Position numbers and translations under genes: made by a program. A stretch of DNA of 64,000 nucleotides from NCBI RefSeq assembly GCF_000828055.2, contig NZ_CP010523.2, forward strand, positions 4,712,001 through 4,776,000, given 5' to 3'. Position 1 is the first letter of the stretch. Each line of letters starts with the position of its first letter. Positions 1 to 64,000 of the stretch are shown here, one piece after another. Below the pieces are notes generated by a model. The model had not been told where the DNA came from. It was given only the letters and a program-made list of their open reading frames with translations, and made no database searches. The DNA is from Klebsiella variicola (lineage in GTDB: Bacteria > Pseudomonadota > Gammaproteobacteria > Enterobacterales > Enterobacteriaceae).

Positions 1-1064
1 AGATCCGCTTGCCAGTAGCGCCATTCGTCTTTCTCTTTCGCCTCCATCGGCAGGCGCGCCAGCCAGGTGTTCAGACCATGGCGATCGCCCGTCCCCAGCG
101 CCATCCGCACGCGCCGCTCCACCAGCGGCGTGGACTGTGAGCGCATGATCGCGTCATCGCGCCAGATAGCCTGCTCTTCGGTTACATCGGTACCCATCAG
201 GCGCCAGGCGACAATATCACGTAGCTCCTGAGTCTGATCCTCATTGAGCTGCTGAGCCTGCACCAGCGAAGGGATCATCAGGCGGGCATTTTCCACATCC
301 TGACGGGCGACGCTGGCGAAGGCGACGGCGGCCATCTGGCGGGTAAAGTCCGTCGCCCCGGTGGTGCGGGCAAAGGTCAGAACGCTGTTTGGATCGTTAG
401 CCAGGGCGACGACGGCGGAAGCGATGCTCTGATAGTTGCCGGGCATTTGCTGAGCCAGCGATTTGACCAGCCCGATATTGCCGGCCTTCATCGCCAGGCG
501 GATCCGTTCGAGATAGGCCAGCGGATCCTGCTGTCCGGAGTCGCGCCAGGCGCTGAACAGCGGCTCACAGGCGCCAGGCTGGTTCTTGCCCGTCAGCCAC
601 AGGTCTTTCGCCCCGCTCCAGGCTTCCTGCGACTGCCCCACGCTCAGCTTGGCGTAGTAATAGTTGCACTGTGCCTCGGTGCTGGTCGGCTTATCGGGAC
701 TAAACGCCAGTAGGCCGCGCCAGTCGCTGCGCCGGGCCAGCTCATTCACGAAGCGCGAACGTAATGAACGCGCCGGGGGCAGCGTCGGATTGGCGTCAAT
801 AAAGTTTTTCACCACCAGTGCCGGCTGGTTCATCAGATCGTCGGTGATCTGCCGGTACTGCAAATAGGGGTACAGGGGATAGGTGCTTAACGTGGGCATC
901 AGCTGGTCGACTACATCCATCTGCCGGTTATCCCACGCCTGCTTAATTTGTGCGTAGCGGTTGCGCTGTTCATCCAGTGAATCCGCATGCGCCAGCTGAC
1001 TCAACGTCAACAGACCAACGCTGGCAGCCAAAAGACGCCACGCCATTTTTTTGGCTTTTTCCAC
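1..1064 (-). CDS. slt: Soluble lytic murein transglycosylase, 5' part (runs off left edge)
   Basis: Slt70 is a periplasmic enzyme that cleaves the MurNAc-GlcNAc bond of peptidoglycan, leaving 1,6-anhydro ends. Only the first 354 codons are here, and they track E. coli Slt (about 645 residues) closely. They cover the signal peptide (ending near SQLAHA) and most of the helical U-domain superhelix; the catalytic C-terminal goose-lysozyme-like domain lies outside the window. The GTG start at 1064 is chosen because the protein then opens MEKAKK as in E. coli and a purine-rich GGAAGAGG lies upstream. The gene diverges from ettA across about 230 bp in which I see no other gene. The missing 3' part is due to the window edge, not visible damage. 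Confidence 0.95.
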   Translation of the reverse strand, partial: MEKAKKMAWRLLAASVGLLTLSQLAHADSLDEQRNRYAQIKQAWDNRQMDVVDQLMPTLSTYPLYPYLQYRQITDDLMNQPALVVKNFIDANPTLPPARSLRSRFVNELARRSDWRGLLAFSPDKPTSTEAQCNYYYAKLSVGQSQEAWSGAKDLWLTGKNQPGACEPLFSAWRDSGQQDPLAYLERIRLAMKAGNIGLVKSLAQQMPGNYQSIASAVVALANDPNSVLTFARTTGATDFTRQMAAVAFASVARQDVENARLMIPSLVQAQQLNEDQTQELRDIVAWRLMGTDVTEEQAIWRDDAIMRSQSTPLVERRVRMALGTGDRHGLNTWLARLPMEAKEKDEWRYWQAD

Positions 1065-1292
1065 AAGCTCTTCCTCTTTCCGGTGCATTTTCGCAGCATC
1101 GTGCCGCTTAAAAGCCCCCGCCGGTTCGGCAGGCAGCTTTACTTATGCTAATCAGACAACGCTAAACGCGCCATGTCCTGGACATTTTTTTACGCTTCTG
1201 TGAATCCTGTCGCCTCGCTGGGATTAGCGCGCGAAAAAGGCTACACTTCGGCTTTGAACTATCTATCAAAATAGAAAGAGGCGAAGTCCAAC

Positions 1293-2960
1293 GTGGCTCA
1301 ATTCGTTTATACCATGCATCGTGTCGGCAAAGTGGTTCCGCCGAAACGTCATATTTTGAAAAATATCTCCCTCAGCTTCTTCCCTGGCGCGAAAATCGGT
1401 GTGCTCGGTCTGAACGGCGCCGGTAAGTCTACCCTGCTGCGCATCATGGCCGGTATCGACACCGAGATCGAAGGTGAAGCGCGTCCGCAGCCTGGCATCA
1501 AAATCGGCTACCTGCCGCAGGAGCCGCAGCTCAACCCGGAGCACACCGTGCGCGAGTCCGTTGAAGAAGCGGTCGCCGAAGTGGTTAACGCGCTGAAGGG
1601 TCTGGACGAAGTGTATGCCAAATACGCTGAGCCGGATGCGGACTTCGATAAGCTTGCCGCCCAGCAAGGCAAGTTCGAAGAGATTATCCAGGCGCACGAC
1701 GGCCACAACCTGAACGTGCAGCTGGAGCGCGCGGCCGATGCCCTGCGCCTGCCGGACTGGGATGCGAAAATCGCGAATCTTTCCGGTGGTGAACGCCGCC
1801 GCGTCGCGCTGTGCCGCCTGCTACTGGAAAAACCAGATATGCTGCTGCTCGACGAACCGACCAACCACCTGGACGCCGAGTCCGTCGCCTGGCTGGAACG
1901 CTTCCTGCACGATTTCGAAGGCACCGTGGTGGCGATTACCCACGACCGTTACTTCCTCGACAACGTCGCCGGCTGGATCCTCGAACTTGACCGCGGCGAA
2001 GGTATTCCGTGGGAAGGCAACTACTCCTCCTGGCTGGAGCAGAAAGATCAGCGTCTGGCGCAGGAAGCTTCTCAGGAAGCGGCGCGTCGTAAATCCATCG
2101 AGAAAGAGCTCGAGTGGGTTCGCCAGGGCGCGAAAGGCCGTCAGTCTAAGGGCAAAGCCCGTCTGGCGCGCTTTGAAGAGCTTAACAACGTCGAATACCA
2201 GAAACGCAACGAGACTAACGAACTGTTCATTCCGCCAGGCGCGCGTCTGGGCGATAAAGTTCTGGAAGTCAGCCATCTGCGCAAATCCTACGGCGACCGC
2301 GTGCTGATTGACGATCTGAGCTTCTCGGTACCGAAAGGCGCTATCGTCGGCATCATCGGTCCGAACGGCGCGGGTAAATCCACCCTGTTCCGTATGATGT
2401 CCGGCCAGGAGCAGCCAGATTCCGGCACCATCACCCTGGGTGAAACCGTTAAGCTGGCCTCCGTCGATCAGTTCCGCGACGCGATGGACAACAGCAAGAC
2501 CGTGTGGGAAGAAGTGTCTGGCGGCCTGGATATCATGAAGATCGGCAACACCGAGATGCCGAGCCGCGCCTACGTGGGCCGCTTTAACTTCAAAGGCGTC
2601 GACCAGGGTAAACGCGTTGGCGAGCTGTCCGGCGGTGAGCGTGGTCGTCTGCACCTGGCGAAACTGCTGCAGGTCGGCGGTAACGTCCTGCTGCTCGATG
2701 AACCGACCAACGACCTGGATATCGAAACCCTGCGCGCGCTGGAAAACGCCCTGCTGGAGTTCCCGGGCTGCGCGATGGTTATCTCGCACGACCGCTGGTT
2801 CCTTGACCGTATTGCCACCCACATTCTGGATTACCAGGATGAAGGTAAGGTTGAGTTCTTCGAAGGTAACTTTACCGAGTACGAAGAGTACAAGAAACGC
2901 ACCCTCGGCGCCGACGCGCTGGAGCCGAAGCGAATCAAGTACAAGCGTATCGCGAAATAA
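1293..2960 (+). CDS. ettA: Energy-dependent translational throttle protein EttA (ABC-F ATPase)
   Basis: EttA binds the ribosomal E site and couples the first peptide bond to the cellular ATP/ADP ratio. The 555-residue protein has two ABC domains without membrane segments: first Walker A GLNGAGKST near residue 40, signature LSGGERRR and Walker B LLLDEPTNHLD; second Walker A GPNGAGKST, signature LSGGERGR and LLLDEPTNDLD. The ABC-F linker lies between them (charged stretch ARRKSIEKELEWVRQGAKG). Length and sequence match E. coli EttA (YjjK). The start is GTG at 1293, because the protein then begins AQFVYTMHRVGK like its ortholog. It stands alone, divergent from slt and convergent with nadR, and is followed directly by an intrinsic terminator. 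Confidence 0.97.
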   Translation: MAQFVYTMHRVGKVVPPKRHILKNISLSFFPGAKIGVLGLNGAGKSTLLRIMAGIDTEIEGEARPQPGIKIGYLPQEPQLNPEHTVRESVEEAVAEVVNALKGLDEVYAKYAEPDADFDKLAAQQGKFEEIIQAHDGHNLNVQLERAADALRLPDWDAKIANLSGGERRRVALCRLLLEKPDMLLLDEPTNHLDAESVAWLERFLHDFEGTVVAITHDRYFLDNVAGWILELDRGEGIPWEGNYSSWLEQKDQRLAQEASQEAARRKSIEKELEWVRQGAKGRQSKGKARLARFEELNNVEYQKRNETNELFIPPGARLGDKVLEVSHLRKSYGDRVLIDDLSFSVPKGAIVGIIGPNGAGKSTLFRMMSGQEQPDSGTITLGETVKLASVDQFRDAMDNSKTVWEEVSGGLDIMKIGNTEMPSRAYVGRFNFKGVDQGKRVGELSGGERGRLHLAKLLQVGGNVLLLDEPTNDLDIETLRALENALLEFPGCAMVISHDRWFLDRIATHILDYQDEGKVEFFEGNFTEYEEYKKRTLGADALEPKRIKYKRIAK

Positions 2961-2965
2961 AACGC

Positions 2966-2992
2966 AAAAAGGCAACTTCGGTTGCCTTTTTT
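2966..2992 (+). terminator. Rho-independent terminator of ettA, copy 1 (UUCG loop)
   Basis: The stem GGCAAC/GTTGCC is closed by a TTCG tetraloop and flanked by A and T runs, six bases after the ettA stop codon. The A run before and T run after mean it could also work on the opposite strand for nadR. Confidence 0.9.
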
Positions 2993-3047
2993 ATTGTTTG
3001 CTCCCTCTCCCACCGGGAGAGGGTTGGGGTGAGGGCAAGGTAAATGC

Positions 3048-3074
3048 AAAAAGGCAACGCAAGTTGCCTTTTTT
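3048..3074. terminator. Second terminator hairpin, copy 2 (GCAA loop)
   Basis: It has the same stem and flanking A/T runs as the hairpin 82 bp upstream, but the loop is GCAA instead of TTCG. It sits between the convergent ettA and nadR and is probably bidirectional. Confidence 0.8.
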
Positions 3075-3135
3075 AGGGTTTGCTCCCTCTCCCACCGGGA
3101 GAGGGTTGGGGTGAGGGCAACAGCCCGCAGAGGAC

Positions 3136-4368
3136 CTACCCCTGCTCGCCCATCAGCTGTTTCACCAGCTCAACGCAGCGCAGGAACCGGGCATCGTAGT
3201 CCGACTCCTTAACATGGACAAACTCGATCTCGTTCTCTTTCAGCAGCGACACCAGCAGCGACTGAAACTCTTTACGATCCACCGAACTCCCAAGGCTGCG
3301 TAACCCATCGGCCACCCACGGGGTATTGTTCTCCAGCAGGATCACCAGGTCGAAACGGTATTCATCAATCAGCGCCTGCACGAACGGGTGCTCACGCCCC
3401 TCGTACTTCAGGCAGAAGGCCTGAGTGCTGACGAAGTCGGTATCGATAAACGCCACCTTGTTGGCGTATTTCACTGCAAAATCAATATACTGCGCATGTC
3501 CGAGGGCAATTTTATCGTAATCCGAATACTGGAGCGCCATCTCATCGCCGCCGAGATGTGAAAAGACATAATCCCGGCCATATTCCCAGGCGCTGGTGGT
3601 ATTGAAGATATTGGCGAGCTTATTGACCAGCGTCGATTTACCGCTCGACTCGCCGCCGAGGATCGCCACCGTCCGCACAAAGAACGGTTTCACTTCCGTC
3701 GGAATATATTCCCAGTAGCGGAACGGGTTCTCGCGGATCTGTCCGCCGCTAATATTCATAAAGGTCCGCTTAGGATCGATAAGCACCGTCTCGATCCCCA
3801 GATGCTCAAGGTACTGCGGCGCATCGGCCTCTTCCGAGGTATAGATCCGGTTCGGCTCGATCCCTTTTTCACTCATAAAAGCGCGGATCCCATGACTCCA
3901 GACGTCCCAGCCATGCGGATAGGGCTCCATCCCCTCTTCATTGAAGGCGTGGATGCGAATATTCTTCTGATATTTAAAGGTCTGCAGCAGCCAGCGCAGG
4001 CGGTCAGGCACCGTCGGCTGCTGCGACATGGCGCTCTCTTCAAACAGCTCGCGGTCGCGGGTATCGTCATAGCCCATGATGATATGTAGCTCATCGACCT
4101 GGCTACAGGCGCGCTGTATCAGATAGATATGCCCGGTATGCAGCGGGTAAAACTTACCAAACACCACGCCGACGCTTTTCTGCCGGCGGGGAAACTCCAG
4201 CCCGAGGAAACGATGCAGCGCTTCAAGCTTCTGCGCGCTCGGGCTTTTGATTTTGGCATTCAGCAGCTGGCTGAGATACCCCTTGGTCATTCCGCTGGCT
4301 TCCGCCACCTGCTGCAGGGTACAGCCTTTCTGCTTAATGGCGCTTTTTAAATAGTCAAATGACGACAT
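3136..4368 (-). CDS. nadR: Trifunctional NAD regulator/NMN adenylyltransferase/ribosylnicotinamide kinase NadR
   Basis: NadR represses NAD biosynthesis genes, makes NAD from NMN and ATP, and phosphorylates nicotinamide riboside entering through PnuC. In order: an N-terminal helix-turn-helix (residues 1-60, AEASGMTKGYLSQLLNAK), the nucleotidyltransferase signature GKFYPLHTGH at 71-80, and a kinase P-loop GGESSGKST at about 238-246. The length of 410 residues equals that of E. coli NadR and nothing is missing. It lies 21 bp after radA in the serB-radA-nadR direction, so it is probably in that operon. Its 3' end faces ettA across the duplicated terminator block. Confidence 0.96.
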   Translation of the reverse strand: MSSFDYLKSAIKQKGCTLQQVAEASGMTKGYLSQLLNAKIKSPSAQKLEALHRFLGLEFPRRQKSVGVVFGKFYPLHTGHIYLIQRACSQVDELHIIMGYDDTRDRELFEESAMSQQPTVPDRLRWLLQTFKYQKNIRIHAFNEEGMEPYPHGWDVWSHGIRAFMSEKGIEPNRIYTSEEADAPQYLEHLGIETVLIDPKRTFMNISGGQIRENPFRYWEYIPTEVKPFFVRTVAILGGESSGKSTLVNKLANIFNTTSAWEYGRDYVFSHLGGDEMALQYSDYDKIALGHAQYIDFAVKYANKVAFIDTDFVSTQAFCLKYEGREHPFVQALIDEYRFDLVILLENNTPWVADGLRSLGSSVDRKEFQSLLVSLLKENEIEFVHVKESDYDARFLRCVELVKQLMGEQG

Positions 4369-4389
4369 CGCTAATCTCCTTTTAACTTA

Positions 4390-5772
4390 TTATAAGTCGT
4401 CAAAAACGCTTAGCGCGTCTGAAAGCTTTTTCACACCAAAGATTTGCATGCCTTCCGGTACTTTTTTCGGCACATTGGCCGCCGGGACGATGGCGCGGCG
4501 GAAACCATGCTTCGCCGCTTCGGATATACGCTCCTGACCGCTCGGCACCGGGCGAATTTCCCCGGCCAGCCCGACTTCGCCAAAGACCACCAGATCCTGT
4601 GGCAGCGGGCGATCGCGCAGGCTGGAAACCATCGCCAGCAGCAGCGCCAGATCAGCGCTGGTTTCGGTGACCTTCACCCCGCCAACCACGTTGACGAAGA
4701 CGTCCTGATCGGCCATCTGCAGGCCGCCGTGACGATGCAGCACCGCCAGCAGGATCGCCAGACGGTTCTGTTCCAGCCCCACCGCCACGCGGCGCGGGTT
4801 GGACATCATCGAGTGATCCACCAGCGCCTGGATCTCCACCAGCAGCGGGCGGGTCCCTTCCCAGACCACCATCACCGAACTGCCGGAGGTGATTTCATCT
4901 CCCCGGCTAAGGAAGATAGCGGAGGGGTTGCTGACTTCGCGCAGGCCCTGCTCGGTCATGGCGAAAACGCCGAGTTCATTGACCGCGCCAAAGCGGTTTT
5001 TGTGGCTACGTAACGTGCGGAAACGGGAATCGGCATCCCCATCCAGCAGCACCGAGCAGTCGATACAGTGCTCCAGCACCTTCGGACCGGCCAGCGAGCC
5101 ATCTTTGGTGACGTGGCCGACCATCACAATCGCCACGCCGCGAGTTTTAGCAAAGCGCGTCAAATAAGCCGCGGTTTCACGTACCTGGGCGACACTGCCC
5201 GGCGACGACTGCACGTCGGCCATATGCATCACCTGGATGGAGTCGATCACCATCAGCTGCGGCTTTTCTTCATCGGCGATCTGACAGATCTGCTCAATGC
5301 TGGTTTCCGAGAGCATGTTCAGGTTGGCCGTCGGCAACCCGAGACGATGGGCGCGCATCGCCACCTGTTGCAGGGACTCCTCCCCGGTGACGTACAGGGT
5401 TTTCATCCCCTCCGCCAGTTTGCAGAGGGTTTGCAGCAGCAGCGTCGATTTCCCGGCGCCGGGGTTGCCGCCAATCAGGATCGCGCTGCCCGGCACTACG
5501 CCGCCGCCCAGCACGCGGTCAAACTCTTTAAAGCCGGTGGAGAAACGCGGCAGCGCCTCCAGGCTGATATCTGACAGCTTCTGCACCTTCGACACGCCGG
5601 CGTTACCGGCATAGCCTGAAAGACGCTCGTTTCTCGCCACCTGCGGCGACGCGGCGATGCGCATCTCGGTGATGGTGTTCCAGGCATGGCAGGCGCTGCA
5701 CTGCCCCTGCCAGCGCGGATAATCCGCACCACATTCATTACAGACAAATGCGCGTTTTGGAGCTTTCGCCAC
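4390..5772 (-). CDS. radA: DNA repair protein RadA
   Basis: RadA is a RecA-like, DnaB-type ATPase that drives branch migration of recombination intermediates. The 460 residues show an N-terminal four-cysteine zinc finger (C11, C14, C25, C28), Walker A GGNPGAGKST at 101-110, the RadA-specific KNRFG motif at 258-262, and a C-terminal Lon-protease-like domain. The ATG at 5772 gives the family N-terminus MAKAPKRAFVCNECG. It lies 9 bp after serB and 21 bp before nadR, an arrangement shared with E. coli. Confidence 0.96.
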   Translation of the reverse strand: MAKAPKRAFVCNECGADYPRWQGQCSACHAWNTITEMRIAASPQVARNERLSGYAGNAGVSKVQKLSDISLEALPRFSTGFKEFDRVLGGGVVPGSAILIGGNPGAGKSTLLLQTLCKLAEGMKTLYVTGEESLQQVAMRAHRLGLPTANLNMLSETSIEQICQIADEEKPQLMVIDSIQVMHMADVQSSPGSVAQVRETAAYLTRFAKTRGVAIVMVGHVTKDGSLAGPKVLEHCIDCSVLLDGDADSRFRTLRSHKNRFGAVNELGVFAMTEQGLREVSNPSAIFLSRGDEITSGSSVMVVWEGTRPLLVEIQALVDHSMMSNPRRVAVGLEQNRLAILLAVLHRHGGLQMADQDVFVNVVGGVKVTETSADLALLLAMVSSLRDRPLPQDLVVFGEVGLAGEIRPVPSGQERISEAAKHGFRRAIVPAANVPKKVPEGMQIFGVKKLSDALSVFDDL

Positions 5773-5781
5773 GTTTACCTC

Positions 5782-6753
5782 TTACTTTTGGTTCATGCTG
5801 CCCGAGAGAATACAGAATACCCCCATCAGGTCAGCGTGGCGGATAGTCACTTCCGCCTGTTCATTCACTTTAGGCTTCGCGTGATAGGCGATGCCGAGGC
5901 CTGCCGCCTTAATCATCGGCAGGTCGTTGGCGCCATCACCGATAGCCACAGTTTGCGCCGTTGGGATCTCATACTTTTCCGCCAGCTTGCGCAGCGTATT
6001 GGCTTTATATTTCGCATCGACGATATCGCCGAGCACGTTGCCGGTGAGCTTGCCGTCGCGGATCTCCAGCTCATTGGCGAACACCGCGTCGAGATGCAGC
6101 TTGTCGCGCAGGTACTCCGCAAAGAAGGTGAAGCCGCCGGAGGCGATCGCCACTTTCCAGCCTAACGTTTCCAGCTTGAGCACCAGCTGTGCCAGGCCCG
6201 GCATCAGCGGCAGCGCGTCGCGCACCTGCAGCAAAATACTGGCATCCGCATCTTTCAGTGTCGCCACGCGCTGGCGCAGGCTGGCGGTGAAGTCCAGCTC
6301 CCCACGCATCGCCCGCTCGGTCACTTCCGAGACCAGCTCGCCGGTGCCAGCCAGTTTCGCAATCTCATCGATGCATTCGATCTGGATCGCCGTGGAGTCC
6401 ATGTCCATCACCAGCAGGCCCGGGGTGCGCAGATGGGGGATTTTACCCAATGGCGCGACGTCCAGCCCCGCCTCATGCGCCAGTCGCGTCGCACGGGGAG
6501 TCAGCGAACCGGCCAGGCGGATCACCTGGTAATCCTCGACCACCCAGGAGGCAACGATCACTAACGCGGCGCCCAGCTCGCGCTGCCAGTCCGTCAGACG
6601 GCGCTTATTCAGCCCACGCCCGTACAGCAGCCAGCCGCTGCGCCCGGCGTGATAATCCAGCGGCATGACCTCATCGCCGCTCAGGGAAAGCGGCAACCCA
6701 GGCCACAGGGAAACGTCTTCAGGCAGGTCGCACCAGGTCAAACTGTTAGGCAT
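5782..6753 (-). CDS. serB: Phosphoserine phosphatase
   Basis: SerB hydrolyses O-phospho-L-serine in the last step of serine synthesis. The HAD motifs are present: DMDST near residues 117-121 (catalytic aspartates), a Ser/Lys region around ASGGF, and GDGANDLPM near the end. The start is placed at ATG 6753 (323 residues) because the protein then opens MPNSLTWCDLPEDV as in E. coli; a longer reading to 6774 adds seven unsupported residues. It is the first gene of serB-radA-nadR and diverges from smp across about 100 bp, which must hold both promoters. Confidence 0.95.
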   Translation of the reverse strand: MPNSLTWCDLPEDVSLWPGLPLSLSGDEVMPLDYHAGRSGWLLYGRGLNKRRLTDWQRELGAALVIVASWVVEDYQVIRLAGSLTPRATRLAHEAGLDVAPLGKIPHLRTPGLLVMDMDSTAIQIECIDEIAKLAGTGELVSEVTERAMRGELDFTASLRQRVATLKDADASILLQVRDALPLMPGLAQLVLKLETLGWKVAIASGGFTFFAEYLRDKLHLDAVFANELEIRDGKLTGNVLGDIVDAKYKANTLRKLAEKYEIPTAQTVAIGDGANDLPMIKAAGLGIAYHAKPKVNEQAEVTIRHADLMGVFCILSGSMNQK

Positions 6754-6857
6754 TACGGCTCCACATCTCTTCATTCAGGCGAGGAAAATAACGCATGAGG
6801 CTACCTTGTAACCAGCGCTTCTGGCAACATTAAGCTGCAAATTTTCAAAGGTGGAAT

Positions 6858-7505
6858 ATGGTTCGCGCAAAACTGAAATTCCGGCTGCATCGTGCGGTCA
6901 TTGTCCTTATCTGTCTGGCGCTGCTCGTCGCACTGATGCAGGGCGCCTCGTGGTTCAGTCAGAACAGTCAGAAACAACGCAATCCGCAGCTGGAAGAGCT
7001 GGCCCGCACGCTGGCGCAGCAGGTGGTACTGAATCTCGTGCCGCTGATGCGCAGCGAAACACCGGACGAGAAGCGCATTAATCAACTGTTGACGCAGCTG
7101 ACCCATAACAGCCGCGTACTGGACGCCGGCGTGTATGACGAACAGGGCGACCTGGTGGCACGCTCTGGCGAAAGCGTCGAGGTTCGCGACCGGCTGGCGC
7201 TGGATGGCAAAAAAGCCGGCGGCTACTTCAACCAGCAGATTGTCGAGCCGGTTCCGGGAAAAAACGGCCCGCTGGGCTACCTGCGTCTGACCCTCGATAC
7301 TCATACCCTGGCGACCGAGGCGAAGCAGGTGGATAATACCACCAATATATTACGCCTGATGCTGTTGCTGTCCCTGGCTATCGGCGTGGTGCTGACCCGC
7401 ACGCTGCTGCAGGGCAAACGCACCCGCTGGCAGCAATCGCCCTTCCTGCTCACCGCCAACAAGCCGGTTGAGGATGAAGACGATGAAAAGAAAGGAAATC
7501 TATAA
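6858..7505 (+). CDS. smp: Inner-membrane protein Smp (YtjB)
   Basis: Smp is a conserved enterobacterial membrane protein without an assigned biochemical function. The 215 residues have a membrane segment near 13-34, a polar probably periplasmic domain of about 125 residues, a second membrane segment near 164-183, and a charged acidic/basic tail ([10 protein letters not shown]). The length matches E. coli YtjB (214). It diverges from serB and its stop codon overlaps the lplA start by one base (TAATG), so the two are probably translationally coupled. Confidence 0.9.
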
Positions 7506-8521
7506 TGTCCACATTGCGCCTCCTGCTCTCTGACTCTTACGACCCGTGGTTCAACCTGGCGGTCGAGGAGTGTATTTTCCGCCAGATGCCCGCCACCCAG
7601 CGGGTGCTGTTCCTGTGGCGCAATGCCGATACCGTGGTCATCGGCCGCGCGCAGAATCCGTGGAAGGAGTGTAATACTCGCCGCATGGAGGAAGATCACG
7701 TGCGGCTGGCCCGTCGCAGCAGCGGCGGCGGCGCGGTGTTCCACGACCTCGGCAATACCTGCTTTACCTTTATGGCAGGCAAACCGGAGTACGACAAAAC
7801 CGTCTCCACCGCTATCGTGCTGGCGGCGCTCAATTCACTCGGCGTAACCGCCGAAGCCTCCGGGCGCAACGATCTGGTGGTCAAAACCGACAGCGGCGAC
7901 CGCAAGGTGTCTGGTTCCGCCTATCGCGAAACCATCGACCGCGGCTTCCATCACGGCACCCTGCTGCTGAATGCCGATTTAAGTCGCCTCGCTAACTACC
8001 TTAACCCGGACCAGAAAAAGCTACAGGCCAAAGGCATTACCTCGGTGCGCGGTCGCGTGGCGAACCTGGTTGAGCTGCTGCCGGGCATTACCCATCAGCA
8101 CATTTGCGAGGCGATTCAGGAGGCGTTCTTCAACCATTACGGCGAACGGGTGGACGCCGAGGTGATCTCCCCGGACAACACGCCGGACCTGCCGAATTTT
8201 GCTGAGACCTTCGCCCGCCAGAGCAGCTGGGAGTGGAACTTCGGCCAGGCGCCGGCCTTCTCTCATCTGCTGGACGAGCGCTTTCGCTGGGGCGGCGTTG
8301 AGCTGCATTTTGATGTCGAGAAAGGCCATATCACCCGCACGCAAGCCTTTACCGATAGCCTGAACCCGGCGCCGCTGGAGGCCCTGGCGGCACGCTTAGT
8401 TGGCTGTCAGTATCGGGCGGAAGTCTTGCAGCAGCAGTGTGAGGCGCTGGTCGGCGATTTCCCGGAGCAGGAAGCGGAACTCAAAGAACTGTCGGCGTGG
8501 ATAGCCGGCGCGGTGCGCTGA
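7505..8521 (+). CDS. lplA: Lipoate-protein ligase A
   Basis: LplA activates free lipoate with ATP and attaches it to lysines of the E2 subunits of 2-oxo acid dehydrogenases and of GcvH. The 338-residue protein carries the lipoate-binding [12 protein letters not shown] loop near residue 70, the catalytic-lysine region around KVSGSAYR near 135-142, and the C-terminal accessory domain of the bacterial enzyme. The start overlaps the smp stop. In E. coli yjjJ lies between lplA and deoD; here only a BIME separates the convergent genes. Confidence 0.96.
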
Positions 8522-8529
8522 TAAAAAAA

Positions 8530-8600
8530 GCCGGATGGCGGCTACGCCTTATCCGGCCTACAGATTTGATGCAAGCCCGGTAAACAAAGCGCCACCGGGC
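8530..8600. repeat. REP/BIME element between lplA and deoD
   Basis: A REP-type palindrome (GCCGGATGGCGGC...CCTTATCCGGCCTAC) is followed by a second GCCCGG...CCGGGC half. It occupies the convergent gap and probably serves as the 3' boundary of both transcripts. Confidence 0.85.
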
Positions 8601-8610
8601 TATACCACGC

Positions 8611-9330
8611 TTACTCCTGGTCGCCCAGCAGTACCGATTCCAGCGCGATTTTGATCATATCGTTGAAGGTCGTCTGACGCTCAGCGGCAGTGGTCTGCTC
8701 GTGAGTACGGATGTGGTCGGAGACGGTGCAGATGGTCAGCGCTTTCGCGCCGAATTCTGCCGCCACGCCGTAGATCCCGGCCGCTTCCATTTCCACGCCC
8801 AGGATGCCGTATTTTTCCATCACGTCGAACATGGACGGGTCTGGCGTATAGAACAGGTCAGCGGAGAAGATGTTGCCTACGCGCGCGTCAACGCCCAGCG
8901 CTTTCGCCGCGTCTACCGCGTTACGCACCATGCCGAAATCGGCAATTGCCGCGAAATCATGGTCTTTGAAACGCAGACGGTTCACTTTAGAGTCGGTGCA
9001 CGCGCCCATGCCGATCACCACGTCACGCAGTTTGACATCTTCACGCACCGCGCCGCAGGAGCCCACGCGGATGATTTTCTTCACGCCGAAATCGGTGATC
9101 AGCTCTTTGGTGTAGATTGAGCAGGACGGGATACCCATCCCGTGGCCCATCACGGAGATTTTGCGGCCTTTATAAGTACCGGTGAAGCCCAGCATGCCGC
9201 GCACGTTGTTCACTTCACGCACGTCTTCAAGGAAGGTTTCTGCAATGTGCTTCGCGCGCAGCGGGTCGCCCGGCATCAAAACGACGTCAGCGAAATCGCC
9301 CATTTCTGCGTTAATGTGAGGAGTTGCCAT
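8611..9330 (-). CDS. deoD: Purine nucleoside phosphorylase DeoD
   Basis: DeoD reversibly phosphorolyses purine (deoxy)nucleosides to base and (deoxy)ribose-1-phosphate. The 239-residue protein is the hexameric bacterial type, starting [23 protein letters not shown], with phosphate-binding RVGSCGA and the GVEMEAAG segment that contacts ribose. It is the last gene of deoCABD, about 100 bp after deoB with a BIME in the gap. The start ATG follows GGAACTGAAG. Confidence 0.97.
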
Positions 9331-9358
9331 CTTCAGTTCCTTTTACATTGTTGTTTTT

Positions 9359-9425
9359 GCCGGGTGGCGGCTACGCCTTACCCGGCCTACAAATCGTAGG
9401 CCCGGATCGCTGTGCGCCACCGGGC
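9359..9425. repeat. BIME in the deoB-deoD gap
   Basis: Inverted REP halves (GCCGGGTGGCGGC...TTACCCGGCCTAC and GTAGGCCCGGATC...GCGCCACCGGGC) fill most of the intercistronic space. In a transcript such elements form stable hairpins that can affect downstream expression. Confidence 0.85.
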
Positions 9426-9432
9426 AATGACC

Positions 9433-10692
<1,260 letters not shown>

Positions 10693-10708
10693 TCAGATCA
10701 GTATATCG

Positions 10709-12031
10709 CTATTCAGTGATGCGGCGATAGACTGTCGGTGTAATTTCCGGGGCTTTATCGTCCAGTTTAATGGCCGCTTTGACCGCTTTCGCGGCCTCCT
10801 GCCAACTGTTCTCGTCTTTGGCATGGATCACCGCCAGCGGACGCTGTCCGTCAACGTGGTCACCCAGACGCGCCATATCGGTAAAGCCAACGCTATAGTC
10901 AATGGTATCTGATGCCTGGCGGCGGCCGCCGCCCATAGAAACCACTGCCATTCCCAGCGCGCGAGTATCCATCGCGCTGATAAAACCTTCGGTATCAGCA
11001 TAGACCGCTTTGCTCAGCATCGCCGTCGGCAGATAATGATCATAATTCTCGACAAAGTCGGTCGGCCCTTTCTGCGCCGCGACCATGCGGCCAAAGACTT
11101 CCGCCGCTTTACCGTTCTCCAGCACCGCCTGCAGCTTCGCGCGCGCCTCGGCGTCATCCGCCGCCAGCTTGCCGGAGATCAGCATTTCCACACACAGCGC
11201 CATCGTCACGTCGAACAGGCGTGGGTTGCGATATTCGCCGGTCAGGAACTGCACCGCTTCGCGAACTTCAACGGCGTTGCCGGCGCTGGATGCCAGCACC
11301 TGATTCATATCGGTCAGCAGCGCGGTGGTACGCACGCCGGCGCCGTTGGCAACACCCACGATCGCTTCGGCCAGCGCGGCAGAGAGTTCATAAGTCGGCA
11401 TAAAGGCGCCGCTGCCGACTTTGACGTCCATCACCAGCGCGTCCAGCCCTTCCGCCAGTTTCTTGGCCAGAATCGAGGCGGTAATCAGCGGGATGGAGTC
11501 CACCGTCGCGGTAATATCGCGGGTGGCATAGAAACGTTTGTCGGCCGGAGCAAGCGAGCTGGTCTGCCCGATAATCGCCACGCCGACATCTTTAATAATC
11601 TCGCGGAAGCGGTTGTCGTCCGGGAAGATATCGAAGCCCGGGATCGCTTCCAGTTTATCCAGCGTACCGCCGGTATGGCCGAGGCCACGCCCGGAGATCA
11701 TCGGTACATAACCGCCGCAGGCGGCCACCATTGGCCCCAACATCAGCGAGGTCACGTCACCCACGCCGCCGGTGGAGTGTTTATCGACGATCGGGCCGTT
11801 GAGGTTAAGACTTTTCCAGTTGAGAACGGTGCCGGAATCCCGCATCGCCATGGTCAGCGAAACACGCTCCGGCATGGACATATCGTGGAAGAAAATGGTC
11901 ATCGCCAGCGCGGCGATCTGCCCTTCTGAGATAGTATTGTCGCGGATGCCGTTGATGAAAAAGCGGATCTCTTCATCGCTTAATGCATGACCATCACGTT
12001 TTTTACGAATAATTTCTTGTGCGAGAAACAC
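10709..12031 (-). CDS. deoA: Thymidine phosphorylase
   Basis: DeoA phosphorolyses thymidine and deoxyuridine to base and deoxyribose-1-phosphate. The protein carries the family signature around [16 protein letters not shown], the phosphate site KHSTGGVGD and KVGSGAFM. The start is GTG at 12031 (440 residues, the E. coli length), preceded by GGGAGGTTACC; the reading to an ATG at 12097 would run through the BIME and is rejected. It is the second gene of the operon, separated from deoC by a BIME. Confidence 0.96.
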
Positions 12032-12056
12032 GGTAACCTCCCAAAGAGAATAAATT

Positions 12057-12134
12057 GCCGGATGACGGCGCGAGCGCCTTATCCGGCCTACAGGCATCCA
12101 TTCGTAGGCCGGATAAGCGCAGCGCCATCCGGCA
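12057..12134. repeat. BIME in the deoC-deoA gap
   Basis: Two REP units in opposite orientation (GCCGGATGACGGC...TTATCCGGCCTAC, then GTAGGCCGGATAAG...GCCATCCGGC) make a large imperfect palindrome between the deoC stop and the deoA ribosome-binding site. Confidence 0.9.
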
Positions 12135-12144
12135 AATCAAGGGA

Positions 12145-12924
12145 TTAGTAGCTGCTGGCGCTCTTGCCGTCGCCGTGACCCAGCGCTTTCAACAGGCTAG
12201 CCAGCAGGCTGGATGCGCCAAAACGATAGTGACGAGAATCGGCCCAGTCGGCGCCGAACAGTTCATCAGCGATCGCCAGGAACTGCTGCGCATCTTCCGC
12301 GCTGCGTACGCCGCCGGCAGGCTTGAAGCCAACGGTTTTCTCAACGCCCATATCGCGGATCACTTCCATCATGATGCGCGCGCTTTCCGGCGTGGCATTC
12401 ACCGGCACTTTACCGGTCGAAGTCTTGATAAAGTCAGCGCCTGCCTTGATAGAGATTTCAGACGCTTTGCGGATCAGCGCTTCTTCTTTCAGCTCACCGG
12501 TTTCGATGATCACTTTCAGCAGCACGTTGGCCGCCGCGCAGGCCTCTTTACAGGCTTTCACCAGCTCGAAACCGACCTGCTCGTTGCCGACGATCAGCGC
12601 GCGGTACGGGAAGACCACGTCCACTTCATCGGCACCGTAAGCGATCGCTGCGCGGGTTTCCGCCAGCGCAATGTCGATATCGTCATTACCGTGCGGGAAG
12701 TTGGTGACCGTGGCGATGCGAATATCCGGCGTTCCTTGCTCGTTCAGCGTTTTACGGGCAATCGGGATGAAGCGCGGGTAGATACACACCGCCGCAGTGT
12801 TACCCACCGGGGTTTTCGCCTGATGACACAGGGCAATGACTTTCTCATTGGTGTCGTCGTCATTCAGGGTGGTCAGGTCCATCAGTTTTAACGCGCGCAG
12901 GCTGCTTGCTTTTAAATCAGTCAT
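12145..12924 (-). CDS. deoC: Deoxyribose-phosphate aldolase
   Basis: DeoC splits 2-deoxyribose-5-phosphate into acetaldehyde and glyceraldehyde-3-phosphate. The class I aldolase lysine is in DFIKTSTGK (about residue 167), with VVFPYRAL and GFKPAGGVR completing the barrel site. The start at ATG 12924 gives 259 residues beginning [18 protein letters not shown], as in E. coli. It is the first gene of the operon, about 55 bp after the deoP2 start point inferred below. The upstream neighbour is yjjV; E. coli yjjI and yjjW are absent. Confidence 0.96.
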
Positions 12925-12977
12925 TTCATACTCCGCCGGCGTCATGCCGGATCAATAGTTTGTTCACCTTGCGAGTC

Positions 12978-12993
12978 TGTTACTATTGTAACA
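12978..12993 (-). promoter_or_regulatory. deoP2 promoter with DeoR operator O2
   Basis: The 16-bp palindrome TGTTACTATTGTAACA fits the DeoR operator pattern (consensus TGTTAGAATTCTAACA). Read toward deoC it contains TACAAT. A start point at about 12978 puts this -10 at -12 to -7 and the two CRP-like sites at about -40.5 and -93.5, the spacing known for E. coli deoP2. Confidence 0.85.
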
Positions 12994-13010
12994 TCCACTC
13001 GCTGTTACAC

Positions 13011-13026
13011 TTCGACATTCATCACA
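13011..13026 (-). promoter_or_regulatory. CRP site at about -40 of deoP2
   Basis: TTCGACATTCATCACA has one good CRP half-site (TCACA) and one weak one. Its centre is 53 bp from the upstream CRP site; in E. coli CytR binds between the two. Confidence 0.65.
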
Positions 13027-13063
13027 GTTAATGAAAACTACTTACTAATTTGCATTACTGTGA

Positions 13064-13079
13064 TGTGATTCAAGTCACA
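13064..13079 (-). promoter_or_regulatory. CRP site at about -93 of deoP2
   Basis: TGTGATTCAAGTCACA carries both canonical CRP half-sites (TGTGA-N6-TCACA). A TTTGCATT motif close by, toward the gene, resembles a CytR half-site. Confidence 0.8.
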
Positions 13080-13154
13080 ATTAATCATCCACTATCGCGA
13101 CGCTTACCTTTACGTCCTGTTTAAGCATAACCGGCAAAGCGCAGTGAGTGATGA

Positions 13155-13170
13155 TGTTATTATTCTAACA
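13155..13170 (-). promoter_or_regulatory. DeoR operator O1 (deoP1 region)
   Basis: TGTTATTATTCTAACA differs from the DeoR consensus at two of 16 positions. It is about 180 bp upstream of O2, which would allow DeoR looping. From 13171 to the yjjV stop at 13340 I see no gene, only AT-rich DNA with a short AGGCC/GGCCT hairpin near 13300. Confidence 0.8.
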
Positions 13171-13339
13171 TATCCTACTAAGGTTTCTCGACGCCATGGC
13201 GCACAATTTGTGCACATCGTCGCCATAAACAACAGTTTATTATTGAGATATAAAGAATTTTAGATGGACAAAAAATGATGGAATTATCACAGAAGGCCAA
13301 AATCGAGGCCTGCTTCATCTCGGGCGGAAAAGGAGAGGC

Positions 13340-14125
13340 TTAGCCCGCGAGCGCGGAAAAGAGGCTTTTTGTATTCGCCATCACCGCGGCTTCAATCGTC
13401 GGTGCCGGTTCCGCGCGCAGTTCACATAGCGCGTCAAATACGCGCGCCACCTGTTCAGGGCGGTTCGGCTGACCCTGAAAACCATTCAGCGGCATATCCG
13501 GCGCATCGGTCTCCAGCAGCAGCGCGGAAAGCGGCAGACGCGCCATCACTTCGCGGGTTTTGCTGGCGCGCGGATAGGTAATGGTGCCGCCAACGCCAAT
13601 CTTATAGCCGAGCTGAACGAAGCGCTCGGCCTGCTGTAGGCTGCCGGCGAAGCCATGTACCACGCCGGTGCGCGGCAGGGCATGTTTTTTCAGCAGCATC
13701 GCCAGCTTATCGTGGGTACGTCGGGAGTGGAGGATCACCGGCAGATCGTAACGCTTCGCCAGCCTCAGTTGCTCCTCCAGCAGCGCTTGCTGGCGGTCAA
13801 ACTGCGGATCGTCGCGATAGAGATCGAGGCCAATCTCCCCCACCGCCACCAGTTTTGGCGGACGCAGGGACAGACACCTCTCCAGCTGCGCCAACCCCTC
13901 ATCGGCATGCTGCTCAATGACGATCGGATGCATGCCCAGCGCGGCGTACAGCGCCTCATGCTGCGCCGCCAGCGCCAGCACCCGGTTAAAACGCGCAGCG
14001 GAGATGGCCGGGACAATGATCTGCCCGACACCGGCCTGGGCCGCGCGCGCCAGGCTGGCGGTTTCATCCTCGGCGAAGGGAGGAAAATCGAAGTGGCAGT
14101 GGGTATCGATAAAACGGTGGCTCAT
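13340..14125 (-). CDS. yjjV: TatD-family metal-dependent hydrolase YjjV
   Basis: YjjV is a TatD-type amidohydrolase-fold enzyme; family members are metal-dependent deoxyribonucleases or phosphohydrolases, and the physiological substrate of YjjV is unsettled. The 261 residues show the metal-binding DTHCHFD at 7-13, GEIGLDLYRDDP, the conserved ILHSRRTHDK and VVHGF motifs, and ETDAPDMPL near the end, in family order. Its start overlaps the yjjU stop by 4 bp, so the two are one operon as in E. coli. Next comes the deo regulatory region rather than yjjW. Confidence 0.9.
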   Translation of the reverse strand: MSHRFIDTHCHFDFPPFAEDETASLARAAQAGVGQIIVPAISAARFNRVLALAAQHEALYAALGMHPIVIEQHADEGLAQLERCLSLRPPKLVAVGEIGLDLYRDDPQFDRQQALLEEQLRLAKRYDLPVILHSRRTHDKLAMLLKKHALPRTGVVHGFAGSLQQAERFVQLGYKIGVGGTITYPRASKTREVMARLPLSALLLETDAPDMPLNGFQGQPNRPEQVARVFDALCELRAEPAPTIEAAVMANTKSLFSALAG

Positions 14126-15195
14126 GCCAGATCCTCATGATCAAAGCTGGCGTCATTCGCCTGCGGTGCAGGAATGACAGTCGCCTGAGGCGCTTCATTG
14201 GCCACCGGTACGGGCGGCACCACCACCGGCGCAGGCCGGGCAATACGCGGCGCATGGCGCAGCAGCGGCGGCTGGTCGGCCAGCAGTTTACCCACCGTCG
14301 CCAGGAAATAGCGGCCACACTGACGTCCGGTTTTGTAGTCCTCCAGCAGCGCCGGCAGCCGACTGCCAAGCGCCATACTGCGCAATGGCCGCTGCGGGTA
14401 GATTTCGAAGATCCGCAGCTTGCCGGGTGGCTTCTCGATGAACTGCTGGATAGCGCGGTAAGTGTTTTCGTGGTGGTGCACCAGATTGACCAGCGGCTGC
14501 AGGCTGCTCTCCCCCAGCCAGCGCTCCATCCGCTTAAACCACTGCGGGGTATAAAACATCTGCGAGGGGACGGTACGGATCACCACGATGGTCTGCGCGC
14601 CGCGGCGGGCCGCCTCCTGCACCGGGATCGCATCGCTGACGCCGCCGTCAAGGTAGCTGACGCCGTCGAGCAACACGCCGCTGCGATAAAAGCCGGGGAT
14701 GGCGCTGGAGGCGCGGATCAGGTCCAGCCACGTTTGCGGCGTCGGCGAAAAATAGCTGGCAGAGTAATCGTCACCGCGGCAGGCGCACAGCCACAGCTCT
14801 TTCCCCAACGCGAACTGCGCTTCAGCATAATTCATGGCCAGCGGCATCTGCTGCGAAGTGGCCTCCACCAGCCAGTCGAGATCGATAAGGTTGCCGCCGC
14901 GCACAAAGCGCATCGGATCGAAAAACTGGCGTGAGGTGGTGTAGCGGGTGATAACTTTGCGGGCATAGCCTTGCTGATTACACATGTAGGCGGAGAGGTT
15001 TTGCGCGCCAGCGGAGGTCCCCAACATCAGATCAAAGGGGTTAAATCCGGCGCGCATAAATTCGTCCAGCACCCCGGCAGTAAAAATCCCTCGCTGTCCC
15101 CCGCCTTCGCATACCAGCGCCAGCTTACCTGGTCGGAAGGGTTTAACCGCCAGCGGGGCGATATTGCCCAGCGTGACGGGAATGCGTTGCCCCAC
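14122..15195 (-). CDS. yjjU: Patatin-like phospholipase YjjU
   Basis: YjjU is a predicted patatin-family serine hydrolase. It has the oxyanion-hole loop EGGGQRG, the nucleophile elbow GTSAG, and the DGG triplet (YLDGGVSDA) with the catalytic aspartate. The C-terminus is proline-rich (PAPVVVPPVPV). GTG at 15195 is chosen because it gives 357 residues starting GQRIPVTLGNIAP, the same start and length as the E. coli protein, with an AGGA upstream; the ATG at 15249 adds 18 basic residues without homology support. It is co-directional and overlapping with yjjV. Confidence 0.9.
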   Translation of the reverse strand: MGQRIPVTLGNIAPLAVKPFRPGKLALVCEGGGQRGIFTAGVLDEFMRAGFNPFDLMLGTSAGAQNLSAYMCNQQGYARKVITRYTTSRQFFDPMRFVRGGNLIDLDWLVEATSQQMPLAMNYAEAQFALGKELWLCACRGDDYSASYFSPTPQTWLDLIRASSAIPGFYRSGVLLDGVSYLDGGVSDAIPVQEAARRGAQTIVVIRTVPSQMFYTPQWFKRMERWLGESSLQPLVNLVHHHENTYRAIQQFIEKPPGKLRIFEIYPQRPLRSMALGSRLPALLEDYKTGRQCGRYFLATVGKLLADQPPLLRHAPRIARPAPVVVPPVPVANEAPQATVIPAPQANDASFDHEDLA

Positions 15196-15348
15196 CCTGC
15201 TTTCCTGTTCGATTGGTCTTCTCCTGACAAGGTAACGCAATTTGCCCATCGCTTAAACCGCGAAAGCCAGTCCGCAGGACTGGCTTTGTGTAAGATGACG
15301 TGTCAGTAAAAATGCTCAGGCTTCAGCATCGCCCGCATCGCGGGCCAC

Positions 15349-15510
15349 CTAAGGACGTCTGCGTCCTGTAAACAGGCTCACCAGGAACAGGATAATCCCG
15401 ACGACAAAGACGATTTTCGCGGCGCCAGCGGCAGTACCCGCCAGACCACCAAAGCCCAGGGCCGCAGCAATTAATGCAATGACCAGAAAAATAATTCCCC
15501 ATCGAAACAT
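15349..15510 (-). CDS. ytjA: Small membrane protein YtjA (UPF0391)
   Basis: The 53-residue protein is almost entirely hydrophobic: two membrane segments (about 5-22 and 29-47) and a basic GRRRP tail. It matches E. coli YtjA in sequence and length. The ATG at 15510 follows AAGGAGAAAAGT. Its function is not established; it lies next to osmY as in E. coli, suggesting a stress-related small membrane protein, but that is inference. Confidence 0.9.
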
Positions 15511-15639
15511 ACTTTTCTCCTTACCATAATGGACGGTGAACAGCGGTTTGCGCACCCTTTCTGTATAGCTCATCGCTCAGAGGATGCTGCTATTCGTTCG
15601 GCAACCTTGGCCAGACAACACTTTTGTTAATAACTCGAT

Positions 15640-16260
15640 TTACTTAACGCTAAGATCGTTGCGGACGCTTTTCACGCCGGAGACCGCTTTCGCAATCTCT
15701 GCCGCACGCTCCGCCTGCGCCGCGGAAGCCACCGTACCGGTCAGATGCACCGCGCCGGCGTTGGTTTCGACTTTCACATTGCGCGAAGGGACAATGTCAT
15801 CCGCCAGCAGCTTGGCTTTCACTTCGCTGGTAATGGCGGTATCCCCGGCATAGCCTTTCAGCGTCGCCGTCTCGCTCGATGATTTATGATGGACCGTCAG
15901 CTTGTCGTTAACGTGCGAGACGCCTTCGACCCCTTTCGCTACGCTCAGTGCCTGACTTTTCTGTTCAGTACTGGTGACGTCGCCGCTGAGGGTGACCACT
16001 TTATTCTCCGTTTTCACCGAAATATCGCCGGAGTTAATATCTTTATGGTCGATCAACGCCGCTTTTACCCGCGCGGTAATGGTGCTGTCATCCATAAAAT
16101 CGCCGACTTTATTAATCGAATTGTCTACCGCCTCTCCCGCATTGCTGGCAGCCGACTTCGCACTGTCTACCGTTGTTTTTTCCGTCTCTGCCGAGGCGTT
16201 CAACGCGGCTAAGCCTAAGAAGAGCGCCAGCAACATATTGGCATTCTTTAGTCTGGTCAT
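15640..16260 (-). CDS. osmY: Osmotically inducible periplasmic protein OsmY
   Basis: OsmY is a periplasmic protein with chaperone-like activity induced by osmotic shock and stationary phase. The 206 residues have a signal peptide ending near LNASA and two BON domains (about 55-122 and 135-203), each with the pattern of acidic residues, a central glycine and VxLTG-type strands (KVVTLSGDV and GAVHLTGTV). It is slightly longer than the E. coli protein (201). It stands alone with its own promoter upstream. Confidence 0.95.
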
Positions 16261-16334
16261 CGTGATGTCCTCGTTTTTTCACCAGCGCTGGCGTCTGAAA
16301 GCAGTGAATTACGCCAGCATTTTTAAAATCACGA

Positions 16335-16350
16335 ATTAAATATAGTAGAC
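16335..16350 (-). promoter_or_regulatory. Probable osmY promoter -10 region
   Basis: Read toward osmY the region gives CTACTATATTTAA, a good -10 (TATATT) with an upstream C as favoured by sigma-S, about 80 bp before the start codon. RpoS control is known for E. coli osmY; the assignment here is inferred. Confidence 0.5.
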
Positions 16351-16444
16351 AGACGAAGGGGTTGCGGATGATATGGACAAAAAACAGACGAATTAGCGGT
16401 GTTTTAAGAACTTTCCAGAAGGAGGGAAACGCGAGCTTGGAAAG

Positions 16445-16470
16445 AAAAAAGCGCGGGCTATGCCGCGCTT
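16445..16470 (-). terminator. Rho-independent terminator after prfC
   Basis: The stem AAGCGCGG/CCGCGCTT with a six-base loop is followed on the minus strand by a run of Ts, 10 bp past the prfC stop codon. Confidence 0.85.
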
Positions 16471-16479
16471 CATCAGGGA

Positions 16480-18069
16480 TTAGTGCTCGCGCGTTTTGCG
16501 GAACACCACGTCAGGATAACGCTCCTGCGTCAGGTTCAGGTTGACCATTGTCGGGGCGATATAGGTCAGATTATCGCCGCCATCCAGCGCCAGCTGAACT
16601 TCGTTTTTACGTTTGAACTCTTCGAATTTCTTCACATCCGTGGATTCAACCCAGCGCGCGGTGGCCACGTTGACCGATTCGTAAATCGCTTCCACGTTGT
16701 ATTCGCTTTTCAGACGCGCTACCACCACGTCAAACTGCAGCACACCAACGGCGCCGACGATCAGGTCGTTATTGGCGATCGGACGGAAGACCTGTACCGC
16801 GCCCTCTTCAGAGAGCTGAACCAGCCCTTTCAGCAGCTGTTTCTGCTTCAGCGGATCCTTCAGGCGAATACGACGGAACAGTTCCGGTGCGAAGTTCGGA
16901 ATACCGGTGAACTTCATCATCTCGCCCTGGGTGAAGGTATCGCCAATCTGAATGGTGCCGTGGTTATGCAGGCCGATGATATCGCCCGGATACGCTTCTT
17001 CAACGTGAGAACGGTCGCCGGCCATAAAGGTCAGCGCGTCGGAAATCACGACGTCTTTACCGATACGCACCTGACGCAGCTTCATGCCTTTTTCATATTT
17101 GCCGGACACCACGCGCATGAAAGCCACACGGTCGCGGTGTTTCGGGTCCATGTTGGCCTGAATTTTAAACACGAAGCCGGTGAATTTCTCTTCCGTGGCG
17201 GTGACTTCACGCGTGTCGGTGTTACGCGGCATCGGCGCCGGCGCCCACTCCACCAGGCCATCCAGCATATGGTCAACGCCGAAGTTACCTAACGCGGTCC
17301 CGAAGAACACCGGGGTGATTTCGCCCGCCAGGAACAGATCTTTATCGAACTCGTTTGACGCGCCCTGCACCAGCTCCAGCTCGTCGCGCAACTGCTGCGC
17401 CAGGTCTTCCCCCACCGCTGCGTCGAGTTCCGGGTTGTTGAGCCCCTTCACGATGCGCACTTCCTGAATGGTGTGGCCTTTACCGGTCTGATACAGGTAG
17501 GTTTCATCTTTGTAGAGATGATAAACGCCTTTGAACAGCTTGCCACAGCCGATAGGCCAGGTAATCGGCGCGCAGCCGATTTTCAGCTCATTCTCAACTT
17601 CATCCAGCAACTCCATCGGATCGCGGATATCACGGTCGAGTTTGTTCATAAAGGTGAGGATCGGCGTGTCGCGCAGACGGGTAACTTCCATCAGCTTACG
17701 GGTCCGGTCTTCAACGCCTTTCGCCGCGTCGATCACCATCAGACAGCAGTCAACCGCCGTCAGAGTACGGTAGGTATCTTCGGAGAAGTCTTCGTGCCCC
17801 GGCGTATCCAGCAGGTTCACCAGGCAGTCGTGATACGGGAACTGCATCACCGAGGTGGTGATTGAGATCCCACGCTGCTTTTCCATCTCCATCCAGTCGG
17901 ACTTTGCATGCTGGCTGGAGCCACGGCCTTTTACGGTACCGGCGGTCTGAATCGCCTGTCCGAACAGCAGCACCTTTTCGGTGATGGTGGTCTTACCGGC
18001 ATCCGGGTGAGAAATAATGGCAAAAGTGCGGCGTTTGGCCACCTCTTGCAGATAAGGAGACAACGTCAT
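16480..18069 (-). CDS. prfC: Peptide chain release factor 3
   Basis: RF3 is a translational GTPase that removes RF1/RF2 from the ribosome after peptide release. The 529 residues show G1 HPDAGKTT, switch [10 protein letters not shown] and G4 NKLD, then the domains typical of RF3. The start at ATG 18069 gives [16 protein letters not shown] as in E. coli; a reading to 18108 adds 13 residues not found in orthologs. It ends at a clear terminator. It is separated from yjjG by about 90 bp and may have its own promoter. Confidence 0.96.
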
Positions 18070-18159
18070 AATTAATCTTCTAAGTAAACGCAGCAACGGG
18101 CTGCGCATGTGGAATACGAAAAATTGCGGCTATTTTACCCATCAATGGGGGGGAGGCAA

Positions 18160-18837
18160 TCAGTGTTTACACAGGAGCTGCTCCAGTTCGCTTAACGAGG
18201 TCACCGTCCAGTCGGGCTGCAGGTCTACCGGCAGCGTTTGCTGGTGCGCATTCAGCCAGCAGGTCGCCAGGCCGGCATTCACGCCGCCGCGGATATCCGA
18301 CTCAGCGGTATCACCGACCATCAGTACTCGCGAGCGCGGTGGATTACCCGCCTGCGCCAGCGCGTAATCGAAGATGCGCGCATCCGGCTTGGCGACGCCG
18401 ACTTCTTCAGAAATAATCAGTAAATCAAAGTGATCGCGTAAACCTGTGCGTTCCAGACGAGTCTGCTGCAGCGAGGTAAAACCGTTGGTGATGATGCCCA
18501 TCCTGACCTTGCCCTGCAGCGCGTTGAGCAGCGAGACCGCCCCCGGCAGCGGGGCACAGATTTCCGCCATCGCATTCATAAACGCGTCGTTGAGCTCACC
18601 CGGCTTAACATTCAAACGTTCCGCCCAGCTGTCAAAGCGCTGGTGCTGCAGCTGCAGCGAGGTGATGACGCCGTTTTGATAATCCACCCACAGCGGCTTA
18701 TTCACGGCCTGATAGTCCTGAAAATCTTCGGCGGTAAATGTCACGCTGTAGTCGAGAAACATCCGCTGTAAGCCGCTGAAAGAATCAAACGAAAACAACG
18801 TTTCATCGGCATCAAAGAAAATCCAGTCCCATTTCAT
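18160..18837 (-). CDS. yjjG: Pyrimidine 5'-nucleotidase YjjG
   Basis: YjjG is a HAD-family 5'-nucleotidase that hydrolyses dUMP, dTMP and non-canonical pyrimidine nucleotides (house-cleaning). The 225 residues carry motif I DADET at about 9-13, motif II around ITNGF, motif III lysine in VAKPD, and GDTAESDI. The length equals the E. coli protein. It starts 14 bp after rimI, so it is probably cotranscribed with holD-rimI. Confidence 0.93.
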
Positions 18838-18851
18838 CGTATCACCTTGTC

Positions 18852-19298
18852 TTACATACTGATTGGCAGAGCCATAATAATGGCGTCTTCGCGCCCGTCG
18901 ACCGTCGGATAGTAGTTGCGGCGGATGGTCGCTTCGTTAAAACCCACGCTTTCATAGAGCGCAATGGCGGCTGCGTTGGAAGCGCGCACCTCCAGCCACA
19001 GCGTGACGACGCCGCGTTTTTCAACTTCATCGATAACATGTTCCAGCAGTTCCCGTCCCAGGCCACGGCGCTGGTATGCGGGGTCGACGGCGATGTTAAA
19101 CAGCGTCGCTTCATCAAGGACAATCTGAGTAATGGCAAATGCCGCCATTTCCCCATCCACTGCCAGTTGGTAATTCAGATAACGTTCACCCTGATTGCTG
19201 GCAAAGGTCTGTTCGCTCCACGGGAAAGCGTGGGCGCGTTTTTCGATTTGCCAGGCGTTGGATAAATCAGCCGTGCTGAGGGTAGAAATCGTGTTCAT
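18852..19298 (-). CDS. rimI: Ribosomal protein S18 alanine N-acetyltransferase RimI
   Basis: RimI acetylates the N-terminal alanine of S18. It is a GNAT protein with the acetyl-CoA loop [10 protein letters not shown] and the LYESVGF motif. The start ATG 19298 (148 residues, [25 protein letters not shown]) matches E. coli and lies inside the 3' end of holD, a 32-bp overlap; the longer reading to 19358 is a holD-frame shadow. Confidence 0.94.
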
Positions 19299-19680
19299 GT
19301 GCGCAGATTTGTTGCCAGAGCGCCCTGCGAGCAGGCGCGCTGGTCTGAAGTTCATCAAAAGCGGGGGTGGACACCTGGGCGCCCGCCAGCGGCAGCGACG
19401 CCTCTGTGCCCAACCGCCAGCTGTTGCAACGGCTGTCCTGCGGCAGCATCGCCACCCGCTCGGGGGTAAGCTGCAGGACCTGATCTGGCGTCACGGCCAG
19501 CGCGCGTAATATGTCGCCAATCAGCGGCTCTGTCAGCGACGGCGGGGTTTCTGCCACCATCACCAGACGAATATGTTCAGGAAGCGAGATAGCGATTTCG
19601 CCCTGCAACGCCCCCGGTCGGCGCAGCGACCACTGGGTAATGCCCAGCTGCTGTAATTGCCAGTCTCGTCGGGATGTCAT
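19267..19680 (-). CDS. holD: DNA polymerase III psi subunit
   Basis: Psi bridges the clamp loader and single-strand binding protein through chi (HolC). The 137-residue reading from ATG 19680 starts MTSRRDWQLQQLGITQW, where the N-terminal tail is the chi-binding part, and follows the E. coli protein along its length. The 3' end overlaps rimI by 32 bp as in E. coli. Divergent from rsmC, about 100 bp away. Confidence 0.94.
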   Translation of the reverse strand: MTSRRDWQLQQLGITQWSLRRPGALQGEIAISLPEHIRLVMVAETPPSLTEPLIGDILRALAVTPDQVLQLTPERVAMLPQDSRCNSWRLGTEASLPLAGAQVSTPAFDELQTSAPARRALWQQICAHEHDFYPQHG

Positions 19681-19782
19681 AGCGAAACACTCCTGGTAAA
19701 CAAGCGCGCAATATAGCAAATCCGTCGTATCTGCGCCAACAAACTACTATAATCGGCGCCAGTCTTAATGAAGGAGTGTTTC

Positions 19783-20811
19783 ATGTCCGCTTTTACCCCG
19801 GCAAGTGAAGTCTTGCTGCGCCACAGTGATGATTTCGAGTCCGCCCGCGTTCTGTTTGCCGGTGACCTGCAGGATGACCTGCCTGCGCGTCTGGATACCG
19901 CGGCCAGCCGCGCTCATACCCAACAGTTCCACCACTGGCAGGTGCTGAACCGTCAGATGGGTGACAACGTCCGTTTTAGCTTAGTGGCCGAGGCCGCCGA
20001 CGTCGCCGATTGCGACACCCTGATCTACTACTGGCCGAAGAACAAACCCGAGGCGCAGTTCCAACTGATGAACCTGCTCTCTCTGCTGCCAGTGGGAATC
20101 GATATTTTCGTCGTCGGGGAAAACCGTAGCGGCGTTCGCAGCGCAGAGCAAATGCTGGCCGAATATGCCCCGCTGAATAAAATCGACAGCGCCCGTCGCT
20201 GTGGCCTCTACCATGGTCGTCTGGAAAAGCAGCCAACCTTCGACGCCGACGCATTCTGGGGCGAGTATGCGCTGGATAATCTGACGATTAAAACGCTGCC
20301 TGGCGTGTTTAGTCGCGACGGTCTGGACGTCGGCAGTCAGCTGCTGCTGTCCACTCTCGAGCCGCATACCAAAGGGAAAGTGCTGGACGTCGGCTGCGGC
20401 GCGGGCGTGCTGGCCGCAGTGCTGGCCAGCCATTCGCCGAAGGTGCGTCTGACCCTGTGCGACGTCAGCGCCCCGGCGGTCGAAGCCAGCCGCGCGACGC
20501 TTGCCGCTAATGGTTTTGCAGGCGATGTGTTTGCCAGCAACGTCTTTTCGGAGGTCAATGGTCGCTTCGACATGATCATCTCCAACCCACCATTCCATGA
20601 TGGGCTGCAGACCAGCCTCGAAGCGGCCCAGGCGCTGATCCGCGGCGCGGTTCGCCATCTGAACAGCGGCGGCGAACTGCGCATTGTCGCCAACGCCTTC
20701 CTGCCGTATCCCCAGGTACTGGATGAGACATTTGGCTTCCATGAAGTGATCGCCCAAACAGGACGGTTTAAGGTCTATCGCACCATCATGACCCGCCAGG
20801 CGAAAAAATAA
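19783..20811 (+). CDS. rsmC: 16S rRNA (guanine1207-N2)-methyltransferase RsmC
   Basis: RsmC methylates G1207 of 16S rRNA with S-adenosylmethionine. The protein is a duplicated methyltransferase: a degenerate N-terminal half and a C-terminal catalytic half with the SAM motif DVGCGAGVL and the N2-guanine catalytic SNPPFH. ATG 19783 (342 residues, [18 protein letters not shown]) follows AAGGAGTG and matches E. coli. It stands alone upstream of the tRNA-Leu promoter. Confidence 0.95.
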
Positions 20812-20913
20812 TCGTCTTCTGGCGCCAGCGGCCCATTTGTGGTGCCGCTGGCCCTTCTTCGCGGCAAACCCGCCCATTTTTGCAGCAATCGATACAACCT
20901 GCATAATTAACTA

Positions 20914-20941
20914 TTGACGTGCCGCCGAAAACCACTAGAAT
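20914..20941 (+). promoter_or_regulatory. Promoter of the tRNA-Leu operon
   Basis: TTGACG and TAGAAT are separated by 16 bp and followed by a GC-rich discriminator (GCGCCTCC), typical of stable-RNA promoters under stringent control. The first tRNA begins 42 bp after the -10. Confidence 0.8.
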
Positions 20942-20982
20942 GCGCCTCCGTGGTAACGATACTTTCATAGTGTCGATGGTAT

Positions 20983-21069
20983 GCGAAGGTGGCGGAATTG
21001 GTAGACGCGCTAGCTTCAGGTGTTAGTGTCCTTACGGACGTGGGGGTTCAAGTCCCCCCCCTCGCACCA
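20983..21069 (+). tRNA. tRNA-Leu (CAG), copy 1
   Basis: An 87-nt class II tRNA with acceptor GCGAAGG paired to the 3' end, CCA encoded, anticodon loop TTCAGGT (anticodon CAG, reads CUG) and a long variable arm. Identical to the next two copies; equivalent to the E. coli leuQ/leuP/leuV group. Confidence 0.98.
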
Positions 21070-21097
21070 TAATCCACAAAGATATTGCTCGCACTGG

Positions 21098-21184
21098 GCG
21101 AAGGTGGCGGAATTGGTAGACGCGCTAGCTTCAGGTGTTAGTGTCCTTACGGACGTGGGGGTTCAAGTCCCCCCCCTCGCACCA
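21098..21184 (+). tRNA. tRNA-Leu (CAG), copy 2
   Basis: The same 87 nt as copy 1, 28 bp after it, with encoded CCA. The spacers are unrelated while the tRNAs are identical. Confidence 0.98.
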
Positions 21185-21215
21185 ACGAGGCAATATCCTA
21201 AAGAAAGAATACTGT

Positions 21216-21302
21216 GCGAAGGTGGCGGAATTGGTAGACGCGCTAGCTTCAGGTGTTAGTGTCCTTACGGACGTGGGGGTTCAAGTCCCCCCCCTCGCAC
21301 CA
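21216..21302 (+). tRNA. tRNA-Leu (CAG), copy 3
   Basis: The same 87 nt, 31 bp after copy 2, with encoded CCA. It is the last tRNA of the operon and converges with the small membrane protein gene; no obvious intrinsic terminator follows. Confidence 0.98.
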
Positions 21303-21323
21303 ATATTCTTTTCTCTTCCGGCA

Positions 21324-21563
21324 TTATCCCCCTAGTTTAAAATCCAGAATCATCAGCATTATTCCACCAATCAATGCAACGCAAGATGGCAGCAGGATAA
21401 AATGGCGCAGTTGACGATGCCATATCATCGCTGCGGACATCAGCATGCCCACCGTGACCAGCGTCCGCCACACATCGGCCGAGACTCCGGCATACCCGAG
21501 AGCGGCAATCAGCACGCCGGGAACCACCACACCCCAACCACTCCCTAATGCCCGCTGCAACAT
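21324..21563 (-). CDS. Small inner-membrane protein, DUF1435-like
   Basis: The 79-residue product is very hydrophobic, with about three membrane segments (around 8-25, 30-46 and 54-75), ending in DFKLGG. ATG 21563 is chosen over the ATG at 21677 because AGAGGTG lies right before it and the longer reading runs through the regulatory region. Size and place beside rsmC, tRNA-Leu, a GGDEF gene and fhuF recall the enterobacterial DUF1435 proteins; that assignment is from memory and moderate. A near-consensus Fur box lies 19 bp upstream of the start, so iron repression is likely. The function is unknown. Confidence 0.65.
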   Translation of the reverse strand: MLQRALGSGWGVVVPGVLIAALGYAGVSADVWRTLVTVGMLMSAAMIWHRQLRHFILLPSCVALIGGIMLMILDFKLGG

Positions 21564-21581
21564 GGTTTCACCTCTTAAAAC

Positions 21582-21600
21582 GATAATGATAACCAATATC
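21582..21600 (-). promoter_or_regulatory. Fur box upstream of the small membrane protein gene
   Basis: GATAATGATAACCAATATC matches the 19-bp Fur consensus at 17 of 19 positions. More GATAAC/ATTTATC hexamers continue to about 21620, as in extended Fur-binding regions. Confidence 0.8.
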
Positions 21601-21827
21601 ATATGATAACATTTATCATTTGTCATTTGCGATGTGCTTTGCGTCTTTTTCTTTACGTTAGCGGTAATGACATACATTCATGAAGGTGATAAATTAAGCG
21701 GATTATCGATATATATTAAATATTTTGCTTATTTTGCAAATAACCTTTTTTTGCACATTGTTATCAGACTCTTCATTTTTGGCTTTCATCATTTTGAAAT
21801 TTAACGACTAATAATGATTCTTCCGAT

Positions 21828-22874
21828 ATGACTGCACAAACCTGGCGAGCACACTACGCACAAAAATATCAATATTCCTTACGGCTTTTTTTACTGCTTA
21901 ATTTCATTTCCTCCTCTCTGTCGCTGGTCAGCCCACTATTTACGGTAGTTCGTTTTACGCTGCCCTGCGCCCTGATCGTGGCCTGCAGCGGGCTGTTGCT
22001 GCTCTGGCACTGGAAATGGCCGCAAGCGAAAATAAATATTCCGGCTATCTCGTTGTTATTTGGCATGCTCTGGGCATGGCACGTGGTGGCAAAAGCGATG
22101 CTATTGACACCGCCGCATTTTAACTATCTGGTAATCGCCCTATTAAGCATTCTGTTTATCGGCACCATCGCTTTTTCCAATAATATCACTGCCTTTACCC
22201 TTCACTCTTTACCGACTTTCCTTATCTGCCTGATAATGTCAGAGGGGGAACAATGGTTGCGCATGACCTACTGTTTTGTGCTGCCTATTGCCGGTATTAC
22301 CCTGCAAAATATTATCCAGAAGCGCAACGATGCCTTCACGCAAGGATTAATGGATAAACTGATGCAGGAACGCAACACGCTCAACGATCTCAGTATGCTG
22401 GATCCCCTGACCGGTTTGTATAATCGCCGCGGGCTGCAGAACCGCCTCGACACCCTGCTGGCGCTGGACGGCGACAACCACTTTGTGCTGCTCCTCGATA
22501 TCGATCACTTTAAAGCCTATAACGACCACTATGGCCATATGATGGGCGACCAGGCGCTGATTCGCGTCTCTGCCGCGATCCGCAACGCCGTGCGCTCACG
22601 CGATATTGTCGCTCGTTTTGGTGGGGAAGAGTTTATGGTCCTGCTGACCAACAGCAGCGAGGAAACCGCCTGGCAGGCTGCCGAACGCATTCGCCAGCGG
22701 GTCTATGATCTGAAGATCCCGCATATGTTTAATGAAAGTGTCGCCACCAACGTGACCATCAGCATTGGCCTGACGCCGCTCATTGATGACAACATTGAGC
22801 AAGCGCTGGCACGAGCCGATGGCGCACTGTATGAGGCCAAAAATAAAGGACGCAATATTATTCTTGCCAGTTAG
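21828..22874 (+). CDS. Membrane-anchored GGDEF diguanylate cyclase
   Basis: This protein should make cyclic di-GMP from two GTP. The first ~170 of 348 residues are hydrophobic with five or six membrane segments and no recognised ligand domain; a short helix and DPLTGLYNRRGL start the catalytic domain. GGEEF is at 265-269 and the inhibitory I-site RSRD at 256-259, exactly five residues before it, so both activity and product inhibition are predicted. No EAL domain is present. The gene lies between the Fur-controlled small membrane protein (divergent) and fhuF. The first ATG (21828) has no strong ribosome-binding site. Confidence 0.88.
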   Translation: MTAQTWRAHYAQKYQYSLRLFLLLNFISSSLSLVSPLFTVVRFTLPCALIVACSGLLLLWHWKWPQAKINIPAISLLFGMLWAWHVVAKAMLLTPPHFNYLVIALLSILFIGTIAFSNNITAFTLHSLPTFLICLIMSEGEQWLRMTYCFVLPIAGITLQNIIQKRNDAFTQGLMDKLMQERNTLNDLSMLDPLTGLYNRRGLQNRLDTLLALDGDNHFVLLLDIDHFKAYNDHYGHMMGDQALIRVSAAIRNAVRSRDIVARFGGEEFMVLLTNSSEETAWQAAERIRQRVYDLKIPHMFNESVATNVTISIGLTPLIDDNIEQALARADGALYEAKNKGRNIILAS

Positions 22875-22941
22875 CTTTTCCTTCGCGCGCCGCGGTATCG
22901 CGGCGCCGACAAACTCCTTGCCATGCCGCCTGCAAACAACT

Positions 22942-22960
22942 AATATCAGGAATCATTATC
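22942..22960 (+). promoter_or_regulatory. Fur box upstream of fhuF
   Basis: AATATCAGGAATCATTATC has a perfect right half (AATCATTATC) and a poorer left half of the Fur consensus, 25 bp before the fhuF start codon. fhuF is a known Fur target in E. coli. Confidence 0.7.
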
Positions 22961-22985
22961 ATTTAGATTTGTATCTGGAAATCAA

Positions 22986-23774
22986 ATGGCCTGGCGCTCC
23001 CTTTCTCTTAGCGACGAACTCATCTGGCGGGCTCCCTTCCCGACGGCTGAACGCGCGCTGGCGGAGAGTCTTCGGGCAAAAATCACTGCCCTGCGCCCTC
23101 ATCTGCTGGATTTCCTGCGTCTTGATGAGCCTGCCCCGCCGCATGCGTTAACGCTCGCCGAGTGGTCGCAACCCATCGCGTTACGCACCCTGCTGGCCAC
23201 CTGGTCCGATCATATCTATCGTCATCAGCCCACGCAGCCGCGTGAACAGAAGCCCCTGCTCTCGCTCTGGGCCCAGTGGTATATCGGCCTGCTGGTGCCG
23301 CCGCTGATGCTGGCGCTGCTTAATGAACCGCAGGGACTCAGCCTGGCGCCAGAACATTTCCATGTCGAATTTCACGAGAGCGGTCGGGCTGCCTGCTTCT
23401 GGATTGATGTGCATAACGATGCCAGGATAGCAGCGCTTCCACCGCAGGCGCGGATAGATGCCCTGGTGATTCGTACCCTGCAGCCGGTTGTTGAGGCGCT
23501 GGAAGCGACGGGCGAGATCAATGGCAAACTTATCTGGAGTAATACCGGCTATCTGATCAACTGGTATTTAGGTGAAATGCACACGCTGCTGGGCGATGAG
23601 CAGGTCGCCGCTCTGCGTCAGCACTGTTTTTTTGAAAAACAGCTCGCCGATGGTCAGGATAACCCGCTGTGGCGAACGGTGGTGCTGCGTGAAGGGCTGT
23701 TAGTCCGACGCACCTGCTGCCAGCGCTATCGCCTGCCGGATGTCCAACAGTGCGGCGACTGCACGCTGAAATAA
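22986..23774 (+). CDS. fhuF: Siderophore-iron reductase FhuF
   Basis: FhuF is a cytoplasmic [2Fe-2S] protein that reduces ferric hydroxamate siderophores to release iron. The 262 residues equal the E. coli length, and the C-terminal cluster motif is intact: RRTCC, ten residues, then CGDC (Cys-Cys-x10-Cys-x2-Cys). The start follows GGAAATCAA. A shared terminator separates it from the convergent PTS gene. In E. coli bglJ lies next to fhuF; here two genes are inserted between them. Confidence 0.95.
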   Translation: MAWRSLSLSDELIWRAPFPTAERALAESLRAKITALRPHLLDFLRLDEPAPPHALTLAEWSQPIALRTLLATWSDHIYRHQPTQPREQKPLLSLWAQWYIGLLVPPLMLALLNEPQGLSLAPEHFHVEFHESGRAACFWIDVHNDARIAALPPQARIDALVIRTLQPVVEALEATGEINGKLIWSNTGYLINWYLGEMHTLLGDEQVAALRQHCFFEKQLADGQDNPLWRTVVLREGLLVRRTCCQRYRLPDVQQCGDCTLK

Positions 23775-23793
23775 CGCCCCCTACCTCAAAATT

Positions 23794-23817
23794 AACGGGC
23801 GGCCCTTGCCGCCCGTT
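23794..23817. terminator. Bidirectional terminator between fhuF and the PTS IIC gene
   Basis: A ten-base-pair perfect stem AACGGGCGGC/GCCGCCCGTT with a CCTT loop sits in the 48-bp gap between the convergent genes. Confidence 0.85.
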
Positions 23818-23822
23818 GCTAT

Positions 23823-25166
23823 TTATGCGGTCTGTTGACTCTCCTGCTCTGCTCGCTCGGCCTCTTCCGCTTCCTGAGCAAGCAGCTGTTTCTCATACAC
23901 CTTAAAGAACGGGAAGTAGATAATCGCCGATACGCAGGCCAGAACGATCACCAGAACCGCCGCCCGAAAATCCCAGCCCAGCGCCCAGGCGCCGCCAATC
24001 GGTGCTGGCGCCGTCCACGGTACCACCGAGATAACGCGGCCAATCAGATCCAGCTTCATTGCTGCCCAGGCCAGCACCGCGTTCACCATTGGCGCCAGCA
24101 GGAACGGAATAAAGAACACCGGATTCATGACGATAGGCGTCCCAAAGATAACCGGCTCGTTAATGTTAAACAGGCTTGGCACCACGCTCAGACGACCAAT
24201 GGAGCGCAAATGCGCTGAGCGGCTACGCAGATAACAGAACACCAGCCCCATGGTCGCCCCGGAACCACCAACCACTATGAAGAATGTCCAGAACGCCTCC
24301 ATGAAGATATGCGGCAGAGGCGCCCCCTGGGCCAGCGCCTGCTGGTTCATACCGAGGTTGGTCAGCCAGAACATCTGCAGCATCCCGGACACAATCGCGG
24401 CACCGTGGATCCCGGCGAACCACAACAGGTGGCCAATAAGCACCGCTAGCAGAATTGCCGGCAGAGAGTCGGCTGCCGAAACCAGCGGTTTGAAGATGGC
24501 CATAATGGCCTGCGGGATCAGCATGTCAAAATGGTGCTGGATAAACAGACTCAGCGGATACAGCGTCAGCACGACCACCAGCACCGGGATCAACAGATCA
24601 AAGGAGTTTTTGATCATCGGCGGAACCTGGTCCGGCAAGCGGATCCCAATGTTGTGCGCTTTCAAAAAACGCATCATTTCCACGCAATAGATCGCCACCA
24701 GAATTGCGGTAAAGATCCCGGTCCCCCCGAGGCTATCCACCGGCAGCGTGCCATTGGTCTTCGGCGCGGCAATCAGCAAAAAGGCCATGATCGACAGCAT
24801 TGCGCACATAAAGGGATCGAGCTGATTGGATTTCTCGTAGTGCTTACCGAGGTTATAGGAGATCGCCGCGCAGATGTAGATCGACATGATCCCCATCGTC
24901 ATATCAAAGGGGGTCAGAATACGCCCCTCAAACTCTTTTGCCAGATCCAGCCAGGCGCGGGCAAAACCCCAGGTGGTATCCGGTGAGAAAGGTGGATAAG
25001 CAAATACCAGCAGGAACGATCCGACGATCATAAATGGCATCGCTGAGATAAAACCGTCACGGATAGCCATGACGTGGCGCTGCGATGAGATCCGCCCTGC
25101 TATGGGGCTTATGTAATTTTCTACAAAGCGAAATATCAAATTAAACGCAGCATGGTTAGCAGACAT
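23823..25166 (-). CDS. PTS system IIC permease, lactose/cellobiose (CelB) family, orphan
   Basis: The 447-residue protein is an integral membrane EIIC of the lactose/cellobiose/chitobiose superfamily: about ten membrane segments, the substrate-site region LFNINEPVIFGTPIVMNP near residue 330, and LLWFAGIHGAAIVSG near 245. The C-terminus is a charged AEEAERAEQE tail. No IIA, IIB, glycosidase or regulator is beside it, so it must borrow them from elsewhere (inference). The start follows AGGAGGGCTACT. Two palindromes of the LacI/GntR-operator type lie about 200 bp upstream. The sugar cannot be told from sequence; cellobiose- or chitobiose-like beta-glucosides are the first guess. Confidence 0.85.
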   Translation of the reverse strand: MSANHAAFNLIFRFVENYISPIAGRISSQRHVMAIRDGFISAMPFMIVGSFLLVFAYPPFSPDTTWGFARAWLDLAKEFEGRILTPFDMTMGIMSIYICAAISYNLGKHYEKSNQLDPFMCAMLSIMAFLLIAAPKTNGTLPVDSLGGTGIFTAILVAIYCVEMMRFLKAHNIGIRLPDQVPPMIKNSFDLLIPVLVVVLTLYPLSLFIQHHFDMLIPQAIMAIFKPLVSAADSLPAILLAVLIGHLLWFAGIHGAAIVSGMLQMFWLTNLGMNQQALAQGAPLPHIFMEAFWTFFIVVGGSGATMGLVFCYLRSRSAHLRSIGRLSVVPSLFNINEPVIFGTPIVMNPVFFIPFLLAPMVNAVLAWAAMKLDLIGRVISVVPWTAPAPIGGAWALGWDFRAAVLVIVLACVSAIIYFPFFKVYEKQLLAQEAEEAERAEQESQQTA

Positions 25167-25362
25167 AGTAGCCCTCCTGACAGGCTATTGATACTGGCCC
25201 AACAACGATTACCCTGCCGTTACGATGACCGCTTTTTGATGCAGCAGGCCGCTGATGGATTACCGGCTATACTGCTCATGACGCAACGATTCATACACGG
25301 CTCTTATGTTATAAATAAAGTGAGAAGTGACTGTTCCAGTATTCATCTCTACGCGCACAACC

Positions 25363-25387
25363 GCAACCGGTTACAGTAACCGGTTAC
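25363..25387. promoter_or_regulatory. Tandem palindromic operators (AACCGGTT) between the IIC and YbaK-like genes
   Basis: GCAACCGGTTAC at 25363-25374 and the perfect 12-bp palindrome GTAACCGGTTAC at 25376-25387 are centred 13 bp apart. The central CG and the arms resemble LacI/GalR-family operators. They lie in the 333-bp divergent gap 25167-25499, which otherwise shows no gene. No such regulator is encoded nearby. Confidence 0.6.
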
Positions 25388-25499
25388 GGTGAATGTGAAG
25401 GAGATCGACAAAATAGAAAGAATCTGGATTGTCCGCGCTGTTATTTACACTCCGCCAGGCTTGTGACAGATTTAACCAGGCTTAAATCAGGAGAATCCA

Positions 25500-25958
25500 A
25501 TGAGTCTGCAGTCTGTACGGCAGTTTTTTGCCGAACACGCCCCCGATATCGAAATTATTGAGTTAAATCAGAGTACCGCCACCGTCGCGCTCGCCGCTGC
25601 CGCACACAACGTTGAGCCTGGACAAATCGCCAAAACGCTGTCGCTCAAGATCAAGGATAAGATTGTACTGATCGTCGCCAGGGGCGATGCGCGGCTGGAT
25701 AACAAAAAGCTGAAAGAGACCTTTGGTGCGAAAGCCAGAATGTTAAGCAGCGATGAGGTGGTGACCTGGACCGGTCATCCGGTAGGCGGCGTGTGCCCTT
25801 TTGGTCTGGAAAACCCGCTGGCCGTCTATTGCGACGTCTCGCTCAGGCACTATCAGGAGGTGCTACCCGCAGCGGGAGCCATTCACAGCGCCGTTCGTAT
25901 TGAACCAGAACGATTGGCGCAGCTCACCGATGCGACATGGGTAGACGTGTGTTTATAG
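25500..25958 (+). CDS. YbaK/EbsC-family aminoacyl-tRNA deacylase-like protein
   Basis: The 152-residue protein is a single YbaK/aminoacyl-tRNA-editing domain. Family members hydrolyse mischarged tRNAs such as Cys-tRNA-Pro or Ala-tRNA-Pro. Visible family features are the IAKTLSLKIKD strand with the conserved lysine, RGDARLDNKKL, and the GGVCPFGL substrate-pocket loop near residue 100. It follows AGGAGAATCCA and ends five bases before the convergent bglJ stop. Its tRNA specificity cannot be read from the sequence; it is distinct from E. coli YbaK proper. Confidence 0.85.
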   Translation: MSLQSVRQFFAEHAPDIEIIELNQSTATVALAAAAHNVEPGQIAKTLSLKIKDKIVLIVARGDARLDNKKLKETFGAKARMLSSDEVVTWTGHPVGGVCPFGLENPLAVYCDVSLRHYQEVLPAAGAIHSAVRIEPERLAQLTDATWVDVCL

Positions 25959-25963
25959 CCGCG

Positions 25964-26638
25964 TTACGCCACCTGTTTAACGGCGTTGTTCGCGCCGCTC
26001 ATCGGTAAATGCAGCAAGATATCCGCCGCGTTTAATAAACCGATGTCTGAGCGAACCCCGAGCTTGGTCATGGCGTTAAATTTATGCGCGCGGATAGTTT
26101 TAATGTTCCGGTTCAGCTGTATCGCAATATCAGAAAGCGAATATCCCCACGACATATACCGAAGGATGGCGTGCTCCGTTGGACTTAGCGGATCGTTGCA
26201 CGCCTCTCTGTCGCAAAATTGTTCGCTGCCGCTGAGATGATGATTGTCCAGCAACTGTAACAAACGCTCCTGTAACCCGCGTCGCGGCGCGGATTTATTC
26301 AGTATGCCATGCAGACAAGCCGGCATAAGATGGCCGATCAGATGCATTTCACTTTCATTATTAGCCAGAATAATTGCCTGGACTTCCGGCCGACACCGCG
26401 CCATTTCATGAACAAAAAGCAGACTCTCAGCTCGTGAAGAACGGCTTCCCGAAAGAGAAAAGATAATGGCCGACCAGGAAAACGATGTTTCCGCCGCCCT
26501 GAGCATACTGACATTTTTAAACAGATGAATATGATATCGGCTATTATCTTCACGACTAAAGATATAGCGCCAGGCCATTTCCGTCATCACACATTTCTCT
26601 ACGATGGCGACATGGCGGGTTGTGCTATTTTTTTCCAT
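25964..26638 (-). CDS. bglJ: LuxR/FixJ-type transcription regulator BglJ
   Basis: BglJ forms heterodimers with RcsB and, in E. coli, activates the H-NS-silenced bgl operon. The 224 residues follow E. coli BglJ from the N-terminal [10 protein letters not shown] to the C-terminal LuxR helix-turn-helix: [20 protein letters not shown], then [20 protein letters not shown]. The receiver-like N-terminal half lacks a recognisable phosphorylation site. Its start overlaps the end of yjjQ by 40 bp, so the two form an operon as in E. coli. The neighbour is the YbaK-like gene instead of fhuF. Confidence 0.9.
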
Positions 26639-27321
26639 TCCATTTGCTCCCCGTAAGCTGAATTGATATTCAGCTCTTGCATTCCCTGCACGCTGTTGAT
26701 CCAGGCATACATTTCAGCATTGCTTCGCAGTGATAAGCGTCGCATTGCGCTATTTTTCTGCGCACTGATGGTTTTATTGCTCTTTTTCAACAGCGCAGCG
26801 ATCTGATTGATTCCCCATCCCTTTGCCAGAAGACGCAAAACCTTGCGTTCCGAAAGGGTCAGCATCGCCGCAGAGTGGTAGCTTGCGAAATCGCTATCCT
26901 CGTCTCCGGTGAACAACGTCCGGCTAATTTGCTCAGCGGCACGACTGCCGGCGCAAATCACCTCAATCAACCGGTTAACCGGCTCACTCTCCGAGATCAG
27001 CGAGCTTTCAGGGCGAATTAAAAGCTCAACGGCCAATGGATAGAGGCTGTCACTGACCATAAAAACCCAGTGAATATCACGATACTGCGTCATCAGAGAG
27101 TAATAACGCTCGCAGACGGCACGGGGATGCGCAATCTCGCCGGAGATATCCGCGACGACCAGCACTGCCCGCCGCAGTTGCAAAAGGGTGAGCTCATCAT
27201 GAGAACGACAAAAACTGAGTTCGTAATCAGGGAGATTTTCATTGAAGATAACCTTTAACCCTGACTGCATGACGGGAATTTTACTAATAACAACACCAAA
27301 CTTACCTTGTCCTGGTAACAT
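26599..27321 (-). CDS. yjjQ: LuxR/FixJ-type transcription regulator YjjQ
   Basis: YjjQ is a LuxR-type regulator which in E. coli represses motility and capsule genes. ATG 27321 (240 residues, [23 protein letters not shown]) is chosen: GGAGGTGTT sits directly before it and the N-terminus then matches E. coli YjjQ; a longer reading to 27438 adds 39 residues of low-complexity upstream sequence. The HTH is [20 protein letters not shown] followed by [16 protein letters not shown]. It is the first gene of yjjQ-bglJ. The upstream 27440-27580 is markedly AT-rich, consistent with known H-NS silencing of this operon. Confidence 0.9.
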
Positions 27322-27585
27322 AACACCTCCGCTTCCTGTCGAAGTTCCTTCGCCTGCCGGCAAACAATCGGCGCTTAACATCATCGCCTTATCATTCTCT
27401 GAATGAATATAAAAAGTATATTCATGGCCTGCGTACACGGTATACGTAACGACCGAACCGTGGTCATACCGTGTAAATATTATTGCTGTGTATACTTGCG
27501 ATTAATATTAGCACAGACGCTCCTGCGCTAATAAATTAGAAAAGATAAAACTATTATTTAGCAAAAGTAATTTCAGGCACGTGAG

Positions 27586-28467
27586 TTATAAAGCATTATC
27601 TTTGATTGTTTCTCTAAATGCTTTAGGCGACATCCCGCTATAGCGGCGGAAAAAGCGAGAAAAATAGGCAGCATCACTAAACCCTAAGTAATCAGAGAGT
27701 TGTGTTACCGTCATGCGGGTGTACTGCAGATTGCGTCGCGCTTCCAGCATCAGGCGTTGATGCAATACCCCCAGCGCGCTACAGCCATAGAACTCGCGGC
27801 ATAAATAATTTAAGTGCGTGACCGACAACCCAATTAGCTTCGCATACTCCGCCAGCGGGAGATGCTGCCGATAGTGGCTCTCAATAAGTCGGGAAAAGTG
27901 GCGCATCATACTGCGCTTCCGCTCCGCTTTATCTTCCGTGGGCGGTGCGGGGCGGCACTGCCGGTTCAGCCAGACCAGCAGCGTCCCCAGCAACGAGTAC
28001 AACATCATCTCCCGGGCATCATGCTCTTCGCAATATTCCTCGCGAAGCGCCGAAAATAGCGTATGCATATGCCCCCGGGAACGGCCTACCGGCACGCACT
28101 GCGGTACGCTAAGCACATCCAGCGGCCGGCCGAACTGGTTTTCAAACCGGCTCAGCAGCGGCAGCGCCAGGGAGAGCACATACCCTTGTGTCCCGGGTGA
28201 AAAATGAAACCCATGAATACAAAGGGCGGGAACCACCTGGATGCAGGACGCCGTCATCACCGCGGTGGCGCCTTCAATTTCGATCTCCGCCCGGCCCTGA
28301 TGCAGGTAGAGGAGCTGGACCATTTCCGCATGCTGATGAACGCGAATATGCCACTCGTACAGACTGCTACGCTGCAAAATCGACTCGCAGTGCAGCAGGT
28401 CCGGCGTTGGCCAGCCGCGCTCTTCGCCATACAGCTTAAATACGGGGACGGCTTGTATGGGCGGCAT
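27586..28467 (-). CDS. pobR: AraC-family regulator, probable PobR
   Basis: This is an AraC/XylS-type activator with an N-terminal cupin-like sensor (around RVHQHAEMVQLLYLHQGRAEIEIEG) and a C-terminal double helix-turn-helix (LAEYAKLIGLSVTHLNYLCREFYG and VTQLSDYLGFSDAAYFSRFFRRYSG). AraC-type PobR proteins activate pobA in response to 4-hydroxybenzoate. Here it lies 16 bp after pobA on the same strand, so it is most likely cotranscribed with it. ATG 28467 (293 residues) is preferred over GTG 28473 because AGAGGAG is correctly spaced for it. The effector is inferred from the neighbour. Confidence 0.8.
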   Translation of the reverse strand: MPPIQAVPVFKLYGEERGWPTPDLLHCESILQRSSLYEWHIRVHQHAEMVQLLYLHQGRAEIEIEGATAVMTASCIQVVPALCIHGFHFSPGTQGYVLSLALPLLSRFENQFGRPLDVLSVPQCVPVGRSRGHMHTLFSALREEYCEEHDAREMMLYSLLGTLLVWLNRQCRPAPPTEDKAERKRSMMRHFSRLIESHYRQHLPLAEYAKLIGLSVTHLNYLCREFYGCSALGVLHQRLMLEARRNLQYTRMTVTQLSDYLGFSDAAYFSRFFRRYSGMSPKAFRETIKDNAL

Positions 28468-28483
28468 AATCACTCCTCTTTAG

Positions 28484-29677
<1,194 letters not shown>

Positions 29678-29949
29678 TCACTCTTGCAGGGTTAATTATT
29701 TGTATATTTTTTGTTTAATAAAAGTACTTTCCTGCATTTTTGATAAGTCAGACGGGAAAAAGAAGGGATGAATGGCGGCAAAAATTGCACTTTTCACCAA
29801 ACTGGCAAAAGTGTGGGATGCTTCAAATTCTGCCGCCCCGCCAGCCGGGACATTTTTGCATATTATTTGATCCCGCCCCCCTCAGCCGCTACGGCGCTTC
29901 AGGTTAAAGTATCGACAGATAACCAGACGTCGCGGACAGCAGAGGAATT

Positions 29950-30726
29950 ATGCAGGTTGATCGGTCACAGCAGCGGGCAATCACACGATTGTGCATCCAG
30001 TGTGGTCTTTTTTTGTTACAGCACGGCGCCGAAAGTGCGCTGGTGGAAGAGCTATCCACCCGCCTCGGACGGGCGCTGGGAATGGACAGCGTCGAAAGCG
30101 CCATCTCGTCTAATGCCATCGTGCTGACCACCATTAAAGATGGCGAATGTCTCACCTCAACGCGTAAAAATGTCGACCGCGGCATCAATATGCATGTGGT
30201 AACGGAAGTGCAGCACATTGTGATCCTCGCCGAACATAAGCTGCTCGACTATCGCGATGTCGAGAAGCGCTTTTCGCAGATCGTTCCCTTGCGTTATCCG
30301 CGCTGGCTGCTGGTCATCATGGTGGGGCTCTCCTGCGCCTGTTTCTGCAAACTGAATAACGGCGGCTGGGACGGTGCGCTGGTCAGCTTCTGCGCCAGTA
30401 CGGTAGCCATGTACATTCGCCAGGTGCTGACCCACCGGTCCATGCATCCGCAGATCAACTTCTGCATCACCGCCTTTGTCGCCACAACCATCTCCGGGCT
30501 GCTGCTGCGCCTCCAGGCCTTTGCCAGTACGCCGACCATTGCCATGGCCGCCAGCGTCCTGCTGCTGGTTCCGGGTTTTCCTTTGATCAACGCCGTCGCC
30601 GATATGTTTAAAGGGCATATTAATACGGGGCTCGCCCGCTGGGCGATCGCCAGCCTGTTAACCCTTGCCACCTGCATTGGCGTGGTGATGGCGATGACCG
30701 TATGGGGGCTGCGCGGATGGGCATAA
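29950..30726 (+). CDS. yjjP: YjjP, ThrE-type exporter subunit
   Basis: YjjP and YjjB together form a split ThrE-family exporter, reported in E. coli to export succinate. The 258 residues have the soluble N-terminal domain ([21 protein letters not shown], then conserved [19 protein letters not shown]) followed by about five membrane segments from residue 115. It matches E. coli YjjP (256) closely. The 3' end overlaps yjjB by 10 bp. It diverges from pobA; in E. coli its neighbour is yjjQ, so pobA-pobR is inserted between them here. Confidence 0.92.
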
Positions 30727-31190
30727 TCTCGTTTATTTTCGCACTGGCGGAAGACATGCTGCTGGCGGCAATCCCTGCCGTTGGTTTTGCCATGGTCTTT
30801 AATGTCCCCCAGCGCGCCTTGCGCTGGTGCGCGCTGCTGGGGGCGATCGGTCACGGCTCGCGCATGGTCATGATGAGCGCCGGTTTTAACATTGAATGGG
30901 CCACCTTTCTCGCCGCGCTGCTGGTGGGCAGCATCGGCATTCAGTGGTCACGCTGGTATCTGGCGCATCCGAAGATTTTTACCGTCGCCGCCGTGATCCC
31001 GATGTTTCCCGGCATCTCGGCCTATACCGCGATGATCTCCGCGGTAAAGATCAGCCATTTTGGCTATTCTGAAGAGATGATGATTTTGCTGCTGAGCAAT
31101 TTTTTAAAGGCGTCGTCTATTGTGGGCGCCCTTTCTATTGGCCTGTCGATACCCGGTCTGTGGCTGTATCGTAAGCGCCCTCGCGTCTGA
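30717..31190 (+). CDS. yjjB: YjjB, ThrE-type exporter subunit
   Basis: The second half of the YjjPB exporter: 157 residues with four or five membrane segments and the conserved [21 protein letters not shown] motif of the ThrE/DUF3815 family. ATG 30717 is chosen because it gives [14 protein letters not shown] and the E. coli length; the earlier ATG 30702 adds five residues. It overlaps the yjjP end by 10 bp, which couples their translation. Confidence 0.92.
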
Positions 31191-31292
31191 TCCCGGCGTC
31201 GCGGTACAGCCGCGACGCTCCTTCCGCGATAGGCTCTGTGCTACTATGTGCAGATCACCCCACTCTTTGCAGTTCAGAGTTGAGATAGAGTT

Positions 31293-31832
31293 ATGTCTTC
31301 GCGAATTTTAACCTCCCATTTTAGCGGCCTGGAAGAGTTCCTCCAGCAGCACGCGGCGCTGCTGGCGAAATCAACTGACGGCACCGTTGCCGTTTTTGCC
31401 AATAACGCGCCGGCATTCTATGCGCTGACGCCAGCGCGGCTGGCGCAACTGCTGGAGCTGGAAGCCAGACTGGCGCGCCCCGGCAGCGACATCGCCCTTG
31501 ACCCGCAGTTTTTCGAGGAGCCCGCCGCGGCGCCAGTTGCGGTGCCAATGGGCAAATTTGCTATGTACGCCGACTGGCAGCCGGACGCCGATTTTCAGCG
31601 CCTGGCCGCGCTGTGGGGCATTGCCCTGAGCCAGCCAGTCACGCCGGAAGAGCTGGCTGCCTTCGTCGCTTACTGGCAGGCGGAAGGTAAAGTGTTTCAC
31701 CACGTGCAGTGGCAGCAGAAGCTGGCACGTAGCGTGCAAATCAGCCGCGCCAGCAACGGCGGACAGCCGAAGCGCGATGTGAACAGCGTGAGCGAACCCG
31801 ACAGTCATATTCCGCGAGGTTTCCGAGGATGA
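31293..31832 (+). CDS. dnaT: Primosomal protein DnaT
   Basis: DnaT (primosomal protein i) acts in PriA-dependent replication restart, helping load DnaB with DnaC. The 179 residues equal the E. coli protein. The C-terminal part, from [24 protein letters not shown] through [12 protein letters not shown], is the ssDNA-binding domain and is nearly unchanged; the N-terminal oligomerisation part is more divergent. It overlaps the dnaC start by 4 bp. Confidence 0.95.
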
Positions 31833-32572
31833 GCATGAAAAACGTGGGCGACCTGATGAAGCGTCTGCAGAAAATGATGCCGGCCCATATCGAACCGGCG
31901 TTTAAAACCGGCGAAGAACTGCTGGCCTGGCAAAAAGAGCAAGGCCGGCTGCGTTCCGAAGCGCTGGAGCGGGAGAATCGCGCGATGAAAATGCAGCGCA
32001 CCTTCAACCGCTCAGGGATCCGCCCGCTGCATCAGAACTGTTCCTTTGATAACTACCGCGTCGAGTGCGAAGGACAGATGAACGCCCTCGCCCGCGCACG
32101 TCAGTATGTGGAAGAGTTCGATGGCAATATCGCCAGCTTTATCTTCTCCGGTAAACCGGGGACCGGCAAAAATCACCTGGCGGCAGCCATCTGCAACGAG
32201 CTGCTGCTGCGCGGGAAGTCGGTCTTAATCATCACCGTGGCCGATATTATGTCGGCGATGAAAGATACCTTTGGCAACCGGGAAACGAGCGAAGAGCAGT
32301 TACTGAGCGACCTCAGCAAAGTCGACCTGTTAGTGATTGATGAAATTGGTATGCAGACGGAGTCTCGCTATGAGAAGGTCATTATCAATCAGATAGTTGA
32401 CCGTCGTTCTTCATCCAAACGGCCTACCGGGATGCTCACCAACAGTAATATGGAAGAGATGAACAAGCTGCTCGGCGAACGGGTAATGGACCGTATGCGG
32501 CTGGGGAACAGTCTGTGGGTTATCTTCAACTGGGAAAGTTACCGGCACCGCGTCACTGGCAAGGAGTATTAA
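31829..32572 (+). CDS. dnaC: DNA replication helicase loader DnaC
   Basis: DnaC is the AAA+ loader that opens the DnaB hexamer onto DNA. The 247 residues (E. coli 245) have the N-terminal DnaB-binding helix region, Walker [16 protein letters not shown], Walker B LLVIDEIG, and the sensor II arginine region ([13 protein letters not shown]). The start overlaps dnaT (ATGA-type coupling). No terminator is obvious before yjjA. Confidence 0.96.
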
Positions 32573-32637
32573 GAGATTTCCGGACGATGACGGCGTTATA
32601 CTAAAGCGATTATTCAGTCACGCTTATGAGTCCGTCT

Positions 32638-33132
32638 ATGAAATCGTTTAAAAATGGCTTACTTGCCGCTTTTGCCGCCAGTGCATTTACCCTCGCCGGC
32701 GCTCACGCTGCCTCCTGGCAGGATTCTCTTAACAGCGCCGCCAGCCAGCTTAGCGGCAGCAGCACCCAGGCTGGCAGCGGCGGCATGTCCGTCTCCTCGC
32801 TAACCAGCCTGCTCAGCGGCAGCAGCCAGTCTCTGACCGCCAGCAGCATGAATAATGCGGCCGGGATCCTGTCATATTGCGCGCAACAGAAACTGGCCTC
32901 CGTGACCAGCGCCGATAACGTCAAAAACCAGGTGCTGGATAAACTGGGACTCAGCACGCCGGAAAAACAGAAACAAGACACCAACTATCTTGATGGCCTG
33001 CAGGGCTTGCTCAACAGTAATAACGGCCAGCAGCTGGACCTGAATACGCTTGGCAACAGCTCGCTGGCGAAACAGGTGAAAACCAAAGCCTGCGATCTGG
33101 TCTTAAAACAGGGCGTTAACTTCCTCTCCTGA
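32638..33132 (+). CDS. yjjA: Periplasmic DUF2501 protein YjjA
   Basis: A secreted protein of unknown function. From ATG 32638 it has 164 residues, the E. coli YjjA length, with a clear signal peptide (MKSFKNGLLAAFAASAF, cleavage after AHA) and a Ser/Gln/Asn-rich helical mature part with two cysteines (SYCAQQK and KACDLV) that could form a disulfide. An ATG four codons earlier (32626) gives MSPSMKSF and cannot be excluded. It lies between dnaC and mdoB as in E. coli. Confidence 0.88.
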   Translation: MKSFKNGLLAAFAASAFTLAGAHAASWQDSLNSAASQLSGSSTQAGSGGMSVSSLTSLLSGSSQSLTASSMNNAAGILSYCAQQKLASVTSADNVKNQVLDKLGLSTPEKQKQDTNYLDGLQGLLNSNNGQQLDLNTLGNSSLAKQVKTKACDLVLKQGVNFLS

Positions 33133-33389
33133 TACGTACTGCTCATGCCGCGTTTGTTGCCTTCGCGACGGCAGCGCGGCCTGAAACGTTTTTTTTACCC
33201 TTTTTCCCTCTCCGCTTCCCCGCCACACCCGATGCGACACCGATCAAAAAAGGCAACATCTAAACCAATTCTGAATAACTGCACAGTTTCATGACGCTAG
33301 AATTGCAGCAAGATGGCGCTGCAATTACAGTGTGGCGTGAAAAGTAATCTATTCTGCCAGCCGACAACTGGCGCTAATGAGGATGAGCT

Positions 33390-35681
33390 GTGTCAGAGTT
33401 GTTATCCATCGCCTTATTTTTAGCTTCGGTGGTGCTGTATGCCTGGAAAGCGGGTCGTAACACTTGGTGGTTTGCCGCCACGCTCACGGTGTTAGGTCTG
33501 TTCGTGGTGCTGAATATCACCCTCTACGCCAGCGACTACTTTACCGGCGACGGCATCAACGACGCGGTGCTCTATACCCTGACCAACAGCCTGACTGGCG
33601 CCGGGATCGGCAAATACATTCTGCCGGGCGTCGGGGTGGGCGTCGCGCTGGTTGCCGTCTTTGGCGCGCTGGGCTGGGTGCTGCGCCGCCGTCGGCATCA
33701 TCCTCATCACGTCGGTTACAGCCTGGCGGCGCTGCTGCTGGCGCTGGCCTCCGTGGATGCCAGCCCGGCCTTCCATCAGATCAGCGAGCTGGTGAAATCG
33801 CAGTCACGGGAAGGTGACCCGGACTTTGCCGCATACTACAAAGAGCCGTCGAAGCGTATCGACAATCCACAGCTGAACCTGGTCTATATCTATGGCGAAA
33901 GCCTCGAGCGTACCTATTTTGATAACGATGCCTTTCCTAACCTCACCCCTGAGCTCGGCAAAATAAAAGATCAGGGCCTCGATTTCAGCAATACCATGCA
34001 GCTCCCGGGGACGGATTACACCATCGCCGGTATGGTCGCCTCGCAGTGCGGCATTCCGCTGTTCGCGCCGTTTGAAGGCAACGCCTCGGCCTCGGTCTCC
34101 AGCTTCTTTCCCCAGAATATCTGCCTTGGCGATATCCTGAAAAACTCCGGCTATGAAAACTATTTTGTGCAGGGAGCCAACCTGCGCTTTGCCGGCAAAG
34201 ACGTGTTTCTCAAATCCCACGGCTTCGATCACCTGTACGGGGCGGAAGAGCTCAAAACTACGGTAGCGGATCCCGCCTATCGCAACGACTGGGGCTTCTA
34301 TGACGACACCGTGCTCGATGAGACGTGGAAAAAATTCGAAGAGCTGTCGCGCTCCGGTAAACGCTTCTCGCTGTTCGCCCTGACGGTGGATACCCACCAC
34401 CCCGATGGCTTTATCTCGCGCACCTGCGAGCGTAAACGCTATGACGTGGACGGTAAGAAAAACCTCTCCTTCAGCGCCGTTAGCTGCAGCCAGGAACATA
34501 TCGCCGCGCTGATAGAGAAGATTAAAGCCTCACCCTATTTCAAAAACACGGTCATCGTGGTCTCTTCCGATCACCTGGCCATGAAAAACAGCGCCTGGGA
34601 TTACCTCAACAAGCACGATCGCAGCAATCTGTTCTTCGTCCTGCGCGGCGATAAACCGCAGCAGGAGACCCTGGCGGTGAAACGCAACACCATGGATAAC
34701 GGCGCGACGGTGCTCGATATTCTCGGCGGCGATAACTATATCGGCCTCGGGCGCAGCAGCCTCTCCGGCCAGTCGCTCTCCGGTATTTTCATGAATATGA
34801 AAGAGAAGGTCCTGGCCTGGAAACCGGACGTGATCCGCCTGTGGAACTTCCCGAAAGAGATGAAAAACTTCACCATCGATTCGCAGAAGAACATGATCGC
34901 CTTCTCCGGCAGCCATTTCCGTCTGCCGCTACTGCTCAGGGTATCAAACCAGCGCGTTGAACCGCTGCCGGAGAGCGAATACTCCGCGCCGCTGCGCTTC
35001 CAGCTGGCCGATTTCGCGCCGCGGGATAATTTCGTCTGGGTCGATCGCTGCTATAAAATGGGGCAGCTGTGGGCGCCTGAACTCGCGCTCTCTACCGACT
35101 GGTGCGTCTCGCAGGGGCAGCTGGGCGGTGAGCAAAAGGTTCAGCACGTCGATAAGCCGCAGTGGCAAGGCAAAACCGCTTTCAGGGATACCCTTATCGA
35201 TATGGAGCGCTATAAGGGGAACGTCGATACGCTAAAAGTCGTCGACAACGATATTCGCTACAAGGCCGACAGCTTCGTGTTTAACGTCGCCGGCGCCCCG
35301 GAAGAGGTCAAGCAGTTCAGCGGCATTTCGCGTCCCGAGTCCTGGGGTCGGTGGTCCAATGCCCAGCTGGGCAGCGACGTGAAGATTGAATATAAAGAGC
35401 CGCTACCGGAAAAATTTGATCTGGTGATCACCGCCAAAGCTTACGGCCCAAACGCCAATAAGCCGATCCCGGTGCGGGTAGGTGAAAGTGAGCAAGTGCT
35501 TACGCTGGCCAATGATGTGACCACTACGACGCTGCATTTCGACAACCCGTCGCGCAGCAACACCCTGACCATCACTCCGCCGGACCCGCAGTCCACCAAC
35601 GAGGGCAATATCCTTGGTCACTCCCCACGTCAGCTGGGGATCGGCATGGTGGAGATCAAAGTGGTGAAAAGCGAAGGCTAA
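33390..35681 (+). CDS. mdoB: Phosphoglycerol transferase I (OpgB/MdoB)
   Basis: MdoB transfers sn-1-phosphoglycerol from phosphatidylglycerol to periplasmic osmoregulated glucans. The 763 residues equal the E. coli protein: three or four N-terminal membrane segments (to about residue 125), then a large periplasmic sulfatase/LtaS-like domain with [12 protein letters not shown] (metal site), [10 protein letters not shown] (probable nucleophile threonine region), and [10 protein letters not shown] (metal site). A 257-bp upstream gap with no visible gene carries its promoter. A GC-rich hairpin follows the stop. Confidence 0.95.
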
Positions 35682-35689
35682 AACCATCC

Positions 35690-35715
35690 TGCCCGGCGGG
35701 TTTCCGCGCCGGGCA
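35690..35715. terminator. GC-rich hairpin after mdoB
   Basis: A perfect 9-bp stem TGCCCGGCG/CGCCGGGCA with an 8-base loop, 8 bp after the mdoB stop and before the convergent Rpn-family gene. It lacks a clear T run, so termination is likely but not proven. Confidence 0.55.
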
Positions 35716-35741
35716 ACGGTTGCCGTGGCAGGGCGTTAACC

Positions 35742-36314
35742 CTACAGCGGCTGTAGTTCATCAGCCGACAGTCCAGTGATTTTCTGTACCATCTCTTTGT
35801 CGAGGCCATTTTGTAACATACTGCCGGCAATGCGCAGCGCCTCGCGCCGGCTTCCTTCCTGCAAGCCCTCCTGGTGCCCTTCTTCCCGGCCTTCTAGTCG
35901 ACCTTCTTGCCGACCTTCCTGCTTAAGCTTTTGCGCGATAGACATCAGTGTCTCCTCATACTGTGGCAGACGGCGGGCCAGCCGGCGGAGAAACACGCCC
36001 GGCTCGGCCGTATTACCGTACTGCAGCATATAGTGAAACAGCATTCTCAACTGCCGACGGTTAGTGTATCCCAGCATCACAACGGCCGCCAACGACTCCG
36101 TTATGCTGCTGAGATCGCGCTGACGAATATGTTTTTGCATCAGCTCCAGCAAGGCGACTCGCCGATGCTGCACGAGGTCATCATCTGGCATCACCGTAAC
36201 GTCGATCAACGTAAACGGACAGCCATACAGCGTCTTCGCCGTCTCCGGGTGGCGAAGAAATCGTTTAAAGACCGCATCGTGCGGCGTCGAGGTCATCCGT
36301 TTTTTCATGGCCAT
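35742..36314 (-). CDS. Rpn-family (RpnA/YhgA-like) protein with the nuclease core deleted
   Basis: Rpn proteins are PD-(D/E)XK nucleases related to transposase_31 that promote recombination. The ends match the family: STPHDAVFKRFLRHPETA, then CPFTLIDVTVMPDDD, HRRVALLELMQKHIRQRDL, and a C-terminal run of EG-x-x tetrapeptides before LSADELQPL. Full-length homologs are about 290-300 residues; here about 100 residues between HPETA and the LIDVTV strand are missing in frame, the part that holds the catalytic acidic and QSS motifs. The product should lack nuclease activity. The start is uncertain (36314, 36308 or 36296). The gene is isolated between mdoB and gfr. Confidence 0.75.
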   Translation of the reverse strand: MAMKKRMTSTPHDAVFKRFLRHPETAKTLYGCPFTLIDVTVMPDDDLVQHRRVALLELMQKHIRQRDLSSITESLAAVVMLGYTNRRQLRMLFHYMLQYGNTAEPGVFLRRLARRLPQYEETLMSIAQKLKQEGRQEGRLEGREEGHQEGLQEGSRREALRIAGSMLQNGLDKEMVQKITGLSADELQPL

Positions 36315-36411
36315 CCGCTTGCCTGAAAGAGAAGGAAAGCCGGACTCTACCACCGGTTTTTACCCGAATGGATTTGACGATAATTTTCTGGGAAGCGCCT
36401 CGGAGAATAGC

Positions 36412-36438
36412 ATGGCGGCCAGCCCGGCTGGCCGCCAT
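36412..36438 (-). terminator. Hairpin at the end of the gfr operon
   Basis: A perfect 11-bp stem ATGGCGGCCAG/CTGGCCGCCAT with a five-base loop, 10 bp after the gfrF stop. Only a weak T-rich tail follows on the minus strand. Confidence 0.65.
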
Positions 36439-36447
36439 CAACACAGC

Positions 36448-37458
36448 TTAGTAATCAAACTGACGGTAGTAACGGCGGATATTGAGGTCGTGGCCGGTAT
36501 GGTGTTCAAAGTGGGTCGCCAGCCGATCCACCAGCAGGGTGGACACCACGCACGGCGCCATAATCCAGCGGAACGCGTCATCAATGCCGTTCAGCGGATA
36601 GTCGCGCGGGTCGATCACCACCAGATGGTCAGTTATCTTTTCGGCAAAGCGTTCGACGCGCTCGTCCAGCGCCCGGCATTTCCCCTCTCCTTTCACCAGA
36701 AACAGCGGGACCTCTTTTTCCAGCAGCTCCAGGGTGCCGTGGAAAAATTCAGCCGAGCTCACGGATTTCGTCCGCTTCCACTGCATCTCTTCGAGAATAC
36801 ACATTGAGAACAGGTAAACCTCGCCCCACATTTCCGCGCCGCCAATCCACATCATATAGTCGCAGTCGTGGTATTGTGCGGCAATGCTATCCGCCTGGAG
36901 ATCGAACTGGCGCTTGGCCTGCAGGAGATTTTCCGGCAGTAATTCGAGCTGGCTGGCAAATCGCGCATAATTTTCAAACTCGCCGTGACGATAAATAACG
37001 CGGAAGAATAACCAGTACAGCAGCATATATTCATATTCCACACCGTTCTTGTGGCACATCGGAATATGCCAGCTGGCGGCGGCGGCCAATGGCGAGTCGG
37101 CATGACGGGTAATAGCCACCACGCGGATCCCCTGCGCCTTGCACCACTCGGCAATAGCCACCGACTCTTTGGTATCACCGGATTTAGATAACGTAACGAC
37201 AACTGCATCTTTATTTAATTTTTTATGTCCGCGATGAATTAATTCGGCCGCCTGCTCAAGATATACCGGCACACTGGTTAATTCTTTGGCAAACTCATTA
37301 ATGGCCATCATCGGTGCCAGAGAACCGCCTACCGAGGCAAAAAATAATGCGCTGCAGCCGCTGTCATAAATATCATCGGCCACGGTTTCAGCCTGTTTAC
37401 GCGCAGCGATGATCTCGCGAGCACTGGTCAGGTACTCGTCCTGATTAAAACCCAACAT
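36448..37458 (-). CDS. gfrF: Fructoselysine-6-phosphate deglycase-like SIS protein GfrF
   Basis: A 336-residue double-SIS-domain protein related to FrlB. It should split fructoselysine-6-phosphate into lysine and glucose-6-phosphate; in Salmonella GfrF has this role. Visible are the SIS strands (LFFASVGGSLAPM and VVTLSKSGDTKESV) and the C-terminal active-site region around SSAEFFHGTLELLE. It is the last gene of the operon, 17 bp after gfrE, with a hairpin behind it. The E/F order follows the Salmonella gfr operon; exact substrates are inferred. Confidence 0.85.
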   Translation of the reverse strand: MLGFNQDEYLTSAREIIAARKQAETVADDIYDSGCSALFFASVGGSLAPMMAINEFAKELTSVPVYLEQAAELIHRGHKKLNKDAVVVTLSKSGDTKESVAIAEWCKAQGIRVVAITRHADSPLAAAASWHIPMCHKNGVEYEYMLLYWLFFRVIYRHGEFENYARFASQLELLPENLLQAKRQFDLQADSIAAQYHDCDYMMWIGGAEMWGEVYLFSMCILEEMQWKRTKSVSSAEFFHGTLELLEKEVPLFLVKGEGKCRALDERVERFAEKITDHLVVIDPRDYPLNGIDDAFRWIMAPCVVSTLLVDRLATHFEHHTGHDLNIRRYYRQFDY

Positions 37459-37475
37459 AGTTTTCTCCTGAATAT

Positions 37476-38537
37476 TCAGATTTTACTTTTTAATACGTGG
37501 TCAAAATCGTCAAAAATACGTTTAGCCAGATCGATGCCTTTCAGTCCGGCGGTATGCCAGGCCAGCATCTGGACGGGAACAATCAGCAACAGCGGCGCCA
37601 GGTGATGCTCGCACGGACAGTTTAGCGCCAGCGTCTGCGCATCCTCGTCATCGCTCAGCGTTAGCGTAAAAGCCCGGGCAATGGACGGCGCCATATAGTC
37701 CCGCAGCGCCCGGGTTCGCGCATCCGGCGCATCTTCAATAAACAGCATCACATGGCGGGCGTTGGCTTCCAGATAGGGACCGTGCATATAGGCTTCCAGC
37801 TCAAAGCCGCTGGAAGGCACGCGCACCGTTTCAGTAAATTTGGTTTCAAATTCCTTCGCCACGCCAACCAGCGCACCGTAGCCGGTGGCGACAAAGCGCT
37901 CCCCGCTCCGCAGCGTTTCGCTATACCGGTCGATAAAGCGCGAGGTGCGGGCGATAACATCCGGGATCGCCGCAAGCAGCCGCTGGAATTCAGCGAGATA
38001 GTGCTGCTCCTCCACCTCGCTGACTTTCCCCTGCTGACGAGCAATGATCAGCGCTATCAGCAACAGATTCAGCACCGTCGCGCTAAAACCGCGGGTCACA
38101 AACCCTACGCTCTCGATCCCGGTATTGATATCCAGAACGCCATCGCAAGCGCGGGCTATCGGGCTTTGCGGGTCGGAGGTCAGGGCAAACACCGGCAGTC
38201 CTGAGGCCTGTACCTTACGCATCGCCTCCAGCGTTGACGCGCTTTTCCCGCTCTGTGAAATCGCCACCACCAGATCGGTATGCGGGTCGATCGCTTCGTA
38301 ATGGGTAAAGTTGTACGGCTCTTTAATGTCAACCAGCACGCCGAAGCGTTGTTCAAAGAAATAGCGCGCGCACAGCGCGGCATTCAGCGACGATCCGGTC
38401 GCCAGCAGCAAAATTCGGCGTACCGGGTGCTGGCGGGCAAAGGTCTCAATCGCCGCCAGCTTTTGCCGGTAGCCACGCAGGATCTGCGCCAGGCAGGCCG
38501 GCTCTTCACTGATATAGGTCATCATTGTTGGTCGCAT
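37476..38537 (-). CDS. gfrE: Glucoselysine-6-phosphate deglycase-like SIS protein GfrE
   Basis: A 353-residue protein with two SIS domains related to the isomerase half of GlmS (LLLATGSSLNAALCARYFFE, VAISQSGKSASTLEAM) but without a glutaminase domain. In Salmonella GfrE cleaves glucoselysine-6-phosphate. It starts at ATG 38537 after GGGAGTGAGCT, 12 bp after gfrD. Together with GfrF it would process two Amadori/Heyns-type substrates delivered by GfrABCD. Confidence 0.85.
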   Translation of the reverse strand: MRPTMMTYISEEPACLAQILRGYRQKLAAIETFARQHPVRRILLLATGSSLNAALCARYFFEQRFGVLVDIKEPYNFTHYEAIDPHTDLVVAISQSGKSASTLEAMRKVQASGLPVFALTSDPQSPIARACDGVLDINTGIESVGFVTRGFSATVLNLLLIALIIARQQGKVSEVEEQHYLAEFQRLLAAIPDVIARTSRFIDRYSETLRSGERFVATGYGALVGVAKEFETKFTETVRVPSSGFELEAYMHGPYLEANARHVMLFIEDAPDARTRALRDYMAPSIARAFTLTLSDDEDAQTLALNCPCEHHLAPLLLIVPVQMLAWHTAGLKGIDLAKRIFDDFDHVLKSKI

Positions 38538-38549
38538 AGCTCACTCCCG

Positions 38550-39401
38550 TTAAAACAATCCGATCCACGAACCCAGAATGCCTACCAGCGCCATGCCGCC
38601 AATAATTGAGAGCGGTTTAACTTTCCGTCCCAGCAGCCAGTAGACGATGCCAAAACTCACCAGCGGCAGCATGCAGGGCAGAATGTCATTGATAATGTCC
38701 TGCACCTGAGTTTTGGCTTCTCCGGCACCAAAGGAGAGAGGGATGGTGATATCGATCATTGAGGCGGTCATCGCCCCGACCACCATCAGGCCGATAATCG
38801 ACGCTCCGTAGGTCAGGCTCTCCATCATTCCGCTCTTCTGGATCCGCTGCAGGACCCCGGTTCCCAGCACGTAGCCCCAGCGGGTAAAGCACCAGCGCAC
38901 CAGAATGTGCGGCACGTTAAACACCAGCAGAAACAGGATCGGCCCGAGGATGTTGCCCTTCAGCGCCAGGCTGGTGCCGATCCCGGTGGCGATCAGGCGC
39001 AGCGTCCCCCAGAAGAAAGAGTCCCCCAGCCCGGCCAGCGGCCCCATCAGCGAGGCTTTGACGTTATCAATCGCAATGGCATCCATGTTTTTCTGCTGGC
39101 TGTTTTTCTCCTCCATCGCCGTGGTGATCCCCAGCAGCAGGGTGACGATATGCGGCGTGGTATTGAAAAACACCAGATGACGTTTCAGCGCCCTGGCTAG
39201 CTCCTCTTTGCGCGGATAGAGCTTTTTCAGCACCGGAATCAGCGCGTAAACAAAGGCGAGATTCATCTGCCGCTCATAGTTCCACGAGAACTCCATCTGG
39301 AAGGAGCGCCAGAACACCCGGCGTAAATCTCGTGGCGTAATCCGCGTTTCTTCCTGCTCCTGCGGTTGCAGGGTCTCTTCAGAAATCGTCTTCGTCGTCA
39401 T
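38550..39401 (-). CDS. gfrD: Mannose-family PTS component IID (GfrD)
   Basis: The IID membrane component of a mannose/fructose/sorbose-type PTS. The 283 residues show the family features: SFQMEFSWNYERQMNLAFVYAL near the N-terminus, LMGPLAGLGDSFFWGTLR in the middle, and C-terminal membrane segments. It overlaps the end of gfrC by 23 bp. It works with IIC as the translocation channel. Confidence 0.9.
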   Translation of the reverse strand: MTTKTISEETLQPQEQEETRITPRDLRRVFWRSFQMEFSWNYERQMNLAFVYALIPVLKKLYPRKEELARALKRHLVFFNTTPHIVTLLLGITTAMEEKNSQQKNMDAIAIDNVKASLMGPLAGLGDSFFWGTLRLIATGIGTSLALKGNILGPILFLLVFNVPHILVRWCFTRWGYVLGTGVLQRIQKSGMMESLTYGASIIGLMVVGAMTASMIDITIPLSFGAGEAKTQVQDIINDILPCMLPLVSFGIVYWLLGRKVKPLSIIGGMALVGILGSWIGLF

Positions 39402-40158
39402 CGCTGACTCCTTGTTCTGTCGTCGTACGAGGTGAATTCAACGCGGTGACGTTAACCATGACCACCGCCACGATGGCGCCGAGAATGGCGATGCCGGTCA
39501 CCGGGATTTTCAAATAAGCCATTAGCACAAAGCCGAGGAAAAAGTACGGCGCAACTTTCTTGTTAATCAGCAACCTGGCAAGCATCGCGAAGCCGAGCGC
39601 CGGGATCATGCCGGTGGCGACGCTGAGCCCGTGTTTGATAAATTCCGGGATGGTATCGAGCAGGGATTTCACCGCGTTGCTGCCCACCAGGAATGAAACG
39701 GTCACCACCGTGGCCAGCATCAGCGACAGCCCGAAGCCGGCAATCAGATGCATCCGCTCAATGCCCCGCGTATCCGCCCGTTCCGCATACCCGTCCGCCT
39801 TCTGGCTGAGCATCGGGATAAACATCCCCAGATAAACGTTTTTCAGGATCAGGGTCAGGGTGGCGATAGGCAGGCCGAGCAACAGCGCCGTTTCCGTGCC
39901 CGCACCGGAGGTGATGGCGAACGCCACGCCGAGAATACCGCCCGTCACCACGTCGGGCGGGATCGAGGCACCAACGGAGAAAGAACCGATAAACGCCAGC
40001 TCCAGCGTCGCGCCCATAATGACGCCGGTCTGTACATCCCCCAGCACCAGTCCGGTCAGCAGCCCGGTGACGATAGGCCGGGAAATCAGCGACGTCCCTA
40101 AGGCATATTCCGATTGCGCGATAAACGCCACCAGACCCAGTAAGAGAGCCTCTACCAT
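39379..40158 (-). CDS. gfrC: Mannose-family PTS component IIC (GfrC)
   Basis: The IIC membrane component; 259 residues with six to eight hydrophobic segments and the family motifs SRPIVTGLLTGLVLGDVQTGVIMG and IGSFSVGASIPPDVVTGGILG. The start follows CCGGAGGACAGATT. The C-terminus ends in acidic DDDEDDF. It overlaps gfrD and lies 16 bp after gfrB. Confidence 0.92.
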   Translation of the reverse strand: MVEALLLGLVAFIAQSEYALGTSLISRPIVTGLLTGLVLGDVQTGVIMGATLELAFIGSFSVGASIPPDVVTGGILGVAFAITSGAGTETALLLGLPIATLTLILKNVYLGMFIPMLSQKADGYAERADTRGIERMHLIAGFGLSLMLATVVTVSFLVGSNAVKSLLDTIPEFIKHGLSVATGMIPALGFAMLARLLINKKVAPYFFLGFVLMAYLKIPVTGIAILGAIVAVVMVNVTALNSPRTTTEQGVSDDDEDDF

Positions 40159-40174
40159 AATCTGTCCTCCGGAA

Positions 40175-40648
40175 TTACACGCATTCCGTAAAAAGCTGTT
40201 TGCGATCGTTCGGGACCTGGCGAATCTCCACCTCGACGCCCTTCCCCACCAGTTGTTGTAGCTGCTCTATTTCTGTCGGCAGTAAATTAATCGCCTTAGA
40301 GATATTTTTACTGCCCTCTTTAGCCTTAATTCCGCCGAGATTTATGCTTTTTATTTCCCCGATAGCGCAGGCAATACGCCAGGCGTCATTGACCGATTCC
40401 ACGACAATAAATAAATTATATTTATCGGTCACCCCACTTTTTATCGCCTCAATAGCATCATTGATATTTTTAATCACCAGTTTTACCGAGGGCGGTTTGG
40501 CAAGCTTAATGGTGGTTTTCCGCAGTTCATCTTCAGGGACACTGTCGTTGGCGATCAAAATGCAATCGGCGCCGACATATTGGGTCCAGGAAAAGGCCAC
40601 CTGGCCGTGAAGTAATCGATGGTCTACCCTTAATAACGTAATCATCAT
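40175..40648 (-). CDS. gfrB: Mannose-family PTS component IIB (GfrB)
   Basis: The cytoplasmic IIB phosphocarrier, 157 residues. The phosphorylated histidine is in RVDHRLLHGQVAF (H14 of LHGQ), which passes phosphate from IIA to the sugar. It starts 11 bp after gfrA with AGGAAGC before tandem ATG codons (40648 and 40645). AT content is higher than in the membrane components. Confidence 0.92.
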   Translation of the reverse strand: MMITLLRVDHRLLHGQVAFSWTQYVGADCILIANDSVPEDELRKTTIKLAKPPSVKLVIKNINDAIEAIKSGVTDKYNLFIVVESVNDAWRIACAIGEIKSINLGGIKAKEGSKNISKAINLLPTEIEQLQQLVGKGVEVEIRQVPNDRKQLFTECV

Positions 40649-40659
40649 GCTTCCTCATT

Positions 40660-41082
40660 TCAGAAGTCTTTATCCATAGTCATCGCACTGGCAATCGTTT
40701 GATTGCAGTACTGAATGCTCTCTTTGGCGCTAGTTAATGCTTCGGTAATTAATTTTTCAGTATTCTCTTCCGCTGCGGAAATCAGCAAGTCAATAATTAA
40801 CGGCAGATTTAAACCGGATAATAAATGGAAGTGTGGGCGTGATAAAAAACGCACAAACTCGTTATTCACGCTACCGGCAAAAATATCCGTAATCACTATC
40901 AGCTCATCCTGCGCCGGGAAACGCGCCAGTAGCGCCTCCACCTGCTGCGTGAGATCGGACTCCTCTTCTACATAGGCGCACAGGGTATGAATATCCGGCT
41001 GTTTACCGAGGATTAGCTCCACGGAGTTCAGCAAACCGTTAGCAAAGGTGCCATGGCTGGCAAAAATATAGTGTCGTTTCAT
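40660..41082 (-). CDS. gfrA: Mannose-family PTS component IIA (GfrA)
   Basis: The IIA phosphocarrier accepts phosphate from HPr on histidine 10 (FASHGTFANG). The start is ATG 41082 (140 residues, MKRHYIFASHG), preceded by GAGGTAAGG. A longer reading to 41106 is rejected: that ATG would sit at the predicted sigma-54 start point, and mannose-type IIA proteins begin right before the active-site strand. It is the first gene of gfrABCDEF. Confidence 0.92.
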   Translation of the reverse strand: MKRHYIFASHGTFANGLLNSVELILGKQPDIHTLCAYVEEESDLTQQVEALLARFPAQDELIVITDIFAGSVNNEFVRFLSRPHFHLLSGLNLPLIIDLLISAAEENTEKLITEALTSAKESIQYCNQTIASAMTMDKDF

Positions 41083-41118
41083 CCTTACCTCGAAAGCGCA
41101 TTCCACTGCTTTCTTAAT

Positions 41119-41134
41119 TGCAACCGGCGTGCCA
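41119..41134 (-). promoter_or_regulatory. Sigma-54 promoter of the gfr operon
   Basis: TGGCACGCCGGTTGCA, read toward gfrA, matches the -24/-12 consensus TGGCACG-N4-TTGCA fully. It lies in the 99-bp gap between gfrR and gfrA, 36 bp before the gfrA start codon. An adjacent activator with a GAFTGA motif supports it. Confidence 0.95.
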
Positions 41135-41181
41135 GAAACAGTGGCGCGCTGGTTAGCGCAAAGACGAACGGACTGAGGGAA

Positions 41182-43947
41182 CTAAAACTCTTGATCTTCC
41201 TGAATAAATTCCGTTTCCCGCGTCAGAATATCGTGAATGTAGCAGAGCTCGACGACGGGGATTTTGACACTATACCCGCTCTCTATGACACTAAAAGCCT
41301 CGCGGAGCGTCGCCAGCTCGCTCTGCGGACACTGCCTTCCGGAATAATGGGATGGCGACGCGTTGCGGATCAGGCGCTCTATCAGACAGCTGATATGCAC
41401 ATACAGCGCCACCTTGCGATCGTTGGGCACGTCGCAGCCGGCCAGATGCTCATAGCGCAGTAAAAACTGCTCGACCTGATTGATGACCTTTGCGGTATCG
41501 AGGATCGTCACCGACTCGATCACCCGGCGCAGCGAGAAATTTTTCAGGATCAGGTTATTGATCTCGCTGACTTGTTCAGAGGAGGCCAGCTCGCCGAAGA
41601 TACGCATCAGCGGGCGGCTGCCCTGGCCGGAAATCAGCGAATCCAGCGAGATCCACGGCAGATCGGCAAGCTGCGGATCCAGGGTACCGACGATCGCCAG
41701 CACCTCATAGCGGCTGAGCATCGGTTGCCGCCGCGCGGGATCGGCGAGCGTTTCCACATCACAGGCCACAATATCGATCCCCAGCGCTTCAGGAATGCTG
41801 GCTTTTAACAGCGCCGACAGATTCGCTGCCGCGCCCAGACCGGTGGCGCAGGTCGTAAGAATCGCCCGCGGTTTATCGGTTTGCGGGTAATAGAGCTGGT
41901 GCTCAACCGCAAGGTCATCGCCGAGGTCGCGGACGATATCTTCCAGCATAACGCCCTGCAAAATGCGCTCCCCAACGTACATCGCCATCCCGGTCGAGAC
42001 GTTATTAATTATCGCCATCGGCGTACTCAGCCGACGATTAAAATGGCGATGAATGGCGTTCAGCGATCCCATATCGACCAGAATGATCAACCCTGACGCC
42101 AGGGCGTGGCTCTCAATATAGGCCATCACCTGGTTAGCAATAGCCTCCGGTGTCACGTCGAGCGGCATATCGAATGACTCAAACAGCTGGCTTTTCAGCA
42201 ACCGGTTCGCCACGTTGGCGATGCTGCTGGCGGTGGCGTAACCGTGGGCGAGGATAATTGCCCGGGTCACCTGCTGCTGGCTGATGGCGCCATTTTTCTG
42301 TAACCACAGCACCAGCAGCAGCAGGTCAATGCGCCGGGGTTCAATGTCCAGCTTCAGCGCCAGCGCAGCGAGGATCTCTTCGCAAAAGCGATACAGCAGC
42401 GGATATTTCTGCGCCAGAAAATCCTCCAGCAGGCGGCTTTTCTCGTTGCTCATCGTGGACGGCCCCTGCCGGGAACGATGTATCAGGTAGTGGCTTAAAG
42501 CGTAGATACAGTTGCCGTTAAACTGGATATTGAAGCGCTTTTCAAGGCGATAAAACTCCTCCCGCACCTGATGCGTTATCAGCAGCAGCATATGCGAACT
42601 ATTGGCATCGTGATTATCGAAAATCAGCCGATCGAAGAGGGTTTCAATCTCCTCGCCCATGCTTTTTTGCGCCTCTTCCCAGAGCGTTTTTTTACTCTGC
42701 ACCGCCTCATACAGCGCGAGAACGCGGCACTGAGTATCATAAATCAGCCCCTGAATCGGGTCGCGCGCGCGCAGCAGCCAGACCAGGCTGGTCTGCGGCT
42801 CGATAAGCAGCGGCTCCTGCTGGCCCATCGCTTCACTGAGCGCTGGCGTCGCAGCCATGATATTTTCCGGCAGATCGTGCAGCGTCACGGTAAGCATCTC
42901 GCTGCCCGGACACCTGGCCCAGGCCGACGCCACGGTGTATTTCACCACATTCTTCAGCTCACCGACGTTACCGCGATAAACATAGTGCGTCAGCACCTGT
43001 AGCAGCCGGGGCGTCAGCTGCAGCCGGGTAGCCAACGTGCGCGCCTCCTGCCAGAAAAACTGCAGCGTGAGCGCGTCTTTTTCGTGGCGGCTGCGGGTCT
43101 GTAAATCAGGCAGGCTAACGAGGATCGGGATACGACGAATAAAGGTGGTCAGAAACGTGCTGTGAATATCTTCGGTGGTGGCAAACACCAGCCTCAGCGA
43201 AATCGGCATCCCCTGCGCCGTTTCCCCCACCCGATAGATCTCCTTACGGTCCAGCCATGTGAACAGCTTCTCCTGCCCCTGCGCATCCAGGCGGTGGACT
43301 TCGTCGAGAAACAGCACGCCGCCGTTTGCCGCTTCAAACGCCCCGGCTTTATCGCTCTGCGCGCCGGTAAACGCGCCTTTGACGTAACCAAACAGGTTGG
43401 CGGCCAACAGCTCCGGGTTGCTGGCATACTGGGCGCAGTTAAAGCTGACAAAAGGCGCATCGGGCGGCAGCAGCCCCTGGGCGATAGCAAACTCATGCAT
43501 CAGCTCCGCCATATAGCTCTTGCCAGTTCCGCTGTCGCCAACGATCAGCAGCGGAAGCCCACCGTTGGGATAAAACAGCGCGGTTTTCATCTGTTCGATA
43601 GGCTTGCGCAGGCTACCGTCATGGCCGGTCAGCAATGAGAAATGATCCGCCTGCTCCGGCTGCCGGTCGCTCTCTGCGAGCAGCTCCGCCATGCTGGCGT
43701 ACTCGCTGCGGGAAAGAGGGAAGAACTGCTGGCAGAAGGCGGCCTTATGCAGGAAATAGACTGGTCGAGTATTGATCTTCACCAGCACATCCTGGGCCAC
43801 CAACTGATTCAGATAGTGGCTGGCGGTATTTCTTTGCATCGCAAAAAGCCGGGCCAGGTAGCCAGCGGTGAAGACCTCGCTCAGGTTATCCGGATCAAAA
43901 AAATCGGTCTGATTTTGCAGAAAAGCCAACAGTTCCGTTTTACGCAT
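41182..43947 (-). CDS. gfrR: LevR-type sigma-54 activator GfrR
   Basis: A 921-residue activator: N-terminal helix-turn-helix region (residues 1-60), AAA+ domain with Walker A GDSGTGKS at 137-144, sigma-54-contact GAFTGA at 191-196 and Walker B GGVLFLDEVHRL, then PTS regulation domains and an IIA-mannose-like domain (around SHALASGLIILVDMGSL). Phosphorylation of these parts by HPr and PTS components sets activity in LevR-type proteins. It should activate the consensus -24/-12 promoter just behind its own stop codon. It lies downstream of uxaB but behind a terminator, so it is probably transcribed on its own. Confidence 0.92.
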   Translation of the reverse strand: MRKTELLAFLQNQTDFFDPDNLSEVFTAGYLARLFAMQRNTASHYLNQLVAQDVLVKINTRPVYFLHKAAFCQQFFPLSRSEYASMAELLAESDRQPEQADHFSLLTGHDGSLRKPIEQMKTALFYPNGGLPLLIVGDSGTGKSYMAELMHEFAIAQGLLPPDAPFVSFNCAQYASNPELLAANLFGYVKGAFTGAQSDKAGAFEAANGGVLFLDEVHRLDAQGQEKLFTWLDRKEIYRVGETAQGMPISLRLVFATTEDIHSTFLTTFIRRIPILVSLPDLQTRSRHEKDALTLQFFWQEARTLATRLQLTPRLLQVLTHYVYRGNVGELKNVVKYTVASAWARCPGSEMLTVTLHDLPENIMAATPALSEAMGQQEPLLIEPQTSLVWLLRARDPIQGLIYDTQCRVLALYEAVQSKKTLWEEAQKSMGEEIETLFDRLIFDNHDANSSHMLLLITHQVREEFYRLEKRFNIQFNGNCIYALSHYLIHRSRQGPSTMSNEKSRLLEDFLAQKYPLLYRFCEEILAALALKLDIEPRRIDLLLLVLWLQKNGAISQQQVTRAIILAHGYATASSIANVANRLLKSQLFESFDMPLDVTPEAIANQVMAYIESHALASGLIILVDMGSLNAIHRHFNRRLSTPMAIINNVSTGMAMYVGERILQGVMLEDIVRDLGDDLAVEHQLYYPQTDKPRAILTTCATGLGAAANLSALLKASIPEALGIDIVACDVETLADPARRQPMLSRYEVLAIVGTLDPQLADLPWISLDSLISGQGSRPLMRIFGELASSEQVSEINNLILKNFSLRRVIESVTILDTAKVINQVEQFLLRYEHLAGCDVPNDRKVALYVHISCLIERLIRNASPSHYSGRQCPQSELATLREAFSVIESGYSVKIPVVELCYIHDILTRETEFIQEDQEF

Positions 43948-44036
43948 GACATCCCCCTCTTCACCTTACAGAGGCTTATGATGCGGGAAATCCACCAGGC
44001 GTTGGCGCTAAATTCACTTTTTGCGGTTCGGAGCAC

Positions 44037-44068
44037 AAAAAAAACGGCGCCCAAATCCGCGGACGCCG
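44037..44068 (-). terminator. Rho-independent terminator after the uxaB-like gene
   Basis: An eight-base-pair stem (CGGCGTCC/GGGCGCCG on the minus strand, one G-T pair) followed by eight Ts, 14 bp after the stop codon. It separates the lgoD-uxaB transcript from gfrR. Confidence 0.9.
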
Positions 44069-44081
44069 CATAACAAAACCG

Positions 44082-45527
44082 TTACAGCCGCGCCAGGGCC
44101 TCCCGCATTCCTGAGCGCAAAATCATTTCCAGATAGCGCGTGACCTGGTCGGAAAGGCCGGGAATAGCCGTCAGATCCTCGCCCCAGTGCGCGTTATCCT
44201 GTAAAACCTCCAGCACCAGTCCATGCAGCGGGCTCCCGTTCGCCACCTGCTTCCATCCTTGCGAGAAGCGGGTTAACCAGACGTCATCATCCTGCAGCGG
44301 ATACACCTGTCCGTCGCGCTGGCCGCGATAGAAGGCGATAAGCGCCGCCAGGGCAAACGTTAGCCGCGGCGGGATCGCGCCGTGCTGGCGGATTGTCGTC
44401 AGCAGCTGCGGCAGGATCCGGGTGCGGAACTTAGTCATGCCGTTCAGGGCGATGGCGAGCAATTGATGGCGAATATAGGGATTAAGAAAGCGCCCGGTGA
44501 CCGCATCGGCAAACTGACGAAGCTCCTCGGCCGGTAAATCGAGCGCCGGGATAATCTCTTCATCAATCGTCTGCTGTACATAATGGCGAATGGCTTCGTC
44601 CTGCATCGCTTCGCCAACGGTATCCACCCCGCACAGCCATGCTACCGGCACCAGCGCGGTATGCGCACCGTTAAGAATGGCAACCTTGCGCGCTTTATAG
44701 GGCCGGATATCCTCTACGATGCGGATATTAAGCGAGTAGCGATCCAGCCGCAGCGTTTCCGCCAGCGCCTGCGGACCCTGAATGACGAATAACCAAAAGT
44801 ATTCGGCGGTATCAAGGAAAGCATCATGGTAGCCCAGCTCCGCTTCCAGCTTTTCTGCTTCATCACGCGGGTAGCCGGTGACGATGCGGTCAACCAGCGT
44901 TGAACAAAACGTATTGGCGGTCTCAACCCAGTCGCGAAAAGCCGCGGGCAATTGCCACTCTTTGGCGTAGCGTAGCACCAGCGCCTTCAGCGCTTCGCCG
45001 TTGTAGTCGATCAGCTCGCAGGGGATAATCGTCCACCCCTTATCCGCAGCGCCATTGAAATGGCGGAAACGTTCGAGCAGCAGTTGGGTCAGCTTCGCCG
45101 GGAAGCTAACCGGCGGCTTATCGTCAAGCCGGTCTCCGGCATGATAGCTAATACCCGCTTCGGTAGTATTTGAAAATACGAACGCGATCGCCGGATTACG
45201 AGCCAGCGCCAGATAGCTGGCAAAATCCTGCCAGGGATTGAGCTCGTTATTAACGGAGCGAATAATCCGCGATTCGCTCACCGCCTCGCCGCGTTCATTC
45301 AACCCACGAATGATCGTGGTATAGAGTCCGTCCTGGGTATTTAACGACGGCGGAAACGCGGTGTTGATCGGGCGAATAATGGTCACGCCCGCCGCCAGAT
45401 CGGTTTGCTCATTCAGCAGATCCAGCTGCCAGTCAATAAATGCCCGCAGGAAGTTGCCCTCGCCAAACTGAATCGCGCGCGTCGGGTACTGCGGCCCGGG
45501 AAAATCTTGTCGGTTTAACGATTTCAT
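44082..45527 (-). CDS. uxaB: Tagaturonate reductase, UxaB family, linked to lgoD
   Basis: The 481 residues follow E. coli UxaB (483) end to end: [22 protein letters not shown] at the start, [22 protein letters not shown] and the catalytic [12 protein letters not shown] (Lys-x4-Asn-x2-His of the mannitol dehydrogenase family). It should reduce D-tagaturonate to D-altronate with NADH. It lies 11 bp behind lgoD, whose product makes tagaturonate from L-galactonate, so the two steps are in one operon. In E. coli uxaB lies elsewhere, so this may be a second paralog dedicated to L-galactonate (inference). Confidence 0.88.
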
Positions 45528-45538
45528 AAGCTTACCTG

Positions 45539-46561
45539 CTAAAAATGAATAACGCCTTTGATCAGCTGACGATTGTTAATCACTTCGCTTTCGTAAATGT
45601 CCGCCAGCGACCTGAAATCGTAACGGTGGGTCAGCATCATCCTGGCGGTGATTTTCCCCTCGGCCATCAGCCGCCCAACTTTGGCAAAATCCTCTTCCGT
45701 CGCATTACGACTGCCCATCATCGTCGTCTCTTTCTTATGAAATTCCGGGTCGGAGAACTGCAGTTCCCCCTTAAACAGACCAACAAAAATGATGCTGCCG
45801 CCGTGACGGATTAAATTAACGGTGTTATTCATCGCCTGCTGATTTCCCGTCGCGTCAATCACTTTCTGCGCCAGAGAACCGCCAAACGTGGCAGACAGTT
45901 GCTCGATAAACAGCGGATCGGAGGGATCGAGGGTGGTCAGGCCGAGATGCTGTGCCACATGATCGCGCCGCGCCGGGCTGGTATCCGCCACCACCACCTG
46001 CGCGCCGTCAGCCTTAGCGATCGCCGCCGCCCCAAGGCCGATGGGGCCCGCGCCAACCACCAGCACCTGCTCCCCTGCCCGGATAGCGGCGCGGCGCACC
46101 GCGTGGGCGCTGATGGCGAATGGCTCAATCAACGCCACGGCTTCAGGATCGACGTCATCCACCACCAGCAGATTGTTTACCGGCACGCAGAGATACTCGC
46201 TAAACCCGCCGTCCCGATGCACGCCGATCACCGAAATCTTCTCGCAGCAGTTTGTCCGGCCGTTCAGACAGGCCGGACACTGGCGGCAGGCGACATAGGG
46301 AATCACAGCAACCTGTTGGCCGCTCTTCAAATTAAGAATATTTTTACCCAGCCCAATTATCTCACCGCATATTTCATGTCCAAGAACACGCGGATAACTA
46401 AAAAAAGGCTGATTGCCGCCCCATGCATGAATGTCTGTCCCACAAATCCCCACTGCCTTTATTTTAATGAGCACTTCATCATCGCCGGGAATGGGAATCT
46501 GGCGTTTTTCCCAGTGTAGTTTTTTAGGTTCCTGACACACTAAAGTATTCATCGATGTCAT
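45539..46561 (-). CDS. lgoD: L-galactonate 5-dehydrogenase
   Basis: LgoD (YjjN) oxidises L-galactonate to D-tagaturonate with NAD+. The 340 residues equal the E. coli protein: a zinc-dependent medium-chain dehydrogenase with catalytic CGTDIH and GHEICGEI, a four-cysteine structural zinc loop ([14 protein letters not shown]), and the nucleotide fold [15 protein letters not shown]. It is followed by the uxaB-like gene and diverges from lgoR across 136 bp, where LgoR presumably acts. Confidence 0.94.
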
Positions 46562-46697
46562 AATAATTGCCTCCGTATTTGTTGGCTTAGATATCGATGA
46601 AAAATAGAAACAGAGTGAAACTCATTGCAAAATCTGTGAAATGTCGCGCACAAAACTGTTTTAAATCCGGCTTTAATGGATAAAAAAGGAAAACGTT

Positions 46698-47612
46698 ATG
46701 AGTCGCTCACAAAACCTACGTCACAATGTTATTAACCAGGTCATCAACGATATGGCGCGTGGCTTTATCCCCTCGCCGCTACCCTCGCAAAGCGCACTGG
46801 CGGAGATGTATAACATCAGCCGCACCACGGTGCGCCATATCCTTTGCCACTTATGCGAGCGCGGCGTCTTGAGCCAGGTCAATCACGACTACCAGATCCT
46901 TCGTCAGCCGGAAGTACAGGACGGCTTCGATGGTTCCAGCGCCTCGCTGACCGAACAAAACCGTCTCTTTGAACAAGCGTTTTTTACCATGATTAACCAG
47001 CGTCAGCTACGCGCCGGGGAGCGGTTCTCCGAACTGCAACTGGCGCGTGCCGCGGGCGTCAGCCCGGTCGTGGTCAGAGAATTTTTACTGAAATTCAGCC
47101 GCTACAACCTGATTGAAAGCGAAAAGCGCGGCCAGTGGAACATGAAAAAATTTGAGCAATCCTGGGCCGAGCAACTGTTCGAATTGCGGGAAATGCTGGA
47201 AACCCACGCACTTCAACATTTTCTTAATCTGCCGGACAGCGATGCCCGCTGGCTGCAGGCCAAAACCCTGCTCGAGCGCCACCGCACCCTGCGGGACAGC
47301 ATCGGCAACAGCTTTCGTATGTTCTCCCAGCTCGATCGTGATTTTCATTCGCTGCTGCTTTCCGCTGCTGATAATATATTTTTTAATCAATCACTTGAAA
47401 TTATTTCCGTGATCTTTCACTTCCACTATCAGTGGGATGAAAGTGACCTTAAACAGCGCAATATCATCGCCATTGATGAACATATGACGATCCTGAGCGC
47501 ACTCATCTGTCGCAGCGATCTGGATGCCAACCTGGCGCTACGTAACCACCTGAACTCCGCGAAGCAATCCATGATTAACTCTCTCAAGCAAAGTGAATCG
47601 CTGGCACATTAA
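46698..47612 (+). CDS. lgoR: GntR-family regulator of L-galactonate use
   Basis: LgoR (YjjM) is a GntR/FadR-type regulator required for L-galactonate growth in E. coli. The 304 residues equal the E. coli length. It is unusual in having two winged-helix-like stretches: one at the N-terminus (PSQSALAEMYNISRTTVRHILCHLCERGVL) and one at about 100-150 (GERFSELQLARAAGVSPVVVREFLLKF), followed by the helical FCD-type ligand domain. It diverges from lgoD and precedes lgoT. Confidence 0.92.
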   Translation: MSRSQNLRHNVINQVINDMARGFIPSPLPSQSALAEMYNISRTTVRHILCHLCERGVLSQVNHDYQILRQPEVQDGFDGSSASLTEQNRLFEQAFFTMINQRQLRAGERFSELQLARAAGVSPVVVREFLLKFSRYNLIESEKRGQWNMKKFEQSWAEQLFELREMLETHALQHFLNLPDSDARWLQAKTLLERHRTLRDSIGNSFRMFSQLDRDFHSLLLSAADNIFFNQSLEIISVIFHFHYQWDESDLKQRNIIAIDEHMTILSALICRSDLDANLALRNHLNSAKQSMINSLKQSESLAH

Positions 47613-47791
47613 GTACCGATTAAAAACAGAAAATGATTAGCAACAGCACAAATCCAAAAACGTAATCCGGCGCCCTCAAAAAGGTTATTTATGCTGAAAA
47701 CAAGTCGACTTACTTTACTGTGAAACAGGTGGGTGATGTTTACCCCCTTCGTTGTCACTTGGTATTCAAAAATAATAATCAGGAGTCAGGC

Positions 47792-49153
47792 GTGGAATCA
47801 CAAAATATAACCATAGACCCGCAGACCGACTTTAAAAAGGGGGAAGCGGAAACCCTTTCAGTTCCCTTAGAAAATACACTACAACGTAGTTCTCGTATTA
47901 AAAATATTCAAACAACGGCAATGATTCTGTTATTTCTGGCGGCGGTGATTAACTACCTCGACCGAAGTTCATTGTCCGTTGCGAACTTAACGATTCGCGA
48001 GGAGTTAGGGCTTACCGCCACTGAAATCGGGGCGCTGTTATCGGTTTTCTCTCTGGCCTATGGCATTGCGCAACTGCCCTGCGGGCCGTTGCTGGATCGC
48101 AAAGGTCCACGCATCATGCTGGGGCTGGGGATGTTTTTCTGGTCGCTATTTCAGGCGGTCTCCGGGATGGTGCACAGCTTTACCCAGTTTGTCCTGGTGC
48201 GTATCGGCATGGGGATCGGCGAAGCGCCGATGAACCCGTGCGGCGTCAAGGTGATCAACGACTGGTTTAATATTAAAGAGCGCGGCCGCCCAATGGGCTT
48301 CTTTAACGCCGCCTCGACGATTGGCGTGGCGATCAGCCCGCCGATCCTTGCCGCGATGATGCTGATGATGGGCTGGCGCTGGATGTTTATTACCATCGGC
48401 GTACTGGGGATCTTTGTCGCTATCGGCTGGTATATGCTTTATCGCAACCGGGAGGATATCCCCCTCACCGCCGATGAGCAGGCCTACCTTAATGCCGGAA
48501 GCGTCAACGTGCGCCGCGACCCGCTGAGCTTTGCCGAATGGCGCAGTCTGTTTAAAAACAAAACCATGTGGGGAATGATGTTCGGCTTCAGCGGCATCAA
48601 CTATACCGCCTGGCTATATCTGGCATGGCTGCCGGGTTACCTGCAAACGGCGTATAACCTCGATCTGAAAAGTACCGGGTTTATGGCCGCCATTCCTTTC
48701 CTGTTTGGTGCCGCCGGTATGCTGATCAATGGCTACGTCACCGACTGGCTGGTCAAAGGCGGCATGGCCCCGATCAAAAGCCGCAAGATCTGCATTATTG
48801 CCGGGATGTTCTGCTCCGCGGCGTTTACGCTGATCGTGCCGCATGCCACCACCTCAATCGCGGCGGTGCTGTTAATCGGTATGGCGTTGTTCTGTATTCA
48901 TTTTGCCGGAACGTCCTGCTGGGGATTGATCCACGTCGCCGTAGCATCAAGAATGACGGCTTCCGTCGGCAGTATTCAGAATTTCGCCAGCTTTATCTGC
49001 GCTTCATTCGCACCGGTGGTGACCGGATTTATTGTCGATACCACCCATTCCTTCCAGCTGGCACTGGTTATATGCGGCTGTGTGACCGCTCTCGGCGCAC
49101 TGGCCTACATTTTCCTGGTTCGCCAGCCGATTAGTGACCCGCGTAACGACTGA
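47792..49153 (+). CDS. lgoT: L-galactonate transporter (MFS)
   Basis: LgoT (YjjL) imports L-galactonate. It is a 12-helix anion:cation symporter-type MFS protein with the helix 1 to 2 motif AAVINYLDRSSLSVAN and the loop GPLLDRKGPR. GTG at 47792 is chosen: AGGAG lies six bases before it and the resulting 453 residues equal the E. coli protein; the ATG at 47720 would add 24 residues rich in Asn and Gln. It follows lgoR after 179 bp in which I see no gene. Confidence 0.92.
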   Translation: MESQNITIDPQTDFKKGEAETLSVPLENTLQRSSRIKNIQTTAMILLFLAAVINYLDRSSLSVANLTIREELGLTATEIGALLSVFSLAYGIAQLPCGPLLDRKGPRIMLGLGMFFWSLFQAVSGMVHSFTQFVLVRIGMGIGEAPMNPCGVKVINDWFNIKERGRPMGFFNAASTIGVAISPPILAAMMLMMGWRWMFITIGVLGIFVAIGWYMLYRNREDIPLTADEQAYLNAGSVNVRRDPLSFAEWRSLFKNKTMWGMMFGFSGINYTAWLYLAWLPGYLQTAYNLDLKSTGFMAAIPFLFGAAGMLINGYVTDWLVKGGMAPIKSRKICIIAGMFCSAAFTLIVPHATTSIAAVLLIGMALFCIHFAGTSCWGLIHVAVASRMTASVGSIQNFASFICASFAPVVTGFIVDTTHSFQLALVICGCVTALGALAYIFLVRQPISDPRND

Positions 49154-49156
49154 ATC

Positions 49157-49993
49157 TTAACGCCCTGCTGACCGCAGGGCATTCATCGTTGCGCTCATTT
49201 CATACTGCTGCAGCGATAGCGGCGCATATCCCGCCGCGGCAAACAGCGGTGTAAACGTTTCCGGGACCGTCACCGAAGTCCCCACACCCGGGAACTGCTG
49301 CGCCAGCGTCACCAGCAGCTCACGCGCCAGCCCCTGACGGCGGGCGGCGGGCTCCACCCACAAAAATTGCAGTACAGGCCGTGAGCCCGCCGTCGTTAGA
49401 ACCGCGAAGGCGCGCTGTTCCAGCGTCACGACCTGACATGGCAGGGTGGCGAAGGTGAGCGGATCCAGCAGCCAGGGGAGCTGACTGTTACTCTCGTCAA
49501 TGACGCGCCGTAGCAGGGCCAGGGTGGGATAAAGCTGTAACACCTTCGATGTCGCAGCCAGAGGCGCTGTGCTCAGGTAGCCGCAGAGCCCATAGCGCCG
49601 CGTAAAGCCCAGCGTCTGATATAGCGCGACGGCCGCATGGTTATCGCGGATCACCTCCAGAGATACCGTCTCAACCCCCTGTTGTTGCAGGAGCATTAGC
49701 AGATCTTGCATCAGTTCCCGGCCCAGGCCTTTGCCGCGCCAGGCCGGGCGCAGGGCAAAGGCCGCCAGGCGAGCGGCACTTCCCCGGCGGGCGACAATCG
49801 CGATCGCCGCCGGTTCATCTCCGGCCAGCCAGACGCGGGAATCGATCAGGCTCATTCCTTCGGCGCTAAAACGCTGTGCAAATCCCGCCACCGACTGGGT
49901 AACAGGCACCAGATAGGCTTCAAAACAGGCGTTGAGAATATCCGTTAACTGCACGCTGCTGAACTGCGTGGCGGGAACGGCGGTCAGCTCCAT
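49157..49993 (-). CDS. Tandem-GNAT acetyltransferase
   Basis: A 278-residue protein with two GNAT-like halves. The first is complete (RPAWRGKGLGRELMQDLL acetyl-CoA loop, then LYQTLGF); the second is more divergent (EPAARRQGLARELLVTLAQQF, then LFAAAGY). The substrate is unknown. It converges with lgoT, ending 4 bp from it, with a GCCCTGC/GCAGGGC hairpin (49162-49180) inside its last codons. It diverges from the next GNAT gene with only 32 bp between starts. Confidence 0.8.
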   Translation of the reverse strand: MELTAVPATQFSSVQLTDILNACFEAYLVPVTQSVAGFAQRFSAEGMSLIDSRVWLAGDEPAAIAIVARRGSAARLAAFALRPAWRGKGLGRELMQDLLMLLQQQGVETVSLEVIRDNHAAVALYQTLGFTRRYGLCGYLSTAPLAATSKVLQLYPTLALLRRVIDESNSQLPWLLDPLTFATLPCQVVTLEQRAFAVLTTAGSRPVLQFLWVEPAARRQGLARELLVTLAQQFPGVGTSVTVPETFTPLFAAAGYAPLSLQQYEMSATMNALRSAGR

Positions 49994-50025
49994 ACTTTTC
50001 TCCCGAAGGCTGCTATGCTGAGGTG

Positions 50026-50559
50026 ATGAAAACTAACACTATAACTGCCGGTGCCGTATTACGCCTGACTCAGGAGAGCGATATCGCCCTTCTGCCCGCC
50101 ATTGAACGTTCTGCCGCCCAGGCATTTCGCCAGATCCCCTCTCTCGCCTGGCTGGCGGACAGTGAGGTGATTAGCGTTGCGCGTCATCATGATTATCTGG
50201 AAACCGAGCATAGCCTGCTGGCGGAAGCCGCCGGGCAGCCGATTGGCTTTATTCTGACCGAACCGCTCGACGATGCGTTATTTATCGTCGAAGTCGCCGT
50301 CCATCAGGACTGGCAGCATCAGGGCATCGGCAGGATGCTGCTGAAGCAGGTTATCGAGGGCGCACAGCAGATGGGCTACCCGGCGGTAACCCTCACCACC
50401 TTCCGCGAGGTGCCGTGGAATGCGCCGTTTTATACCCGTCTGGGATTCACCATGCTCGATGAGCTGACCCTGCCTGCCGGACTGGCGGCAAAAAGGGAAC
50501 AGGAGACCCGGCACGGCCTGCCGCCCGAGTCGCGCTGCGCCATGCGCCTGTCGCTCTGA
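50026..50559 (+). CDS. GNAT-family acetyltransferase
   Basis: A single GNAT domain of 177 residues, with VEVAVHQDWQHQGIGRMLLKQV (acetyl-CoA loop) and PFYTRLGF. A GTG one codon before ATG 50026 is an alternative start. The target cannot be told from the sequence. The two GNAT genes form a divergent pair sharing a very short promoter region, between the L-galactonate and hydroxyproline clusters. Confidence 0.8.
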   Translation: MKTNTITAGAVLRLTQESDIALLPAIERSAAQAFRQIPSLAWLADSEVISVARHHDYLETEHSLLAEAAGQPIGFILTEPLDDALFIVEVAVHQDWQHQGIGRMLLKQVIEGAQQMGYPAVTLTTFREVPWNAPFYTRLGFTMLDELTLPAGLAAKREQETRHGLPPESRCAMRLSL

Positions 50560-50587
50560 TGGTCGGCCCGCCGCGCTCCGCGCTTTA

Positions 50588-51598
50588 CTATGGCCGCAAG
50601 GCGCAAATCTCATCATGCAATGAACGACTGATGGTAACCCCCTGCTGCTCACTCTGCTGACGGCAGGCGAACCGCCGCTCGCCCGGCAGCCGCGCCCCCT
50701 GATCCTGCATCGCATTGAACAGCGTTTCGGCGCGCGCCAGCTGCTCCTGTGCCTGCGCGCCGAGAAAGCGCTGCGGATCCAGCGCCAGAATCAGCTCGCC
50801 GCCGTAGGGGAGACCGCCCGCGCCATTATCCCACGCCAGCGATTCGGCGCTGGTCATATCGCCGATAAGCGGCCCGGCCAGCAGCTCAACCATTGCCGCC
50901 AGCGCCGAGCCCTTATGGCCGCCGAAGGTTAACATCGCGCCGTTCAGCACCTCTGCGGCATCGGTCGTTGGCTGTCCCTGACTGTCGATTCCCCACCCTT
51001 CCGGTAGCGCTTTGCCGGCGCGCTGATGCAGCTGGATCTCGCCGCGCGCCGCGGCGCTGGTCGCCATATCAACAATAAACGGCGGCTTGTCCCGCCGCGG
51101 CCAGCCAAAGGCGATAGGGTTGGTGCCGAACAGCGGACGCGTGCCGCCCGCCGGGGCGACCCAGGCGTGGCTTGGCGTACAGGCCAGCCCCACCAGCCCT
51201 GCCTCGGTCAACGGCTCAATATCGGCAAACAGCGCGGAAAAATGGACGCAGCGATTAATCGCCAGCGCCGCAATGCCGTTGTGCCGCGCCTTCTCCAGCA
51301 GCAGCGGCAGCGCGCGCTCGTAGGCCAGCAGGGAAAAAGCGCCCCCGGCATCCGCCCGCGCAATCGCCGGCGCCTGGTCGTGGATCTGCGGCTCGGCATC
51401 AGGCGATACCTTACCTTTGCGCAAGGTATCGACAATGCCCAACAGCCGCCACAGGCCGTGGGAAGCGCAGCCGTCGCGCTCCCCGGCAGCCACGTTACGG
51501 GCGATGGCCGCCGCGTGGTCGGCGCCGAATCCATTGGCGCTGAGCACCGCCAGCGCCAGGTCATAAGCTTCAGGTAACGATAGAGTTACCGACTCCAT
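50588..51598 (-). CDS. Ldh2-family NAD(P)H oxidoreductase, possible delta-1-pyrroline-2-carboxylate reductase
   Basis: A 336-residue malate/L-lactate dehydrogenase (Ldh_2) family protein. Motifs include NVAAGERDGCASHGLWRLLG near the N-terminus, FGTNPIAFGWPR and GGHKGSALAAMVELLAG. The family includes ureidoglycolate dehydrogenase and delta-1-pyrroline-2-carboxylate reductases (DpkA/LhpI-like). As the last gene of the hydroxyproline operon the imine reductase role fits best, but this is inference from context. It lies 11 bp after the permease gene and follows AGGAGAACAGT. Confidence 0.75.
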   Translation of the reverse strand: MESVTLSLPEAYDLALAVLSANGFGADHAAAIARNVAAGERDGCASHGLWRLLGIVDTLRKGKVSPDAEPQIHDQAPAIARADAGGAFSLLAYERALPLLLEKARHNGIAALAINRCVHFSALFADIEPLTEAGLVGLACTPSHAWVAPAGGTRPLFGTNPIAFGWPRRDKPPFIVDMATSAAARGEIQLHQRAGKALPEGWGIDSQGQPTTDAAEVLNGAMLTFGGHKGSALAAMVELLAGPLIGDMTSAESLAWDNGAGGLPYGGELILALDPQRFLGAQAQEQLARAETLFNAMQDQGARLPGERRFACRQQSEQQGVTISRSLHDEICALRP

Positions 51599-51609
51599 AC
51601 TGTTCTCCT

Positions 51610-53211
51610 TTACTCTTCTTCGTCTCCGCTAAAATTAGCCTGCGGCAGGCAGCTGCGCGCGCCCCAGTAGTAAATCCCCAACGACATCGCCGCCACCAGC
51701 ACCGTATCCCAGGGGTGACCGATAACATTAAGCCCGCCGAAGCTGCCCAGCCAGGAAAAGAGGATAATCAACGCATAAAACACGATCAGCCACAGCGAAG
51801 ACTTCACCTGCTGCGCCAGGCTCACGGCATGTTCCGGCACCTGACCTTTGCACATCACGTAGACGACAAACATCACGATTTGCAGCCCCAGCAGCCACGA
51901 GAGCGTATTCCAGCCTGACCAGTAGACAATCAGCGCCGAGATCATAAACGATACCGGGCCGATGATGCCGAAGGCGCGCACGCGGAACGGCCGCGGCAGA
52001 TCCGGCGCGTTGCGGCGCAGCCCGGCAGCGGTCACCGGAGCGATGGCGTAGCTCAGCACCAGGGCAGCCGACACCACGCTAATCAGCTGTTCCCAGGAGG
52101 GGAACGGCAGCGTCCAGAAGATTGAAAGCCCGAAGGTCAGCCACAGCGCCGGACGCGGAATCCCGGACGCTTTATCGATATGGGTAAAGGCTTTAAAGAA
52201 AGTACCCGCCTTCGCCCAGCCGTAGATCACCCGCGGCGTCGCGTTCATATAGATATTGCCGGTGCCGCTCGGGGAGATGATCGCATCGCTTATCACCATA
52301 AAGGCCAGCCAGCCCATGCCGAGGGTAATGGCAATATCGCGATACGGCAGCGAGAACTGTTTGCTCACCTCGGCCCAACCGCCGTTCAGCATTTCGGTGG
52401 GGATACTGCCAAGGAACGCCAGCTGCAGCAGCACGTAGATAATCGTCGACAGCACCACTGATAAAATCAACGCAATAGGGATAGTCCGCTGCGGCTTTTG
52501 TACTTCGCTGGCCACCGAGATAATCGGCGTCAGTCCCAGATAAGCGAAGATAATTCCGCCCGCGCTGATCGCCGCTTCCACCCCGGACATGCCGAATGGC
52601 GCAATCCCCTGCGCGTGCAGGTTCTCCGGTTTAAAGAAGGCGAACAGCGTCACCACCACCAGCAGCGGCACCAAAAACTTGAGCACGCTGATGAAGTTGT
52701 TCGATCGGGCGAAGGTCTTAACGCTGTAGTAGTTAAGCGCAAAGAAGAAACAGAGCAGCAGGAACTGCACCACCCACCCCAGCAGCGTCGGCGAACTGGA
52801 ACCCGGCTGGGTCAGCGCCGGAAACCAGGCGGCGGCATATTGCCGGGCGGCGACAATTTCAATCGAGATCAGGCTGGAGAAAGCGATCAGGGTGATGAAC
52901 CCCAGCAGATAGCCCATCAGCTCACCGTGGGAAAAGACCGGGTAGCGAATAATGCCGCCGGCGCGCGGCAGCGCCGCCCCCAGCTCGCAGTAGACAATCC
53001 CCAGCAGCAATACTGCAAAGCCGCCGATCACCCACGAGGCGATCCCGGCCGGACCGGCGATGGAGGCCACGTGGCTGGCGGCGAATAACCATCCGGAGCC
53101 GAATATCGCCCCCAGGCCGATAAAGGTGAGATCGGTCAGGGTCAGCTGTTTTTTAAACTTACCCGACTCAGCAACGCGGGTTTGACTGTTATGCGTAGTG
53201 TGAATGGTCAT
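51610..53211 (-). CDS. APC-family amino acid permease, probably for hydroxyproline
   Basis: A 533-residue amino acid-polyamine-organocation transporter with about 12-14 membrane segments; the first helix carries GLGAIFGSGWLFAASHV, the usual unwound substrate site, and SDAIISPSGTGNIYMNATPRV is typical of a bacterial subgroup. The N-terminus is hydrophilic and the C-terminus ends SGDEEE. Its place between the semialdehyde dehydrogenase and Ldh2 genes suggests uptake of 4-hydroxyproline. The substrate is inferred. Confidence 0.8.
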   Translation of the reverse strand: MTIHTTHNSQTRVAESGKFKKQLTLTDLTFIGLGAIFGSGWLFAASHVASIAGPAGIASWVIGGFAVLLLGIVYCELGAALPRAGGIIRYPVFSHGELMGYLLGFITLIAFSSLISIEIVAARQYAAAWFPALTQPGSSSPTLLGWVVQFLLLCFFFALNYYSVKTFARSNNFISVLKFLVPLLVVVTLFAFFKPENLHAQGIAPFGMSGVEAAISAGGIIFAYLGLTPIISVASEVQKPQRTIPIALILSVVLSTIIYVLLQLAFLGSIPTEMLNGGWAEVSKQFSLPYRDIAITLGMGWLAFMVISDAIISPSGTGNIYMNATPRVIYGWAKAGTFFKAFTHIDKASGIPRPALWLTFGLSIFWTLPFPSWEQLISVVSAALVLSYAIAPVTAAGLRRNAPDLPRPFRVRAFGIIGPVSFMISALIVYWSGWNTLSWLLGLQIVMFVVYVMCKGQVPEHAVSLAQQVKSSLWLIVFYALIILFSWLGSFGGLNVIGHPWDTVLVAAMSLGIYYWGARSCLPQANFSGDEEE

Positions 53212-53226
53212 GGTGATGCCCTTGCG

Positions 53227-54831
53227 TCAATGAGAGGAGGAAATCGCTTCCCGGGTCCACTGGCCGTTGACCAGGCGCAGCAGGTTCAAAGGGTTCGCAT
53301 CCTGCAGCGCCGGCGGTAACAGGGCGGCGGGCGCGTTCTGCAGACAGACCGGGCGCAGAAAGCGTTCAATCGCCCGGCTGCCGACCGAAGTCCCGCGTGC
53401 GTCGGTGGTCGCCGGCCACGGGCCGCCGTGGACCATCGCATCGCACACTTCCACGCCGGTGGGATACCCGTTAAACAGCACCCGTCCGGCCTTCTCACAA
53501 AGCAGCGGTAGCAGGCTCGCCGCCAGCGGGCCATCATCCGCCTCGGCATGCAGCGTCGCGGTGAGCTGACCCTGCAGCGCTTTCACCACCGCCTGCAGCT
53601 GGGCCACGTCGTCCACTTCCACCAGTAGCGATAACGGGCCGAAAACTTCGGTCTGCAGCAGCGTATCCTGCGCCAGCAGATCCTCGACCTGAGCCTGCCA
53701 CAGCAGGGTCTGCGCCTGCCCGGCGCCGGCGGCGATGCCGCTCGCCAACTTCTCGATACGCGGGTGCGCCGCCAGTGCCGCCACTCCCTGACGGTAGTGC
53801 TGAAGGGTCGGCGCATTGAGCAACACCTGCGGCGTGGAGTCCGCTACCGCCGCGCACAGCGCCGACTTGAAGCGTTCCAGCCCGGCGCCGCGCAGCGCCA
53901 GAATCAGCCCCGGACGGGTACAGAACTGGCCGCCGCCGAGGGTGAATGACGCCACCAGCTCGTTTGCCAGCGCCCCGGCCCGCGTCTGCAGCGCCTGCGG
54001 CAGAATAATCAATGGGTTAATCGCCGACATTTCAGCAAACAGCGGAATTGGCTGCGGGCGCTGCTGCGCCAGCTGATACAGCGCCTTACCGCCGGCCAAC
54101 GAACCGGTAAAGCCAACGGCCTGAATCGCCGGATGACGGACCAATTCGGCGCCGATATCGGTCCCGAAAATCATATTGAATACGCCGCCGGGTAAACCGC
54201 ACCGTACCACCGCCCTGACGATCGCCTCGGCGGTCAGCTCGGCGGTGGCCATATGGCCCGGATGGGCCTTCACCACCACCGGGCAGCCAGCCGCCAGCGC
54301 CGAGGCGGTATCGCCGCCAGCGGTAGAAAAGGCCAACGGAAAGTTGCTGGCGCCAAACACCGCCACCGGCCCTAACGCCTGCTGATACTGGCGCAGGTCC
54401 GGGCGCGGCAGCGGCTGACGGTCGGCTAAGGCGGTATCAATACGGGCGGCGAAGGTATCACCGCGCAGGATCACGTCAGCAAACATCCGCAACTGGCCGC
54501 TGGTGCGCGCCCGCTCTCCCTGTAGCCGCGCCAGCGGCAGCGCGGTCTCCTGCCCGGCGATAGCAAAAAACGGCTCGCCCAGCGCGTCCAGTTCATCGGC
54601 AATCGCGCAGAGAAAGTGCGCCCGCTGCTGCGGCGTGGTTTGTGAATAGACGGCAAAGGCCTGCTGCGCGGCTTCTGCGGCCAGTGCGGCTTCCTCACGG
54701 GAAGCCGGATAAAAGCGGTGGCCGGTGGCTTCGCCGTCCACCGCCCGCAGGCTCAATAGCGTCGCCTCACCGCTGGCAATACGGCGTCCGGCGATAAACT
54801 GCCGTCCCGCCATGGTCTGAGATGCATTCAT
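53227..54831 (-). CDS. Alpha-ketoglutarate semialdehyde (2,5-dioxovalerate) dehydrogenase
   Basis: An aldehyde dehydrogenase of 534 residues, the size of the type III alpha-ketoglutarate semialdehyde dehydrogenases. The catalytic cysteine is C304 (GGGQFCTRPG) and the general base E267 (LFAEMSA); cofactor contact GASNFPLAF at 160-168. It would oxidise the product of the DapA-like deaminase to alpha-ketoglutarate, ending hydroxyproline degradation. It follows GGAGTCACT, 14 bp after the deaminase gene, and precedes the permease by 15 bp. It corresponds to LhpG of pseudomonads. Confidence 0.87.
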   Translation of the reverse strand: MNASQTMAGRQFIAGRRIASGEATLLSLRAVDGEATGHRFYPASREEAALAAEAAQQAFAVYSQTTPQQRAHFLCAIADELDALGEPFFAIAGQETALPLARLQGERARTSGQLRMFADVILRGDTFAARIDTALADRQPLPRPDLRQYQQALGPVAVFGASNFPLAFSTAGGDTASALAAGCPVVVKAHPGHMATAELTAEAIVRAVVRCGLPGGVFNMIFGTDIGAELVRHPAIQAVGFTGSLAGGKALYQLAQQRPQPIPLFAEMSAINPLIILPQALQTRAGALANELVASFTLGGGQFCTRPGLILALRGAGLERFKSALCAAVADSTPQVLLNAPTLQHYRQGVAALAAHPRIEKLASGIAAGAGQAQTLLWQAQVEDLLAQDTLLQTEVFGPLSLLVEVDDVAQLQAVVKALQGQLTATLHAEADDGPLAASLLPLLCEKAGRVLFNGYPTGVEVCDAMVHGGPWPATTDARGTSVGSRAIERFLRPVCLQNAPAALLPPALQDANPLNLLRLVNGQWTREAISSSH

Positions 54832-54845
54832 AGTGACTCCTGTGC

Positions 54846-55766
54846 TCAGAGGCCGACATCCGGCAGCGTCGGACGAGTGGCCAGCGCCTGTTCAACGATC
54901 GCCACCACCTGCTGGCGCGTTTCGCCTTCCAGCGCCAGACGCGGCGGACGGGTAATGGCGCTGCCGCGGCCCAGCAACTCTTCACACAGCTTGATGCACT
55001 GCACCAGATCCGGACGCGCATCGAGATGCAGCAGCGGCATGAACCAGCGGTACAGCGCCATCGCCTCTTCGTAACGCTGCTGGCGGGCGAGACGGAATAA
55101 CGTTTCCCCTTCGCGCGGGAAGGCGTTGGACATTCCGGAGATCCAGCCTTCCGCGCCGACGGCGATGCTTTCCACCACCACGTCATCCAGCCCGGCAAAC
55201 AGCACGAAGCGGTCGCCAACGGTGTTACGCAGGTCGATAAAGCGGCGGGTATCGCCGGAGGAGTCTTTAAAGCAGACGATGTTGTCGCAGTCAGTCAGGG
55301 TGGCGAGAATGTCCGGCGTCACGTCGTTTTTGTAAATCGGCGGGTTGTTGTAGACCATAATCGGCAGGTCGGTAGCGCTCGCCACGCTGCGGAAGTGGGC
55401 CGCGGTTTCATGCGGTTTTGAGGAGTAGACCAGCGCCGGCATCACCATGATCCCGTCGACGCCGACGCGCTCCGCCTCTTTCGCCATTTTCTGGGCGAAG
55501 GCGGTGGTGAACTCGGCCACCCCGGCGATGACCGGAATTTTGCCGCCGGCGGCATCCTTCGCCACCTCGATAATCTGTAGTTTTTCATCGGTGCTCAGCG
55601 AGGTGTTTTCACCCACGCTGCCGCATACCACCAGCCCGGAAACGCCATCTTTCACCAGGTTTTTCATCACCGCGTGAGTGGCGTCTAAATCGAGGGAGTA
55701 ATCGCTACGAAACTGCGTGCTGACCGCCGGGAATACGCCGCTCCAGTGAATCGCTTTTTTGCTCAT
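54846..55766 (-). CDS. DapA-family 1-pyrroline-4-hydroxy-2-carboxylate deaminase
   Basis: A class I aldolase-fold protein of the DHDPS/NAL family, 306 residues, with Schiff-base K167 (VCFKDSSGD), Y139 (MVYNNPP) and the N-terminal GSVGENTSLS. In hydroxyproline pathways such a protein (LhpC) deaminates delta-1-pyrroline-4-hydroxy-2-carboxylate to alpha-ketoglutarate semialdehyde. Its neighbours supply both the substrate (D-hydroxyproline dehydrogenase) and the next step (aldehyde dehydrogenase). It is the first gene of the leftward operon; a 21-bp element shared with the epimerase promoter lies 110 bp upstream. Confidence 0.87.
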   Translation of the reverse strand: MSKKAIHWSGVFPAVSTQFRSDYSLDLDATHAVMKNLVKDGVSGLVVCGSVGENTSLSTDEKLQIIEVAKDAAGGKIPVIAGVAEFTTAFAQKMAKEAERVGVDGIMVMPALVYSSKPHETAAHFRSVASATDLPIMVYNNPPIYKNDVTPDILATLTDCDNIVCFKDSSGDTRRFIDLRNTVGDRFVLFAGLDDVVVESIAVGAEGWISGMSNAFPREGETLFRLARQQRYEEAMALYRWFMPLLHLDARPDLVQCIKLCEELLGRGSAITRPPRLALEGETRQQVVAIVEQALATRPTLPDVGL

Positions 55767-55875
55767 GCTCGGTTCCTTGTCGTCATTTTGTTAAGTCGAA
55801 GTGAATGAATGGTGAATATTCACTGACAGATTGACGTGTCGCGGAACCGGCGGCTTGTCGGTTTTCCCTCAATAC

Positions 55876-55896
55876 AATGACGAAATTAGCACAGTC
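55876..55896 (-). promoter_or_regulatory. Shared element A, candidate operator of the hydroxyproline regulator
   Basis: Read toward the deaminase gene, this 21-mer is GACTGTGC, TA, ATTTCGTCATT. It is identical at 19 of 21 positions to the element upstream of the epimerase gene (56951-56971), in the same orientation relative to the gene it precedes. It lies between the deaminase and the PAS-AraC gene. Confidence 0.7.
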
Positions 55897-55917
55897 GGCA
55901 AAAGTGTGAGCCAGCGT

Positions 55918-56742
55918 TTATCCGAGCAGCGTGAGGCGAAAATCGCGCGGCGTCGAGCCGGTCATCGCCTTGAACTGGCGGCTAAAGGCGCTGTGATCGG
56001 TATACCCGCACTGCAGGGCGATATCGGTAATCGGCGTATCGCCAGCCAGCAGTTCGGTCGCTTTTTCCAGCCGCACTTTGTGGATCATCTGCCGCGGAGT
56101 GAGATGAAAGATCCGTTTGCAGTAGCGTTCGATCTGCGCAATCGACATCCCGCTTAAGGCGGTTAACTCTTCCATGGCGATCGGCCGGTGATAATGGCGG
56201 CGGATATGATCGTCGACGATCGCCAGCCGCTGCCACGCCGGATGGCGGGCATGAGCCTCCTGCAGATCGTGCGAGATCCCGGCCATGCCGATCACCTGCC
56301 CGCGGACATCGCGCAGCGCCAGTTTCTGCGTCAGGCACCAGCCGCGCTCGCGGCCATTGTAGAGATGCATTTCCAGCTGATCGCGCAGGGTCACACCTTC
56401 GCGCAACACCCGCAGATCCTGTTCGGTATAACCCTGACCCAGCGCGGAAGGAAAGACATCAGCGGAGGTTTTGCCCAGCAGCGAGGAGACGCTTTTGAAA
56501 CCACAGCGGCGGGCCAGCGTCAGGTTCGCCAGCAGATAGCGCGCCTGACGATCTTTGATAAAAAAGACCACATTAGGAATGGCATTGAGCAGGGGCGCAA
56601 TCAGCGCCAGCGCATTCAGCAGCGCGGGCATATTTTCCGGCCGCTGGCGCGCCAGCCCTTCGCAGATCTGGCTCAGCTCATCGACGGCCAGCTCAGGTTG
56701 GTTAACCGCGCGCGGCGGCGCCGCATCAGAAACACCGATCAT
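55918..56742 (-). CDS. PAS-AraC transcription regulator of the hydroxyproline cluster
   Basis: A 274-residue regulator with an N-terminal PAS-type sensor (about 45-160: NAIPNVVFFIKDRQARYLLAN, then RGQVIGMAGISHDL) and a C-terminal AraC double helix-turn-helix (MEELTALSGMSIAQIERYCKRIF and ITDIALQCGYTDHSAFSRQFKAMTG). In pseudomonads an AraC-type LhpR activates hydroxyproline genes; this is its positional counterpart. The start follows GAGGAGGCCTT. It is flanked on both sides by the shared 21-bp element, which it probably binds (inference). Confidence 0.85.
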   Translation of the reverse strand: MIGVSDAAPPRAVNQPELAVDELSQICEGLARQRPENMPALLNALALIAPLLNAIPNVVFFIKDRQARYLLANLTLARRCGFKSVSSLLGKTSADVFPSALGQGYTEQDLRVLREGVTLRDQLEMHLYNGRERGWCLTQKLALRDVRGQVIGMAGISHDLQEAHARHPAWQRLAIVDDHIRRHYHRPIAMEELTALSGMSIAQIERYCKRIFHLTPRQMIHKVRLEKATELLAGDTPITDIALQCGYTDHSAFSRQFKAMTGSTPRDFRLTLLG

Positions 56743-56950
56743 AAGGCCTCCTCATGGTAAGTGACCGAAGGATATTTATTCACTTTCCGTTAACACCTCA
56801 AGCAGCATCCCTCGGTTTTGCGATCCTGGATCCGCTTTACGCCTTCCCCTGATTTAGCCACTGGCGCAATGGTCACTTTCGGTTTACCACAGCATTAAGC
56901 AAATGATTAATAAGAAATAACTATGTGAAATAGAAATATACCGCGCTCAT

Positions 56951-56971
56951 GACTGTGCAGATTTCGTCATT
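56951..56971 (+). promoter_or_regulatory. Shared element B, candidate operator of the hydroxyproline regulator
   Basis: GACTGTGC, AG, ATTTCGTCATT lies 81 bp before the epimerase start codon. Its TTTCGTCA continues into a perfect inverted repeat with TGACGAAA (56962-56984, 7-base spacer). The rest of the 310-bp divergent gap 56743-57052 shows no gene. Confidence 0.7.
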
Positions 56972-57052
56972 TTCTCTGACGAAAGCGCTCAAGCAGGTCG
57001 GGAAAGGTTGCGCCAGCATGATGAAACATGTTGTTAACTTCCGGAGAGCCTG

Positions 57053-58000
57053 ATGACCGCGCCACGCCCCCCTGTTACGTTGAGAGCTATTGATTCACAT
57101 ACCGGCGGCGAACCGACCCGCCTGATCGTTGACGGATTCCCCGACCTCGGCGGCGGCAGCATGGCGGAGCGCCGCGACCGCTTCGCCCGCGACTTCGACC
57201 ATTGGCGTCAGGCGGCCATTCTCGAACCGCGCGGCAATGACGTACTGGTCGGCGCGCTGCTGTGCAAACCGGTCTCGGCAGCGGCTACCGCTGGCGTGAT
57301 TTTCTTCAACAACGCCGGTTTTCTGAATATGTGCGGCCACGGCACAATCGGGCTTATCGCCTCGCTGGCCTGGCTTGGGCGTATCCAGCCCGGCGTACAT
57401 CTGATTGAAACACCGGTCGGCGACGTAAGCGCTACGTTGCACGACGATGGCAGCGTATCGGTGCAAAACGTCCCGGCCCGCCGCTGGAAAAAACAGATCC
57501 GCGTTGAGACCGCGCATGGTCCCGTCATCGGCGATATTGCCTGGGGCGGCAACTGGTTTTTCCTGATTAACGACCACCCGTTCGCCATTACCCCCGAACA
57601 TATTCCACAGCTCACCGCCTACGCCTGGGCAGTGCGCGAGGGGCTGGAAGCCGCGGGGATCCGCGGCGACGACGGCGGCGTTATCGACCATATCGAACTC
57701 TTCGCCGATGACGATACCGCCGACAGCCGCAACTTCGTACTCTGTCCGGGAAAGGCCTGGGATCGCTCGCCGTGCGGTACCGGCACCAGCGCCAAGCTGG
57801 CCTGCCTGGCGCAGGATGGCAAGCTGCAGCCGGGGGAAATCTGGCGTCAGGCCAGCATCATCGGCAGCCAGTTTACCGCCAGCTACCAGCGCACCGCGGA
57901 AGGCATCATCCCAACGATCCGCGGCGAAGCCTGGGTGTGTGGAGACAACCAGTTGATCCTCAACCCTGACGATCCCTTCTGCTGGGGGATCGCGCCGTGA
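57053..58000 (+). CDS. 4-hydroxyproline 2-epimerase (proline racemase family)
   Basis: It converts trans-4-hydroxy-L-proline to cis-4-hydroxy-D-proline. The 315 residues carry both catalytic cysteines of the racemase/epimerase type: C94 in [10 protein letters not shown] and C241 in [12 protein letters not shown]. The second cysteine argues against a trans-3-hydroxyproline dehydratase, where a threonine stands there. The start follows CCGGAGAGCCTG. It is the first gene of the rightward operon and overlaps the next gene by 4 bp. It corresponds to LhpA of Pseudomonas. Confidence 0.9.
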
Positions 58001-59106
58001 AGCAGTGTGATGTCATCGTGATCGGCGCCGGGATCATCGGCGCCGCCTGCGCGTGGCAGCTGGCGAAGCGGGGGCAGAGCGTGACGCTTATCGACGACGG
58101 TCAGCCCGGCGCCACGGCGGCAGGTATGGGCCATCTGGTGTGCATGGATGACGACCCCGCCGAGCTTGCATTATCGGCATGGTCGCTGGAACGCTGGCGC
58201 GCTATCACGCCACGGATGCCCGACAATTGCGCCTGGCGCGGCTGCGGCACGCTGTGGCTGGCGGAAAGCGAAGAAGAGATGGCCGTCGCGGGCGAAAAAC
58301 TGCGGCGGCTGGCCAGCTATCAGGTGCCCAGCGAACGCCAGACCCCGCAGCAGATCGCCGGGCGCGAACCGCTGCTGCGCGGCGGGCTGGCGGGCGGCCT
58401 GTGGGTGCCAGGCGATGGCATCCTTTACGCGCCAAACGTCGCCCGCTGGCTGATGGCCGATGCCGGAGACCATCTTACCTGCCTGCACGACAGCGCGCAG
58501 GCGATTACCGAACCGCAGGTGCTGCTCGCCAGCGGCAAACGGCTACAGGCGCGGGCCATCGTGGTGGCCTGCGGACTTGAAGCCAACGCGCTGTTAGCGG
58601 AAAACTGGCTGCGACCGAAAAAAGGCCAACTGGCGATTACCGATCGCTACCGGCCGCGGGTGCATCACCAGCTGGTTGAGCTGGGTTACGGCGCCAGCGC
58701 CCATGGCGGCGGCACCTCGGTGGCGTTTAACCTTCAGCCGCGGCCAACCGGCCAGCTGCTGATTGGCTCTTCGCGTCAGTTTGATAACCGTGAGCGCGAG
58801 TTGGATCTGCCCTTGCTGGCGCAGATGCTCGATCGCGCCCGCCATTTCGTTCCGGCGCTGGCGACGTTGAATATCATCCGCTGCTGGAGCGGCCTGCGCG
58901 CCGCCTCGCAGGATGGCAACCCGCTGATCGGCCCGCATCCCACGCGCCGTGGCGTATGGCTGGCGCTGGGCCATGAAGGGCTGGGCGTCACCACCGCTCC
59001 GGCCACAGCTGAACTGCTGGCGGCGCAGATCCTCGATGAACGCTGCCCATTGGCGCCCGACGCCTGGCTCCCGGCCCGTTTGTGTCAACAGGAGGCGATT
59101 GCATGA
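57997..59106 (+). CDS. D-hydroxyproline dehydrogenase, FAD (DAO-type) catalytic subunit
   Basis: A D-amino acid oxidase-fold flavoprotein of 369 residues with [15 protein letters not shown] at 7-21 and the C-terminal [18 protein letters not shown]-binding segment. With the next two genes it forms a multi-subunit dehydrogenase oxidising cis-4-hydroxy-D-proline to the pyrroline. GTG 57997 overlaps the epimerase stop (GTGA), and the gene in turn overlaps the ferredoxin-like subunit (ATGA). It corresponds to LhpB. Confidence 0.87.
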
Positions 59107-59366
59107 AGGCCACGCTCACTATCACCATTGATGGCGAAGCGCTGACGGTGCCGGAAGGCATTAGCGTGGCGGCGGCGCTGGCGTTGACCGGCGACCCCAC
59201 CACCCGCCAGGCGGTTAACGGCGAGCTCCGCGCGCCGTTTTGCGGCATGGGCGTCTGCCAGGAGTGCCGGGTCACCGTCGATGGCCTTCGGGTGCTGGCC
59301 TGCCAGACCCTGTGCCGGGCCGGTATGCAAATAGAAAGGAGCCACGATGAACACGCTGCGCTGTGA
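59103..59366 (+). CDS. D-hydroxyproline dehydrogenase, small [2Fe-2S] subunit
   Basis: An 87-residue ferredoxin-like protein with cluster cysteines C47, C52, C55 and C67 (FCGMGVCQEC and LAC). Such subunits pass electrons in soxA/hcnA-type three-part amine dehydrogenases. ATG 59103 is used (behind CAGGAGGCGATTGC and overlapping the upstream stop); a reading from 59082 adds seven residues. It overlaps the next gene by 20 bp. Confidence 0.87.
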   Translation: MKATLTITIDGEALTVPEGISVAAALALTGDPTTRQAVNGELRAPFCGMGVCQECRVTVDGLRVLACQTLCRAGMQIERSHDEHAAL

Positions 59367-60609
59367 CATTTTAATCCTCGGCGCCGGCCCCGCCGGCATG
59401 GCGGCCGCGCTCTCCGCCGCCGCCTGCGATAAACAGGTGATTATTCTCGACGATAACCCCGCCCCTGGCGGACAAATCTGGCGCGCCGGTCCGCAGGCGA
59501 CGCAGCCCGCCCTGGCCCGGCGCTACCGCGACGCCATCGCCGCGTCTGCCGCCATCCGGGTAGTGAACGGCGCGCGGCTGATTGCCCGCCCCTCCGCGCA
59601 CAGCGTGCTGTTTGAAACCGCCGACGGCGGCGGCGTGGTTTGCTGGCAGAAACTGATCCTCTGCTGCGGCGCGCGCGAGCTGTCGCTGCCCTTTCCCGGC
59701 TGGACCTTACCCGGCGTGACCGGCGCGGGCGGCCTGCAGGCGCAAATCAAACAGGGCCTGTCGCTGAAAGGAGAAAAGGTGGTGATTGCCGGCAGCGGTC
59801 CGCTACTGCTGGCGGTGGCGGATACGGTGAACAAGGCTGGAGGCGACGTGACGAATATCATTGAACAAGCGCCGCTCCCGGCGCTGCTGCGCTTCGCCGG
59901 CGGGCTGTGGCGCTGGCCGCAGAAGCTGCGCCAGTTAGCGACGCTGGCCCCGAAAGGCTATCTGAGCGGCGCGCAGACGATCCGCGCTCACGGCGCAACG
60001 CGGCTGGAAGCCGTTACGCTTCGCCAGCGCGGCGTCGAGCGGACTATCGCCTGCGATCGGCTGGCTATCGGCTACGGGCTGATACCCAATATCGAGACGG
60101 GGCTGCTGTTTGGCTGCGCCACGGCACAGGAGGCGATCCAGGTTAACCGCTGGCAGCAGACCAGCGTCGCGGATATCTATGCCGCCGGCGAGTGCACCGG
60201 TTTCGGCGGTAGCGAGCTGGCGCTGGCGGAGGGCGAAATCGCCGGGTATGCCGCCGCCGGGGCCAGCCAGCAAGCGCAGGCGTTATTTACCCGCCGCGCC
60301 CGCTGGCAGCGTTTCGCCGAAGCAATCAACCGTACCTTCCGGCTGACGGAATCCTTGAAAGACGCCGCAACGCCGGAGAGCCTGCTGTGCCGCTGCGAGG
60401 ATGTACGCTGCGGCGATGTGGCGGCCGCCGGAGGCTGGCCGCAGGCCAAACTTACCCAGCGCTGCGGAATGGGCGCCTGTCAGGGGCGCACCTGCGCCGC
60501 CAGCGCCCGCTGGTTGTACGGCTGGCCGCTGCCGCAGCCAAGAGAACCGCTGGCCCCCGCCCGCGCGGAAACGCTTATTGCCCTCGCCCGACCGAGCGCC
60601 GAGCCGTAA
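59347..60609 (+). CDS. D-hydroxyproline dehydrogenase, NAD/FAD-binding subunit with BFD-like iron-sulfur domain
   Basis: A 420-residue pyridine nucleotide-disulfide oxidoreductase-fold subunit: ILGAGPAGMAAALSAA at the N-terminus, a second nucleotide site VVIAGSGPLLLAVAD, and the AAGECTGFGGSELAL flavin segment. The C-terminus has a BFD-type [2Fe-2S] motif (LCRCEDVRCGD, then CGMGACQGRTC). It resembles the alpha subunit of cyanide synthase/opine oxidase complexes. The start follows AGGAGCCACG. It ends only 3 bp from the convergent hpaR stop, with no terminator between. Confidence 0.87.
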   Translation: MNTLRCDILILGAGPAGMAAALSAAACDKQVIILDDNPAPGGQIWRAGPQATQPALARRYRDAIAASAAIRVVNGARLIARPSAHSVLFETADGGGVVCWQKLILCCGARELSLPFPGWTLPGVTGAGGLQAQIKQGLSLKGEKVVIAGSGPLLLAVADTVNKAGGDVTNIIEQAPLPALLRFAGGLWRWPQKLRQLATLAPKGYLSGAQTIRAHGATRLEAVTLRQRGVERTIACDRLAIGYGLIPNIETGLLFGCATAQEAIQVNRWQQTSVADIYAAGECTGFGGSELALAEGEIAGYAAAGASQQAQALFTRRARWQRFAEAINRTFRLTESLKDAATPESLLCRCEDVRCGDVAAAGGWPQAKLTQRCGMGACQGRTCAASARWLYGWPLPQPREPLAPARAETLIALARPSAEP

Positions 60610-60612
60610 CCG

Positions 60613-61053
60613 CTACTCTTCTTCATCACCGCGCCCGGCAGGGACGCCAAGCGCAATAAACTCCTCCAGCAGCGAGGTCAGTTGCTGCAGCTTTTCCGTG
60701 GTGAACTGGGCCTCCAGCAGACGATAGGTTTCTTCCACCTCGGCCTGAGCGCTTTCATACAGCGCGGTTCCGGCAGGCGTCAGCGAGACGTACAGCTTGC
60801 GCTGATCGTTAACCGGCTTTAAGCGCAGCACCAGCCCATCCCGCTCCATGCGCGTCAAAATCCCGGTCAGGCTGGGGCGCAGGATGCAGGCGCGAAAGGC
60901 CAGATCGTGAAAATCCATCGACGGACGTTCGGCGAGAATTCGCACGATCCGCCACTGCTGTTCGGTGAGATTGTGCCGTTTGACGATCGGCCGAAAGTAG
61001 GCCATCGCCGCCTCACGCGCCTGCAACAAGGCAATGGTTAATGAATCATGCAT
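60613..61053 (-). CDS. hpaR: MarR-type repressor of homoprotocatechuate degradation HpaR
   Basis: HpaR represses the hpa meta-cleavage operon and itself, and is relieved by 4-hydroxyphenylacetate-type aromatics. The 146 residues (E. coli W about 149) start MHDSLTIALLQAREAAMAYFRPIVKRHNLTEQQW; the winged helix is DFHDLAFRACILRPSLTG with the wing MERDGLVLRLKPVNDQRK. It diverges from hpaG across 287 bp that hold two matching palindromes. Confidence 0.94.
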   Translation of the reverse strand: MHDSLTIALLQAREAAMAYFRPIVKRHNLTEQQWRIVRILAERPSMDFHDLAFRACILRPSLTGILTRMERDGLVLRLKPVNDQRKLYVSLTPAGTALYESAQAEVEETYRLLEAQFTTEKLQQLTSLLEEFIALGVPAGRGDEEE

Positions 61054-61082
61054 AGTATCCCCTCTACAGCCTCATCCAAAAC

Positions 61083-61100
61083 TTATTAACAACTTAATAA
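61083..61100 (-). promoter_or_regulatory. HpaR operator candidate at the hpaR promoter
   Basis: TTATTAA-CAAC-TTAATAA is a perfect inverted repeat 30 bp before the hpaR start codon. It shares the core ATTAACANNTTAAT with the second site exactly 200 bp away. Confidence 0.7.
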
Positions 61101-61217
61101 TTAGCTTTAATCCTGCCATGTACAACCGGTTTCTGCACCTGAAAAGTACCAGCCCCTTCCTGAAAAACAGTCAACTCATTGATTAAAAACCAATAAGTTA
61201 TTGATGTGTAAATATTG

Positions 61218-61233
61218 TGTTAATCAGATCACA
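61218..61233 (+). promoter_or_regulatory. CRP site of the hpaG promoter
   Basis: TGTTAATCAGATCACA fits TGTGA-N6-TCACA with one mismatch, about 65 bp upstream of the HpaR operator candidate near hpaG. cAMP-CRP control of the hpa meta promoter is known from E. coli W. Confidence 0.65.
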
Positions 61234-61283
61234 AAACATTCACTTCCAGTTGCTAAACCTGGCCGCAAAGCATAAAAGATGAT

Positions 61284-61299
61284 CATTAACATATTAATG
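61284..61299 (+). promoter_or_regulatory. HpaR operator candidate at the hpaG promoter
   Basis: CATTAA-CATA-TTAATG is a perfect inverted repeat 41 bp before the hpaG1 start codon, placed where a repressor would cover the promoter. Confidence 0.7.
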
Positions 61300-61340
61300 A
61301 AATGCATTTAAATCCGAAATCAGTACCAGAGGAGTGGTGA

Positions 61341-61973
61341 ATGAAAGGTACCATCTTCGCCGTTGCGCTCAATCATCGCAGCCAGCTCGACGCCTGGCGC
61401 GAAGCGTTTCAACAGGCCCCCTACAAGACGCCGCCGAAAACCGCGGTCTGGTTTATCAAGCCGCGCAATACCGTGATTGGCGACGGCGAGGCGATCCCCT
61501 ATCCGCAGGGCGAGACCGTACAAAGCGGCGCGACGGTGGCGCTGATTGTCGGCAAAACCGCGCGTAAAGTGGCGGCGGCAGAGGCAGCGAACTATATCGC
61601 CGGCTACGCGCTGGCTAACGATGTGAGTCTGCCGGAAGAGAGTTTTTATCGCCCGGCGATCAAGGCGAAATGCCGCGATGGCTTCTGCCCCGTCGGCGCG
61701 CTGTCGGCGGTGCGTAACGTCGATAACCTGACCATCATCACCGAAATCAACGGCCGCGAGGCGGATAGCTGGCATACCGGCGATCTGCAGCGTAACGCCG
61801 CGCAGCTGCTGAGCGCCTTAAGCGAGTTCGCCACCCTCAATCCCGGCGACGCGATCCTTATCGGCACGCCCCACTCTCGCGTCACGCTGCGCCCCGGCGA
61901 CCGCGTACGTATTCTCGCCGACGGATTCCCGGCGCTGGAAAACCCGGTTGTCGCAGAAGGAGAGCTGGCATGA
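61341..61973 (+). CDS. hpaG1: HpaG N-terminal subunit (HpaG1), fumarylacetoacetase family
   Basis: HpaG carries decarboxylase and isomerase activity on 5-oxo-pent-3-ene-1,2,5-tricarboxylate and 2-hydroxyhepta-2,4-diene-1,7-dioate in the homoprotocatechuate pathway. This 210-residue protein equals the N-terminal half of E. coli HpaG (about 429 residues, one chain): MKGTIFAVALNHRSQLDAW, DVSLPEESFYRPAIKAKCRDGFCP and LNPGDAILIGTPHSRV. It starts after AGAGGAGTGGTGA. The stop overlaps the next start (ATGA), so both halves should be made together. Confidence 0.9.
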   Translation: MKGTIFAVALNHRSQLDAWREAFQQAPYKTPPKTAVWFIKPRNTVIGDGEAIPYPQGETVQSGATVALIVGKTARKVAAAEAANYIAGYALANDVSLPEESFYRPAIKAKCRDGFCPVGALSAVRNVDNLTIITEINGREADSWHTGDLQRNAAQLLSALSEFATLNPGDAILIGTPHSRVTLRPGDRVRILADGFPALENPVVAEGELA

Positions 61974-62734
61974 AACAGGCACGCATTGAATGGCAGGGAC
62001 AGGTACGCGACGTGCTGGTCGATGAACGCGACCAGGTGCGCCTGAACGATGGCACGGTATTGAAAGAAGGCGAATTCCGCTGGCTGCCGCCCGCCGACGG
62101 CACGCTATTCGCGCTGGGGCTCAACTACGCCGACCACGCCAGCGAGCTGGAGTTTAAACCGCCAACCGAGCCATTGGTGTTCATCAAAGCGCCGAACACC
62201 TTTATTGGCCACCAGCAGCAGTCGGTACGCCCGGATAACGTCGAATACATGCACTACGAAGCCGAACTGGTGGTGGTGATCGGGAAAACCGCGCGCCGCG
62301 TCAGCGAAGCCGAGGCCATGGACTATGTCGCTGGCTATACCGTGTGCAACGACTACGCGATCCGCGACTATCTGGAAAACTACTACCGCCCGAACCTGCG
62401 GGTCAAAAGCCGCGACACCCTGACGCCGATCGGCCCGTGGATCGTCGCCAAAGAGGCGATCCCGGATCCGCATAATCTGGCCCTGCGTACCTGGGTCAAC
62501 GGCGAACTGCGCCAGCAGGGCACCACCGCCGATCTGATCTTCAGCATCCCGTTCCTCATCGCTTATTTAAGCGAATTTATGACCCTGCAACCGGGCGACA
62601 TGATCGCCACCGGCACGCCGAAAGGGCTATCCGATGTGGTGCCGGGCGACGAGGTGATCGTTGAAGTCGAGGGCGTGGGCCGCCTGGTCAACCATATCAT
62701 CAGCCAGCAAGCGTATGAGGAGACACTGTCATGA
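61970..62734 (+). CDS. hpaG2: HpaG C-terminal subunit (HpaG2), fumarylacetoacetase family
   Basis: The 254-residue protein equals the C-terminal half of E. coli HpaG: TLFALGLNYADHASELEFKPP, EYMHYEAELVVVIGK (metal-binding glutamates), DYAIRDYLENYYRPNLRVKSRD and the FMTLQPGDMIATGTPKGLSD motif. It has its own N-terminal segment of about 40 residues (MKQARIEWQGQVRDVLVDER), as stand-alone fumarylacetoacetase-family members do, suggesting a natural two-gene form rather than a broken fusion. It overlaps both neighbours by 4 bp. Confidence 0.9.
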   Translation: MKQARIEWQGQVRDVLVDERDQVRLNDGTVLKEGEFRWLPPADGTLFALGLNYADHASELEFKPPTEPLVFIKAPNTFIGHQQQSVRPDNVEYMHYEAELVVVIGKTARRVSEAEAMDYVAGYTVCNDYAIRDYLENYYRPNLRVKSRDTLTPIGPWIVAKEAIPDPHNLALRTWVNGELRQQGTTADLIFSIPFLIAYLSEFMTLQPGDMIATGTPKGLSDVVPGDEVIVEVEGVGRLVNHIISQQAYEETLS

Positions 62735-64000
62735 AAAAGATTAACCATTGGATCAACGGTAAAAACGTTGCCGGCGCAGACTATTTTCATACCACCAACC
62801 CGGCCACCGGCGAGGTACTGGCTGAAGTCGCCTCTGGCGGCGAAGCCGAGGTTCACCAGGCGGTAGCGGCGGCGAAAGAGGCCTTTCCGAAGTGGGCTAA
62901 CCTGCCGATGAAAGAGCGCGCGCGCCTGATGCGCCGCCTGGGGGATCTGATCGATCAGAACGTCCCGGAGATCGCGGCGATGGAAACCGCCGATACCGGC
63001 CTGCCTATCCACCAGACCAAAAACGTGCTGATCCCGCGGGCGTCGCATAACTTCGAATTTTTCGCCGAAGTGTGCCAGCAGATGAACGGCAAGACCTATC
63101 CGGTCGATGACAAGATGCTTAACTATACCCTCGTGCAGCCGGTTGGCGTGTGCGCGCTGGTGTCGCCGTGGAACGTGCCGTTTATGACCGCGACCTGGAA
63201 GGTGGCGCCGTGCCTGGCGCTGGGGAATACCGCGGTGCTGAAAATGTCCGAGCTGTCGCCGCTGACCGCCGATCGTCTGGGCGAGCTGGCGCTGGAAGCC
63301 GGGATCCCGGCTGGCGTGCTCAACGTGGTGCAGGGCTATGGCGCCACCGCCGGCGACGCGCTGGTGCGCCATCATGATGTGCGCGCCGTCTCCTTCACCG
63401 GCGGCACCGCCACCGGCCGCAACATCATGAAGAACGCCGGTCTGAAAAAGTACTCTATGGAGCTCGGCGGAAAATCGCCGGTGCTGATTTTTGAAGACGC
63501 CGATATTGAGCGCGCGCTCGACGCCGCGCTGTTCACCATCTTCTCGATCAACGGCGAACGCTGCACCGCCGGTTCGCGCATTTTCATTCAGCAGAGTATT
63601 TATCCGGAGTTCGTCAAGCGCTTCGCCGAGCGCGCCAACCGCCTGCGCGTGGGCGATCCGACCGATCCGAATACCCAGGTCGGCGCGCTGATTAGCAAGC
63701 AGCACTGGGAGAAAGTGTCCGGCTACATTCGCCTCGGCATCGAAGAGGGCGCCACCCTGCTGGCCGGCGGCGCGGATAAACCGTCCGACCTGCCGGCGCA
63801 TCTGAAAGCCGGCAACTTCCTGCGCCCGACGGTACTGGCGGATGTCGACAACCGCATGCGCGTCGCCCAGGAAGAGATTTTTGGCCCGGTCGCCTGCCTG
63901 CTGCCGTTCAAAGACGAAGCGGAAGGGCTGCGCCTGGCGAACGATGTGGAATACGGCCTGGCGTCGTATATCTGGACCCAGGACGTCAGCAAAGTGCTGC
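62731..64000 (+). CDS. hpaE: 5-carboxymethyl-2-hydroxymuconate semialdehyde dehydrogenase, 5' part (runs off right edge)
   Basis: HpaE oxidises 5-carboxymethyl-2-hydroxymuconate semialdehyde, the ring-cleavage product of homoprotocatechuate, with NAD+. 423 codons are present of a protein usually about 488 residues. It is a typical aldehyde dehydrogenase: SPWNVPFMTATWK, the glutamate motif MELGGKSPV and catalytic C278 in INGERCTAGSR. The ATG at 62731 overlaps the hpaG2 stop (ATGA), so the genes are translationally coupled. The open frame continues to the last base of the window. Confidence 0.95.
   Translation, partial: MKKINHWINGKNVAGADYFHTTNPATGEVLAEVASGGEAEVHQAVAAAKEAFPKWANLPMKERARLMRRLGDLIDQNVPEIAAMETADTGLPIHQTKNVLIPRASHNFEFFAEVCQQMNGKTYPVDDKMLNYTLVQPVGVCALVSPWNVPFMTATWKVAPCLALGNTAVLKMSELSPLTADRLGELALEAGIPAGVLNVVQGYGATAGDALVRHHDVRAVSFTGGTATGRNIMKNAGLKKYSMELGGKSPVLIFEDADIERALDAALFTIFSINGERCTAGSRIFIQQSIYPEFVKRFAERANRLRVGDPTDPNTQVGALISKQHWEKVSGYIRLGIEEGATLLAGGADKPSDLPAHLKAGNFLRPTVLADVDNRMRVAQEEIFGPVACLLPFKDEAEGLRLANDVEYGLASYIWTQDVSKVL

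Follow-up and report, generated by a model that had tools for sequence, protein, structure and literature searches.

In the window, i.e., the whole stretch of 64,000 nt of Klebsiella variicola DNA analyzed here, two divergent operons are each preceded by one copy of a directional, two-part DNA element of fixed length. This element is conserved beside orthologous gene clusters and co-occurs with the gene for a PAS-AraC regulator that is encoded between the operons. Sequence comparisons indicate that it is most probably the operator of an LhpR-type AraC-family activator, shared by both operons and with its proximal half at -35; the regulator would switch on both operons in a class-II manner in response to a hydroxyproline-type signal. 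In kind, the object is ordinary, and its identification as a two-part operator of an AraC-family activator is well supported by comparison. The interest lies in the persistence of the regulator-operator pair across several phyla and in how well it fits the breakdown of collagen and of hydroxyproline, one of collagen's building blocks.

A bipartite element before both operons

The initial annotation drew attention to a 21-mer, GACTGTGCNNATTTCGTCATT, with two copies in the window, and its coordinates, strands and agreement at 19 of 21 positions were reproduced (Table 1). The spacings were also right: element A lies 109 bp from the start codon of the deaminase gene (55766) and element B 81 bp from that of the epimerase gene (57053). 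No third copy with up to three mismatches was present in the window, and the mean in 100 dinucleotide-preserving shuffles was 0.01. In the whole genome (5,521,203 bases), A and B were the sole matches to the 21-mer at zero to two mismatches, with two further matches at three. Chance as the source of the repeated element was set aside on the basis of the window shuffles, the genome scan and the distant-locus controls given below.

Conservation extended beyond the 21-mer, both in eight orthologous loci of related genomes and in 26 loci (L035-L060) of named genomes. The 21-mer is the left, distal half of a 41-bp core, TGTGC-N31-CAAGC. A scan of the window's genome with this pattern gave two exact copies, A and B, beside the cluster alone, and the next three matches all had three mismatches; the expectation that the site would not be widespread was thus borne out. 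Searching by pattern yielded 65 sites in 34 loci, and the span from TRTGC to CAAGC was 41 bp in every one. Three conserved blocks stood out in the aligned columns: AYTGTGCYRATTTCGTCAT as the distal island, GAAA..CAAGC as the proximal island and, always at the same distance, CAnnnT, which starts 19 nt after CAAGC (+60 from the T of TGTGC) and was present in 59 of 61 Enterobacterales and Pseudomonas sites. The operator originally proposed was correctly described as directional and as preceding both operons, but the site is bipartite and about twice as long. Its description as non-palindromic was not established, as the halves may be direct or inverted repeats and the symmetry test was ambiguous: a direct repeat at 22 bp in A gave P 0.059, and A and B combined gave P 0.026 for an inverted and P 0.365 for a direct repeat.

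The genes around the two elements suit a trans-4-hydroxyproline catabolic cluster, judging by their families. In the product of the regulator gene, a PAS domain is followed by an AraC-type HTH, and the gene is encoded with hydroxyproline catabolic genes, as expected for the LhpR type. Over residues 57-270, the regulator shares 65% identity with the AraC-family protein encoded in a P. aeruginosa lhp cluster. Directly after the hydroxyproline cluster, an HpaR-type regulator is encoded at window positions 60613-61053 (TIGR02337, 190 bits, cut-off 121), where a 4-hydroxyphenylacetate cluster probably begins.

Table 1. Features in the window and at other loci bearing the element or a second palindrome
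Feature	Position or locus	Strand	Details
Element A, full bipartite, before deaminase operon	55853..55896	-	41-bp core 55853-55893; 21-mer 55876-55896
Element B, full bipartite, before epimerase operon	56951..56994	+	41-bp core 56954-56994; 21-mer 56951-56971
Candidate -10 box, A promoter	55828..55833	-	CAATCT (CAnnnT at +60); predicted; few TATAAT matches
Candidate -10 box, B promoter	57014..57019	+	CAGCAT, same offset; predicted
LhpR-type regulator, putative binder of A and B	55918..56742	-	PAS_4 73.3 bits and AraC-type HTH_18 83.8 bits, above cut-offs
Left operon, four genes	50588..55766	-	Intergenic gaps 14, 15, 11 bp
DHDPS-family deaminase	54846-55766	-	Left operon
Aldehyde dehydrogenase	53227-54831	-	Left operon
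Amino-acid permease	51610-53211	-	Left operon
Ldh2-family reductase	50588-51598	-	Left operon
Right operon, four genes	57053..60609	+	
4-hydroxyproline epimerase	57053-58000	+	NF010577, 491 bits, cut-off 442
DAO-type FAD oxidoreductase	57997-59106	+	Right operon
Small 2Fe-2S protein	59103-59363	+	Right operon
NAD(P)/FAD oxidoreductase	59347-60609	+	Right operon
TTCGTATACGAA-type palindrome before GntR-family gene	L137:1128-1139		2 mismatches
TTCGTATACGAA-type palindrome before substrate-binding operon	L137:11129-11140		1 mismatch
TTCGTATACGAA-type palindrome before deaminase	L137:17036-17047		0 mismatches
DHDPS family behind element	L088, L094, L106, L109, L111		
Proline racemase family behind element	L068		
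Proline dehydrogenase and aldehyde dehydrogenase, PutA-like, behind element	L098		
Prolyl oligopeptidase/DPP-IV family behind element	L072, L075, L076, L077		Divergent from PAS-AraC regulator; Verrucomicrobiota
M9 collagenase behind exact TTGTGC-N30-CAAGAC	L100:2343-4805		Beside PAS-AraC regulator; Dokdonella MAG

Conservation and co-occurrence with the regulator

For site counts, weight-matrix training and the -10 test, L057 and L060 were dropped as duplicates of L011 and L010, which takes the 65 sites in 34 loci to 61 sites in 32 loci. Conservation beside orthologous clusters, named in the initial annotation as a check of its proposal, was complete: the element preceded every one of the 63 operon arms of 32 Enterobacterales and Pseudomonas loci (61 by pattern and two by weight matrix), with Pseudomonas sp. 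8O counted as one arm. The two arms missed by pattern, both on the epimerase side (L046 and L055), scored 23.3 and 15.4 bits; the best background score was -4.0 bits in 474,519 shuffled bases from one letter shuffle. The 61 pattern sites preceded the deaminase-side operon (31), the epimerase operon (29) or the permease operon (one, in Pseudomonas sp. 8O). One of the 31 deaminase-side sites precedes an aldehyde dehydrogenase gene at a locus where a deaminase gene was not found.

The proposed link between the PAS-AraC regulator and the site is supported by their distribution among 60 relatives. Exact 41-bp copies were detected in eight of them, two per genome, and these were the eight with a regulator orthologue at at least 79% identity. 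No exact copy occurred in the other 52 relatives, which lack a close orthologue; the pattern gave 18 hits there, all with two mismatches, vs. eight for the reversed control. The element was absent from an epimerase cluster with a regulator 37-38% identical (L013, best -18.3 bits) and was not found by weight matrix in Variovorax (L134). A Paraburkholderia locus (L129) contained the exact words TGTGC and CAAGAC, but scored just -3.7 bits, i.e., at noise level. Both elements were present in the two E. coli loci examined (L135 and L136; 55.7 and 50.1 bits each). The hydroxyproline cluster region was detected in 34 of 5,426 complete E. coli genomes, all chromosomal. A class-wide search with the regulator of Pseudomonas sp. 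8O at E 1e-30 matched seven of 369 genomes, one of them the window's own; these loci were judged by eye and stand outside the counts.

There was no Pseudomonas match among 14 control genomes, and a P. aeruginosa plasmid record (L137) carrying an lhp-like cluster was used as the anchor. Judging by the gene set, the AraC-family protein of this cluster would be LhpR, known as PA1261 in Pseudomonas aeruginosa and grouped with the lhp genes. The element was found before the epimerase gene (42.5 bits) and before the annotated delta1-pyrroline-2-carboxylate reductase gene (18.1 bits). No element preceded the substrate-binding/aconitase operon, the deaminase, the aldehyde dehydrogenase or the lhpR-like gene, where scores were -28 bits or lower. 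In the accessible text of PMC5144071, LhpH is the name used for pyrroline-2-carboxylate reductase, and naming of the lhp genes varies among papers (PMC8264665). The annotated reductase gene would appear to be the lhpH of PMC5144071, in which case the element sorts the P. aeruginosa operons in line with their expression. Three TTCGTATACGAA-type palindromes, against 0.07 expected, were located in this cluster, all at promoters without the LhpR-type element; they are perhaps the sites of a second regulator.

Proposed mechanism and alternatives

We infer that the two 21-mers are the distal halves of operators of about 44 bp for the PAS-AraC regulator encoded between the operons. This protein would bind the entire element, probably as a dimer, over a span of about -74 to -31 relative to the predicted start, and the signal would be hydroxyproline or a close catabolite. 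The corresponding transcription starts would lie near 55821 (-) and 57026 (+). The proximal half (GAAA..CAAGC) would stand in for the -35 hexamer and be followed by a weak -10 box (CAnnnT), and the regulator would recruit RNA polymerase in the style of a class-II activator, so that both operons are switched on together. In the class-II layout of AraC-family activators, the proximal half-site is at -35. The element shares several features of an AraC/XylS operator: it is directional, occupies a fixed upstream position, is encoded with an AraC-family regulator and tracks that regulator across genomes. Against the model, the repeat symmetry of a dimer site is not clear within the element. Furthermore, where the -10 box is predicted, none of the 65 Enterobacterales and Pseudomonas sites agreed with TATAAT at four or more positions, and therefore either the promoter is weak or the CAnnnT box is misassigned. 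A single short DNA element would make the LhpR-type activation mechanism testable.

Bipartite operators of the AraC family, such as araI1-I2, are directional, two-part sites of about 40 bp whose proximal half lies at -35; the window element differs from araI1-I2 in that a direct repeat is only weakly visible in it. The LhpR/lhp system of P. aeruginosa is alike in its regulator with PAS and AraC-type domains, its hydroxyproline genes, the description of its regulator as an activator and an element before two operons, and unlike in its operon arrangement and in that some operons lack the element and have another palindrome instead. In the accessible text of PMC6608401, LhpR is described as an activator of the AraC family that responds to L-Hyp, and a PAS-domain survey, in its available part, predicts the ligand of the LhpR PAS domain as "autoinducers", not hydroxyproline (PMC8694187). 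PruR, an AraC/XylS activator of putA in P. aeruginosa, has a footprint from -71 to -41, immediately 5' of the -35 box, according to the accessible text of PMC5879082. It likewise activates proline catabolism, and its footprint is near the span predicted for the window element, but glutamate releases PruR and no PAS domain is mentioned in that text (PMC5879082); the likeness noted here is one of position. HypR acts on this pathway in other bacteria, and its regulon has been reconstructed across Proteobacteria, but it is a repressor of hydroxyproline genes from the unrelated GntR family, and its motifs as quoted in the available parts of the sources differ from the window element (PMC6608401, PMC5343134). 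The bipartite motif is undescribed in the accessible text of the open-access literature searched (including PMC8694187, PMC6608401, PMC5144071, PMC5879082, PMC5835353, PMC8264665, PMC5343134, PMC3223726, and PMC9023270). Part of the operator may already be published for P. aeruginosa in the primary LhpR study (Li and Lu 2016, 10.1099/mic.0.000300).

The element could also be an operator at which the regulator chiefly represses, or controls its own gene, instead of activating, which we consider improbable. Element A lies beyond the 3' end of the regulator gene, and the element occupies a fixed place upstream of the -10-like box of the divergent operon, a position typical of an activator, as LhpR is called in the accessible text of PMC6608401. 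Element B does sit in the regulator's own upstream region, and the initial annotation had suggested autoregulation through it. This suggestion gained no specific support, as B is directed away from the regulator, 212 bp from its start codon; in 28 loci, element B starts 212-410 bp from the start of regulator homology and likewise faces away. The 93 bp examined upstream of the P. aeruginosa lhpR-like gene contained no element. Autoregulation may still occur, since elements at distant loci are often near the regulator start (2-440 bp from the start of regulator homology, mostly <100 bp, at loci with a score of at least 11). In addition, a weaker element (7.8 bits) is directed at the regulator in one Burkholderia record.

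Binding by a global regulator such as CRP, or by another factor, in place of the local regulator is very unlikely. Read on the opposite strand, the distal half (TGACG-N6-GCACA) is a degenerate version of the CRP consensus TGTGA-N6-TCACA and by eye resembles half a CRP site, but the genome has just two exact copies, exact copies are confined to the eight of 60 relatives with the regulator, and the same fixed spacing recurs beside the regulator's relatives in distant phyla. Least credible is that a promoter, an RNA leader or a recent duplication, not a protein-binding site, explains the conservation: the same block precedes both operons and the third block is promoter-like, but positions 55700-57100 have no Rfam match at E up to 1, the conserved islands extend ~70 bp upstream of the predicted start, A and B diverge around and between the islands while the islands are preserved, and no exact copy is found where a close orthologue is absent.

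The element in distant phyla

The putative pair of PAS-AraC activator and operator was followed in 52 distant loci (L061-L112), which share 37-53% identity with the query regulator and form the lower part of the 80 matches listed. With words derived from Enterobacterales alone, TGTGC and CAAG were found at a spacing of 30 or 31 in 20 of the 52 upstream regions (600 bp), all directed away from the regulator; the other spacings from 10 to 49 gave four matches in the same orientation and two in the opposite one. With the refined words TTGTGC and CAAGAC, which were partly trained on the same distant loci, 25 of 52 loci scored 11 or 12 of 12 with the element facing away from the regulator, and 27 were below the threshold. 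Controls for the refined words gave 1/52 on the opposite strand, 0/104 in coding scans and 11/5,200 in shuffles, and generic AraC loci gave one match at a score of at least 11 in 69,993 bases. The spacing was 30 in 17 loci and 31 in eight, and any other spacing from 20 to 41 gave at most two. All 52 loci taken whole yielded 38 matches under slightly wider scoring, so some fall outside the upstream regions counted for the 25. TATAAT-like hexamers 17-19 nt after CAAGAC were present in 16 of 37 selected distant sites (30 with a score of at least 10 and seven weaker ones chosen by hand; shuffled mean 2.2, maximum 7). As labelled, the 25 loci belonged to Verrucomicrobiota (8), Planctomycetota (7), Pseudomonadota (5) and Acidobacteriota (3), with two unclear. 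Two Deinococcus plasmid clusters had weaker matches (2.8 and 2.9 bits) and were negative in the word scan.

At 19 of the 25 distant element loci, the scan covered the first long gene on the divergent side (Table 1). By family assignment, the elements appear to face hydroxyproline dehydratases, a PutA-like enzyme, prolyl peptidases and one collagenase, suggesting a shared theme. Because MR/MLE, DHDPS, and S9 are broad families, this hydroxyproline/collagen theme is one that we infer. The exception among the scanned genes was an outer-membrane receptor (L092). Outside the 19 scanned loci, L073 and L089 had epimerase homologues by tblastn, L086 and L101 resembled the scanned loci by eye, and L071 and L083 made up the remainder.

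We lean towards the view that the catabolism of proline, hydroxyproline and collagen peptides is under a single ancient transcriptional code in Pseudomonadota, Verrucomicrobiota, Planctomycetota, Acidobacteriota and, possibly, Deinococcota. This code would consist of a PAS-AraC activator together with TTGTGC-N30/31-CAAGAC at the edge of the -35 region and could serve to predict new pathway genes. If true, such genes would include prolyl-oligopeptidase-family enzymes and the collagenase directly behind the element. Transcription-factor binding motifs usually drift fast, and a regulator-operator pair recognizable at ~40% protein identity across phyla would therefore be unusual, as well as useful. 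The element could serve as a search string for (hydroxy)proline regulons and hints at roles of unannotated neighbours. Element-bearing loci were spread over the regulator tree, which is a quick tree with weak deep support. In this tree, the PAS-AraC and MR/MLE genes of L103, a MAG labelled "Klebsiella pneumoniae", grouped with planctomycete-like loci, and the species label is probably a binning error.
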